Positions 1 to 29,603 of a DNA stretch of 29,603 nucleotides are shown here, one piece after another (within the stretch, counting starts at the first letter, position 1; every line of letters begins with the position of its first letter). Origin of the DNA: a virus; the IMG/VR virus record IMGVR_UViG_3300035670_000984, positions 1-29,603 of that record; one strand, written 5' to 3'. The translations under genes and the position numbers were made by a program. The notes beneath the pieces were generated by a model. The model had not been told where the DNA came from. It worked only from the letters and a program-made list of their open reading frames with translations, and searched no databases.

Positions 1-27
1 GCTGCGACTCATGTCGATTAAAAGCAT
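1..27 (-). CDS. Possible start of a downstream gene, cut by the window edge
   Basis: An ATG at 25-27 opens a frame that runs nine codons (starting MLLID) to the window edge, 31 nt after the stop of the preceding small gene. Tight spacing in a leftward operon is the only support. Nothing can be said about the product. Confidence 0.25.
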
Positions 28-58
28 TTTTGACGGCCTAGGATGCGCCGTGCTGCAT

Positions 59-277
59 TTATTTGACATGATACTTATAATCTATCACTTCTGTTATGTT
101 CGTCGCTCTGGAGCCATCTAATGGCTTCGTTTGTTGTTCCATGTACGGCCGTGCCTGTGCAATCTTTTTTTCAAGTTGCTCAATGATCATGCGCAACTCA
201 CGGTTCTGTCGCTCAAGTTCCTTAAGTTGTTCGTAATCTTTAATTAGCTGAATAAAAGTTTCCTTGCTGATTTCCAT
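59..277 (-). CDS. Small coiled-coil protein, function unknown
   Basis: This 72-residue protein is highly charged and predicted helical. Residues about 5-45 show heptad-like spacing of Leu and Ile (LIKDYEQLKELERQN, then IIEQLEKKI), typical of a short coiled coil. The tail after residue 45 looks unstructured. The start ATG overlaps the 3' end of the preceding gene by 38 nt, as is common in this leftward operon. I do not recognise a family. The coiled coil suggests oligomerisation or binding to another phage protein, but that is inference only. Confidence 0.6.
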   Translation of the reverse strand: MEISKETFIQLIKDYEQLKELERQNRELRMIIEQLEKKIAQARPYMEQQTKPLDGSRATNITEVIDYKYHVK

Positions 278-443
278 CTATCTTTTCAATTATAGATTCA
301 AACGAATCGGTTGAGTTAATTATTGGCCCCTCGAATAGTGTGATCTGCGCAACGCCCTGGCTCTGTATTTCTCGAACTGTGTTGATCGCATCGATATTGA
401 TTAATATCTCGCCTTTTGTTGTGTTGACTATGATGTAGTCCAT
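240..443 (-). CDS. Small hypothetical protein
   Basis: The product has 67 residues and no recognisable domain. The N-terminal half alternates hydrophobic and polar residues (MDYIIVNTTKGEILINIDAI), consistent with a small beta-rich fold. The C-terminal part is acidic and then polar. It overlaps the HNH gene upstream by 16 nt and the coiled-coil gene downstream, so it is probably translationally coupled in the same operon. No function can be assigned. Confidence 0.6.
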   Translation of the reverse strand: MDYIIVNTTKGEILINIDAINTVREIQSQGVAQITLFEGPIINSTDSFESIIEKIDGNQQGNFYSAN

Positions 444-790
444 GCTGGTATCTTTTCGCCTCGTTCGTTAAATATAAACTCTACTGTTATGCCTTTGAAC
501 TCTTGCCGTGTCTTTTCACCGTGGCATGCTAGGCACAATGATTGATGGTTGCGCTTATCCCAGAAAGATCCACCGAGCGATGTACTAATGATATGATCTG
601 TGTTAAGTTCTGTATAATTGAACAACCGACCACACATTGCACACACCGGATTCGTTTGTCTGAATCGCTTACTGTAACGCCTCCATTCTTCAAGTGAGTA
701 ACGTTTATCCTTTGGTTTCTGTTCACGTTCTACCTTCAGTGTCGGCACTCGCTTAACTGGATTTAGATATAATTTCGATCTCGTAGCCAT
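428..790 (-). CDS. HNH endonuclease
   Basis: This 120-residue protein has the features of a small phage HNH nuclease. A zinc-binding CAMC pair at about residues 50-53 is followed by the metal-binding motif TDHI at about 68-71, an Asn/His region (KRNHQS), and a second cysteine pair CLACH with the final catalytic histidine. In this family the ββα-metal motif nicks or cuts DNA. In many tailed phages an HNH protein sits near the terminase and helps packaging; in others it is a free-standing homing nuclease. Here it lies in a replication-proximal operon of small genes, leftmost in the window, so a packaging role remains possible if the terminase lies just beyond the edge. It overlaps the upstream gene by 28 nt. 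Confidence 0.85.
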   Translation of the reverse strand: MATRSKLYLNPVKRVPTLKVEREQKPKDKRYSLEEWRRYSKRFRQTNPVCAMCGRLFNYTELNTDHIISTSLGGSFWDKRNHQSLCLACHGEKTRQEFKGITVEFIFNERGEKIPAWTTS

Positions 791-1041
791 GCTTCGTATG
801 TTTGTGCTGGATCAATGCCTTCATATTGAATATCGTATTGCTCTTGGCACCAATCGAATATCTTACCTTTCGGAACATGATTGTTTAAATCCATTTTAAT
901 TTCTGAAAGCTTCAAGGCATACTCACCAAATACATAATGGAAACGGTCTGCAATCATCATTTGCTTATCAAGCTTTACATCGTGCTTTTTTTCAAATGCT
1001 ATCACGATGTCGAACACGCTCCAATAATCTTTTACAACCAT
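763..1041 (-). CDS. Hypothetical early phage protein
   Basis: The product is a 92-residue, mostly helical, soluble protein with many Asp, Glu and Lys residues and aromatic clusters (WCQEQYDIQYEG). I recognise no catalytic motif. Its ATG overlaps the preceding 49-residue gene by 10 nt and its stop overlaps the HNH gene start, so it belongs to the same leftward operon. It may be a small accessory factor of replication or packaging, but the sequence alone does not show this. Confidence 0.6.
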   Translation of the reverse strand: MVVKDYWSVFDIVIAFEKKHDVKLDKQMMIADRFHYVFGEYALKLSEIKMDLNNHVPKGKIFDWCQEQYDIQYEGIDPAQTYEAWLRDRNYI

Positions 1042-1181
1042 ACCCGATGCACATTTATGATTACACCATGCCTGTCAATTACCGTTCCATCTACCTGGCG
1101 GAATCCTTTTTGAACAAATCCATCTTTGTCCATCGTTAGGGCTTCGACCCAATCGAACCGGTCAACTTCAACCCAACGCAT
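1032..1181 (-). CDS. Small hypothetical protein (49 aa)
   Basis: This short frame begins with MRWVEVDRFDWVEAL and ends HRVWL. It is joined to both neighbours: its ATG shares one base with the stop of the 94-residue gene upstream (TAATG), and its end overlaps the next start by 10 nt. That overlap pattern, repeated throughout this operon, is the main reason to accept it as real. The composition is basic and tryptophan-rich. No family is recognised. Confidence 0.55.
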   Translation of the reverse strand: MRWVEVDRFDWVEALTMDKDGFVQKGFRQVDGTVIDRHGVIINVHRVWL

Positions 1182-1465
1182 TAGAATGGCAATTCTCCGT
1201 TAGTATCCGCAAGTATATCAACCTCTGCTTTCGGTGCTTCCTTTGGCGCATCCAATGATCCGATGTACACCTTTGTTTCATTTGAATCCTTAGGCTGGCT
1301 CAGCTGGATGCTTCCGACCTTACCGAACTTGTCCGCTGTGTCGTTTGTCCAAATAATTACTTGAGCGTACTTCTTACCGTTGTTTCCGGTCTTAACGCTT
1401 GAATGTCCTGCTTTCGATGCTGCGAACAGGTCATCGATGCAAATTGATCCTTTGTGGTATCCCAT
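1181..1465 (-). CDS. Possible ssDNA-binding protein with an SSB-like tail
   Basis: The 94-residue product has a predicted beta-rich core (residues about 28-75, including YAQVIIW and KVYIGSL), a linker rich in Pro, Ala, Lys and Glu (KEAPKAE), and a C-terminal tip reading DTNGELPF. Bacterial SSB proteins end in a similar acidic tip (usually DDDIPF) that recruits repair and replication partners. A core, a flexible linker and an acidic LPF tip would suit a phage SSB, but the core is shorter than a standard OB-fold SSB (about 110 residues) and I cannot identify an OB motif with certainty. Its place next to the candidate origin and downstream of the primase and helicase genes supports a replication role. 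This is inference from tail and context. Confidence 0.5.
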   Translation of the reverse strand: MGYHKGSICIDDLFAASKAGHSSVKTGNNGKKYAQVIIWTNDTADKFGKVGSIQLSQPKDSNETKVYIGSLDAPKEAPKAEVDILADTNGELPF

Positions 1466-1466
1466 G

Positions 1467-1595
1467 TTAATTGAATTTTTGAATGAATTGTTTAATCTCT
1501 TTTTGTATCGCTTTCATACCGTACTTCTCGATTACGCTCTCACGAACTCCAACCGGTATTTGTTTTAGTTTGTCATCTATTTTTGGCCTTCCCAT
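1467..1595 (-). CDS. Small basic protein, first gene after the origin-like region
   Basis: This 42-residue frame starts MGRPKIDDKLKQIPVGV and is Lys/Ile-rich. The opening G-R-P-K with a following P-V-x-V-R resembles small phage proteins of the ribbon-helix-helix or DNA-binding kind, but it is too short for a firm call. It starts 18 nt downstream of a TATATTTG promoter-like box, and its stop is one base before the ATG of the SSB-like gene. It therefore appears to head the leftmost operon. A regulator or origin-binding accessory role is possible but unproven. Confidence 0.55.
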   Translation of the reverse strand: MGRPKIDDKLKQIPVGVRESVIEKYGMKAIQKEIKQFIQKFN

Positions 1596-1612
1596 ATCGT
1601 ATTGTTGTACTG

Positions 1613-1620
1613 CAAATATA
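1613..1620 (-). promoter_or_regulatory. Promoter -7 box TATATTTG
   Basis: On the minus strand this reads TATATTTG, an exact match to the Bacteroidota -7 consensus TAnnTTTG. It lies about 18 nt before the ATG at 1595. No good -33 TTTG element is seen in the A/T-rich DNA upstream. The identical 8-mer also stands before the structured RNA at 4950-4957 and before the early operon at 13159-13166. Confidence 0.55.
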
Positions 1621-1662
1621 TATTTTATTTTATTTATTTAATCCGAATCTCATGTAAAAATT

Positions 1663-1854
1663 TGTAAACTTCTTGCCTTGTAAACTTGTAAACTTCTTTT
1701 TAAGTTTGTTAGAATCACTTTTTGTAAATTTGTACCTATAGTTTTTTCTTATTTTTATTAAAAGAAGTTTACAAAATAATATAATATATTAATAATCAAT
1801 ATATTAGAGTGTAAACTTCTCTGTAAACTTCTTGTAAACTTCTTGTAAACTTCT
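1663..1854. repeat. Iteron-like 11-bp repeat array with AT-rich core (candidate replication origin)
   Basis: The 11-mer TGTAAACTTCT occurs perfectly six times in direct orientation, at 1663-1673, 1687-1697, 1810-1820, 1822-1832, 1833-1843 and 1844-1854. It occurs once inverted at 1763-1773, and a partial copy lies at 1679-1687. The last four are almost perfectly tandem, with starts 12, 11 and 11 nt apart, about one helical turn. Between the two clusters lies a run of nearly pure A/T (about 1741-1809). The array fills most of the 280-base gene-free gap between the helicase gene and the leftmost operon. Iterons plus an AT-rich unwinding region beside primase and helicase genes is the classic layout of an iteron origin in plasmids and phages. 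A repressor-operator array is the main alternative. Confidence 0.65.
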
Positions 1855-1875
1855 CATGATTTTGGCAGATGTTTA

Positions 1876-3414
1876 CTAAAATGGCAGGTCATTTGCCTGA
1901 TTTTTATCAAATCTGTAGGTCTCAACAACTGATTCAGCCTCTAAAATCTCGTTTTCAGTAACGAAATGTTTACGTTCTAATATGAACGGATAACCAACTG
2001 TTGTATTATCAGTATCACCAAAAAAGTTAACATATCGAATGCTCTTTTCTGATTTTTCAACTTTCATATCCTTTGTCAAAACCTTACCAATAAAATGCAA
2101 ATTAACATTGTGATTATTTTTAAAATAAGCTTCCTTTATATCCTTTGGTGAAAAATATATTTGCTTGGCCGTACAATTTAAAAAAACATCTTTAAATATC
2201 TCAAGAAGGTCTTTGTGAAGCCAATTTCGAGATTCATTTTTAACCTCCTCAAGTTTATCTGTCCAAATATCATCATAGGTGAAAACCATCCTTGATTTTG
2301 TAGTGTCAACTTCAGGTAACGATAAAAGATAATTTAAAAAATAAGGAACTTCCTTTACCATCTTGTTTTCGTAGTCAGTTACCAGGTTTTGTATTTTGTT
2401 AATTTTACGCACCCAAAAGCGTATTTCTTCGCTATCAATACGCATAAATTCGTCTTCCTTGTTTGTGGCCATTACTACCTTTCCAAAGAATGGAATTGAA
2501 TACTGGCTTACGTGTTTTTGATTAACGGTCAATGATTTCTGAGTGCTAATTGTTTTAAGCTTCTCTACTGCGGAGTTTTTTTCGATAACTGTCTCATCAA
2601 TGGCAATAACGTTTTTTGTTGCGTATAGGTGGTTAAACGAGTTGTTAAGGTCATCTGGCTTTATAAGAACGTAATTGTCGCCAAATAGCAGTTCAAGCAA
2701 GTTAAGAAAAGTTGTTTTACCTGTGTGTCGTTCTTGAGACACTAACACCAATATCGGAAGTATCTGTTTTGGCATTGTGTACATCACTTGCATATAGATG
2801 TAACCTTTATCAATCTGCTCCTTAAAAATATGATCCATAAGCGAATGGATAAGCGGAAACTCACCAGGCTCTGAAGAAGGCCGGTGTGGAAATGGAGCGT
2901 AAAGATTATAGTTGTTGTTATGAAATTCCTGATACTCTAAATTGTCTGGTATAATGGTGAAGTCATTAAACTTTGGAATATCCTTAATAATTTCCTTGCC
3001 ATGATCATCTATAATCGTTTCTTTCTTCCAGGTCTTTAATTTTTTTAATTCAGTTCCATATCTGGTTTCTTTTTCGATTACCTTATAATAATCACCAGCA
3101 ACACGAATGTATGGTATGTTCTTTTTTAACACCTTATACTCAATGTAGTATTGAGCATCCCAATGATTTGATTTAAAACAAACTATTGTAAGCAATTGAA
3201 ACAATGTCAAGTTTTTCTCACCATATGTTACGATTTTTCCATCAAAAACTATCCTTTCATTTGATTTATTATCTAATGCCTCACTTGAGTTAATAATGGT
3301 GTAATTTTTGGCATTTGCAAATATTTCAATGAAATCGCCATGCTCATTAAACCAATCAACTGGATTGTAATGCTTTTGAATTGCAGATACCTGCTTTTTG
3401 TTAATGTAACTCAT
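1876..3414 (-). CDS. SF3-type replicative helicase (DUF5906-like)
   Basis: This 512-residue protein has an SF3/AAA+ ATPase core in its middle third. The Walker A region is SQERHTGKTTFLN at about residues 227-239, Walker B is NVIAIDE at about 268-274, and a motif C region follows as GKVVMATNKED with an arginine-finger-like IRFW after it. Such proteins (DUF5906, often annotated as primase or helicase C-terminal domain) unwind DNA at phage and plasmid origins. The start overlaps the upstream primase-like gene by ATGA, so the two are probably made together as a split primase-helicase. The extreme C-terminus reads NQANDLPF, resembling an SSB tail, which is unusual for a helicase. The candidate origin lies immediately downstream. 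The region is AT-rich. Confidence 0.8.
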   Translation of the reverse strand: MSYINKKQVSAIQKHYNPVDWFNEHGDFIEIFANAKNYTIINSSEALDNKSNERIVFDGKIVTYGEKNLTLFQLLTIVCFKSNHWDAQYYIEYKVLKKNIPYIRVAGDYYKVIEKETRYGTELKKLKTWKKETIIDDHGKEIIKDIPKFNDFTIIPDNLEYQEFHNNNYNLYAPFPHRPSSEPGEFPLIHSLMDHIFKEQIDKGYIYMQVMYTMPKQILPILVLVSQERHTGKTTFLNLLELLFGDNYVLIKPDDLNNSFNHLYATKNVIAIDETVIEKNSAVEKLKTISTQKSLTVNQKHVSQYSIPFFGKVVMATNKEDEFMRIDSEEIRFWVRKINKIQNLVTDYENKMVKEVPYFLNYLLSLPEVDTTKSRMVFTYDDIWTDKLEEVKNESRNWLHKDLLEIFKDVFLNCTAKQIYFSPKDIKEAYFKNNHNVNLHFIGKVLTKDMKVEKSEKSIRYVNFFGDTDNTTVGYPFILERKHFVTENEILEAESVVETYRFDKNQANDLPF

Positions 3415-4274
3415 AACTCAAGTTTTTCAGATTGGCCCTTTTTTATCATTGTCCTAATGGTTTTTTTGTAGGTATCAGCTTTTTTACATAAATAACTGTG
3501 ATTGTCAATTAATCGGTCAATTACATCTATAGCTATTGATTCAGAAATGTATCCAGCTGCTACGTATCCACCCATTGCATAAGATGCAGCACGAACTATA
3601 TAATGGCCTTCATTTACAATTTTATTAAACCTACTTGATATTATTTCAATAACCTTGTTTTCGTCATCATATGAACTGTAAATTCTGATATTCTCTGATT
3701 TTGCAGGTTTAGGTTCAATGTACTTGTCCGTGAAGTAATCAAAATCTGATTTCATGCACATCTCATAATCGTATGAATAAAAAAGAGGAAGTACCGGATT
3801 CTGGCAGGCCATATCAAAACCGTTGTATATCTTAAACTTTTGTTGGAGTGCCTTAAACCTTAACTTATATTCATCTATTGTTTTGCATTGAGCAACGGCC
3901 ACAAGACCACGAACGCCTTTACCTGAAGATGACAACCAAGATGCAATTACGAATGGATATTTTATTAATTCAAACTTTAATGAGATGGCATCATCATGGC
4001 TTAACTTATCGAAGTCAAAAGGCATAATTTGAGTAAAGTAATTAATATTTTCATACTTGCGCAATGAACAATTCACGGCTGGTGTAAAAAAAGGTAATTT
4101 CGCCTTTAATTTATGCTTAAGTTGCTCATCATTTTTATTTGCAGCTTGATGTATTTTTGTTATATGATTCTTTAATTCATTAGGTGGATTCCATATCATT
4201 GTTAACAATTCGCCTAATGAAATAAATTCCGCAGGTTCTGTAATGTAAACGCCACCTTTATAGAATGGTATCAT
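3411..4274 (-). CDS. Primase-like protein (VirE-N/BT4734 family)
   Basis: This 287-residue protein resembles the VirE-N/BT4734-like N-terminal domain common in Bacteroidota mobile elements. Recognisable parts are an acidic block in FDFDKLS (about residues 86-92), then ASWLSSSGKGVRGLVAV (about 110-126), and DMACQNPVLPLFYSYD (about 154-169). In this fold a conserved Asp pair and a serine/lysine-rich strand resemble the archaeo-eukaryotic primase active site. It is followed at once by the SF3-type helicase through an ATGA overlap, and together they look like the two halves of a primase-helicase. Its ATG overlaps the end of the nuclease-like gene by 17 nt. The primase activity is inferred from family and context. 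Confidence 0.7.
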   Translation of the reverse strand: MIPFYKGGVYITEPAEFISLGELLTMIWNPPNELKNHITKIHQAANKNDEQLKHKLKAKLPFFTPAVNCSLRKYENINYFTQIMPFDFDKLSHDDAISLKFELIKYPFVIASWLSSSGKGVRGLVAVAQCKTIDEYKLRFKALQQKFKIYNGFDMACQNPVLPLFYSYDYEMCMKSDFDYFTDKYIEPKPAKSENIRIYSSYDDENKVIEIISSRFNKIVNEGHYIVRAASYAMGGYVAAGYISESIAIDVIDRLIDNHSYLCKKADTYKKTIRTMIKKGQSEKLEL

Positions 4275-4836
4275 TTTTTGATATTTTTTTAATTATGTTA
4301 CTATAATTTATAGGATGTATTCCGTGATTATTGGCAGTCATATATCTTTTTGGCTCTGATTCAAATAATTCATAATTGCTAAATATAAATGAATAGCTTT
4401 TGTCGCTCCAACTCCTAACTTCACCTATATTAAATTCGCCTAAAAATCCATTCATTGAATGATGTGGTGAATCAGGAAAATGCCTATCAGTATGCCAATG
4501 TATTCCATCTTTATCTATTCTTGTTTCTTCTACCATAACAAAATATTTAAATGATAGTGGTGGTGCTATTAATATCGGTATATGTCTTGTATGGCCATAT
4601 ACTTGAAATTTCAATCCTGAATATCTCATTGCTTGTTTAATATACTTGCCAATTTCAGCACCTTTTTTGCGGTCAAATCGTTTGCACTCAATTCCAAAAA
4701 CATATTTTGGATTTTGTTTATGTACCAAAACCAAGTCTATTCTTGCACTATTGCAAGTAGATTTCACTTCACTTAACACATAAAATTGCATTTGAAAAAC
4801 TAACTTTAATTTTTCAACAAATTCTTTTTCAGTCAT
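4258..4836 (-). CDS. PD-(D/E)XK-like nuclease, unknown role
   Basis: I place the start at the ATG at 4836 (192 residues, MTEKEFVEKL...). The same frame continues up to a GTG at 4899, but that lies inside a strong RNA hairpin. The motif order IDLVLV (Asp), about 14 residues, GIECKR (Glu-x-Lys) matches the PD-(D/E)XK nuclease core, and a helix with an Ala-Met-Arg face (KYIKQAMRYS) follows. Later parts (IPILIAPPL, WHTDRHFPDSPHHS) are not recognised. The gene follows a structured RNA with a terminator-like hairpin, so expression may depend on read-through or on a start below the hairpin. The gene is strikingly AT-rich and precedes the primase-like gene with a 17-nt overlap. It could be a recombination nuclease, a Holliday-junction-type enzyme or a host-DNA nuclease. 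Confidence 0.55.
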   Translation of the reverse strand: MTEKEFVEKLKLVFQMQFYVLSEVKSTCNSARIDLVLVHKQNPKYVFGIECKRFDRKKGAEIGKYIKQAMRYSGLKFQVYGHTRHIPILIAPPLSFKYFVMVEETRIDKDGIHWHTDRHFPDSPHHSMNGFLGEFNIGEVRSWSDKSYSFIFSNYELFESEPKRYMTANNHGIHPINYSNIIKKISKNDTIL

Positions 4837-4856
4837 ATTTGCAGATTTTACAAAAC

Positions 4857-4945
4857 AAAAAACCCCAAAGTAATCGCAGCCTCTCACCTCTGCAACCACA
4901 ATGGGGTTTATTTCTTAATTCGGTATAACGTGAGAGGCCGAATGC
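4857..4945 (-). ncRNA. Structured small RNA or leader with complementary hairpin loops and a terminator
   Basis: Read on the minus strand, hairpin 1 pairs ATTCGG (4938-4943) with CCGAAT (4918-4923) and has the loop CCTCTCACGTTATA. Hairpin 2 pairs AAACCCCA (4902-4909) with TGGGGTTT (4860-4867), has a 2x2 internal loop of U residues, then a 10-bp inner stem (4890-4899 with 4870-4879) and the loop AGGTGAGAGG (4880-4889). The loops are complementary over 8 nt: CCTCTCAC and GTGAGAGG, or 9 bp counting the adjoining base of each stem. This allows a kissing loop or a competing long-range helix. Hairpin 2 is followed by T residues (4857-4862) and looks like an intrinsic terminator. A TATATTTG box at 4950-4957 puts a start near 4945. 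The segment is visibly richer in G+C than its flanks. It could be a free sRNA of about 90 nt or an attenuator for the genes at 4836-1876. Confidence 0.7.
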
Positions 4946-4949
4946 ATTG

Positions 4950-4957
4950 CAAATATA
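4950..4957 (-). promoter_or_regulatory. Promoter -7 box TATATTTG before the structured RNA
   Basis: The minus-strand 8-mer TATATTTG matches the Bacteroidota -7 consensus and sits about 7 nt before the first base of hairpin 1 of the RNA at 4857-4945. It lies just after the stop of the PAPS-reductase-like gene at 4964. No clear -33 TTTG is visible. Position, rather than a full two-element match, supports it. Confidence 0.55.
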
Positions 4958-4963
4958 CTAAAA

Positions 4964-6187
4964 TTATTTAATGTTTAACTCTATGTTAGATGCTATTTTA
5001 CGCTTATTTTGAATTTCTTTAAATTGATAATAGGCATCTGATTTCGGTTGTGTTTGTCCTAATCCTTTGCACCAATAATCATTGCGTAAAATAACCTTAC
5101 AAAGTCTTCGCCATGAAGGCACCCAACATTTGTTTTCGAGGTCTTCAGGTGCTTCATCTGGAATTGATAGATACCCACGGTCTTGCCAACTTTTAATAAA
5201 CTTCACAAAACGTTCTCTGTAATGCAAACTTGTTTTTTCTGGCATTGTCTGAAGTAATAAATTACAAAAAGATTTCCAAGTATGCCCGTCTGGTTTTACA
5301 ATTTTATTATATCCAGTAATATTTCCATTTTCTTGAATGTAAAGTGTCCCAGAATTGACTCCATTAACTCTTGATACTACTTTATACCATGTTTCTGGTT
5401 CTAATATATGATATAACCATAGACCACGCCTTTGATCATCACCATATGGCTGGCATAATCTTTGCTGCGATATTTTTACACCTGCCCTACTCATTTTATC
5501 ATAAACTCTATTGTATATTAAATCATTATTTTTCCCGTGATAAATCCAAATATCTTCTGTTTTCCAATCATAAATTGGATATACATTATAAAGATTTGAT
5601 GCTATCAATGTAGTCCATTTTTTATTATTATAGCATAAACCTTCCTTGTTTGAAACAATTGCCCTATACCTGTGTAAAGATTCATCGGCCCTTATGCCTA
5701 TTAATGCAGCAGTTAATTCTCCTTTTGAATACCATTTGCCAAATAAGACCATAAACTCTTCAAATTCCATTTTAGGTACATAAAAATCATATTGATCTAA
5801 ATTGGCAGCCAAATATGGTTTTTCTCTTACCCATAAATCTTTTTTAGTTTCATCCCAACATATCCACCTTGGTTCATAATTTGATACTGCATTTCTTAAT
5901 AGCAATTCAGCACAAACCCAATGCAATTCAATATTATCTTTGTATGTATTAACTATATTATTAATGTGTTTAATAGTATCATTGTATTGTGCCTCTAAAT
6001 CAATTATTAAAAATCCTACCTTACGTTTTCTTTTTTGAGCCTCTTGTAAAACCAAATGAGTCATTACTGTTGAATCTTTACCTCCACTAAATGAAACATA
6101 AATTTTATTGAAATTATCAAATATATATGATATTCTTTTTTTTGATGCTTCAAGTACATCGATATCTAAATAATGTTTAGTTGCCAT
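4964..6187 (-). CDS. IbrA-like PAPS-reductase-family protein (DUF3440-like)
   Basis: The 407-residue product has the PP-loop ATP-binding motif SGGKDST at residues 34-40, within IYVSFSGGKDSTVMTHL, the hallmark of the PAPS reductase/ATP pyrophosphatase superfamily. Further features typical of the DUF3440/IbrA group are GIRADES, a KTEDIWIY segment, QRLCQPYGDDQRRGLW and the C-terminal block PSWRRLCKVILRNDYWC. It starts one base after the stop of the ParB-like gene, reproducing the IbrB-IbrA gene pair. In E. coli, IbrA and IbrB act together as activators of prophage genes; their chemistry is not settled. The fold adenylates or transfers sulfur on substrates, as DndC does in DNA phosphorothioation, so action on nucleic acid is plausible but inferred. 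The gene is notably AT-rich. Confidence 0.8.
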   Translation of the reverse strand: MATKHYLDIDVLEASKKRISYIFDNFNKIYVSFSGGKDSTVMTHLVLQEAQKRKRKVGFLIIDLEAQYNDTIKHINNIVNTYKDNIELHWVCAELLLRNAVSNYEPRWICWDETKKDLWVREKPYLAANLDQYDFYVPKMEFEEFMVLFGKWYSKGELTAALIGIRADESLHRYRAIVSNKEGLCYNNKKWTTLIASNLYNVYPIYDWKTEDIWIYHGKNNDLIYNRVYDKMSRAGVKISQQRLCQPYGDDQRRGLWLYHILEPETWYKVVSRVNGVNSGTLYIQENGNITGYNKIVKPDGHTWKSFCNLLLQTMPEKTSLHYRERFVKFIKSWQDRGYLSIPDEAPEDLENKCWVPSWRRLCKVILRNDYWCKGLGQTQPKSDAYYQFKEIQNKRKIASNIELNIK

Positions 6188-6188
6188 A

Positions 6189-7316
6189 TTAATAAATATT
6201 TACTTGTCTACCAATTGATAATGCCTCTTCAATAGTCAATTCATCAAATCCATTGCGTTTATTCCAAATATTTAAATATTCAAGTGCTGTGTTATTAGCA
6301 ATGTTTTGTTGTTCATTAGTCAACAGATTGAATCCAGAACAAAATTTAGATGGCACACCGGTTGCATAACACATTGACGCCTGACCTAACCAAGAAATTC
6401 GATTCATAGCTTTATTTGTCAAGTAATGTTCGCATGAATGCTTCCATTCTGTAATTACTTTTTCAAGAGTTTCTCTAAATAAATTATCATTTGATAAAAA
6501 TTCAGCATATGCAAGTTCGCATTGTTCACCTGTCATACCATCTTTTTTAGATGCATAAAAACCGGCTTTATGACATTCCCATTTATCATATGTATGGAAT
6601 ATTCTATTTGGGTCAGATGTATTAACTGTCCTATAATCAGCACTTAAAATTTCTGTATCATCAATATCTTCATATGAATTAATGTAATCAGAAGATTCCC
6701 AGGATTTACTAAATGCTTCATCCTTAAATATTTCTGATAAACCAGTAATTTGACATAATCTTAAAATTTCTTCTTGATCCATTCCAAGTTCTTTGGCAAT
6801 TCGTTCATTTTTCCAATTTCTTGCTTTTAATTCAAGTACAATTTCACTCATTGCATCAACTTGATGTTTTCCTCTGGCCCTATTATGCCGTATTGTAGAT
6901 GCTATTCTATCATTTTTGTCGGATTGTTCTTTGCGGATAATAACCGTTGGTAAGTATCCATTTATCCTTTGTTTTACTATTTTGCTTTCCTTACCAACTC
7001 TGTTACGGTGAAAACCATCAATAACCTCATATTTGCTTTTAGTTTCTGAAAACCAAGTAACGATTGGTTGAGTATAACCATCATTCATAATTGATATTTC
7101 AAGTAATTCCATCTCTGGAGGAGCAACTTTATTTGGATTATAATCATTGGCAACTACTTCATCGTTTTTTTGCCATATTACCAAATCCACTGGCTCATTT
7201 TTAAATGGTGAATGTTCATGTATTAATTTTCTTAATTCATTAATAGTTTCAACTTTTAAATTAAAGTCATCAATTGATTTTAAATGTTGTTCAATACTGT
7301 TTTTTAAATCTATCAT
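6189..7316 (-). CDS. IbrB-like ParB-domain protein
   Basis: This 375-residue protein contains a ParB/sulfiredoxin-type domain at about residues 50-150. ANDYNPNKVAPPEMELL matches the ParB box I region, and YEVIDGFHRNRV the box II region with its Gly-x-x-Arg core. An HTH-like segment follows at about 165-195 (NERIAKELGMDQEEILRLCQ). The C-terminal half has no recognised motif. The gene is immediately upstream of the PAPS-reductase-like gene with one base between them, the IbrB-IbrA arrangement. ParB-like domains bind nucleotides (CTPase in ParB) and related DGQHR domains occur in DndB. It begins its own transcription unit after a terminator at 7387-7422 and behind an 18-bp palindrome at 7364-7381. 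AT-rich composition sets the pair apart from flanking genes and suggests acquisition as a cassette. Confidence 0.8.
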   Translation of the reverse strand: MIDLKNSIEQHLKSIDDFNLKVETINELRKLIHEHSPFKNEPVDLVIWQKNDEVVANDYNPNKVAPPEMELLEISIMNDGYTQPIVTWFSETKSKYEVIDGFHRNRVGKESKIVKQRINGYLPTVIIRKEQSDKNDRIASTIRHNRARGKHQVDAMSEIVLELKARNWKNERIAKELGMDQEEILRLCQITGLSEIFKDEAFSKSWESSDYINSYEDIDDTEILSADYRTVNTSDPNRIFHTYDKWECHKAGFYASKKDGMTGEQCELAYAEFLSNDNLFRETLEKVITEWKHSCEHYLTNKAMNRISWLGQASMCYATGVPSKFCSGFNLLTNEQQNIANNTALEYLNIWNKRNGFDELTIEEALSIGRQVNIY

Positions 7317-7346
7317 TTTATAATGGTTTTAATTGTTACATAAAAA

Positions 7347-7381
7347 GATTGTTTAATGATTGTAAATGATTGCAATCATTT
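7347..7381. promoter_or_regulatory. Palindromic operator candidate before the IbrBA pair
   Basis: AAATGATTGCAATCATTT (7364-7381) is a perfect 18-bp palindrome. Its half-site AATGATTG occurs again as a direct copy at 7355-7362, 10 bp away, and a weaker GATTGTTT lies at 7347-7354. It lies 48 nt upstream of the ATG at 7316 and just after the preceding terminator. Its size and place fit a dimeric repressor or activator site controlling the IbrB/IbrA unit. No TAnnTTTG box is visible here. Confidence 0.55.
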
Positions 7382-7386
7382 TTTTT

Positions 7387-7422
7387 AAAAACCACCACCA
7401 ACATCTTTATGCCGGTAGTGGT
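7387..7422 (-). terminator. Intrinsic terminator ending the early operon
   Basis: On the minus strand ACCACTACC (7414-7422) pairs with GGTGGTGGT (7391-7399), a 9-bp stem with one G-U pair, followed by TTTTT. It lies 32 nt after the stop of the 81-residue gene at 7454 and separates the operon that starts near 13.1 kb from the IbrBA unit. Confidence 0.75.
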
Positions 7423-7453
7423 CAATCACATGAAAATTTAAAATCGCAAAAGT

Positions 7454-7699
7454 CTATCTTATCAGTTCATCCAGGTTCACATTATGTTCATCAAGTATCT
7501 CGTAGATCCTATCGAATACCATAGACACCGCCTCATGACTGTTCATCTCTTTAGCTTCGCAGTTGTAAAGTAATCCTTTACAACTGTTGTGGCATATCTC
7601 CCATAGTGCAACTGACATGTCCAATGACTTGCTGCATCGTGTGAATGCCATCGTATCGTCTGAATCGTTTAAATCGAATTTAAGTATTGCTTTGGCCAT
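7454..7699 (-). CDS. Small hypothetical protein
   Basis: This soluble 81-residue protein is mixed alpha/beta. It opens with a short strand (MAKAILKFDLNDS) followed by a long helical part containing Cys and Trp residues (LWEICHNSCKG) and ends in an acidic helix (RIYEILDEHNVNLDELIR). Similar small early proteins with the pattern xKFDLNDxDD are frequent in phages, but I know of no defined function. It overlaps the VRR-NUC-like gene by 20 nt and is the last gene before the terminator at 7387-7422. Confidence 0.65.
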   Translation of the reverse strand: MAKAILKFDLNDSDDTMAFTRCSKSLDMSVALWEICHNSCKGLLYNCEAKEMNSHEAVSMVFDRIYEILDEHNVNLDELIR

Positions 7700-8177
7700 T
7701 GTTAAGTTGTTGTGTTAAGTTATCCCAATAATTCAAAAAATCCTCCATCGACCGCACGATGATGTACACCCCACCGGATCGCTCTATTTGCTGCTGGTAT
7801 ACCTTCTGATATGTTGATTGTCGGTCTTTACCTATTTTCACTTCTACCTTAAGAGAAACGCCTGCGATTGTAGCGGAAATGTCAGCAGAACCACGCTGAC
7901 CCGATGTCGGTATGTACGTCATTGATCCGATTGTTTTTGTACGCCCAACAACATCCGTTACATTCTTACGCTTGTCAATCACTCGGCCCATTGTGTTAAT
8001 GCGCTCGGCATGGTAACCGCTCATGTTTACCCAGTCAATAATTAACCTGGTCAAACCGTTCGCCGTCGCATCTGATGGAATCTTGACGCTGCGTACGTGA
8101 TCCGGTAGGTTCGGGTACTTTCGCCTGGATTCTGCAAGGTATAACGCTTGAACTCGTTGTCGTGTTTCTTTGGTCAT
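7680..8177 (-). CDS. VRR-NUC-like nuclease
   Basis: In this 165-residue protein the C-terminal half carries the VRR-NUC/PD-(D/E)XK pattern. G-S-A-D (residues about 96-99, GQRGSADISAT) supplies the catalytic Asp, KVEVKIG (about 109-115) supplies E-x-K, and a helix with YQQQIERSGGVYIIV completes the fold, matching the Q-x3-Q/R and Gly-Gly spacing of phage VRR-NUC domains. Such enzymes act on branched DNA or ends during phage recombination. The N-terminal 60 residues are basic. It overlaps both neighbours (ATGA with the methyltransferase-like gene, 20 nt with the next gene), so it belongs to the early operon. The G+C content is higher than in the modification genes nearby. Confidence 0.7.
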   Translation of the reverse strand: MTKETRQRVQALYLAESRRKYPNLPDHVRSVKIPSDATANGLTRLIIDWVNMSGYHAERINTMGRVIDKRKNVTDVVGRTKTIGSMTYIPTSGQRGSADISATIAGVSLKVEVKIGKDRQSTYQKVYQQQIERSGGVYIIVRSMEDFLNYWDNLTQQLNNGQSNT

Positions 8178-8848
8178 AGGTTAATGTTTAAAATATATTC
8201 ACTCCATTGTTGTGCCATTGCTTTAGCAATGCCTAGAAATGTTTTTGACCTTACTTTGCTTCGTTCATCGCCTTTTAAACTCCTTGCTTCTTTAAACCAC
8301 AATGGTTGTCTTTTTTTCTTGCCTGTTTTGCTATCTATCCATTCAAAAAACTCGCCTTTGTCAGTATGTGTTACCACGTCATCAAATAAATTTGGTGCTG
8401 CATTATGATATAATGGTGGCAAGTTTTTCAACCATAGGCACGTTGTTTTTTGCGCCTTGTCTCCAAAATAATACGGTTGAATGACTTGTGTTGGTTTTTT
8501 ATAAATTTTACTCATTATACCAATTGGATTCTCAACTGCAATATGCTTAATTGGAGCATTTACAATCTTCATAAAAAAATCTATGCCTTCTTGTTGCCTT
8601 CCATCTTTTCTTTTTTGCTCAAACCAAGCAGCACCACTTACAGCCAAATGAGTACAAGGTGGGAAGGCTATCATTGCAATATACTTACCGCTATAAGCTT
8701 CTTGAATTGCATCGCCTTCAATATGCCAATCTGGACAACCTCCAGAACACGGTTGTATATCACAACTATATGCCTCTAATCCTAATGATCTAAATTCTTT
8801 TGTTACAGCTTGGCTTTCTTCACAAGCAACAAGTATTCTTAGAGTCAT
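8174..8848 (-). CDS. Divergent DNA C5-cytosine methyltransferase-like protein
   Basis: The 224-residue product begins with an AdoMet-binding-type strand, ILVACEESQAV (residues about 4-14), and has GLEAYSCDIQPC with the acidic motif II position. FPPCTHLAVSG (about 62-72) holds the Pro-Cys catalytic motif IV, and the motif VI position reads ENP rather than the usual ENV. The C-terminal helix KTFLGIAKAMAQQW resembles motif X. The usual target-recognition domain and the QxRxR motif VIII are missing and the length is about 100 residues short of a standard enzyme. This family is common in phages and is usually annotated as DNA cytosine methyltransferase. It could protect phage DNA from restriction; activity with so little recognition domain is uncertain. 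ATGA overlaps link it to both neighbours. Confidence 0.7.
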   Translation of the reverse strand: MTLRILVACEESQAVTKEFRSLGLEAYSCDIQPCSGGCPDWHIEGDAIQEAYSGKYIAMIAFPPCTHLAVSGAAWFEQKRKDGRQQEGIDFFMKIVNAPIKHIAVENPIGIMSKIYKKPTQVIQPYYFGDKAQKTTCLWLKNLPPLYHNAAPNLFDDVVTHTDKGEFFEWIDSKTGKKKRQPLWFKEARSLKGDERSKVRSKTFLGIAKAMAQQWSEYILNINL

Positions 8849-9369
8849 ACAGTCAAGAATTTTTTACCTAACTCATATCCGTAAGTATGCATCAACACCG
8901 GCTCCTTGCCACCTGTGTAAAACTTGCGCACCAATGTTTGGCCTCCTAACTCGTACGTGTCATATTTAATCGTTTTACGCTCATGGCTCTGTGCAAGTAC
9001 TGCGTGGATTGTTCCGGTTTCCGTTAGTGTTTTCTTTACAATCTTCATCCTGCGGATGGCGTACTTGTTGTACGTGAACGAGTTGCCATTGCGCTGCAAT
9101 ACCTTTGACATGGTGAACTTGTTGACCTTAACATAGTCGGCAAGTTCCTTAACGGTATCTAATCGTTTACCTTCGACGACGAAGTAATTATCCGCTATAA
9201 TTACATCCCATTCGATTACATCGCCTTCAACGGCCATCTTTGTACGCTGCGACTTAACGGCTCGATTGTACACCAGTTTATAATGCACCTTATATCTGAA
9301 TGCTATGGCTCTCCATGTTGTTTGTTCGCCATTGAGGCGAACATTTACTAATTTACGTGTTTGGCTCAT
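8845..9369 (-). CDS. Putative DNA-binding protein with two HTH-like segments
   Basis: This 174-residue basic protein appears to contain two helix-turn-helix-like segments: TWRAIAFRYKVHYKLVYNRA (about residues 18-37) and TVKELADYVKVNKFTMSKVL (about 72-91). Each has the pattern of a first helix, a short turn and a recognition helix. A beta-rich region follows (YDTYELGGQTLVRKFYTGG). The two-HTH layout suggests specific DNA binding, perhaps a phage regulator. It starts just after the tRNA-like and pseudoknot-like region, and its end overlaps the methyltransferase-like gene by ATGA. I do not recognise the family. Confidence 0.55.
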   Translation of the reverse strand: MSQTRKLVNVRLNGEQTTWRAIAFRYKVHYKLVYNRAVKSQRTKMAVEGDVIEWDVIIADNYFVVEGKRLDTVKELADYVKVNKFTMSKVLQRNGNSFTYNKYAIRRMKIVKKTLTETGTIHAVLAQSHERKTIKYDTYELGGQTLVRKFYTGGKEPVLMHTYGYELGKKFLTV

Positions 9370-9390
9370 AATGAGTAATATTTAATGGTT

Positions 9391-9471
9391 AAAAGAACCA
9401 GGCCATAGGTTCTCGGTACAACAAACCGTGCCTGGTGGTCTGTGGATGCTATCACACAGAGATGATACCGA
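9391..9471 (-). other. Pseudoknot-like RNA structure before the HTH gene
   Basis: In the minus-strand RNA, TCGGTA (9466-9471) can pair with TACCGA (9413-9418), and ACCAGGC (9430-9436) with GCCTGGT (9397-9403). The pairs interleave as A-B-A'-B', the pattern of a pseudoknot. TCTGTG (9455-9460) also pairs with CACAGA (9439-9444). A competing hairpin AGAACC/GGTTCT (9408-9413 with 9394-9399), followed by only about four T residues, resembles a weak terminator. The whole lies 22-102 nt upstream of the ATG at 9369, so it could control that gene. A 29-codon GTG frame also crosses it and overlaps the next ATG by ATGA. Confidence 0.45.
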
Positions 9472-9474
9472 AAT

Positions 9475-9595
9475 AATCAGGGCAGGATTTAAACATGCAA
9501 GCCACGCACTTCTGCGCTGAACCTTTTTTGTTTAACGTGAGGATCGGACATACCTCATTACAGTTTTTTGCGTCTACCAATTCCGCCACCTGACT
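9475..9595 (-). other. tRNA-Leu-like element 2, with an overlapping 45-codon frame
   Basis: The 5' end AGTCAGG (9589-9595) pairs with CCTGATT (9475-9481) as a 7-bp acceptor stem with one G-U. It is followed by TG and a D-arm GCG-GAATTGGTAGA-CGC identical in style to bacterial tRNA-Leu. The 3' side has a T-arm-like stem (GCATG/CCTGC, one mismatch) with a 7-nt loop TTTAAAT. But about 71 nt separate the D- and T-arms instead of about 33, and I find no normal anticodon arm. No CCA follows. The same strand also reads as a 45-codon frame from a GTG (MAELVDAKNC...) with a Cys-rich middle (CNEVC, CVAC, SCPD). The opening MAELVDA is a familiar artefact of translating tRNA-Leu genes. It is either a decayed tRNA or an unusual tRNA-like RNA; a small protein is the alternative. 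Confidence 0.45.
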
Positions 9596-9606
9596 ATTTT
9601 TATTTT

Positions 9607-9628
9607 AAAAATGCTCGTCTTTCCGAGC
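9607..9628 (-). terminator. Terminator-like hairpin after tRNA-like element 1
   Basis: On the minus strand GCTCG (9624-9628) pairs with CGAGC (9613-9617), with loop GAAAGA, followed two bases later by TTTTT. The distal strand extended to AGACGAGC (9613-9620) is also complementary to GCTCGTCT at 9668-9675 inside the upstream element. This gives a longer 8-bp pairing that would exclude the terminator. Confidence 0.5.
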
Positions 9629-9633
9629 TGTCA

Positions 9634-9757
9634 AGTCAGGGCAGGACTCTATACCTGCACCACTTTCAGACGAGCTGGCTTGCCTTTGGCTTCCCACATT
9701 CATGACCGTGTTGCTCTGTGGAGTACTGTAACCTGTGTCTAATTTTACCATTTGACT
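9634..9757 (-). other. tRNA-Leu-like element 1, with an overlapping 48-codon frame
   Basis: This element begins AGTCAAA and ends CCTGACT. The outer five bases of these ends pair; the inner two do not. After TGG it reads GTAAAATTAGACAC, like a tRNA-Leu D-arm (GTGAAATTGGTAGACAC) that has lost GGT. Near the 3' end GCAGG/CCTGC forms a perfect T-arm-type stem, but with an 8-nt loop. As in element 2, the middle is about 38 nt too long. The two elements share the 3' string TCCTGCCCTGA and similar length (124 and 121 nt), so they look like tandem relatives. The ATG at 9751 opens a 48-codon frame (MVKLDTGYS...) to a TAA at 9605; the frame contains the terminator-like hairpin, which argues against it being a normal gene. 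Confidence 0.4.
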
Positions 9758-9775
9758 ATATAAAATAAAAATATT

Positions 9776-10492
9776 TTAAAATAATTCTAATTGAATATCA
9801 GGTTTAAAACTTGCATCGTAATTTTTGTTTTTAGTTTTTGGATATGGTTGTGATTTGTAAATCATGTCTTCAATAAGTTGTTTTTTATTATTTGCATTAA
9901 TAAAAATATAACGGTGTTTTGGTTTTTGTTTTATAATTTCACCACCAACAGCTAATATATTGTCTTTCCAATGCAAATCTTCATTGTATAATTTACCTAA
10001 CATTTTACGAGTAAATTCAATATTCATATTTCTGCCGTGATATTTTTTACCAAACAATATGAAATCCATGCTTTTGTTTTTTGGTTCAGCCAATCCACAG
10101 TAGATAAAATTTGTTGCTTGATAAATATATCCACAATGATTATTATTTATATCCGCATAACTTACAATTACATTTGGTTTTGGTAATAATTTCAAACAAC
10201 CACTAACAAAAAATGAAGTTAAATTTTTTTCATGATTATCGTTTAAAACTAATCTACTTAATTCCATTACGTTAATATTATGTTTATTATTAAATAATTT
10301 ACCTCCGTTGTTCCAAAATCTTGAAGGAGAAGGAGAAAATACACATACACCTATAATAATATTATTATCATCATATAAGCCAAAAACATACATCATAATT
10401 GGAGTTCTGCGAGCATAATGTTTTTTTATTAACCATTGTTTCGCAGTAAAATTATTTATTGATTTTATTTTATATTTTAATTTAATACTCAT
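9776..10492 (-). CDS. Mom-like DNA adenine modification protein
   Basis: The 238-residue product matches the pattern of the Mom family (phage Mu Mom, a GNAT-fold enzyme that converts adenine in phage DNA to a carbamoylmethyl derivative and so blocks restriction). Recognisable blocks are LIKKHYARRTPIMMYVFGLYD (residues about 21-41, split across the first strand), GVCVFSPSPSRFW, ELSRLVLND, a segment around SFFVSGCLKLL, then VSYADINNNHCGYIYQATNFIYCG, whose Ser-Tyr-Ala-Asp and Tyr-Gln-Ala-Thr-Asn are typical. The gene is strikingly AT-rich compared with the exonuclease gene 3 nt upstream, which suggests separate acquisition. In Mu, mom is tightly controlled; here the only visible regulatory structure is downstream. 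I am fairly confident of the family; the exact modification is unknown. Confidence 0.75.
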   Translation of the reverse strand: MSIKLKYKIKSINNFTAKQWLIKKHYARRTPIMMYVFGLYDDNNIIIGVCVFSPSPSRFWNNGGKLFNNKHNINVMELSRLVLNDNHEKNLTSFFVSGCLKLLPKPNVIVSYADINNNHCGYIYQATNFIYCGLAEPKNKSMDFILFGKKYHGRNMNIEFTRKMLGKLYNEDLHWKDNILAVGGEIIKQKPKHRYIFINANNKKQLIEDMIYKSQPYPKTKNKNYDASFKPDIQLELF

Positions 10493-10495
10493 TAT

Positions 10496-11212
10496 TTATA
10501 ACTCATTCATTAACTGTTCATAATATTGATTTGCCTTAACTACTTGGTTGATTATCTGCTCAACCTTGTCGTCATCGTGTTCGATCTCAAATACTCGGAT
10601 ACGCTTATCTTTTGGCATACGGTCTGCAACACGTGCGTTCTTCATTATGCGCTCTTCCATCTCATGCGGATAGTCTGACCAATATGTCAACGGCTTAATC
10701 TTGCGGTCAATCATCCAGTCTGGATCATTCATCATGCAATAAATTAGTCTGGCGTGCTTGCGACCTGTGAGCCACATATATCCTCTCAATTGCCATTCGT
10801 ATGCTGGTGTGAGTGCGCTTGTAACAAATGTACGCAAGTTTTGTGACACCTTGATATCTTCAATTGTATCAGGCAGTATGATGTCCGGTGATCCGATTAT
10901 GAACCCATTTTTGTATCCAAACGCATCAACCAACGGATTGTCTGTATACTCACGGCCGTACTTGTGTTCTCGTGCGCCTGAAGTGATCCGCACTTGTCCA
11001 TCGTTCATTACCTCGGTAACCAGGGCAGCTGCTTCGTGTTCCAACATTATCCCTTTCATCATGGCATCTGTCTGTACAGTTTCTATATAGTCGTATTTCC
11101 ACGCCATAACGGCTTCAAGTACATAAGATTTGGCGGTCTCGCTTAAACCATCACCGCTTCGGGCCTTGGTCATAAGATTGCCTAACTGGCTACATCTGGC
11201 TCTGAATTGCAT
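10496..11212 (-). CDS. YqaJ-like recombination exonuclease
   Basis: This 238-residue protein carries the YqaJ/lambda-exonuclease type PD-(D/E)XK core. LEHEAAALV (around residue 53) supplies the first acidic residue, GSPDIIL (about 106-112) the catalytic Asp, IEDIKVS (about 116-122) the D-x-K pair, and YEWQLRGYMWLTG (about 138-150) the Gln-containing helix. The family digests one strand of a double-stranded DNA end to leave a 3' overhang for the annealing partner. That partner is encoded directly upstream with a 23-nt overlap, forming a two-component recombination module of the Red type. The length is normal for the family. Confidence 0.82.
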   Translation of the reverse strand: MQFRARCSQLGNLMTKARSGDGLSETAKSYVLEAVMAWKYDYIETVQTDAMMKGIMLEHEAAALVTEVMNDGQVRITSGAREHKYGREYTDNPLVDAFGYKNGFIIGSPDIILPDTIEDIKVSQNLRTFVTSALTPAYEWQLRGYMWLTGRKHARLIYCMMNDPDWMIDRKIKPLTYWSDYPHEMEERIMKNARVADRMPKDKRIRVFEIEHDDDKVEQIINQVVKANQYYEQLMNEL

Positions 11213-11825
11213 CCTCTTTTGTTTTGTATTGTTGAATTAATTCCTCCGTATCGCAGTAATCACGTACGGACTCAAGTTCCTTGATTGTTCGGGCCGAATT
11301 AATGGCACTTACAATACTATCGGTTGGTTTGGCGTATGTCTGCTTATATTCGACGTTATCTTTGCGATTAAGATTTCGACCAAACAAATCGCCTAAATGA
11401 TCTGCGGCATCTTTGATTGCCATACTTATAGCTATAGGTAAAGCTTTTTCTACCGCACCACTATTTATATTGCTAAAATCTTGTTTTAAGGGCCCTGTCC
11501 CTGCTTGCGTTTGTAACTCTTTAGCGGCACCACCATCATGAAACATCCATTCTCCTGTTATTGGATCAACATAATGTAAACGAATTGATACTGAAACTGT
11601 ATTAAACAATGGTTTATAATCAATAATTTCAATTTTCCAATTTTGAAATATCTTATCTAAAAGGTATTCAACTTTACCAATCGGTAGGTACTCCGAGTTG
11701 TTGGCGTACTTGTTACGCTGCACCCACGCCTTAGGCGGTGGTTGGTTAAGTAATGTCTTCAGCTGATCATTCTTGTGGAGTTTCTCTGGATCAGCGAGGT
11801 CTTGAATTGTTGGTATTACTTTCAT
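11190..11825 (-). CDS. Rad52/Sak-like single-strand annealing protein
   Basis: I place the start at the ATG at 11825 (211 residues, MKVIPTIQDL...). The frame extends 29 codons further to 11912, but that stretch contains a 34-nt palindrome and looks non-coding. The protein has the annealing-protein signature ALPIAISMAIKDAADHLGDL followed by FGRNLNRK (about residues 121-148), which corresponds to the conserved helix and Gly-Phe-Gly region of the Rad52/Sak family. Upstream is a beta-rich region with VEYLLDKIFQNWKIEI and SVSIRLHYVDP, also typical. The protein would anneal complementary ssDNA exposed by the YqaJ-like exonuclease encoded next, with which the gene overlaps. Confidence 0.75.
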   Translation of the reverse strand: MKVIPTIQDLADPEKLHKNDQLKTLLNQPPPKAWVQRNKYANNSEYLPIGKVEYLLDKIFQNWKIEIIDYKPLFNTVSVSIRLHYVDPITGEWMFHDGGAAKELQTQAGTGPLKQDFSNINSGAVEKALPIAISMAIKDAADHLGDLFGRNLNRKDNVEYKQTYAKPTDSIVSAINSARTIKELESVRDYCDTEELIQQYKTKEDAIQSQM

Positions 11826-11860
11826 ATGCTTGTTATAATTAATATTAATAATGTAATGGC

Positions 11861-11894
11861 CCAAGATAGCAGCGTTAACGCTACCATATCTTGG
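11861..11894. promoter_or_regulatory. 34-nt imperfect palindrome upstream of the annealing-protein gene
   Basis: The arms CCAAGATA (11861-11868) and TATCTTGG (11887-11894) flank a perfect 12-bp core AGCGTTAACGCT (11871-11882). As minus-strand RNA it folds into a stem of about 14 bp with a 2-nt bulge and a UUAA loop. No T-run follows, so it is not a standard terminator. It lies between the stop at 11920 and the ATG at 11825 and could be an operator or an mRNA processing or stability element. Confidence 0.6.
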
Positions 11895-11919
11895 CAGTCT
11901 TTGCAATCGCATCTCTGTT

Positions 11920-12147
11920 TCATATGCGAATTTTTTTATACTTATTAAGAAATGCTTCTTCTGTCATGCGGAAGGTCATAACCTTGTCAATGTCTTCAAC
12001 TCGATTAAATACATATTCAAGTTCGTTACCTATGCTGCGTATTTGCTCTTTCATTTCGTCTGACAATTCTGGATTGTCTTGCAAGTATTCAATTTCATTT
12101 TGAATGAAGCACAAAGTATAGTGCTTATTTGCAAAGTATGATTTCAT
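11920..12147 (-). CDS. Small hypothetical early protein
   Basis: The product is a 75-residue, largely helical, acidic protein (YLQDNPELSDEMKEQIRSIG, then ELEYVFNRVEDIDKV). The Ser-Asp-Glu helix cap and regular charge spacing suggest a small helical bundle. No family is recognised. Its ATG follows the previous gene's stop by 4 nt and it is followed by the palindrome at 11861-11894. An early regulatory or host-interaction role is possible, but nothing in the sequence specifies it. Confidence 0.6.
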   Translation of the reverse strand: MKSYFANKHYTLCFIQNEIEYLQDNPELSDEMKEQIRSIGNELEYVFNRVEDIDKVMTFRMTEEAFLNKYKKIRI

Positions 12148-12151
12148 GCTA

Positions 12152-12322
12152 TTAATTATTACAGATTGTTAAAAATATTTCACGGTCTCGGCATTTGAAA
12201 TCCTCATAAAATATTATAAGAAATTCAAATGTAGGATCATCGAGATTTTTTGAAATCCACATATCTGCGTTACTGTCCTCACCTGTGAGGTACGTGTAAC
12301 TATCTTCTTTTGTAGTAATCAT
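12152..12322 (-). CDS. Small acidic hypothetical protein (56 aa)
   Basis: This short frame starts MITTKEDSYTYLTGEDSNAD and ends FLTICNN. It is acidic in the first half and aromatic in the second (FEFLIIFYEDF). It overlaps the upstream 43-residue membrane protein gene by 23 nt and ends just before the next ATG, fitting the compact early operon. A small acidic phage protein may mimic DNA or bind a host factor, but that is speculation. No homolog is recognised. Confidence 0.5.
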   Translation of the reverse strand: MITTKEDSYTYLTGEDSNADMWISKNLDDPTFEFLIIFYEDFKCRDREIFLTICNN

Positions 12323-12431
12323 TCTTGAAGTCTTTAATGTCTCTCCATGTCTGAATCAATACAATAGGCGTTAATCCAAACACGAATAAAAATAAGATAA
12401 TGTAAAAAAGAATTGTCATTGCGGTCTGCAT
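12300..12431 (-). CDS. Small single-pass membrane protein (43 aa)
   Basis: The frame starts MQTAMTILFY, continues through a strongly hydrophobic segment (residues about 5-26) and ends in a charged basic tail (DIKDFKNDYYKRR). This is a simple one-helix inner-membrane protein, probably with its C-terminal tail in the cytoplasm. It lies between two other tiny early genes and overlaps the following one by 23 nt. Early phage membrane miniproteins sometimes exclude other phages, but nothing here shows that specifically. Confidence 0.5.
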   Translation of the reverse strand: MQTAMTILFYIILFLFVFGLTPIVLIQTWRDIKDFKNDYYKRR

Positions 12432-12449
12432 GGTTTGTGATTTTGATTG

Positions 12450-12596
12450 TTAAAAATAATATTTAAAAGCAGCATTTAAGCTGGCAAAAGAGCGTGAAAA
12501 TCCAGTTGGTGGAGTAATTACCCACACACCGGTAAAGTCTTGAACTACTTTGTAATTGATTTTTGCGAACTTGTTTTTAATTGCTTGGCGTGTCAT
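12450..12596 (-). CDS. Small basic hypothetical protein (48 aa)
   Basis: The frame starts MTRQAIKNKFAKINYKVVQD and ends NAAFKYYF. It reads like a compact beta-sheet plus helix protein: VVQDFTGVWVITPP suggests strands and SFASLNAAFKYYF an ending helix. It starts 46 nt after the stop of the 161-residue gene and follows it in the same operon. The family is not recognised. The ATG is preceded by an A/T-rich leader without a Shine-Dalgarno sequence, as for most genes here. Confidence 0.5.
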   Translation of the reverse strand: MTRQAIKNKFAKINYKVVQDFTGVWVITPPTGFSRSFASLNAAFKYYF

Positions 12597-12642
12597 GTGA
12601 TTTGATTTTGATTGTTAAGTAAAGATAAAATATTTTTTTTAT

Positions 12643-13128
12643 TTATGCAATAGCTAAAAAAGAATTTACACTATTTTGTGAATATTTTTTTGAGAAAAAC
12701 TCACTTCTATACTCATTACCATATGTGTTCAACCACTTATAGTAATCTCCTAATTTTTTACCAGCAGATTTAACTGCTGCAAGAACGTCAGAAGATGCAG
12801 ATTTGTTAGCGGCAATTTTGGAAAATGTAGCGTCTTTTTTTGCAATAGCTTCTTTTTTGCTCTGAATAATTGATGATTCTAATTGAGCAACATAGTCATT
12901 ATTTTTTATTAATTCGTAAGCAATTACCCACAATTGTTTTTCTGAAAATATACAAGTTGTATTACTTGTAATAACCTTGTCGGCAAATGTACCAACTGGA
13001 ATAAATGGCATGATAAGATCGATATTATTTTGGCACTTTGTAAGCTCAGAATAATCATATTCGCCATAACCATTTTTCTTAAGAGTGATTGATTGAAGTC
13101 TGTCGAAAATTTGCTTTACCGTTGTCAT
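12643..13128 (-). CDS. First gene of the early operon, function unknown
   Basis: The 161-residue product is mainly helical and lysine-rich. The middle (residues about 80-130) is a charged helical stretch (SSIIQSKKEAIAKKDATFSK) and the end is Ser/Asn/Tyr-rich. I see no catalytic motif. It is the first gene downstream of a TATATTTG box (13159-13166), about 30 nt before its ATG, and follows the late-operon terminator, so it is probably expressed early and strongly. The function cannot be read from the sequence. Confidence 0.65.
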   Translation of the reverse strand: MTTVKQIFDRLQSITLKKNGYGEYDYSELTKCQNNIDLIMPFIPVGTFADKVITSNTTCIFSEKQLWVIAYELIKNNDYVAQLESSIIQSKKEAIAKKDATFSKIAANKSASSDVLAAVKSAGKKLGDYYKWLNTYGNEYRSEFFSKKYSQNSVNSFLAIA

Positions 13129-13158
13129 GTGATTTTGTTTTTGTTGTTATTGATAGTA

Positions 13159-13166
13159 CAAATATA
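13159..13166 (-). promoter_or_regulatory. Promoter -7 box TATATTTG for the early operon
   Basis: The minus strand reads TATATTTG, matching the Bacteroidota TAnnTTTG box, about 31 nt before the ATG at 13128. The DNA upstream to the terminator is almost pure A/T, with T-runs near the -33 position but no clean TTTG. Its place between a terminator and the first early gene makes it the best promoter candidate in the window. Confidence 0.6.
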
Positions 13167-13243
13167 CACGCCTTAATTGAATAAAAAAAATTTTTTACTA
13201 ATTATTTTTAAAATATTTTAAATTATTTTCAACCGGGCATAAA

Positions 13244-13275
13244 TAAAAAAGGCCGAACTACTTTTAGCCCGGCCT
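13244..13275 (-). terminator. Intrinsic terminator of the structural and lysis operon
   Basis: On the minus strand AGGCCG (13270-13275) pairs with CGGCCT (13250-13255). A 2x2 mismatch and a further 3-bp stem (CTA/TAG) close a short loop, and TTTTTT follows. It lies 35 nt after the holin-like gene stop at 13310 and separates late from early transcription. Confidence 0.8.
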
Positions 13276-13309
13276 CCAAACAATCAAAAACCAATTATGC
13301 ATGAAACTT

Positions 13310-13546
13310 TTACACTTCCTTATTTTCTTTAAGTATGGCCGTTGTACGTGATCCTGTGAGCAATCCAAGTACGATGCTGGTGTACTTTACCACCTCGGCA
13401 AGTTCTGCGCCCACAATGTCACCCAGGCCGTTATCGCAAAGATATATAATTGTTCCCAATCCAAGCACCACCGCAGCGTATATTTTTGGATTCGATGCCT
13501 TGAATGTGTCGATAATTTTGGCTAAATACAATTCGATAAAATTCAT
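13310..13546 (-). CDS. Putative holin
   Basis: This 78-residue protein has two likely transmembrane segments: IYAAVVLGLGTIIYLCD (about residues 22-38) and VKYTSIVLGLLTGS (about 53-66). They are separated by a short loop with acidic residues (GLGDIVGAELAEV), and a charged C-terminus follows. Size, two-helix topology and position at the end of the lysis gene set match phage holins, which form membrane pores and time lysis. The Asn-Pro-x-x-Tyr start of the first helix is also common in Bacteroidota phage holins. It is the last gene before the terminator at 13244-13275. Confidence 0.65.
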   Translation of the reverse strand: MNFIELYLAKIIDTFKASNPKIYAAVVLGLGTIIYLCDNGLGDIVGAELAEVVKYTSIVLGLLTGSRTTAILKENKEV

Positions 13547-13550
13547 ATTA

Positions 13551-13790
13551 TTATTTTTTTAAGGTTGTTAATTCGTTTTTAAGATCAAATAGTTCATCCA
13601 TTAGCTCCTTGTATTTCTTTTCACATTCCTCGTTCGATGCCTTTATGTGGTTGTATAATTCCAGGTACTTCGACGAAAGTATTTCGAACTGTGATTTGTC
13701 CGATTGCAATTTAGTTTTAAATAGCGATAAAATCCACGGTAAGAATGCGCCACCAATGAATCCGAGTACTGCCGTTGTTTTTTCATCCAT
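13551..13790 (-). CDS. Membrane-anchored coiled-coil protein, spanin-like
   Basis: The 79-residue product has an N-terminal hydrophobic segment (TAVLGFIGGAFLPWILSLF, residues about 5-23). A long charged helix follows, with coiled-coil spacing (residues about 30-77, including EECEKKYKELMDELFDLKNEL). A single anchor plus a coiled coil is the layout of Rz-type inner-membrane spanins, and the gene lies between the DUF5675-type protein and the holin. A matching outer-membrane lipoprotein spanin is not obvious. It could instead be a small membrane scaffold. Confidence 0.5.
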   Translation of the reverse strand: MDEKTTAVLGFIGGAFLPWILSLFKTKLQSDKSQFEILSSKYLELYNHIKASNEECEKKYKELMDELFDLKNELTTLKK

Positions 13791-14181
13791 TTTTAATTAC
13801 AAGTTTAAAGCGATCAGGAAATGTGGTGAACATTTTTCTTAAAGTGATCTTACTATCATATAGGTCTATCAGGTTATCGCTATTGATATGAGCTAACCCG
13901 GCCCCTACAATGATGCAACCTAATGAATCGGAATAATAATTACCTGAATGGATAAGGATCATATCACGCCCCGGTACATTCAGCACATGGAAGTGATTAC
14001 CATATTTGTTGCTCTTGCGTTTAATTACCGTGTAAGTACCGGCAGGTATGCAGGATGTACGCCTTGCGTTATTCTTCCATGCAAGCTCTATTGTTTTAGC
14101 AACCACCTCACCGCCTCGAATGATCTCGCCTGTAATCTGCTGCTTACCTTCGTCTAATCGTTGGAGGGTAATTTCTTCCAT
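13783..14181 (-). CDS. DUF5675-like lysis-region protein
   Basis: This 132-residue protein matches the pattern of DUF5675, found in Bacteroidota phages near lysis genes. Conserved-looking blocks are TIELAWKNNARRTSCIPAGTY (split over about residues 31-51), NVPGRDMILIHSGNYYSDSLGC (about 68-89) and IVGAGLAHIN. The His-x-Gly...Ser-x-Gly-Cys arrangement around IHSGNYYSDSLGC recalls the active site of L,D-transpeptidase (YkuD) folds, so a role in cutting or remodelling peptidoglycan is reasonable but unproven. No other endolysin is visible in the window, which makes this the best lysin candidate. Confidence 0.65.
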   Translation of the reverse strand: MEEITLQRLDEGKQQITGEIIRGGEVVAKTIELAWKNNARRTSCIPAGTYTVIKRKSNKYGNHFHVLNVPGRDMILIHSGNYYSDSLGCIIVGAGLAHINSDNLIDLYDSKITLRKMFTTFPDRFKLVIKNG

Positions 14182-14423
14182 ATTTCGATTATTTCGTTTA
14201 TCATCTCATACGCCAACTGCGCAAGCTTGAAGTAGGCAATCAGATTAAACCACTTAAGTTTAACAATCTTACCATCTTTAATTAATACCACGGATGCAGC
14301 TGCAAGAAACTTCCAAACTGATGCGATGGTGCGGTCTACCTTGTTAACTTCAAACTGGCCGCTTGCAAATGCCTCCTTAATGTCATCAACTACCGAGTTG
14401 TACTCCTTTTCTGTCTCTACCAT
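14154..14423 (-). CDS. Small lysis-region hypothetical protein
   Basis: The 89-residue product has a moderately hydrophobic middle (VWKFLAAASVVLIKDG, residues about 32-47) and an amphipathic second half (FNLIAYFKLAQLAYEMINEIIEIW). The segments are marginal for membrane spans. It sits between the metallophosphoesterase gene (1 nt gap) and the DUF5675-like gene (28-nt overlap), so it probably takes part in lysis or assembly. The family is not recognised. Confidence 0.55.
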   Translation of the reverse strand: MVETEKEYNSVVDDIKEAFASGQFEVNKVDRTIASVWKFLAAASVVLIKDGKIVKLKWFNLIAYFKLAQLAYEMINEIIEIWKKLPSND

Positions 14424-14424
14424 G

Positions 14425-15435
14425 TTAATATATTTTTTTGTCTATAATCTGCTTATTATTCACGGTAAATGATCCGTCTTCTTTCACCTCCACATGTGCG
14501 AAACCATGATTCCATTTCGTGTACGCAAATGGGCGGTACTCCGGTGTGAGTTGACAAAGGCATCCTGTTGACCAGCATCCTATCAATGTACCATCCAGCG
14601 TTGACTCGAAGTGTGAACTTGTCTGATGGTTATGGCCTGCAAGTACGTTTGCCTTATACTTTAGAAACGCACCACGTGCCGGGTTAACTGGCGAAAATAT
14701 AGACTCACCACCTTCATGGCCATGTATTACCGTAAGGTTGCCAAGTTTTATTTTCTGCCTTCCTTCAATCATTACAACGCCGGATTCTTGCATCTTCAGA
14801 AACTTGTCGATTGCAAGGTCTGGAATCTGTTCAAGTACCGGTGCCTGCTGGCGTATGTAATTGGCATATCGCTCCTCATGGTTACCTAACTTGTGATATA
14901 TCGGAAGGCCCGTTGTATCTTGCAAGTATCTAATGAACTCAAAGTACATATCTCGCTCTGTCAGTAGCGTTGCCATCGTAGACGACTTCGTGAACCGCGA
15001 TAACTGATAAAAGTCAATTACATCGCCATTAAGTAGTATGGCGTCGCATTTGTTTTCGATTCCATAATTAACCGCCATTACTACGGCATCGAGGTCATGA
15101 TACGGCAGGTGTATGTCGGATAATATCAGAACATTGCTATGTTGCAAAATAAAATCCTCCGTTCGCAGCGTTACCGGATTAATGGCGTATTGTTTACCAA
15201 CTACTGCCGGGTCTTGTGGCTCACGGAAGAATTCGCTCCGTTTACTATTAATTTTTCTTTTCGGTCCACCGATTGCGCCACGAATATCCCTAATAATTGT
15301 ACGCCACGATTCCACGTTATACCCAGGATGCTTTTCATTCAATATCCTGGCAAGCGTACGTGTTAGGATCGTGTTATCTTGCAGTAGGTGCTGCCTTACT
15401 ATCTCGGCTCGGCTATTTGGCTTTGTGTTGCTCAA
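14425..15435 (-). CDS. Calcineurin-like metallophosphoesterase with an N-terminal HTH-like region
   Basis: The 336-residue protein has the full set of calcineurin-like metal motifs: LSDIHLPYH (residues about 104-112), LLNGDVID (GD motif, about 134-141), KLGNHEERY (GNHE, about 182-190), VIHGHEGG (GH, about 239-246) and LAGHNHQTS (GHxH, about 266-274). Two metal ions would be bound, for hydrolysis of a phosphodiester or phosphomonoester. The first 60 residues are basic, with an HTH-like segment (ARILNEKHPGYNVESWRTII). The start is a TTG overlapping the preceding stop (TTGA), with no ATG until far inside the domain. A phosphoesterase within a lysis region is unusual; a nucleic-acid substrate is suggested by the basic N-terminus but not shown. 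Confidence 0.8.
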   Translation of the reverse strand: MSNTKPNSRAEIVRQHLLQDNTILTRTLARILNEKHPGYNVESWRTIIRDIRGAIGGPKRKINSKRSEFFREPQDPAVVGKQYAINPVTLRTEDFILQHSNVLILSDIHLPYHDLDAVVMAVNYGIENKCDAILLNGDVIDFYQLSRFTKSSTMATLLTERDMYFEFIRYLQDTTGLPIYHKLGNHEERYANYIRQQAPVLEQIPDLAIDKFLKMQESGVVMIEGRQKIKLGNLTVIHGHEGGESIFSPVNPARGAFLKYKANVLAGHNHQTSSHFESTLDGTLIGCWSTGCLCQLTPEYRPFAYTKWNHGFAHVEVKEDGSFTVNNKQIIDKKIY

Positions 15436-15596
15436 TTATCTTCTTGTTTTTTCTTGATCATTTCGGCAATAATATTAAGTTCATTAGCCGACCGCTCAAG
15501 TGTTACTTGCGCCTCGTGTCGTGTGCGCCACAATTGTAATTCTACCTTTTCGAGTTCATCAATGGTGTACTCATTTAATGGTTTGTTCTGGTTCAT
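15432..15596 (-). CDS. Small coiled-coil-like protein (54 aa)
   Basis: The frame starts MNQNKPLNEYTIDELEKVEL and ends IKKKQEDN. It is highly charged and predicted almost entirely helical, with heptad-like Leu spacing. It overlaps the end of the 100-residue gene by 26 nt and the TTG start of the phosphoesterase by 4 nt, so it fits tightly into the operon. It may be a small oligomeric accessory protein; no family is recognised. Confidence 0.55.
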   Translation of the reverse strand: MNQNKPLNEYTIDELEKVELQLWRTRHEAQVTLERSANELNIIAEMIKKKQEDN

Positions 15597-15873
15597 TTTG
15601 TTCTATTATTGGTGAAACTATTGTTAATATATTATCTTCTGTCTGTAGGTGCGCTATGGTCAATGTGTGCAGCGTATCCATAGGATTTACACCGAGTTCC
15701 TCGAAGGTGTAATTTGATAGCCGTATTGCTCCGATTTGATCCTTCATTGATTGTTCTTTGTAGATTATCGCCTCTGACTCGGCAGTTCCTGCGCCTGTAA
15801 AATATAACTTCAGAAAAAGGTACACATCTGTGTACGTTGCGTGGTTGTGTGTGATTTTAGTTGCGTGTATCAT
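15571..15873 (-). CDS. Hypothetical late protein
   Basis: This 100-residue protein is beta/alpha mixed and rich in Thr and His at the N-terminus (MIHATKITHNHATYTDVYLF). Its acidic C-terminus includes VSPIIEQNEPEQ. No membrane span or catalytic motif is seen. It overlaps the membrane protein gene upstream by 17 nt and the 54-residue gene downstream by 26 nt. It could be a small virion or assembly factor; the function is unknown. Confidence 0.55.
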   Translation of the reverse strand: MIHATKITHNHATYTDVYLFLKLYFTGAGTAESEAIIYKEQSMKDQIGAIRLSNYTFEELGVNPMDTLHTLTIAHLQTEDNILTIVSPIIEQNEPEQTIK

Positions 15874-16171
15874 TGCTATGTTTATTTAATGCTATCTTAA
15901 TCGTTAATGAACCACACACCCCACCTGCTACCGTTGCCATTGCATCCATTACATCGAAGCCTTGGTATATGTGTTCATCTCTTAACTCTTTGCCTAATCC
16001 TGCAAGCGTTGCTGCTCCTATTCCTAATTCTATGTGGTTATTAATCTTGAAATCGTATGTAATCGCTGACGTTGCTGACCCTATAATGTACCCCGCCCCG
16101 AAGTGCAGCATTTTGTCAACAGGTTGCGACATGGCAAAGAATGGTAGTATGGATAGGAGTAGTGTTTTCAT
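15857..16171 (-). CDS. Small secreted or membrane protein resembling YfiM/DUF2279
   Basis: I prefer the ATG at 16171 (104 residues, MKTLLLSILPFFAMSQ...), which gives a clean signal peptide ending near Ser-Gln. An in-frame ATG five codons upstream lies inside the fibre gene. The mature part contains VDKMLHFGAGYIIGS, a hydrophobic helix, and KELRDEHIYQGFDVMDAMATVAGG. The Gly-Lys-Glu...Asp followed by Asp-x-x-Asp-Ala-x-Ala-Thr resembles the YfiM/DUF2279 family of small envelope proteins common in Bacteroidota phages and genomes. It follows the tail fibre gene and opens the lysis region, suggesting an envelope role such as lysis or superinfection control. Confidence 0.6.
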   Translation of the reverse strand: MKTLLLSILPFFAMSQPVDKMLHFGAGYIIGSATSAITYDFKINNHIELGIGAATLAGLGKELRDEHIYQGFDVMDAMATVAGGVCGSLTIKIALNKHSNDTRN

Positions 16172-16175
16172 GGCG

Positions 16176-18719
16176 TTATGCTGCAATTATACCCTTTGTT
16201 TTAAGGTCTTCAATTAGAGTTCCGAGTATGTCCGCAAGTTCTTCAACTGTTGTGGCGTTGGCATCGCACGTTCTGTCTGTTGTAAGGTTTGTAAATGTCG
16301 TATATCCTGTCTGTGCTACACCTACCGTTCCGCCTCTGAATGCATATGCACCATCATCACGTATTGTAAAATTAGCTGTAGGCGTACTATTCTGCACAAG
16401 CAATGCCGTTGTTGCTGATGTCGTGCCGGAGCCTGTAATTAAAACATTTTTACCAAATACAAAACCTCCTGTTTGATTAGAAGATTCAAAAGTGGTAGAA
16501 GTTGCAGTCGTTAATATTCTTAATCTTCTTATGTTTAGATTTTGCATTTCAAACACCCCAGTAAAACTTCCTTGTGCATTAATCGTTAAAGGTGTTGAAC
16601 TAACATTGGTTGTAATAGATGCGCCATAAGCACCTATTACGGATAAATTATGAAAAGATACATTAGTCGTTCCTATCCCTACATTCCCCCTGAAATAACT
16701 ATTCGCAGTGCCTGCTGAATATATAGACCATCCTGTGTTGTTACTTGTTTCTATCGACCTCCAATCCGCTGCACTTGTAAGCGTAGGGTTAACAAATAAT
16801 CCTCTTGTTATTCCGTTTGCTCCACCTGTTTGGTTGATTGTTGGCGTGACAACAAATGTATTCATAACACCTGTCCCAGATGTTGGATTAAAGTTAACTT
16901 GTGTTATAAATATTTCTCCAATATTAGAAGTCCAATTTATATCTGTTGATGCTGTAAACCAAAATGCTGGATTTGGTCTATTGTTAGTACCTCCGTTATA
17001 AACAAATGCTAATGCTCTTTGTGATACCCCAAATAATGTTGTGCCTGTAGCTCCTGCAATAAATGGTGCTTGATTTGCTGAACTTCCTATTAATAATGCA
17101 CCATCATCTTTTACCTCAAACAATCTACTCGGCGTACTATTCTGCACAAGCAATGCTGTTGTTGCGGAGGTCGTGCCTGAGCCTCGGAGTAATGTACTTC
17201 CGTATACTTGTAGGCGTTGCCCGTTGTCGGTGAATGTGCCTCCGTTTTGAATTAATAAATTCCCATTGCCGTACAAATACATTCTATTATCATAAGAGCC
17301 TGCATATGTTTGCCATCTATGATAGTTATAAGACCTGTATGTTAAATAATCTCCGCCATCATATTTTATGTAAAAATTTGTATCGGTTGTTGCTCTAAAA
17401 TAAACAGTAGCACCTCTTACAACTGTTGCTTCAATTTCTCCATTTACTGAAACTAATTTAGTCGGCGCATTAGTCCCTACTCCCAACCTATTATTCGCAG
17501 CATCCCAAAACAAATTGTTACTACCTGCCTGCGTATTCGTTCCTGTCCAATACGACACCTGTCCGCTCGCTCCTGTGCCTGTGACTGGGTTTGTAAGTGT
17601 GTCTTGCTTCGCATTCAGCGCATTCTGTAAGTCCGTCTGATCCGATAGCGTACCTGTAATTGTTCCCCATGTACCACCGCCACCAGAAGCAATTTCTACA
17701 TAAACCGAACCACTCCATCGATACACTTTATTGTTATCAAGCGTAATGTATATCTTTCCTGTCTCTCCTGTCGCTGGTAGCGATGCGTAATCCGCCACCT
17801 CAATAACATCATCAACATAAGATGGCAGTTCTGAAGATGGCACTTTGCCTGACCCATCAAGAGATGCATAGCCACCTGCTACACCTTTGAATGTATCAAG
17901 ATATGTTTTAACCGCAGCTTTTAGATTCGACCATGTCAGACGCTTCCATAGGTTATTATCAGCACTATCACGAAGCAGCACCGCATCTGCATCAACGATG
18001 GATGTTTTGGCACTATTAGAAACGTTGTGCAGTTCTTCAAGTTCGTAACCGTTATCTACCTTAACGTAAATCGAACCTGCTCCACCGCTACCACCATTTA
18101 CAACAAAGCCAAGTATAACCAAGTGCGCAGGATCGGCTGGTGCAACATTCGTGTAACTACCGGCAGTCTGTGAAAGATAAACCGTGTCACCATCCGCAAG
18201 TCCGTTGGTGTTGATATTCGTTAGTATCCCGGCAACAATTACGAATCCTTCCGCTCCATCCGCTATTGCTTCGGCAGTTATACCGATAGTATCCTTTGAT
18301 AGTAGTTCCGTGTCTGCATCTGCTAAATCAATCGTTAACCGCTGACCTTGCGCACCTGTTACGTATACCACCTTGCCTTTAGCTATCGGATTACCTGTAT
18401 CGTTGTACGCTCGTATGTGCTGCGTTTCTCCAATCTTGCTGATAACATTACCGCCCTTTAATCGTAATGCAAGCGTGCCGGAAGTGTCATCCCAGTACAA
18501 TGATCCATCTGTTGTTGGTGTATTCGTTGGTGTGTTGTCAAATTCGATGTTTCCGGTCTGAAGTCCGAACTCACCAAGGTCTACATCTTGCGTCGCTCCG
18601 GTGTATGGCACTCCTAATGGCGATGGCTCACCTTGCGGCCCACGTGCGCCCGATATTACAACGTGAAGATCGCTATCCGCCGTTGTTGTGATCAGATTAC
18701 CCTCAATGTTTATTTTCAT
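16176..18719 (-). CDS. Long tail-fibre protein
   Basis: This 847-residue protein has the low-complexity Gly/Thr/Ser/Asn composition of a trimeric fibre. It opens with a short beta domain and a collagen-like GARGPQGEP (residues about 29-37). Next comes a region typical of phage fibres (IGETQHIRAYNDTGNPIAKGKVVYV, split over about 96-120), then Ala/Asp-rich coiled segments (DLQNALNAKQDTLTNP). Repeated modules such as WDAANNRLGVGTNAP and TTALLVQNSTP follow. The last 40 residues (TTVEELADILGTLIEDLKTKG) form a short helical trimerisation-like end. It has no chaperone or S74 peptidase domain. It probably binds the host surface. Two copies of a 54-bp repeat lie inside the gene (16381-16434 and 17131-17184). 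Its start overlaps the upstream gene by ATGA. Confidence 0.75.
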   Translation of the reverse strand: MKINIEGNLITTTADSDLHVVISGARGPQGEPSPLGVPYTGATQDVDLGEFGLQTGNIEFDNTPTNTPTTDGSLYWDDTSGTLALRLKGGNVISKIGETQHIRAYNDTGNPIAKGKVVYVTGAQGQRLTIDLADADTELLSKDTIGITAEAIADGAEGFVIVAGILTNINTNGLADGDTVYLSQTAGSYTNVAPADPAHLVILGFVVNGGSGGAGSIYVKVDNGYELEELHNVSNSAKTSIVDADAVLLRDSADNNLWKRLTWSNLKAAVKTYLDTFKGVAGGYASLDGSGKVPSSELPSYVDDVIEVADYASLPATGETGKIYITLDNNKVYRWSGSVYVEIASGGGGTWGTITGTLSDQTDLQNALNAKQDTLTNPVTGTGASGQVSYWTGTNTQAGSNNLFWDAANNRLGVGTNAPTKLVSVNGEIEATVVRGATVYFRATTDTNFYIKYDGGDYLTYRSYNYHRWQTYAGSYDNRMYLYGNGNLLIQNGGTFTDNGQRLQVYGSTLLRGSGTTSATTALLVQNSTPSRLFEVKDDGALLIGSSANQAPFIAGATGTTLFGVSQRALAFVYNGGTNNRPNPAFWFTASTDINWTSNIGEIFITQVNFNPTSGTGVMNTFVVTPTINQTGGANGITRGLFVNPTLTSAADWRSIETSNNTGWSIYSAGTANSYFRGNVGIGTTNVSFHNLSVIGAYGASITTNVSSTPLTINAQGSFTGVFEMQNLNIRRLRILTTATSTTFESSNQTGGFVFGKNVLITGSGTTSATTALLVQNSTPTANFTIRDDGAYAFRGGTVGVAQTGYTTFTNLTTDRTCDANATTVEELADILGTLIEDLKTKGIIAA
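16381..16434. repeat. 54-bp direct repeat inside the fibre gene, copy 1
   Basis: The 54 bases at 16381-16434 recur at 17131-17184 with four mismatches. They encode the module GTTSATTALLVQNSTP in the fibre, here followed by TANFTIRDDGA. It reflects internal duplication and could recombine to change fibre length. Confidence 0.8.
17131..17184. repeat. 54-bp direct repeat inside the fibre gene, copy 2
   Basis: This is the partner of the repeat at 16381-16434, with 50 of 54 bases identical. The encoded module here continues as SRLFEVKDDGALLIG, so the protein repeat extends beyond the DNA repeat in diverged form. Confidence 0.8.
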
Positions 18720-19060
18720 TCCTCTACAATTGTAATCTGTTCAACAATGTTAACCGTACCACGCAGTAGCGTCTCATGGATGCCGGTAGCCAAAAACTCA
18801 ACATCGAACATATAAATGCCTTTGGCATCATCTGGCAGTTGTACATCCTCACACGATAGTATATTGTCATCATCACCAATGACTGCGAACTCGCCACCAG
18901 TCAATGAACCGGAGGCAATTACATCCGTGCCTGGTTTCTTGCGTATCTGCATCTGTATCTCATCGTAGATAGATAGATCGTATGGCGTGTCGTCATCGTT
19001 TGTGAAGGTTGCAGTCCAGGCCCACTTGTCACCCTGTACCGCTCGGAGGCATATGCTCAT
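18716..19060 (-). CDS. Baseplate-type domain protein (BppU-N-like)
   Basis: This beta-rich protein of 114 residues starts MSICLRAVQGDKWAWTATFT and has DGTPYDLS-type spacing (DDDTPYDLSIYDEIQMQIRK) and YMFDVEFLATG near the end. The order resembles the N-terminal immunoglobulin-like domain of lactococcal phage baseplate upper proteins (BppU) and similar small proteins before fibre genes, where it links fibre to baseplate. It starts 20 nt after the preceding gene ends and overlaps the long fibre gene by ATGA, fitting an adaptor for that fibre. The family call is by pattern only. Confidence 0.6.
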   Translation of the reverse strand: MSICLRAVQGDKWAWTATFTNDDDTPYDLSIYDEIQMQIRKKPGTDVIASGSLTGGEFAVIGDDDNILSCEDVQLPDDAKGIYMFDVEFLATGIHETLLRGTVNIVEQITIVEE

Positions 19061-19079
19061 GATATAGTTTTATGCAAAT

Positions 19080-21626
19080 TTAATAAATAATTTCCACTAA
19101 TAAAACAATATTATTAATCTCAATCGATGAAGGCGTTCCGCTATCAATCGCATAAAATAATTCTATGTAATCGTTAGTTGCCATCGTTGTGTGCATTGTC
19201 TTTGAAAAAGAAACTGGAACGTTATAATTAGCACCATTACCTGTAAGTGTTTCCGCTCTATATCCTAATGTACTACCATTTTTATAAGCAATGAATTTTA
19301 TTTCCGCCTCGTCACCTGTGGCGTATGATCCAGAAAAATGAATTCTTACTTGCCTCGTAGTTGTGCCTGTGTAAACTATTCTATCGTTACTTGTGTCAAG
19401 TGTAAATGTACCTCCTGATGTGCCGCTAAAATCAACCTTTGTGGTCGTAGTAAATGAATTATTGACTAATTGTGAATTTCTATTTAACTCACCTATCCCT
19501 TCAACTGAAGAAAACTCTATATAATTAGTTGAATATGTTGCCGCAAGTCCTGTACCTACTGCAAAAGTTACCGAACCACCACCAGACCCACTAACGGCTG
19601 ACAAATTCAATACATTGGAGGATGTACTCAACGTTTGCGCCTCATTCGTTGACGATCCATCCGCTGGCGTTGCCCATATCCATGCGCTTGATCCTTGCGA
19701 TGTAAGCACCTGCCCCGATGTACCTGCGCTATTCGAACTGTTATATATCGCACCTCGAAGCCTACTATCCCCAATGACATCGAAGTCCCGTGATGGCTGC
19801 CCACCGATACCGACATCCTTACCTGAACCGAATGAACCAGTACTACCCCATGACTGGATATTCGTTGTAAAATCCCCCCATGTCTGCGGTGAGGTAAGCG
19901 TTGACGCAATCGTTAATTCATTTGATGACCGTGTAAGTGATATACCTGTGCCGGCTGCGATGGTTACATCTGTACCTGTATCTGAATTTAGCGTGTATGG
20001 AGATGCAGAACCTGTGAATGTAAGATTCGTTGTTCCTGCTGATGCAGGTGATGCCTCCCATTGATTTGATGCCGTATATGTCAGCACCTCACCTATGGAT
20101 GGCGACAACACCGATTGAATGTTAGTGTTTTGCAATTTGTCTGCATTCCATATTGCGCTACCATTACGTGCCACAAGATTAGACCCCGATAATGTCAGCG
20201 TATTACTATCGTAATTTAATCCTATCGTTCCGCTGCCTGTAATTGTACCGCCAGATATTGGTGAACTTGTCGCTATCGATGTAACCGTACCAACCGACAC
20301 GTTGCCCGTACCCACCAATGAATTACTATTGACTGTCTTGATGTTCGTTCCTGAAACAAGTACATCCTGTTTTGTTGTCAAATCGTATGCCGTTGCCACC
20401 TCTGAACTGTCGACAGTTACTGTGAAGGTGTTGGCTGGTGATTCCACCACATCAACGCCCCATCCTGCTGCTACAATTGTGCTATCTATACCACCAGGCC
20501 CCGGAGGAGTAAATGATACTAATTTACCGTTAGTATCGAAACCGGCATATGTGGCCATCGTTCCTGTCCGTGTGTCGACTGTAAGATCACCGCCAACGTG
20601 CAGCGTAGTACTTAATGATGCAGGCGATTTATTTATACCCACACGATTTGCCGAGAAATCCCCACCTATTAGCGGATCGGTTGTTGCTGAATTATCAATG
20701 TACAATCTATTGTCGAATGTTGCCGTAAAATTAGCCGCCTGCTTACCAAGAAAAATATTACCGCTTCCTGTTACATTACGCCCTGATTGATAACCTATTG
20801 CCGTGTTGTCTGACGAGGCCCCTGTATTGCCGGCATATTGGCCAAAATATGCATTATTGTTTCCTGTTGTGTTGTTGTATCCTGAAAAATAACCTATCGC
20901 TGCGTTGTTCTGTCCGCTACTTGTTTGGTTTAACGCATAGAAACCCACGGCCGTGTTGTTGCCACCAGTTACGGAATTCATTGATTGGTTACCGATGGAT
21001 ACGTTATTTTCTCCACTTACATTGGAATATAACGATTGATTGCCTATACCTATATTGTTATTACCCGACACATTTGATTGCTGCGATTGATAACCCATTG
21101 CAAAATTATTGCTCCCGGTAGTAAGTGCCGGAAGTGTAGACACCCCTGCACCATAGTTCTGATTTCCCGATGTTACTGCGGTCATTGTGTTCTCACCGAT
21201 GGCAATGTTTGAATTTCCGCTAACCGTTGTGTTACCTCCGGTTATGAATATATTGTCATTACCTTGCTCTACCTTAATCCTCCCGGCAACATCAAGCATC
21301 GCTGCCGGTGTTGTTGTATGAATGCCAAGCCTGTTGTTCACGTTGTCCCAATACATGGCACTATCGAAGGTGATGGTATCGTTTGTTTTCCAATAGACTA
21401 AACGATTTGCAAGGCCTGAACCTTGAACGCCACCGCCAACGGTGTAGTTAATCGAATCCAATAACGCTGCCAGACTTATCCACTTACCTGCATATCCTGA
21501 TTGCCCAGGTATTGAATCATGCGCTGCCGGTACATTCCATTTCACAAGTGATCGCTCTATCTGCCTCCATTTGGTTTGCGCGGATAGTGTTGTTGTGAAT
21601 AATAGTAATATTGCTATGTATCTCAT
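19080..21626 (-). CDS. Adhesin-like tail fibre with an N-terminal signal peptide
   Basis: The 848-residue protein begins MRYIAILLLFTTTLSAQ, a typical Bacteroidota signal peptide. A module YWDNVNNRLGIHTTTPAAMLDVAG (about 92-115, split here for length as YWDNVNNRLGI and TTTPAAML) follows. Then comes a block of about eight 20-24-residue repeats (residues 136-297) with the core S/T-G-x-N-N-x-A-I-G, like head repeats of YadA-type trimeric adhesins. A long low-complexity region follows, and the last 110 residues (VRIHFSGSYATGDEAEIKFI) look like a C1q/TNF-type jelly roll for receptor binding. Phage fibres assemble in the cytoplasm, so a signal peptide is unexpected. It is linked by ATGA to the tail hub gene, so it does belong to the tail operon. 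Confidence 0.75.
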   Translation of the reverse strand: MRYIAILLLFTTTLSAQTKWRQIERSLVKWNVPAAHDSIPGQSGYAGKWISLAALLDSINYTVGGGVQGSGLANRLVYWKTNDTITFDSAMYWDNVNNRLGIHTTTPAAMLDVAGRIKVEQGNDNIFITGGNTTVSGNSNIAIGENTMTAVTSGNQNYGAGVSTLPALTTGSNNFAMGYQSQQSNVSGNNNIGIGNQSLYSNVSGENNVSIGNQSMNSVTGGNNTAVGFYALNQTSSGQNNAAIGYFSGYNNTTGNNNAYFGQYAGNTGASSDNTAIGYQSGRNVTGSGNIFLGKQAANFTATFDNRLYIDNSATTDPLIGGDFSANRVGINKSPASLSTTLHVGGDLTVDTRTGTMATYAGFDTNGKLVSFTPPGPGGIDSTIVAAGWGVDVVESPANTFTVTVDSSEVATAYDLTTKQDVLVSGTNIKTVNSNSLVGTGNVSVGTVTSIATSSPISGGTITGSGTIGLNYDSNTLTLSGSNLVARNGSAIWNADKLQNTNIQSVLSPSIGEVLTYTASNQWEASPASAGTTNLTFTGSASPYTLNSDTGTDVTIAAGTGISLTRSSNELTIASTLTSPQTWGDFTTNIQSWGSTGSFGSGKDVGIGGQPSRDFDVIGDSRLRGAIYNSSNSAGTSGQVLTSQGSSAWIWATPADGSSTNEAQTLSTSSNVLNLSAVSGSGGGSVTFAVGTGLAATYSTNYIEFSSVEGIGELNRNSQLVNNSFTTTTKVDFSGTSGGTFTLDTSNDRIVYTGTTTRQVRIHFSGSYATGDEAEIKFIAYKNGSTLGYRAETLTGNGANYNVPVSFSKTMHTTMATNDYIELFYAIDSGTPSSIEINNIVLLVEIIY
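20736..21221. repeat. Coding repeat block: adhesin head-like repeats
   Basis: About eight imperfect repeats of 60-72 bp encode residues 136-297 of the signal-peptide fibre. Protein units include SGNNNIGIGNQSLYSNV, SGENNVSIGNQSMNSV and TGNNNAYFGQYAGNTG. In YadA-like adhesins such units stack as a left-handed beta roll. Confidence 0.75.
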
Positions 21627-23740
21627 GCCGTTTCTTGCGGTTTAGAAATTCCAATAAAATGAAGTATAACATACGATCCTTCGAGATCGTAGCCAAAATA
21701 TAACCTATTCTCTGATGCCTTATAAGTAAATTCTTGAATGTTTAAATCACCCGGATCGGGTGGAGAACTTACATCTGCGTGCGCCTTGTACGTGTAACGT
21801 ACGCCATTAACGTATACGTTCCAATATCGCTTAATTTCATCCGTAGGGCCGTTAAAATACTGATCCAAATCCGCCTCAATGTACGTTCCATTTACATCAT
21901 CGTATTCGTTATAAAACTGCCCAAAGTAACGGTCTATATTACCAGTCATTGCGCTGACCGTTCCGAAGTCCGATGTGTTCAGATTACTGCTATTTACAGG
22001 TACCTCGTAGGTTGTTATAATTGTGCCTGTATTGTCGGATTGCCTCACAAGTTCAAGCGAATAGATGTTACTATGTACATTGTAATTAAATCCTATCAAT
22101 TTGTAATTTACAAGTTTATACTGCACATCCGTAACTGGTGTAATGAAAGAATCACGGTCATCATTGTCCTGAATATCCAATTCAATACGATTACCCAACC
22201 AATATAATTGATCTTCTGCAATTAATTCCTCCAATGGAGTCCATGATCCACCAAATATGCGGAACTCTTTAGTGTATGTAATTCCTGATGTAGGCGACTG
22301 AAAATAAAACTCAACCAGTTCGTTACCCTTGTGATGATTGCCGTACATCTTGATTGTTTTTTCTTTAACAAATTTCGATGTCGGTATCTCACTTATAACC
22401 CTGATTGTATCGTAGTTCTGAATCTGTTCCGCAATGGTATAACTAACGTTAACGACCATCGAAGTCATGTTGGTACCTGATAGTCCGCTAATTGATACGC
22501 TTGCATCCATGAACCGGTAGTAATCTTCTTCCGGTATAATTAACTCATTCGTGTACTTACCTATGTTTGTCGGAACGTACATTGGAAAGTTAGTATGTAT
22601 AACCGTTTGCGTTGATGTTTCTATATTTTCCTCCCTGATATTATGGGTAATGGTAAATACCCCCGGTACTGTCGGATCGTTGTTTGCTTTTGTTATGTTG
22701 ACCACATCTACAATTATGGCAAGCCTGTACGCCTTGTCTTTTTTAACAATTCCCGGAAGTCTCGTATAAGCTACCGATGTGATGGCTGGATAAACTAACT
22801 TTAATAGTTTTGTGTCTCCTACTTTGCGATTGCTGAATTTAGGATCGGATTCAATAGTTACTTTTTTGTATCCGCTCGTGAAAAAGTACCTACCTCCTGC
22901 AAGCGCAGAATTTGCAATATTAATACTATTAAATATCGGATTTGTTGACAAATCACGGCTGCTAATGAATGACCCATCCGTAACATCATAATTAGCTGCA
23001 AACTTGGTAATGGAAGGAGCGAATAGTGTTTCGTTTCCGATGCAATAAAAACGGTCACTGTATAAAAACAATTGTAGGTTTAATCTGGTGAGTAATTCAA
23101 CCAGCACCTCGTAACAATTGAATGGCTTGCGCTCTTCGTTTTCTGTCCGATAAAAATAGTCATTTGTCCAGGTGCGATCCAGTAACCTACCACTTGCATA
23201 TGCTGCGCTATTAGGTTCAATTTCTGAATAGCATAGCAGCGTTGGTGTTGTATCCATCACAGTCACAATATCCAACTTATTTAGGCAATGACATATTGCA
23301 TCGCTTACCTTGAAGTAAGCATCCGTTATATCGAAGTCCTTACCTTTAAGATCGGTTAATCCATCGATTGCTTTGAAGTAAAAAGTTGGCTTTACACGGT
23401 CATCAAGTTCCATTCCATCCTGTACGATCTTGGCCGTGTATACAACGTTTTGTGTATCTTTTTGTATTTCTACACGAACAAAGAAACGACCTTCCTCTGA
23501 GCCAAATATGTCATTAAATATAAAATCGGTGTTCTCATCAAGGATTATATTTCCATCAATGGCAATTGTGCGGATAGGATCGAATGGATCATTTTTGTTT
23601 CCGTTAAATTGTACGGTAACAAATGGCTCTTCAATCTCAAATGGAATTTCGCTATTGTCCCCATCTACATCAATGATAGATGTAGTAACAATGTCACCGT
23701 ATTGGCTAATGCTTGTATTTTTAAGACGTACATTTGCCAT
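21623..23740 (-). CDS. Putative tail-tip or baseplate hub protein
   Basis: This 705-residue, beta-rich protein follows directly after the tape measure and overlaps it by one base (TAATG). In siphovirus order this position is taken by the distal tail or tail-associated hub protein. The N-terminal part contains PFEIEEPFVTVQFNGN (residues about 33-48) and many Asp-containing turns. The middle includes FNCYEVLVELLTRLNLQLFLY (split, about 203-223), similar in pattern to hub proteins in which a helical segment is followed by strands. I see no lysozyme or peptidase motif. It probably forms the ring at the tail tip and anchors the fibres encoded next. The assignment rests on position and size. Confidence 0.6.
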   Translation of the reverse strand: MANVRLKNTSISQYGDIVTTSIIDVDGDNSEIPFEIEEPFVTVQFNGNKNDPFDPIRTIAIDGNIILDENTDFIFNDIFGSEEGRFFVRVEIQKDTQNVVYTAKIVQDGMELDDRVKPTFYFKAIDGLTDLKGKDFDITDAYFKVSDAICHCLNKLDIVTVMDTTPTLLCYSEIEPNSAAYASGRLLDRTWTNDYFYRTENEERKPFNCYEVLVELLTRLNLQLFLYSDRFYCIGNETLFAPSITKFAANYDVTDGSFISSRDLSTNPIFNSINIANSALAGGRYFFTSGYKKVTIESDPKFSNRKVGDTKLLKLVYPAITSVAYTRLPGIVKKDKAYRLAIIVDVVNITKANNDPTVPGVFTITHNIREENIETSTQTVIHTNFPMYVPTNIGKYTNELIIPEEDYYRFMDASVSISGLSGTNMTSMVVNVSYTIAEQIQNYDTIRVISEIPTSKFVKEKTIKMYGNHHKGNELVEFYFQSPTSGITYTKEFRIFGGSWTPLEELIAEDQLYWLGNRIELDIQDNDDRDSFITPVTDVQYKLVNYKLIGFNYNVHSNIYSLELVRQSDNTGTIITTYEVPVNSSNLNTSDFGTVSAMTGNIDRYFGQFYNEYDDVNGTYIEADLDQYFNGPTDEIKRYWNVYVNGVRYTYKAHADVSSPPDPGDLNIQEFTYKASENRLYFGYDLEGSYVILHFIGISKPQETA

Positions 23741-26571
23741 TATCGGATACGTGTTTTAAAGTCCATTGCGTAATCACTAACAAGCAATATATCTGTTCCT
23801 TGTATTCTGCCTGATACATTTACCATTCCACCACGTGAGAATCCACCGCCAACAACATCCGCAGGTACAACGGCCTCACCCTTGTGAAGCATCGCAAGAC
23901 CGTCTTGTCTAACGTAATCCGTTCCGATGGCCAACGATGGTAAAGGTGTAGCTGCAATGGCTGCAATCTGTGCAGCGACAAGTGCTGATACAATAACACC
24001 ATATGCCGGATTTTTACCAAATGCCGTTATAATAGCTTTTGCGCCTTCAATTGATGCGCCAAATAATGCTGCTGCCTTATCTGCTATCGCCTGCTTTCTT
24101 GCAATTGCTCTTTTCTTTTTAGCTACATCCTCGTCAAGTGCTTTAATTTTGTTTGCCTTTGCCTCCTCGCTTATTGTTGATGCCTCAATATTAGCACGTT
24201 CCTTTTCGTAGAATGCATCAAGTTCTGCGCTTCGATTTGCAAATATTTGAGATAATACATTACCCAATTGATTAACTACTGGTGTAACATATTCTTCAAT
24301 TTGACCTACTGCTTTTTTAGCACTTTCTAAAAATTTAGCACCAAACCCAATCTTATCAATCTCACCCTGAACTGCATCAAACTTTATATTTCCAGGCCCT
24401 AAACCTTCAGCCTTTAATTTATTTAATGCATCATTTAAAAAAGATACTTTTGCAACATCCGCCTGGAACCCGGTAAGTAATCCACCTTGTTGCTGCAATT
24501 GTATTGATTCAATTTCTGATTCAAAATCGTTGAACCATTCTTGATACGCAGAAGTTTGAAACTTTACCTTGCCCTGCAACGCTTGACCAAGTTCTTTCTG
24601 TGTGTTTTTTCTTATGTCTGCAAGTGTGCCGTCTATACTATCCTTTAATGGTTTAAATGGATCAACTGCGCCAGTTGGTAAGATATCCAATGGCCCACCT
24701 GCGCCAATAGAACGAATTTGTTTTTGTAATTCAAGAACTGATTTACTTGCAGGATCAAAACCGCTTGTTATAAGTAATTCTAATTTTTTGCGAAGTACAT
24801 CGGTAGTCCTTGATGCTTGTTCTTGAGAATCAATTAATCCGGCATTGTATAATCTTGTAATTTTTACAAGTTCTTCATCGAGTTTTTTTAAATCTTCGGT
24901 TAATCCTTCAAAATTTGTACCATCATCGTCATCATCATTTAAATCATCTTCTGCTGCTGCAAATTTAGTATACAACTCAATTTGCTTTTCAATTTCTTTT
25001 TCTCTTTTCTTATAAGTGTCAAGTAAAGCATTACTTAAATTAAGAGTTATTTGTTCTTTTTCTGCTACCTGTGCCGCTGAAGCACCAATTGCAGCTAATT
25101 GATTTGCTTGAGCCTTTGCATTTACTTTTGTTTCTTCGGTTTTTAGCGTCTTTTCTTGTATGTCTAAAAGTTCAGCAGCTAATTCATTTATTTTTTTACG
25201 AGCAGCTAATGCCTTTGCATTTGCTATAATATTTTTTGAATATTCAGCATATGCAACATTTAGTTTATCTATTGATATTTTTTCGGTATCAAGATCAGCA
25301 AAATATCCAGGTGCTAACTTTTTAATTTCCTCAAGTGCCTTTTTCTTGGTGTTTTTTTCAGCCGTTTCGCTTTTTATGACACCTATTAGACTTTGAATCT
25401 TATCCCTCTCTTTCTGTGTGTTCTCAATTGCAATTTCATCTAATGATTTGGCCTTTTGCTTTTCTTTATTAGATGTTTGAAGATTCTGATATAATTGATA
25501 CGCTGCAAAAGCTATTGCACCAATAGCAATTAAATATGGGCCAGCAGCTGCAAGCGCAGTTTTAAATGATGCAGCAGCATATTGCCCGGCAGTAAGTGCT
25601 GCTTGACCTGCTTTTTCGGCTGCTATTCTTTGTACTGTAAATCCAGCAGTTAACCTAACAATCGGTATAATGGCAGCAGTATATGCATTAATTAACAATC
25701 CTACACCGTAAAGTATTGGCCCTAATGCAGCGGCAACGGCTGCCAATGTAACAATTAAACTTTTTGACCCTTCACTTAAATTACTAAATCTTTCAACTAA
25801 TCTGTTAAGTCTATTAATTAAAGGCGTTAATAATGGCAATAATTTTTTACCAAATTGCGCACTTAATTGTTTAACTGACTCCTGAAATATACGCATCTGA
25901 TTAGCTGCACCGTCTGATGTACGTGCAAAATCACCTTGTGCGTTTTTTGTTGAGTTTAAAACATATGCAAATCGGAGGTTAGTCTTTTCCGATTGTGACA
26001 TTGTTTTTATATTTTTTGTAATGCCTTGAGTCAATGCAAATGCAGCCAAGTTGGTTTCTGTCATTACAATTCCCAGCTGCTTTAATGATTCAGTTTCTCC
26101 TGTAAACACTCCAGCAAGTGCCGTTTGTGCTTGCTTAACATCTATATTTTTAAAAGAAGCAAGATCACCGGCAAGCATTACCAATTGCTGCGCCATATCA
26201 GCAGCAGCACCTTGTGTTATGCCCATAGATGTGGCCATGTCGCCAAAGTATGCCGCCATATCTAAAGCTGAACCTTCGGCAATACCTGATGCCTCTAATG
26301 TTTTCTTTGCAAATGCCTCAATTTCTAAAGCACTATCGCCAAAGGCTACCCTAACTTTATTTAGTGATTCATCAAAATCTGATGCCATTTTAAATGCAGC
26401 AGCACCAGCTAAAGCCAATGGAGCAGTAACGCCTAAACTTAATGACTGACCAAGGTTTTTAAACTTCGCAGCACTCGCCTGAAGTGAACGCTCAGCCTTG
26501 CGAAGGTCTGAATTAAGAGTTTTGGTACTCGCTCCTATTCGTATCGTTACATCCCCGATCGTGACCGCCAT
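23740..26571 (-). CDS. Tail tape measure protein
   Basis: This 943-residue protein sets tail length and is ejected with DNA. The N-terminus has the TP901/PhageMin_Tail pattern: MASDFDESLNKVRVAFGDS, then AEGSALDMAAYFGDMATSMG and FTGETESLKQLGIVM. Two hydrophobic regions at about residues 270-310 (VTLAAVAAALGPILYGVGLL) and 340-360 (AAAGPYLIAIGAIAFAAYQL) are likely membrane-active parts. Long coiled-coil stretches follow at about 370-560 and 780-850. The C-terminus, with LAIGTDYVRQDGLAMLHKGEAV and VPADVVGGG, is a common tape-measure ending. It begins inside the 3' end of the chaperone's second frame (25-nt overlap), as in many siphoviruses. Confidence 0.9.
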   Translation of the reverse strand: MAVTIGDVTIRIGASTKTLNSDLRKAERSLQASAAKFKNLGQSLSLGVTAPLALAGAAAFKMASDFDESLNKVRVAFGDSALEIEAFAKKTLEASGIAEGSALDMAAYFGDMATSMGITQGAAADMAQQLVMLAGDLASFKNIDVKQAQTALAGVFTGETESLKQLGIVMTETNLAAFALTQGITKNIKTMSQSEKTNLRFAYVLNSTKNAQGDFARTSDGAANQMRIFQESVKQLSAQFGKKLLPLLTPLINRLNRLVERFSNLSEGSKSLIVTLAAVAAALGPILYGVGLLINAYTAAIIPIVRLTAGFTVQRIAAEKAGQAALTAGQYAAASFKTALAAAGPYLIAIGAIAFAAYQLYQNLQTSNKEKQKAKSLDEIAIENTQKERDKIQSLIGVIKSETAEKNTKKKALEEIKKLAPGYFADLDTEKISIDKLNVAYAEYSKNIIANAKALAARKKINELAAELLDIQEKTLKTEETKVNAKAQANQLAAIGASAAQVAEKEQITLNLSNALLDTYKKREKEIEKQIELYTKFAAAEDDLNDDDDDGTNFEGLTEDLKKLDEELVKITRLYNAGLIDSQEQASRTTDVLRKKLELLITSGFDPASKSVLELQKQIRSIGAGGPLDILPTGAVDPFKPLKDSIDGTLADIRKNTQKELGQALQGKVKFQTSAYQEWFNDFESEIESIQLQQQGGLLTGFQADVAKVSFLNDALNKLKAEGLGPGNIKFDAVQGEIDKIGFGAKFLESAKKAVGQIEEYVTPVVNQLGNVLSQIFANRSAELDAFYEKERANIEASTISEEAKANKIKALDEDVAKKKRAIARKQAIADKAAALFGASIEGAKAIITAFGKNPAYGVIVSALVAAQIAAIAATPLPSLAIGTDYVRQDGLAMLHKGEAVVPADVVGGGFSRGGMVNVSGRIQGTDILLVSDYAMDFKTRIR

Positions 26572-26852
26572 ATTCTTTGGTATTTTTCATCCATTTTTTT
26601 AAAAATAGCCTTCGCCTCTTCGCTATTCGGATCAATCTTCGGTGCCTGACTTTTCTTTTCGGTCTCGAAGGTGAACAAATCTTCCGGTTTGTATCTCTTG
26701 CCTTTTCCGCTTATCATGTTAAGGATCAACGTACTTTGCCATCGCATTACAGACCAATCATTTTCTGACCTGCTCCTTTCAAACTCAACCCTTGAATTAA
26801 TGAAGTCAAGAGTTTCGCCCATCGTAGCCTGGTTAAATTCGCTCACGGACAT
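26547..26852 (-). CDS. Tail assembly chaperone, second frame (gpT-like part)
   Basis: This 101-residue frame has an internal ATG at 26852 but stays open upstream, in the -1 frame relative to the preceding gene, through to 26923-26927. Between lie 24 codons with no stop, including FWFVRSRAYYYG, which reads as real protein sequence. Its content (SVSEFNQATMGETLDFINSR, a Trp-rich helix, and KKSQAPKIDPNSEEAKA) resembles the T part of G/GT tail chaperones. A -1 frameshift would make a 217-residue fusion of the first 92 residues upstream, the linker and this part. Its position directly before the tape measure matches the conserved arrangement. Independent re-initiation at 26852 is the alternative. 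Confidence 0.8.
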   Translation of the reverse strand: MSVSEFNQATMGETLDFINSRVEFERSRSENDWSVMRWQSTLILNMISGKGKRYKPEDLFTFETEKKSQAPKIDPNSEEAKAIFKKMDEKYQRIWRSRSGM

Positions 26853-26890
26853 ACCGTAATAATAGGCCCGTGAACGAACAAACCAAAAGC

Positions 26891-27199
26891 TTATTTCTTG
26901 CCGGCCTTCACCGGCTTGCGCTCCCCCACGGCTTGCGGATTCAACTGCATCGCAATGTAGGTAATCAGTTCCTGGAAGGCCTCAATTCGTTGGTCTACCT
27001 CTTCGTGTACCTCTTCCGGTGTAAGGTTACCGCCTTGTTTTACAACCGCATAGCAAAACAACTTTACTGCCATGTCGTAGTTCAATCCACCGAGTAACTT
27101 TTCTAACTGTGTTAAATCGATGTTTTGATCCGATGCGAAAAGCAGCAGAATCGAATTAGTAACTTTTGGTGAATACTTTACTGACTTAATTGTTACCAT
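26891..27199 (-). CDS. Tail assembly chaperone, first frame (gpG-like)
   Basis: The 102-residue acidic/helical protein lies between the tail tube gene (4-nt gap) and the tape measure, the invariable place of the G-type tail chaperone. Its sequence has LTQLEKLLGGLNYDMAVKLF and EEVHEEVDQRIEAFQELITY, consistent with a helical chaperone that coats the tape measure. The last ten residues are Lys-rich and probably disordered. A G5 run near codons 91-93 (26923-26927) is the likely -1 slip site, giving the longer GT-like product with the downstream frame. Made alone it would be the abundant short form. Confidence 0.8.
   Translation of the reverse strand: MVTIKSVKYSPKVTNSILLLFASDQNIDLTQLEKLLGGLNYDMAVKLFCYAVVKQGGNLTPEEVHEEVDQRIEAFQELITYIAMQLNPQAVGERKPVKAGKK
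26922..26928 (-). promoter_or_regulatory. Candidate -1 programmed frameshift site
   Basis: In the mRNA the codons GTG GGG GAG form a run of five G residues (26923-26927). Slipping back one base at GGG keeps three G pairs in the P site, and the new frame GGA GCG CAA is open to the next gene. The last -1 stop upstream lies near the codons for RIEAF (about residues 70-74), so the slip must fall between there and the stop at 26891. It is not a canonical X XXY YYZ heptamer in both sites. Confidence 0.6.
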
Positions 27200-27203
27200 A
27201 TGA

Positions 27204-27614
27204 TTACGATCTTACTACTTCGCCATTGAAATCAAAACTAATCGACCAGGTACTATTCTCATCGTTAGGTGCCGTTAACTCCATTGAAGTTATGTACGCC
27301 TCTGCGTAGTATGTATCGTCGCCTGCTTCGCCTGTTGTAAACGTAAGATCACATGGCGTGCCTGCGATAAACTTATCGTACAATGTTGCGAATGCGTTGT
27401 TATCCTCTGCATACAATCCTTCAGTTGATCCAGTTCCTGATTTCTGTCCAGGTAATACCGCTCTCCAACCGCCACCTGATCCGGGAGTATCCTTGTGAGC
27501 GATTTCCCTCGGTGACATACTGAACGATATGGAGCAGCTTGTAGCGAAAGCCAACGCCACACCATTATCATAGAATCGTAGGTACTTACCATTAACTATA
27601 CCTGTTGTTGCCAT
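27204..27614 (-). CDS. Major tail tube protein
   Basis: This 136-residue, beta-rich protein has the size and pattern of the TP901-type tail tube family: an N-terminal NGKYLRFYDNGVALAFATS, ISFSMSPREIAHKDTPG, a GSGGGW loop, SGTGSTEGLYA, and at the end TSMELTAPNDENSTWSISFD with FNGEV. Subunits stack in hexameric rings to make the tail tube through which DNA passes. It follows the tail completion genes and precedes the tail chaperone pair with a 4-nt gap. The ATG has no Shine-Dalgarno motif but a long A/T stretch upstream, typical of strong Bacteroidota genes. Confidence 0.85.
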   Translation of the reverse strand: MATTGIVNGKYLRFYDNGVALAFATSCSISFSMSPREIAHKDTPGSGGGWRAVLPGQKSGTGSTEGLYAEDNNAFATLYDKFIAGTPCDLTFTTGEAGDDTYYAEAYITSMELTAPNDENSTWSISFDFNGEVVRS

Positions 27615-27640
27615 TTTATTTTATTTTTAACGTTAAAAAA

Positions 27641-27814
27641 TTATTCTTCTTCATTATACTCTTGGTCAAATATAGACCAATCCTCCGCATTGTGATCTAT
27701 TGATTCAACAATGCCTTGGGCCGCAAGTTCTTCGTACTTCCATTCAAGCAACACTACTTTTGTGCCTGCTATCTGGCCGTTGTAATCTTTAATTAATTTG
27801 GCGTTAACTGACAT
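27641..27814 (-). CDS. Small hypothetical protein between tail terminator and tail tube genes (57 aa)
   Basis: The frame starts MSVNAKLIKDYNGQIAGTKV and has an acidic C-terminus ending DQEYNEEE. It overlaps the end of the tail-completion gene by 11 nt and ends 27 nt before the tail tube ATG. A short strand-rich N-terminus (KVVLLEWKYEELAAQG) and acidic tail suggest a small virion or assembly protein. Similar tiny acidic genes are found beside neck genes in Bacteroidota siphoviruses, but I cannot name the family. Confidence 0.6.
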   Translation of the reverse strand: MSVNAKLIKDYNGQIAGTKVVLLEWKYEELAAQGIVESIDHNAEDWSIFDQEYNEEE

Positions 27815-28181
27815 TTGGTTGCGTTATAAATGTTCTATAATCATGTACAATCCTATGTACCTCAAGTTCATCTTGTGTGTCGTATGTGCCACCTTCGTAG
27901 ATGCATAGATAAATGTTGCTATCGGTAAAAGATACCATGAATGCCTTGACATCTTCCGCAGCTGCGCACACATTAATATAATTAGTTCCGAGGATAGTAA
28001 CACGATACGTGTATTCCTCTCTTGCAATTCCTTCCTTTGAGTTGGTGACGCCATGCGTTACATTTTGCAGCAATACTTTGGCAGTTGGCTCTGTTACCTT
28101 GATGCCTTGCGGAAACTTATTGTAATATACATTACTTACCGCTGCCTCCAATGCCTCATATATTGCTATGTCTGCCGTCAT
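27804..28181 (-). CDS. Tail completion (terminator) protein, DUF3168/gp17-like
   Basis: The 125-residue protein fits the small alpha/beta tail terminator family that caps the tail tube and joins it to the head. It begins with a helix (IAIYEALEAAVSNVYYNKFPQG), then strands (YTYRVTILGTNYINV), a second helix (AAAEDVKAFMVSFTD) and final strands ending in RTFITQPN. It lies between the HK97-gp10-like gene (ATGA overlap) and the tail tube gene, exactly as in other siphoviruses. Motif-level evidence is modest; order and length carry the call. Confidence 0.7.
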   Translation of the reverse strand: MTADIAIYEALEAAVSNVYYNKFPQGIKVTEPTAKVLLQNVTHGVTNSKEGIAREEYTYRVTILGTNYINVCAAAEDVKAFMVSFTDSNIYLCIYEGGTYDTQDELEVHRIVHDYRTFITQPNVS

Positions 28182-28633
28182 GCAACTTTAATCTTTGTTA
28201 AGGTTTTCTTTGTTACTTTCTCAAGTTCATTCGTTAGATTCGTAAGTACTTGCGCCTTTGTGGCCTCATATGTTTTTTTAACCAAATTAAAGCCTGGTTG
28301 ATATTCACCATTACGCTTTGTCCATCCGAATTCTAACAAATGGCCGTGTTGACCTTTATTTTTATAATCATATCCTATGTACACCGTTCTTTTTGCTCTG
28401 CGCATTACGAACGTTACCGATCCTGCAAGATTACCAGTACGCTTTCTTTCGGTTGCTCTTGCCTTTAAGTTCTGAACTGCTGGTTTACCGGCTCTTCTGA
28501 ATATTGCTTTTTCATTAATGGCAATATCGTATTCGTAGCCTATTTTTTTAATCTTGGCAATAATTTCATCAATTTCCTTTTGCAATGTTACCTCATTGCG
28601 CCTACTCTGTACTATCGCTTCATTCCTTCCCAT
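28178..28633 (-). CDS. HK97 gp10-like tail/neck protein
   Basis: I use the ATG at 28633 (151 residues); a GTG one codon earlier is also possible. It begins with a helix (MGRNEAIVQSRRNEVTLQKE), then a basic middle (RAGKPAVQNLKARATERKRTGNLAGSV, split) and strands VTFVMRRAKRTVYIGYDYK with GHLLEFGWTKRN. The pattern Gly-x-Leu-x-x-Ser before strands and HLLEFG is typical of HK97 gp10-like proteins, which help tail completion and neck assembly. It overlaps the head closure gene by one base (TGATG) and the tail terminator gene by ATGA. Confidence 0.75.
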   Translation of the reverse strand: MGRNEAIVQSRRNEVTLQKEIDEIIAKIKKIGYEYDIAINEKAIFRRAGKPAVQNLKARATERKRTGNLAGSVTFVMRRAKRTVYIGYDYKNKGQHGHLLEFGWTKRNGEYQPGFNLVKKTYEATKAQVLTNLTNELEKVTKKTLTKIKVA

Positions 28634-28977
28634 CACCTTACTATTTTGCCTCTCAATTTCATATAACGCTTCCGCCCCATCGTTTCAACTCGCGTTATGT
28701 CGTAAGTGTCGCCTTCGTACTCAATCTGATCCTCAACAAAACAGGCCTTATACCTGCAAGTGAAATCCTTATAATCCATAACAGTCTGTCGGTGTTCTAT
28801 ATCTGTCTCGTTGTCAATGTCATCGCTCACGTGCGCCCACATTACGGTATCAGTTGTTGTTCTGCCTGTAATCTCGCCAAGGTCATCGTATGTATATGCA
28901 GTTTTTACCTTCAGCGTGATTTTTTCATCCATTGCACCGATGGATATTCGTGCGCTCAAATTATCTGCGTAAATCAT
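28633..28977 (-). CDS. Head closure / head-tail adaptor protein (gp16-like)
   Basis: This 114-residue, beta-barrel-like protein fits the SPP1 gp16/Phage_H_T_join family. It has ITLKVKTAYTYDDLGEITGR (residues about 19-38), where the Asp-x-x-Gly-x turn is typical. TVMWAHVSD gives a strand with a Trp, a middle with RQTVMDYKDFTCRYK follows, and the end is DTYDITRVETMGRKRYMKL. The protein closes the head after packaging and connects to the tail. ATGA overlaps on both sides place it in a strict neck gene cluster. Confidence 0.75.
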   Translation of the reverse strand: MIYADNLSARISIGAMDEKITLKVKTAYTYDDLGEITGRTTTDTVMWAHVSDDIDNETDIEHRQTVMDYKDFTCRYKACFVEDQIEYEGDTYDITRVETMGRKRYMKLRGKIVR

Positions 28978-29492
28978 AACAACAAGGATTCAGCGTCAAG
29001 TAATTTCTCAGCACTCATCGGATATTTTACCAATCGGTTCTCACGTTGTTCGTACATCTCGGCAACTATCAAGTAGGCCGCCTGTTTTACCAAATTACTA
29101 ATCTCACAACTTACCAAAACATCCATCTTGTATTCCATTCCATCGTTGAGGGCCTCATCGTAGTACATAGAATATACACCGTAACTGTCCAGTTGATCCG
29201 TTAATGGTGTTACATCCAACCAGGTGCCATCTACTTGCCTTTCCTGAATAGTCAGCACCGCCTCGGTATCTTTTGGTAGTTCAAACCAATGTTCTTTGGC
29301 GTTACCGATCACCGTTAGTGAATTTGTTAATATAGGCCTTCCAATATACTTCTCAATGTAATCACCAGCCGCACGAATATAGCCAATAATCAACTGCTTA
29401 TCCTCGTCATCGAAGATGCGCAGGTGATTCTTTAGATTATCATCGTAATCGATAACTAAAGATTTATGGCCATTGTTGCGGATAACTTTCAT
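28974..29492 (-). CDS. Head-tail connector protein (gp6/gp15-like)
   Basis: The helical 172-residue protein contains the adaptor signature EDKQLIIGYIRAAGDYIEKY followed by IGRPILTNSL (residues about 32-60). That pattern is common to HK97 gp6 and SPP1 gp15-like connectors, which form the ring under the portal. The middle is strand-rich (HWFELPKDTEAVLTIQ, DGTWLDVTPL). The C-terminal helix LVKQAAYLIVAEMYEQRENR is the second conserved part. It is the rightmost complete gene; the portal, capsid and terminase genes are expected beyond the window edge. Confidence 0.8.
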   Translation of the reverse strand: MKVIRNNGHKSLVIDYDDNLKNHLRIFDDEDKQLIIGYIRAAGDYIEKYIGRPILTNSLTVIGNAKEHWFELPKDTEAVLTIQERQVDGTWLDVTPLTDQLDSYGVYSMYYDEALNDGMEYKMDVLVSCEISNLVKQAAYLIVAEMYEQRENRLVKYPMSAEKLLDAESLLL

Positions 29493-29603
29493 ATTGCCTT
29501 TAAAAATCCTTTAGATACTAACTCATCAAACTTCGTTGGATCGACCGCCACAATATCACCAATCCTTCCAGGTAGTCCGTATGCATGGTACATTGTTTTT
29601 AAA
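29489..29603 (-). CDS. 3' end of a small head/neck-region protein
   Basis: The frame is open from the right edge and ends ...VDPTKFDELVSKGFLKAI, with its TGA overlapping the connector ATG by ATGA. The ending (IGDIVAVDPTKFDELVSKG) is like that of short proteins often found between capsid and connector genes, where a small strand is followed by a helix with E-L-V-x-K-G. An ATG inside (29593-29591) would give only 34 residues, so the true start is probably beyond the window. Confidence 0.55.
   Translation of the reverse strand, partial: LKTMYHAYGLPGRIGDIVAVDPTKFDELVSKGFLKAI

Follow-up and report, generated by a model that had tools for sequence, protein, structure and literature searches.

A probable iteron-type replication origin beside a DUF5906 helicase gene in a tailed phage

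We identified a repeat array at positions 1653–1854 of an IMG/VR virus contig that is very probably the iteron-type replication origin of a tailed phage, with the product of the adjacent helicase gene acting as its initiator. The contig was analyzed over its full length of 29,603 bases (hereafter the window) and encodes a tail tape measure, a head-tail adaptor and neck proteins. Its host probably belongs to the Bacteroidota, judging from sequence resemblances: the BT4734-like domain of its primase, the related helicases on Bacteroides and Phocaeicola plasmids and the match of its SSB-like protein to a Tenacibaculum phage. The initial annotation of this DNA had marked the gap as a candidate origin, and the comparison with relatives supports that assignment. 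We observed the repeats themselves, their link to DUF5906 helicases in many lineages, the concerted change of the repeat copies, and the joint exchange of the array with the winged-helix part of the helicase. The features discussed below are the following.

1181–1465, minus strand: 94-residue protein ending in GELPF, SSB-like by its tail (phrog_24909; 55% identity with its positional counterpart in locus L008)
1467–1595, minus strand: 42-residue protein, the first gene past the array (present in 3 of 81 loci)
1613–1620, minus strand: promoter-like box TATATTTG upstream of the 42-residue gene (reads CAAATATA on the plus strand)
1653–1733, plus strand: second repeat cluster, with exact copies of TGTAAACTTCT at 1663 and 1687, one copy with a single mismatch at 1679 and two weaker cores (1653, 1723)
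1763–1773, minus strand: inverted copy of TGTAAACTTCT, opposite the tandem cluster with the AT-rich core between them
1774–1809, no strand: AT-rich core of 36 bp (91.7% A+T), candidate unwinding element
1810–1854, plus strand: tandem cluster of four exact copies of TGTAAACTTCT at steps of 12, 11 and 11 bp (place, period and core are equal in L008)
1876–3414, minus strand: DUF5906 SF3-type helicase of 512 residues, the putative self-loading initiator (Pfam DUF5906, 7.7e-18; AlphaFold model matching the NrS-1 C-terminal region and the SaPI5 primase-helicase)
1969–2229, minus strand: C-terminal winged-helix domain of the helicase (residues 396–482), the putative iteron reader on the basis of fold, cassette exchange and covariation
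3411–4274, minus strand: primase-like protein whose N-terminal domain is BT4734-like (most relatives likewise encode it upstream of their helicase)

The array contains six direct exact copies of TGTAAACTTCT (starting at 1663, 1687, 1810, 1822, 1833 and 1844 on the plus strand) and one inverted exact copy (1763–1773, minus strand). No further copy was found elsewhere in the 29,603-base window, and 0.026 copies are expected by chance (first-order Markov model, whole window, both strands). All of the copies listed in the initial annotation for 1663–1854 were thus recovered, as were the near-tandem run of four copies with an 11–12-bp period and the promoter-like box bounding the gap, which lies on the minus strand and follows TAnnTTTG, a Bacteroidota promoter box. 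The same annotation described the clusters as flanking an A/T-rich stretch of about 70 bp. The flanking was confirmed, but the length was not: the two direct clusters are separated by 112 bp (1698–1809; 84.8% A+T, with the inverted copy inside), and the core proper is 36 bp long. The A+T content of the whole window is 61.9%. When the one-mismatch copy at 1679 and the cores at 1653 and 1723 are counted, the gap holds nine TGTAAA cores on the plus strand and one on the minus strand. Over the whole window, the 11-mers TTTTTACCAAA and TTTTACCAAAT are present in four copies each.

Read along the minus strand, the primase-like protein and the DUF5906 helicase come first, followed by the array, the 42-residue protein, the SSB-like protein and, later, an HNH protein. 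The array lies directly 3' of the helicase gene, whose stop is at 1876 (minus strand), and the primase gene adjoins the helicase gene on its upstream side, where a primase homologue is also found in most relatives. A Pfam and PHROGs scan of ten replication-side ORFs detected no Rep_3- or RepA_N-type initiator. The initial annotation had concluded that no classical Rep initiator was visible, whereas we propose that the helicase itself plays this part. GC skew, which had been suggested there as a check, was computed and is uninformative on the origin: it is negative in nearly every 1-kb bin, and nearly all identified genes lie on one strand. The helicase ends in NDLPF and the 94-residue protein in GELPF, ends that resemble the acidic tip of SSB proteins. 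In the helicase alignment (A4) the terminal F is invariant and the P nearly so, so a tail of the SSB type may be common to all members of the helicase family.

We surveyed the sequence behind the helicase gene in 81 loci, namely 80 viral helicase loci obtained from alignment A3 (L030 included) and the window. A locus was considered testable if its helicase gene was complete and was followed by 200 bp or more of sequence, which was the case for 74 of the 81 (L062, L104, L108, L112, L119, L125 and L030 offer too little sequence). The 400 bp after the stop were called repeat-enriched if no more than 2 of 200 dinucleotide shuffles reached the observed top 7-mer count or periodicity. By this measure 73 of the 74 testable loci are enriched, 68 by 7-mers alone and 49 by periodicity alone; L123 is the one that is not. 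Tandem detection based only on lags (autocorrelation) misses several arrays, reaching the threshold of 2 in 200 in 49 of 74 loci and, together with 7-mer counts, in 73 of 74. Because the 81-locus set includes near-copies, we clustered the 76 complete-ended helicases at 93%, which left 27 representatives. The densest 7-mer cluster of the whole locus sits right after the helicase in 25 of the 26 testable representatives. The sole exception, L123, has a GTTACAAA cluster at 4310–4640, ~3 kb before the helicase stop; it was kept in this count and left out of alignment A4 and the covariation analysis. Conversely, L062, with 94 bp after the stop, was left out of the count and kept in both A4 and the covariation analysis.

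Individual relatives illustrate how the array changes. For instance, L008 (helicase 59% identical) keeps the gene order of the window, with an extra 88-residue ORF between the array and the small protein. In its gap, TTTACAACATA repeats recur every 11 bp and are accompanied by an AT-rich stretch and further TTTACA copies, so the repeat core and the spacing persist while the remainder of the repeat has changed. L008 also carries a terminase-like ORF (by eye). In L029 (helicase 45% identical), five GTAAATG repeats at 11-bp steps follow the helicase, and the homologue of the 42-residue protein is placed elsewhere, at 499–675. Loci L030–L042 have TTAGAAAAG repeats at the equivalent place where their sequence reaches that far (L030 read by eye). 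A tblastn search of phages with the helicase returned 52 records, nearly all from Pseudomonas, at ~24% identity over 46% of the query. None of the 329 pattern matches from a scan of genome contigs with the helicase alignment was confirmed, and the primase as query among viral sequences yielded no confirmed relative.

In order to compare array anatomy across lineages, each of the 26 representatives was scanned with its own repeat matrix, and same-strand spacings up to 30 bp were counted. The commonest spacing is 11 bp (48 of 153 spacings; 70 of 153 fall at 10–12 bp), and it holds even for GTCCCAC or TAGAAAAG repeats. The anatomy is maintained (about ten copies, 11-bp steps, an AT-rich core) and the repeat sequence varies by lineage, with all copies changing in concert within a lineage. 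Relatives with unlike repeats can have their copies at nearly equal positions, such as GTCCCAC in L077 and GTAACAG in L085. In the usual layout, a loose cluster is followed by one or two facing inverted copies, then by an AT-rich stretch (~34–71 bp, by eye) and finally by a tandem cluster. Read by eye, the tandem cluster adjoins the helicase stop in the window, L008, L055, L063, L066 and L126, and lies at the far end from the helicase in about 15 other representatives (five are unclear). The module therefore has no fixed orientation with respect to the helicase gene. The next gene is nuclease-like in many representatives (by eye), encodes a short MPIP protein in L055, L063 and L064, and is helicase-like in L057; the window and L008 have other proteins there. 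These next-gene families are a rough guide, as a short ORF inside the array was taken as the next gene in several rows. Since the next gene belongs to several unrelated families, the array goes with the helicase.

Arrays also follow helicase genes on plasmids. Three Bacteroides/Phocaeicola plasmids with helicases 34–35% identical to that of the window were read, and in all three the helicase gene is followed by an array. Within the 340 bp around and after the helicase stop we counted five repeats of the TTGAGA type (OY726024.1), nine of the TGATGA type (NZ_AP019725.1) and six of the TTGTTGA type (NZ_OY725957.1), where 0.13–0.24 copies are expected from the rest of the stretch. A fourth plasmid match, OY726032.1, was left out of this count. 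Tenacibaculum phage JQ, the only record with a match to the SSB-like protein, has no comparable array in the stretch examined. As a separate observation, the Bacteroides plasmid pBUN1 (L045, 5935–8428) carries a DUF5906 helicase, a repeat array and a toprim gene beside MobV, and this segment also adjoins an extended-spectrum beta-lactamase gene.

The protein that reads the repeats is best approached through two groups of loci in which the array differs. We compared the L076 cluster (5 members, TGTAAAA repeats) with the L089 cluster (17 members, GTAAT repeats), which gave 85 cross pairs. At the DNA level, the earlier part of the helicase gene is 92% identical, its last 360 bp 63% (61–65), the array 57% and the next gene 87%. 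Inside the L076 and L089 clusters the last 360 bp are on average 95% and 90% identical, respectively (minimum 83). The break in identity aligns with residue 390–391 of the window helicase, which is the ATPase/winged-helix junction. The differing segment thus comprises the winged-helix part and the array, and it ends where the next gene starts.

Across the 26 representatives, repeat similarity correlates with the identity of the winged helix (r = 0.48), the ATPase (r = 0.38) and the N domain (r = 0.30). Given the ATPase, the partial correlation of the winged helix with the repeat is 0.32 (1 of 2000 permutations), and in the reverse direction the ATPase given the winged helix retains −0.01. Given the N domain, the winged helix retains 0.40 (0 of 2000) and, in reverse, the N domain given the winged helix −0.06; in both cases the permutation test ignores phylogeny and the repeat cores were chosen by the analyst. 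The signal is not sharply localized within the helicase: the recognition-helix window alone gives r = 0.37, below the value for the whole domain, and windows at 365–404 give partial correlations of 0.26–0.30, close to those from 440 on (0.28–0.36). One pair, L083 and L075, has a repeat similarity of 0.97 and 95% identical ATPases with winged helices just 56% identical, so that the winged helix also diverges without a change of repeat.

Taken together, these sequence comparisons favor the winged-helix domain at the helicase C-terminus as the protein part that would bind the repeats. Among the readers suggested in the initial annotation (the primase, the helicase and the 42-residue protein), exchange and covariation favor the helicase, and the 42-residue protein falls away with its presence in 3 of 81 loci. 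It is unlikely that the array is an origin read by some other protein, such as a host DnaA-like protein, the primase-like protein or an unseen small protein, with the helicase C-terminus merely linked to it. The winged-helix coding part does adjoin the array; linkage may therefore explain some of the joint exchange, which by itself does not distinguish between linkage and interaction. However, the exchange starts at the ATPase/winged-helix junction and stops at the start of the next gene, the other neighbor of the array, which stays unexchanged between the two clusters, and winged-helix similarity is still informative after control for the other domains. A host protein is a poor candidate for the reader, given that close relatives have different repeats. 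We suggest, more tentatively, that winged helix and array might form an exchangeable replication-specificity cassette, swapped or rewritten as a unit by this phage group. Such a cassette would keep the origin specificities of near-identical phages separate, like plasmid incompatibility groups, and swapping it might evade competition from co-infecting relatives or from satellites that target the origin.

Structural models of the helicase are consistent with this assignment. AlphaFold2 on the 26 helicases gave a mean pLDDT of 80.7, and the C-terminal 101 residues modeled alone reached 85.6, with the order helix-strand-helix-helix-strand-strand. The best fold match of the helicase model is the NrS-1 C-terminal region (Z 23.8, rmsd 5.3, 349 aligned); other matches include the SaPI5 primase-helicase (Z 17.4, rmsd 5.3, 309 aligned) and PriRep1 with dsDNA (Z 14.3, rmsd 4.6, 290 aligned). 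A profile of the 26 helicases matched no chain among PDB sequences at E up to 0.01, and hence the SaPI5 and NrS-1 links rest on fold. For the isolated winged helix, Foldseek found nothing in the PDB at E up to 0.001 (best 0.3), and VIA-align returned general winged-helix proteins at Z 4–6, with P4 alpha absent from the matches. These matches of the modeled domain agree with a winged-helix fold and name no close relative.

With the helicase as initiator, its C-terminal winged-helix domain would bind the TGTAAACTTCT repeats, and helicase subunits would gather at the clusters that flank the AT-rich core. The core at 1774–1809 would melt, helicase rings would then load, and the primase-like and SSB-like proteins would take part in starting forks, replication thereby beginning at the array.

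The repeats could instead be operators, on which a repressor, perhaps the 42-residue protein, would control the operon at 1595 and beyond. The array does lie upstream of the 42-residue gene with the promoter-like box in between, the L008 array is likewise ahead of a homologue of this gene, and the 42-residue protein occurs in three loci with TGTAAA arrays (the window, L008 and L029/L083, L083 being the contig of L029). Nevertheless, we consider this explanation very unlikely, because arrays persist without a detectable 42-residue protein and ahead of several unrelated next genes, the module stands either way round relative to the helicase gene, and the exchanged unit comprises the helicase C-terminus and the array without the next gene. 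In addition, a locus with a homologue of the 42-residue protein, L049, has no TGTAAA cluster in the stretch examined. The 42-residue protein was also considered as a general binder of the arrays and rejected: a profile of the three homologues matches just the window, L008 and L083 among the 81 loci, so it cannot be the general repeat reader. The viral scan for this protein added L048, a near copy of the L029 region without the helicase, and the above-mentioned L049 (6720–6842), which has a phage context and a DnaA-like short ORF (by eye).

A centromere-like partition array of the ParR/parC type, bound by a small DNA-binding protein, is extremely improbable: parC of plasmid R1 resembles the array in having two clusters of direct 11-bp repeats with a small protein encoded nearby, and a ParB-like protein is encoded at 6189–7316, but the Pfam and PHROGs scan of the ten replication-side ORFs found no ParM, ParA or ParR gene, the ParB-like gene is apart from the array, and an array is present behind the helicase gene in 73 of 74 testable loci and, in one group, has been exchanged along with the helicase C-terminus.

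The proposed helicase-read origin has counterparts in known systems, which are compared here on the basis of excerpts of the cited papers. In the excerpt of PMC6092414, the SaPI/PICI origin lies immediately 3' of the helicase gene with two iteron sets flanking an AT-rich region, and this design is reported as exclusive to PICI satellites. For SaPI Rep, the C-terminal domain is described as recognizing iterons directly downstream of its own gene (PMC7581432, excerpt). The window shares with SaPI/PICI elements (SaPIbov1, SaPI5 and E. coli PICIs) a primase plus a replication helicase, a 3' array and iterons flanking an AT-rich region. It differs in belonging to a tailed phage with its own tail and head-tail genes, rather than a satellite, and in having a DUF5906/NrS-1-like helicase and a separate BT4734-like primase; its family also has 11-bp spacing, many repeat sequences and a module in either orientation. 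With a repeat array (the putative origin) 3' of the helicase gene and a primase beside the helicase, the window has the decidable features of a SaPI/PICI replicon and would work like one; as an element it is not a PICI.

Other initiators share parts of this scheme. According to the excerpt of PMC7581432, SCCmec Cch2 uses its C-terminal domain (400–538) in vitro to bind direct repeats located just past its gene, at the putative origin, much as we propose for the window helicase; Cch2 differs in its three short AAGTG iterons and polymerase-type primase pair, and it is not from a phage. In the P4 alpha protein, a helicase-primase, origin repeats are bound by the winged helix, after which the protein carries out unwinding and priming (PMC4234260, excerpt). 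Winged-helix binding of origin repeats would be common to both systems, whereas in P4, a satellite phage, primase and helicase are fused and the primase is of the toprim type. The same excerpt describes pRN1 ORF904 as an SF3 helicase with a C-terminal winged helix and an origin 3' of its own gene that forms a stem-loop. It would thus resemble the window in helicase type, C-terminal domain and downstream origin; it differs in that the origin is a 100-nt stem-loop without iterons, the element is an archaeal plasmid and the primase is fused. The NrS-1 primase-polymerase is a DUF5906 protein (PMC9611036, excerpt) and, as noted above, the best fold match to the window helicase (Z 23.8). In NrS-1, by contrast, the helicase part is fused to a PrimPol domain, and the comparison covers the helicase fold.

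The analysis yields a candidate origin and a candidate initiator for a group of uncultured phages whose hosts are probably Bacteroidota. Our literature search, whose scope left out most subscription journals, found no earlier description of how these phages start replication. The PICI-type origin design would be extended to tailed phages and Bacteroides plasmids, and DUF5906 would be assigned a role within a self-loading initiator. The mechanism is known in kind; the phage setting and the modular exchange are new. Because natural exchange of the domain together with its repeats has provided many matched pairs of reader and site, a recognition code for winged-helix initiators is directly testable.

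Two further observations concern neighboring genes and other arrays. A PAPS-reductase/DUF3440 protein (4964–6187, minus strand) adjoins the ParB-like protein (6189–7316, minus strand), and this pair is conserved beside primase-helicase genes in L030 and L050–L053; phage relatives of the pair carry the annotation IbrA and IbrB. A DNA search of a phage collection with positions 1–8000 of the window returned 21 records, with short matches under these two genes. Finally, a DNA pattern search for TGTAAACT triples retrieved 19 other contigs, most of which share a ACTGTAAACT array of a different kind; they were kept outside the helicase family and its counts. ACTGTAAACT repeats at 10-bp steps with TGTAAACTTTACA dyads are present in L009–L011, L013, L015–L017, L019–L022, L026 and L027. 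The ACTGTAAACT array may be another iteron origin, and in L022 it lies just before a gene for a 743-residue primase-helicase-like protein (by eye).

Follow-up and report, generated by a model that had tools for sequence, protein, structure and literature searches.

A leader RNA with complementary hairpin loops, probably an attenuator, precedes replication operons in Bacteroidota phages

The window, that is, the whole stretch of 29,603 nucleotides analysed here (a 29.6-kb IMG/VR virus record), carries a leader RNA on its minus strand at 4957-4836, the same strand as the neighbouring large genes. The locus lies between the gene for an IbrA-like PAPS reductase (4964-6187) and an operon, running from 4836 down to 1876, that encodes a nuclease-like protein, a BT4734-type primase and a DUF5906 protein. 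The first gene after the leader (4258-4836, minus strand) encodes a nuclease-like protein of 192 amino acids that itself matches nothing in Pfam or PHROGs, while its counterpart in locus L177 matches PDDEXK_4. It is followed, on the same strand, by genes for a protein with a BT4734/VirE_N-type primase domain (3411-4274, PF08800) and a helicase-like DUF5906 protein (1876-3414, PF19263).

In transcript order, the leader consists of a TATATTTG box, 6 nt, hairpin H1, an 8-nt linker, hairpin H2, a U tract and the ATG of the next gene. The box (4950-4957, minus strand) agrees with TAnnTTTG, the -7 consensus for the primary sigma factor in Bacteroidota (PMC7366714), and is found at the same position in relatives. 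The window leader lacks a clear -33 TTTG; a TTG stands at the -33 position in 36 of the 56 leaders with matching loops described below. All further elements lie on the minus strand. H1 (4918-4943), written ATTCGG-CCTCTCACGTTATA-CCGAAT, has a 6-bp stem and a 14-nt loop. H2 (4860-4909) is the stem of an intrinsic terminator with a folding energy of -25.6 kcal/mol, built of 8 bp, a UU/UU internal loop, 10 bp and the 10-nt loop AGGUGAGAGG, and is followed by a U tract at about 4851-4862. Sequence and fold thus agree with the preliminary description of this segment, which had reported two hairpins, the second split by UU/UU, and a U tract. The ATG at 4836, a point absent from that description, nearly abuts the U tract. 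The leader, as had also been noted, is richer in G+C than its surroundings (44.9% against 22-24% in the flanks); its minimum free energy is -34 kcal/mol (z = -2.7).

The distinctive feature of the leader is the complementarity of its two apical loops. The H1 loop element, X (GCCTCTCAC, 4930-4938), whose first base lies within the H1 stem, has its only exact complement in the terminator loop element, X' (GTGAGAGGC, 4879-4887). The pairing GCCUCUCAC/GUGAGAGGC comprises 9 bp, the number previously stated, when the one H1 stem base is included. A search for pairs of hairpins with complementary loops gives this one match in the window, where 0.25 would be expected by chance. When promoter and U tract are added to the score, the window reaches 94, compared with 69 at most in shuffled sequence (3 x 0.69 Mb). 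The original observation is correct, and it extends further than was reported.

Covariation in homologs, which the preliminary description had named as its check, is present in H1, in H2 and in the loop pairing. Because the descriptor used in the search demands complementarity, circularity was a concern, and leaders were selected in three ways that are blind to the loops: by a backbone profile, by the H1 pattern, and by promoter, terminator and ATG. The backbone profile, whose seeds but not whose further members came from the descriptor, gave 29 matches, and 27 homologs were aligned. In this alignment all six pairs of the H1 stem change on both sides, as do five of the eight pairs of the kissing helix, which is paired in 97.6% of cells; the covariation score of the whole structure is 0.466, against 0.181 for shuffled and at most 0.098 for slid alignments. 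A search of all viral contigs with the H1 stem pattern, in which the central 5 nt of the loop were left free, found 61 stretches that represent 29 distinct leaders with four loop types (GGTCTCAC, GGTTCGAC, GATTCCAC and GATCTCAC). An exact 8-nt complement of the loop lies downstream in all 29, and in none of 570 swap controls. Selection by promoter box, terminator and ATG alone yielded 60 distinct leaders with about 36 loop sequences, in which the loops are complementary over at least 6, 7 and 8 nt in 56, 50 and 35 leaders, respectively (5.9, 2.0 and 0.5% after swapping). The shuffled-sequence scores and the swap controls rule out chance pairing of the loops.

The same architecture recurs in many phages of Bacteroidota. 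Loci were reached through IbrA genes and, by a primase alignment, through primase genes, and the counts given here describe those loci rather than a frequency over all Bacteroidota phages. Many of them score 77-90, compared with 94 for the window and 69-75, depending on the scan, for the best shuffled sequence. The closest relative of the window leader, in L087, has a similar backbone and the loop GATCTCAC; single-protein scans with the window nuclease and primase found no close relatives. Among cultured phages, the leader stands before replication genes in Flavobacterium phages mumin6-4, tooticki6-1, lillamy9-1, snusmum9-1, morran9-1, 11b and elemoA and in Olleya phage Harreka_1, where it is unannotated or covered by a short hypothetical ORF. 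Direct BLAST of the metagenomic leaders against isolate phages found none of these, because the leader sequence diverges. The regions examined of pippi/lotta, FPSV, phi12:1, phi17:1, phi18:2, P12024L and phi46:1 did not contain the leader, and Bacteroides phage B40-8 gave chance-like matches only. As for a general leader of Bacteroidota genes rather than a phage element, 375 kb of host chromosome slices, a small sample, contained two chance-like candidates. The first genes behind the leaders are DUF6291 with DnaB, VirE-type primases and PD-(D/E)XK nucleases, and sometimes genes for ParB/IbrB, HNH proteins or methylases. Where the loops match (56 leaders), the terminator is followed after 4-30 nt by the start codon, and 51 of the 56 H2 stems contain an internal loop. 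Interior loops have been noted as a feature of regulatory kissing hairpins (PMC4878617).

Each leader has its own loop specificity. Nine contigs of 10-36 kb contain the exact loop 8-mer nowhere but in the two loops of the RNA itself, so that no other exact loop target was found within these phages; neither 8-mer is present in a tenth contig, the carrier of another type. Contigs with two leaders (L023, L030, L031, L080 and L145, and also mumin and tooticki) use differing loops. Since the loops are unique in these nine contigs and differ between the leaders of one phage, each leader pairs with itself, whether in cis or between copies of one leader. The leader of snusmum9-1 differs from that of tooticki6-1 and lillamy9-1 at 10 positions across a 121-nt stretch, and four of these belong to two base pairs of the kissing helix in which the changes compensate each other (GTGGAACG/CGTTCCAC and GTGAGACG/CGTCTCAC), while morran9-1 has a third loop type (GTGAGAAG/CTTCTCAC). 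In the mumin, tooticki and morran leaders the backbone changes more slowly than the loops. Different replication modules follow the mumin and tooticki alleles (L261 and L262); as these related phages of the same hosts have a near-identical leader backbone, the leader may mark a seam at which modules are exchanged. Another leader with this layout, whose loop is GTCGTCG, stands before an endonuclease gene in the mumin and tooticki phages (L261:1000 and L262:1594); it is identical in the two although the loops of their main leaders differ.

The element is the 5' leader of the operon and not only a free small RNA. Of the two readings offered at the outset, a free small RNA or an attenuator, the latter has gained, as the order promoter, H1, terminator and ATG is kept in dozens of phages; the small RNA would be the terminated by-product. 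A promoter, a terminator and a start codon in succession form the layout of an attenuator and, with promoters judged by the TAnnTTTG consensus, support such regulation as a candidate. Expression of the operon from the leader promoter needs read-through, because a strong terminator precedes the start codon and no second TAnnTTTG box lies between leader promoter and start codon in the 30 members checked. The leader is probably an attenuator tuned by loop-loop pairing. RNA polymerase would start just ahead of H1 at the TAnnTTTG promoter and run into H2 and the U tract before it reached the start codon of the replication operon; the operon would be expressed from this promoter by read-through only, and a terminated RNA of about 90 nt would accumulate. 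Pairing of the H1 loop with the terminator loop would set the probability of read-through. That the pairing alters termination, in which direction it does so, and that there is feedback in trans are steps that we infer.

Among possible mechanisms the following seems the most likely, with kinetic and feedback steps that are tentative. If X pairs with X' as X' exits the polymerase, closure of the terminator would be delayed and some polymerases would pass. Once terminated leaders are abundant, their X' loops could occupy the X loops of new transcripts in trans, a step suggested by the complementarity, and termination would win. The result would be negative feedback proportional to the number of leaders, and hence of genomes. 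One leader would then be a self-antisense attenuator that carries the sensor loop and, on its terminator, the matching antisense loop; terminated leaders would count transcripts or genomes and shut the replication operon in trans, while the loops diversify into orthogonal specificities. This fuller scheme is conceivable but doubtful. Against loop-tuned attenuation in general, the window leader has no classical antiterminator strand, the longest match between its 5' part and the stem arms being 4 nt, and the X:X' pairing uses no terminator stem bases; loop-loop pairing is the sole alternative contact in this leader. Across 21 backbone families the linker is 8-14 nt when 5 or more unpaired nt follow X in the H1 loop and 13-39 nt otherwise (Mann-Whitney p = 0.002; a post hoc comparison in which the bounds of H1 were partly drawn by hand). 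Cis kissing with both hairpins formed would need such a geometry, which suggests that the loops can pair in cis while the terminator stays intact. A simple model in which kissing disrupts the terminator is mildly disfavoured, whereas a kinetic delay of terminator closure may be compatible with the geometry.

The same geometry would also fit a leader in which the loop pairing is a fixed tertiary contact in cis that gives a compact, stable RNA or a reliable terminator, without any switching. Pairing of each leader only with itself agrees with such a contact, and a 5' hairpin at the start with a terminator at the end would protect the RNA. A fixed contact is nevertheless unlikely, since it leaves the terminator between promoter and gene unexplained and the mumin, tooticki and morran loops evolve faster than their backbone. 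If, instead, the terminated RNA of about 90 nt were a free regulator that dimerises or binds a host RNA, the neighbouring gene would be transcribed mainly from upstream. Upstream genes do often run directly into the leader, which has its own promoter and terminator, but the start codon always follows 4-30 nt behind that terminator. The nine phage contigs hold no other exact target, and a conserved host target is improbable because close relatives on the same hosts differ in their loops. A free regulator of this kind is quite improbable.

The usual place of the leader before primase and helicase genes could also point to a replication element, in which the hairpins serve as origin DNA or the transcript primes replication. 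This is very improbable: the promoter and the U tract are conserved, some leaders precede ParB/IbrB or HNH genes instead, and repeat-rich, origin-like stretches occur elsewhere in related phages. An RNA immunity of prophages, as with P4 CI RNA, in which a resident copy would silence incoming phages through matching loops, would suit a leader that heads the replication operon and whose loop types differ between phages. These phages look virulent, however: a tyrosine integrase was not found in 22 contigs, phages of the mumin type are described as only lytic (PMC7077304), and few relatives occur in bacterial genomes. Lysogenic immunity is thus hardly credible.

The leader resembles several known systems and is assigned to none of them. 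Rfam 15 gives no match above the gathering threshold, in line with the earlier statement that no named RNA family has this layout, and searches of the open PMC literature found no description of such a leader. The attenuator read here works most like the antisense attenuator of the Staphylococcus aureus plasmid pT181, which has a 5' leader, a sensing hairpin and an intrinsic terminator before the replication gene, as well as loop-loop kissing and interior loops in the hairpins (PMC4878617). In pT181, however, the antisense RNA is separate, whereas the phage leader holds both partner loops in one RNA; the nine contigs contain no other exact copy of the loop. The pT181 antiterminator strand is complementary to the terminator stem, and the window leader is without such a strand. 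Because it fails this defining trait, the leader is not filed as a pT181 member.

P4 CI RNA, P1 C4 RNA and IsrK of Gifsy-1 are short leader-derived RNAs made together with a longer read-through mRNA from one promoter, and they control immunity or antirepressor in temperate phages. As in the present leader, complementary elements lie inside one transcript; unlike them, the leader belongs to phages of virulent type, its loop pairs with the terminator itself, and it has no family match. Isoforms of IsrK have been described (PMC4825925). The phage leader shares with the IncI-type repZ leader loop-loop pairing before a replication gene and type-specific loops, but its partner loop sits on the terminator. 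The repZ pseudoknot acts on translation with a separate antisense Inc RNA. The phi29 pRNA, another small phage RNA, likewise has two complementary loops that covary. It belongs to the packaging motor and pairs between molecules, whereas the present RNA is a leader before replication genes with no Rfam match above threshold.

The leader is thus an unnamed RNA element with one rule, namely that the H1 loop is complementary to the terminator loop, and lies before mostly replication operons in many Bacteroidota phages. It is probably a switch, so far unrecognised, immediately ahead of the genes, with dosage control or interference between co-infecting phages as a possible role. It becomes possible to test how replication genes are gated in virulent phages of Bacteroidota and whether compatibility in co-infection is decided by the loop type. 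If the self-antisense scheme is true, the specificities would be comparable to plasmid incompatibility groups, only in virulent phages, and one phage could shut down replication in a related, co-infecting phage whose loop is the same. The leaders would also provide a natural collection of more than 30 kissing-loop attenuators that are probably orthogonal, a property that proved difficult to obtain in pT181 attenuators (PMC4878617).

Several other features were seen in these phages. In phages of Flavobacterium and Cellulophaga, long inverted and repeated elements (GTGTAACC; GACCAGT), which are candidate replication origins, follow the VirE helicase gene (L003:8332-8578, L004:9681-9855 and L005:8846-9110). 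Adjoining the leader, 4964-7316 of the window encodes the IbrA-like PAPS reductase (DUF3440) paired with a ParB-like IbrB. IbrA relatives are encoded in 361 viral stretches, so the pair is very common, and in L030 and L023 it sits itself downstream of a kissing-loop leader. The reading frame of the terminase large subunit in L177 (11755-13905) has a match to an intein splicing domain (PF14890), and window 9776-10492 matches the Mom DNA-modification family over its full length (PF25680, E 1.5e-35).

Follow-up and report, generated by a model that had tools for sequence, protein, structure and literature searches.

The IbrB and IbrA genes of the phage fragment studied here form one co-oriented unit, and our analysis suggests, at about even probability, that this pair is an ATP-dependent DNA hypermodification system. 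The proposal is built on sequence, namely on obligate pairing, preserved PP-loop motifs, predicted folds, a genomic slot equivalent to that of a known DNA-modification system and modular third genes. The window, i.e., the whole stretch of DNA analysed, is a 29,603-base IMG/VR virus record and represents a Bacteroidota-type tailed-phage contig. Nearly all of its genes lie on the minus strand, with tape-measure, tail and adaptor genes in the right part and DNA-processing genes in the left part, in agreement with the phage context given in a preliminary description of this DNA. The features of the pair and its surroundings are as follows:

7394-7423 (approximate limits), minus strand: terminator-like hairpin 5' of the pair, at the end of the preceding operon (z -5.8)
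7365-7380, no strand assigned: perfect palindrome of 16 bp, AATGATTGCAATCATT, 5' of IbrB, unconserved in relatives
6189-7316, minus strand: IbrB, ORF of 375 aa (ParB_N, phrog_2159)
6189-6597, minus strand: helical C-domain of IbrB (residues ~240-375), a separate gene elsewhere (loci L148, L173, L185 and probably L146)
6188-6188, minus strand: one-base spacer between the IbrB stop and the IbrA ATG
4964-6187, minus strand: IbrA, ORF of 407 aa (PAPS_reduct and DUF3440)
4864-4950, minus strand: structured RNA or terminator 3' of IbrA, a TTCGG..CCGAA hairpin followed by a terminator-like stem

By every sequence criterion tested, the window pair is a member of the IbrA/IbrB family (ybdN/ybdM in E. 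coli K-12), which is already known and functionally unexplained. IbrA matches Pfam PAPS_reduct (6.5e-17) and DUF3440 (1.5e-34) and contains an intact PP-loop, and the adjacent, co-oriented IbrB is matched strongly by phrog_2159 (5.5e-67) and weakly by Pfam ParB_N (23.9 bits, below the cut-off of 26.3). The preliminary identification of the pair was therefore right, as was its placement of the two genes one base apart, around position 6188; this is also the commonest spacing in relatives, seen at 78 viral loci out of 144 when duplicates are counted. The window pair resembles E. coli IbrA/IbrB and K-12 YbdN/YbdM (COG3969 and a ParB-like protein) in family membership, adjacency and common strand. 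By comparison with the E. coli-type loci, in which IbrA comes first and IbrB has ~214 aa, the window has IbrB first, a fused C-domain and a location in the phage early region.

The linkage of the two genes was surveyed with 191 non-redundant full-length IbrA proteins from viral contigs, bacterial genomes, and phage and plasmid records. At all 187 loci with a visible neighbourhood, IbrB shares the strand of IbrA and is no more than 669 bp away, and at 175 of them it is within 300 bp. Of the remaining four IbrA genes, three start at most 251 bases from the contig end towards which IbrB would lie, and the one from phage Hendrix (L158) closes a linear record. IbrB precedes IbrA in the window's clade and follows it in most bacteria; adjacency has therefore outlasted the change of order. 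Among 247 Bacteroidota genomes, a true IbrA occurs in three, and an IbrB scoring above 250 bits occurs in the same three, the next best score being 41.5 bits (Fisher 4e-7). Furthermore, the pairwise distances of IbrA and IbrB correlate (Spearman 0.80; permutation maximum 0.19). In many relatives of the window the pair is ~65-79% identical, whereas the still recognizable flanking genes mostly share 23-59%. This difference suggests either transfer of the pair between phages or a tighter constraint on the pair than on its flanks. A search for empty sites with the window's primase-like flank genes returned no or one viral relative. Carriers include bacteria of several phyla, one archaeal assembly, phages both lytic and temperate, prophages and plasmids, and in phage loci the pair is placed among DNA replication and recombination genes. 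On a contig labelled Heimdallarchaeota, from an archaeal metagenome assembly, IbrA and IbrB are adjacent (L217:2608-4492), with an IbrA ~46% identical to that of the window.

The pair had earlier been viewed as a self-contained cassette, AT-richer than both flanks, and composition supports this view in part only. The two genes have GC contents of 30.5/30.3%, compared with 40-46% in the upstream neighbours and 30.2%, 32.8% and 32.8% in the downstream neighbours, so that the contrast holds upstream and fails downstream; the Mom gene described below is lower (24.1%). The argument from AT richness is weak because low GC is common to the downstream neighbours, the GC of the pair tracks that of its flanks among relatives (r 0.86), and the palindrome is unconserved. 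What stands is the behaviour as one unit, which is supported on other grounds by linkage and by identity relative to the flanks. The palindrome AATGATTGCAATCATT is indeed present at 7365, as one of four exact 16-mers within the window, but no exact match was found in relatives, and any 14-bp palindrome 5' of IbrB was seen in only 7 of 134. The two RNA elements proposed to bound the pair fared better: the upstream terminator is borne out by the hairpin near 7394-7423, which no shuffle equalled (0/200), and the hairpins at 4860-4955 downstream also fold better than chance (z -2.7, 3/200 shuffles). In the downstream element, TATATTTG (TAnnTTTG-like) immediately precedes the TTCGG..CCGAA hairpin, whose loop CCTCTCAC, read directly off the sequence, could base-pair with GTGAGAGG, its complement in the loop of the element's own terminator-like hairpin; the two loops may form a kissing pair. 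Region 4864-4950 is possibly a small structured RNA of two hairpins between IbrA and a nuclease-like ORF. No Rfam family was matched in the window or in a separate scan of 4800-5000, and an 18-base stretch of this RNA found no exact match in relatives. The ORF itself (4258-4899, minus strand) contains a PD-(D/E)XK-like IECKR stretch and has no Pfam or PHROG match; a downstream ATG is its more likely start, because the listed GTG overlaps the RNA hairpin.

IbrB comprises an N-domain of the ParB/Srx fold (~42-150), an HTH (~168-190), a linker and a helical C-domain (~240-366), with the motifs DGFHR at residues 100-104 and TIRHNRARG at residues 141-149. DG[FY]HR is present in 185 of 187 family members, and the GERR of ParB in none of the 187. 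In our reading of the alignment, DG[FY]HR would occupy the GERR position, and NRA[RK]G that of the second ParB motif. The best structural matches of the N-domain and HTH are Noc, KorB and ParB with nucleotide (ParB-CDP), the Foldseek matches concerning mainly the N-domain, and profile searches match ParB and Noc; a PDB sequence search with the single IbrB returned only Noc (E 0.09). Thus, IbrB has the predicted N-domain and HTH fold in common with the ParB/Noc/KorB CTP clamps, and differs from them in carrying DG[FY]HR in place of GERR and, in the window's clade, an extra helical domain. Its top viral structural match is the cupin-ParB fusion of phage Gaia.

The extra part of the window IbrB amounts to ~160 residues, in which the predicted model places confident helices after a poorly predicted linker; the C-domain has no match in Pfam or PHROG. 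Its counterpart in a Pseudomonas phage is a separate gene between IbrB and IbrA (26% identity, E 2e-9), and such a gene lies between the two in Omnitrophota and Burkholderiales contigs also and probably exists in a Microcystis phage. A GNAT-like gene is inserted at L162, L198 and L215 (L198 and L215 judged from sequence), and a nuclease-like gene occupies the insert position in L032. In Pseudoalteromonas and Mycobacterium (Gaia, Nebkiss) phages, an ectoine-synthase-type cupin lies between IbrA and IbrB (L154:7311-7703) or is fused to the N-terminus of IbrB (L152:7308-8207). Since a helical gene, a GNAT, a cupin or a nuclease-like gene can fill one position, the third component is exchangeable, and the GNAT and cupin inserts could serve another pathway. 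In addition, methyltransferase genes accompany the pair at L156 and L157; phages of Arthrobacter and Bacillus have extra ParB and methyltransferase genes around IbrA, and Microbacterium phage Hendrix (L158) has there a glycosyltransferase, a methyltransferase and an acetyltransferase (GNAT) gene. Against hypermodification, methyltransferases are found near only 5 viral loci, and the enterobacterial chromosomal ybdNM-type loci adjoin a LysR gene, not modification or restriction genes. The window itself encodes a Mom-family DNA modification protein (9776-10492, minus strand; PF25680, 1.5e-35), whose gene is more AT-rich than any other there, and a DNA methyltransferase (phrog_757) at 8174-8848. 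A Mom search of three related contigs gave no match, the positive control being likewise unmatched.

The PP-loop of the window IbrA is SGGKDS, at residues 34-39. Across the family, S[GAS]GKDS is retained in all 191 proteins and G-x-R-x-x-E-[SA]-x-x-R in 187 of them, and P204, D207-W208, D212, Y229 and R243 vary little or not at all. The structures nearest to the AlphaFold2 model of IbrA (pLDDT 87, pTM 0.79) are FAD synthase (Z 14.8), APS reductase (13.9) and CysD (13.8), which are effectively tied, and in a profile search PAPS reductase (7e-7) comes after both CysD (2.8e-10) and FAD synthase (7e-10); the single IbrA sequence had no match in a PDB sequence search. CysD and FAD synthase adenylate an oxyanion, and because they are the nearest relatives, adenylation is the most economical chemistry for IbrA. 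IbrA is probably an adenylating enzyme, a prediction for which the fold match alone is insufficient.

A link to DNA modification comes from one phage subfamily, the Bclasvirinae mycobacteriophages, in which the genes left of the terminase (TerL) occupy a common slot:

Arbiter (L165): ParB-DpdA-QueC-QueD-QueE-FolE
Heath (L166) and LilMcDreamy (L167): ParB-DpdA and unknown genes
Knocker (L168): ParB-FolE-DpdA-...-QueCDE-FolE
Mikota (L169): none
Bernardo (L155): ParB-hyp-hyp-IbrA-IbrB

In Bernardo, gp1 is a ParB with homology to the gp1 that adjoins DpdA in its relatives (46% and 58% identity), and gp4 and gp5 are IbrA and IbrB (phrog_2302, 8e-154; phrog_2159, 8e-91). The simplest reading is that one DNA-modification module has been swapped for another beside a conserved ParB, bearing in mind that our DpdA search of phage records, made with one DpdA or Pfam TGT query, misses annotated phage DpdAs, a limit that extends to Bernardo's status. 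Rosebush, of the Arbiter type, is reported to carry dPreQ0 at ~28% of guanines (PMC6884629), and Bernardo does not appear to be among the phages whose DNA was analysed there. Like Dpd (7-deazaguanine), in which DpdA is joined by DpdB, the IbrA/IbrB pair would combine a nucleotide-modifying enzyme with a ParB-family partner (PMC12839542), the enzymes differing in that IbrA has a PP-loop and DpdA is a TGT. Neither DpdA (TGT-family) nor preQ0 genes were seen among the window proteins scanned, a subset of the ORFs of a fragment. A ParBc domain likewise frequently neighbours CmoX, the AMP-forming enzyme of the CmoX/CmoY phage cytosine hypermodification (PMC12783734); that system uses an asparagine-synthetase type ligase and a carboxymethyltransferase, neither of which is seen here. 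In Fusobacterium phage phiFN37 (L153:10748-12468), a second ParB-like gene lies directly 5' of a queuine tRNA-ribosyltransferase, separate from IbrA-IbrB.

We infer from these observations that IbrA and IbrB may form a physical complex with DNA as its substrate, and would constitute one obligatory two-component hypermodification module. IbrB would bind DNA and nucleotide through its ParB/Noc/KorB-like fold and HTH, placing IbrA on the phage DNA. The PP-loop of IbrA would then adenylate an oxyanion (carboxylate or phosphate) on a base or nucleotide, yielding PPi and an AMP-activated group open to attack by a nucleophile. The variable third part, which is the helical C-domain here and a GNAT, ectoine-synthase-type cupin or methyltransferase elsewhere, would be the source of the added group or tailor it. 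The phage would probably benefit by the shielding of its DNA from host nucleases.

The main rival, which we regard as clearly less probable, is that the pair is a transcription co-activator, IbrB acting as a KorB/Noc-like nucleotide-gated, promoter-regulating clamp and IbrA as its enzymatic or sensory partner. The sole known phenotype is regulatory, namely activation of the prophage eib genes by IbrA/IbrB in E. coli ECOR-9 (Sandt 2002, as cited in PMC6008420), and the HTH of IbrB and its structural matches to KorB, Noc and ParB-CDP suit such a role. In addition, the chromosomal ybdNM operon of K-12 is under regulation, with YbdO as its repressor (PMC9068703), and the IbrAB of phages FCL-2 and 6H have been described as possible virulence regulators (PMC4541368). 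However, the pair also occurs in phages described as having no lysogeny genes (FCL-2), it occupies the DNA-modification slot of Bclasvirinae, IbrA keeps its PP-loop and other residues unchanged from phylum to phylum, and the GNAT and cupin inserts suit an enzyme pathway better. Moreover, DNA modification could itself change transcription.

Two further accounts appear unlikely. The pair could act in defence, counter-defence or exclusion, with the ParB/Srx protein depleting nucleotides or nicking DNA and leaving no stable DNA mark. ParB/Srx proteins are able to nick DNA and hydrolyse NTP (PMC12839542), and the pair is found on plasmids and prophages; it is also common in phages that lack lysogeny genes, and IbrB has no match in PADLOC. 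The other, disfavoured account is Dnd/Ssp-like phosphorothioation with IbrA and IbrB as the equivalents of DndC and DndB, a PP-loop enzyme and a ParB-superfamily protein being common to both systems. DG[FY]HR of IbrB resembles the DGQHR motif of DndB, IbrA has weak DndC/BrxP HMM matches (1.6e-7 to 2.6e-7), and two cysteines persist in ~95% of the 191 IbrA proteins (C245 in 180, C373 in 183). These two cysteines are lost in mycobacteriophage and some Firmicute-phage proteins, which makes sulfur chemistry unlikely for the whole family and somewhat less unlikely for the window's branch, and the 191 proteins have no universal cysteine, only three of them containing CxxC, whereas DndC needs Fe-S cysteines (PMC11662687). 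The families differ, no DndB model matches IbrB, and neither DndA/D/E nor a desulfurase is named among the scanned window neighbours (a fragment record and a subset of its ORFs). Of the earlier suggestion that the pair may modify or sense DNA, perhaps by sulfur or adenylation, the Dnd branch, with its marginal DndC match (1.6e-7), thus fares poorly, and adenylation is the best-supported reading given the Dpd slot replacement and the adenylyltransferase relatives.

Modification of tRNA or another RNA by a TilS/NcsA/TtuA-like PP-loop enzyme is a shade more doubtful: the fold is common to TilS/MesJ (1ni5, Z 11.9) and NcsA (6scy, Z 10.9), at a similarity below that to the adenylyltransferases, the obligate ParB/HTH partner suggests DNA, and tRNA genes are absent from the window. 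It is highly improbable that IbrA serves the host's sulfate assimilation as an auxiliary metabolic PAPS reductase, the role implied by the Pfam match and by frequent phage annotations, since IbrA, while sharing the fold and PP-loop of PAPS/APS reductases, CysD and FAD synthase, has the reductases' catalytic ECGxH in none of 191 proteins and adds a DUF3440 extension and an obligate ParB partner.

Extended to the family, the DNA-modification reading becomes more tentative: IbrA/IbrB may represent an undescribed, adenylation-dependent DNA hypermodification whose exchangeable third component sets the chemistry, and E. coli IbrAB and K-12 YbdNM may be DNA-modifying enzymes whose mark alters transcription. 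No paper proposing DNA modification for IbrA/IbrB was found in the literature searched, subscription journals lying outside it. The customary labels of IbrA/IbrB and YbdN/YbdM have long been co-activator or PAPS reductase. If true, this proposal would add a widespread DNA modification chemistry, present in bacteria of several phyla, in one archaeal assembly, in phages both lytic and temperate and in plasmids, would explain an old regulatory phenotype and would assign a role to an operon on the E. coli K-12 chromosome.
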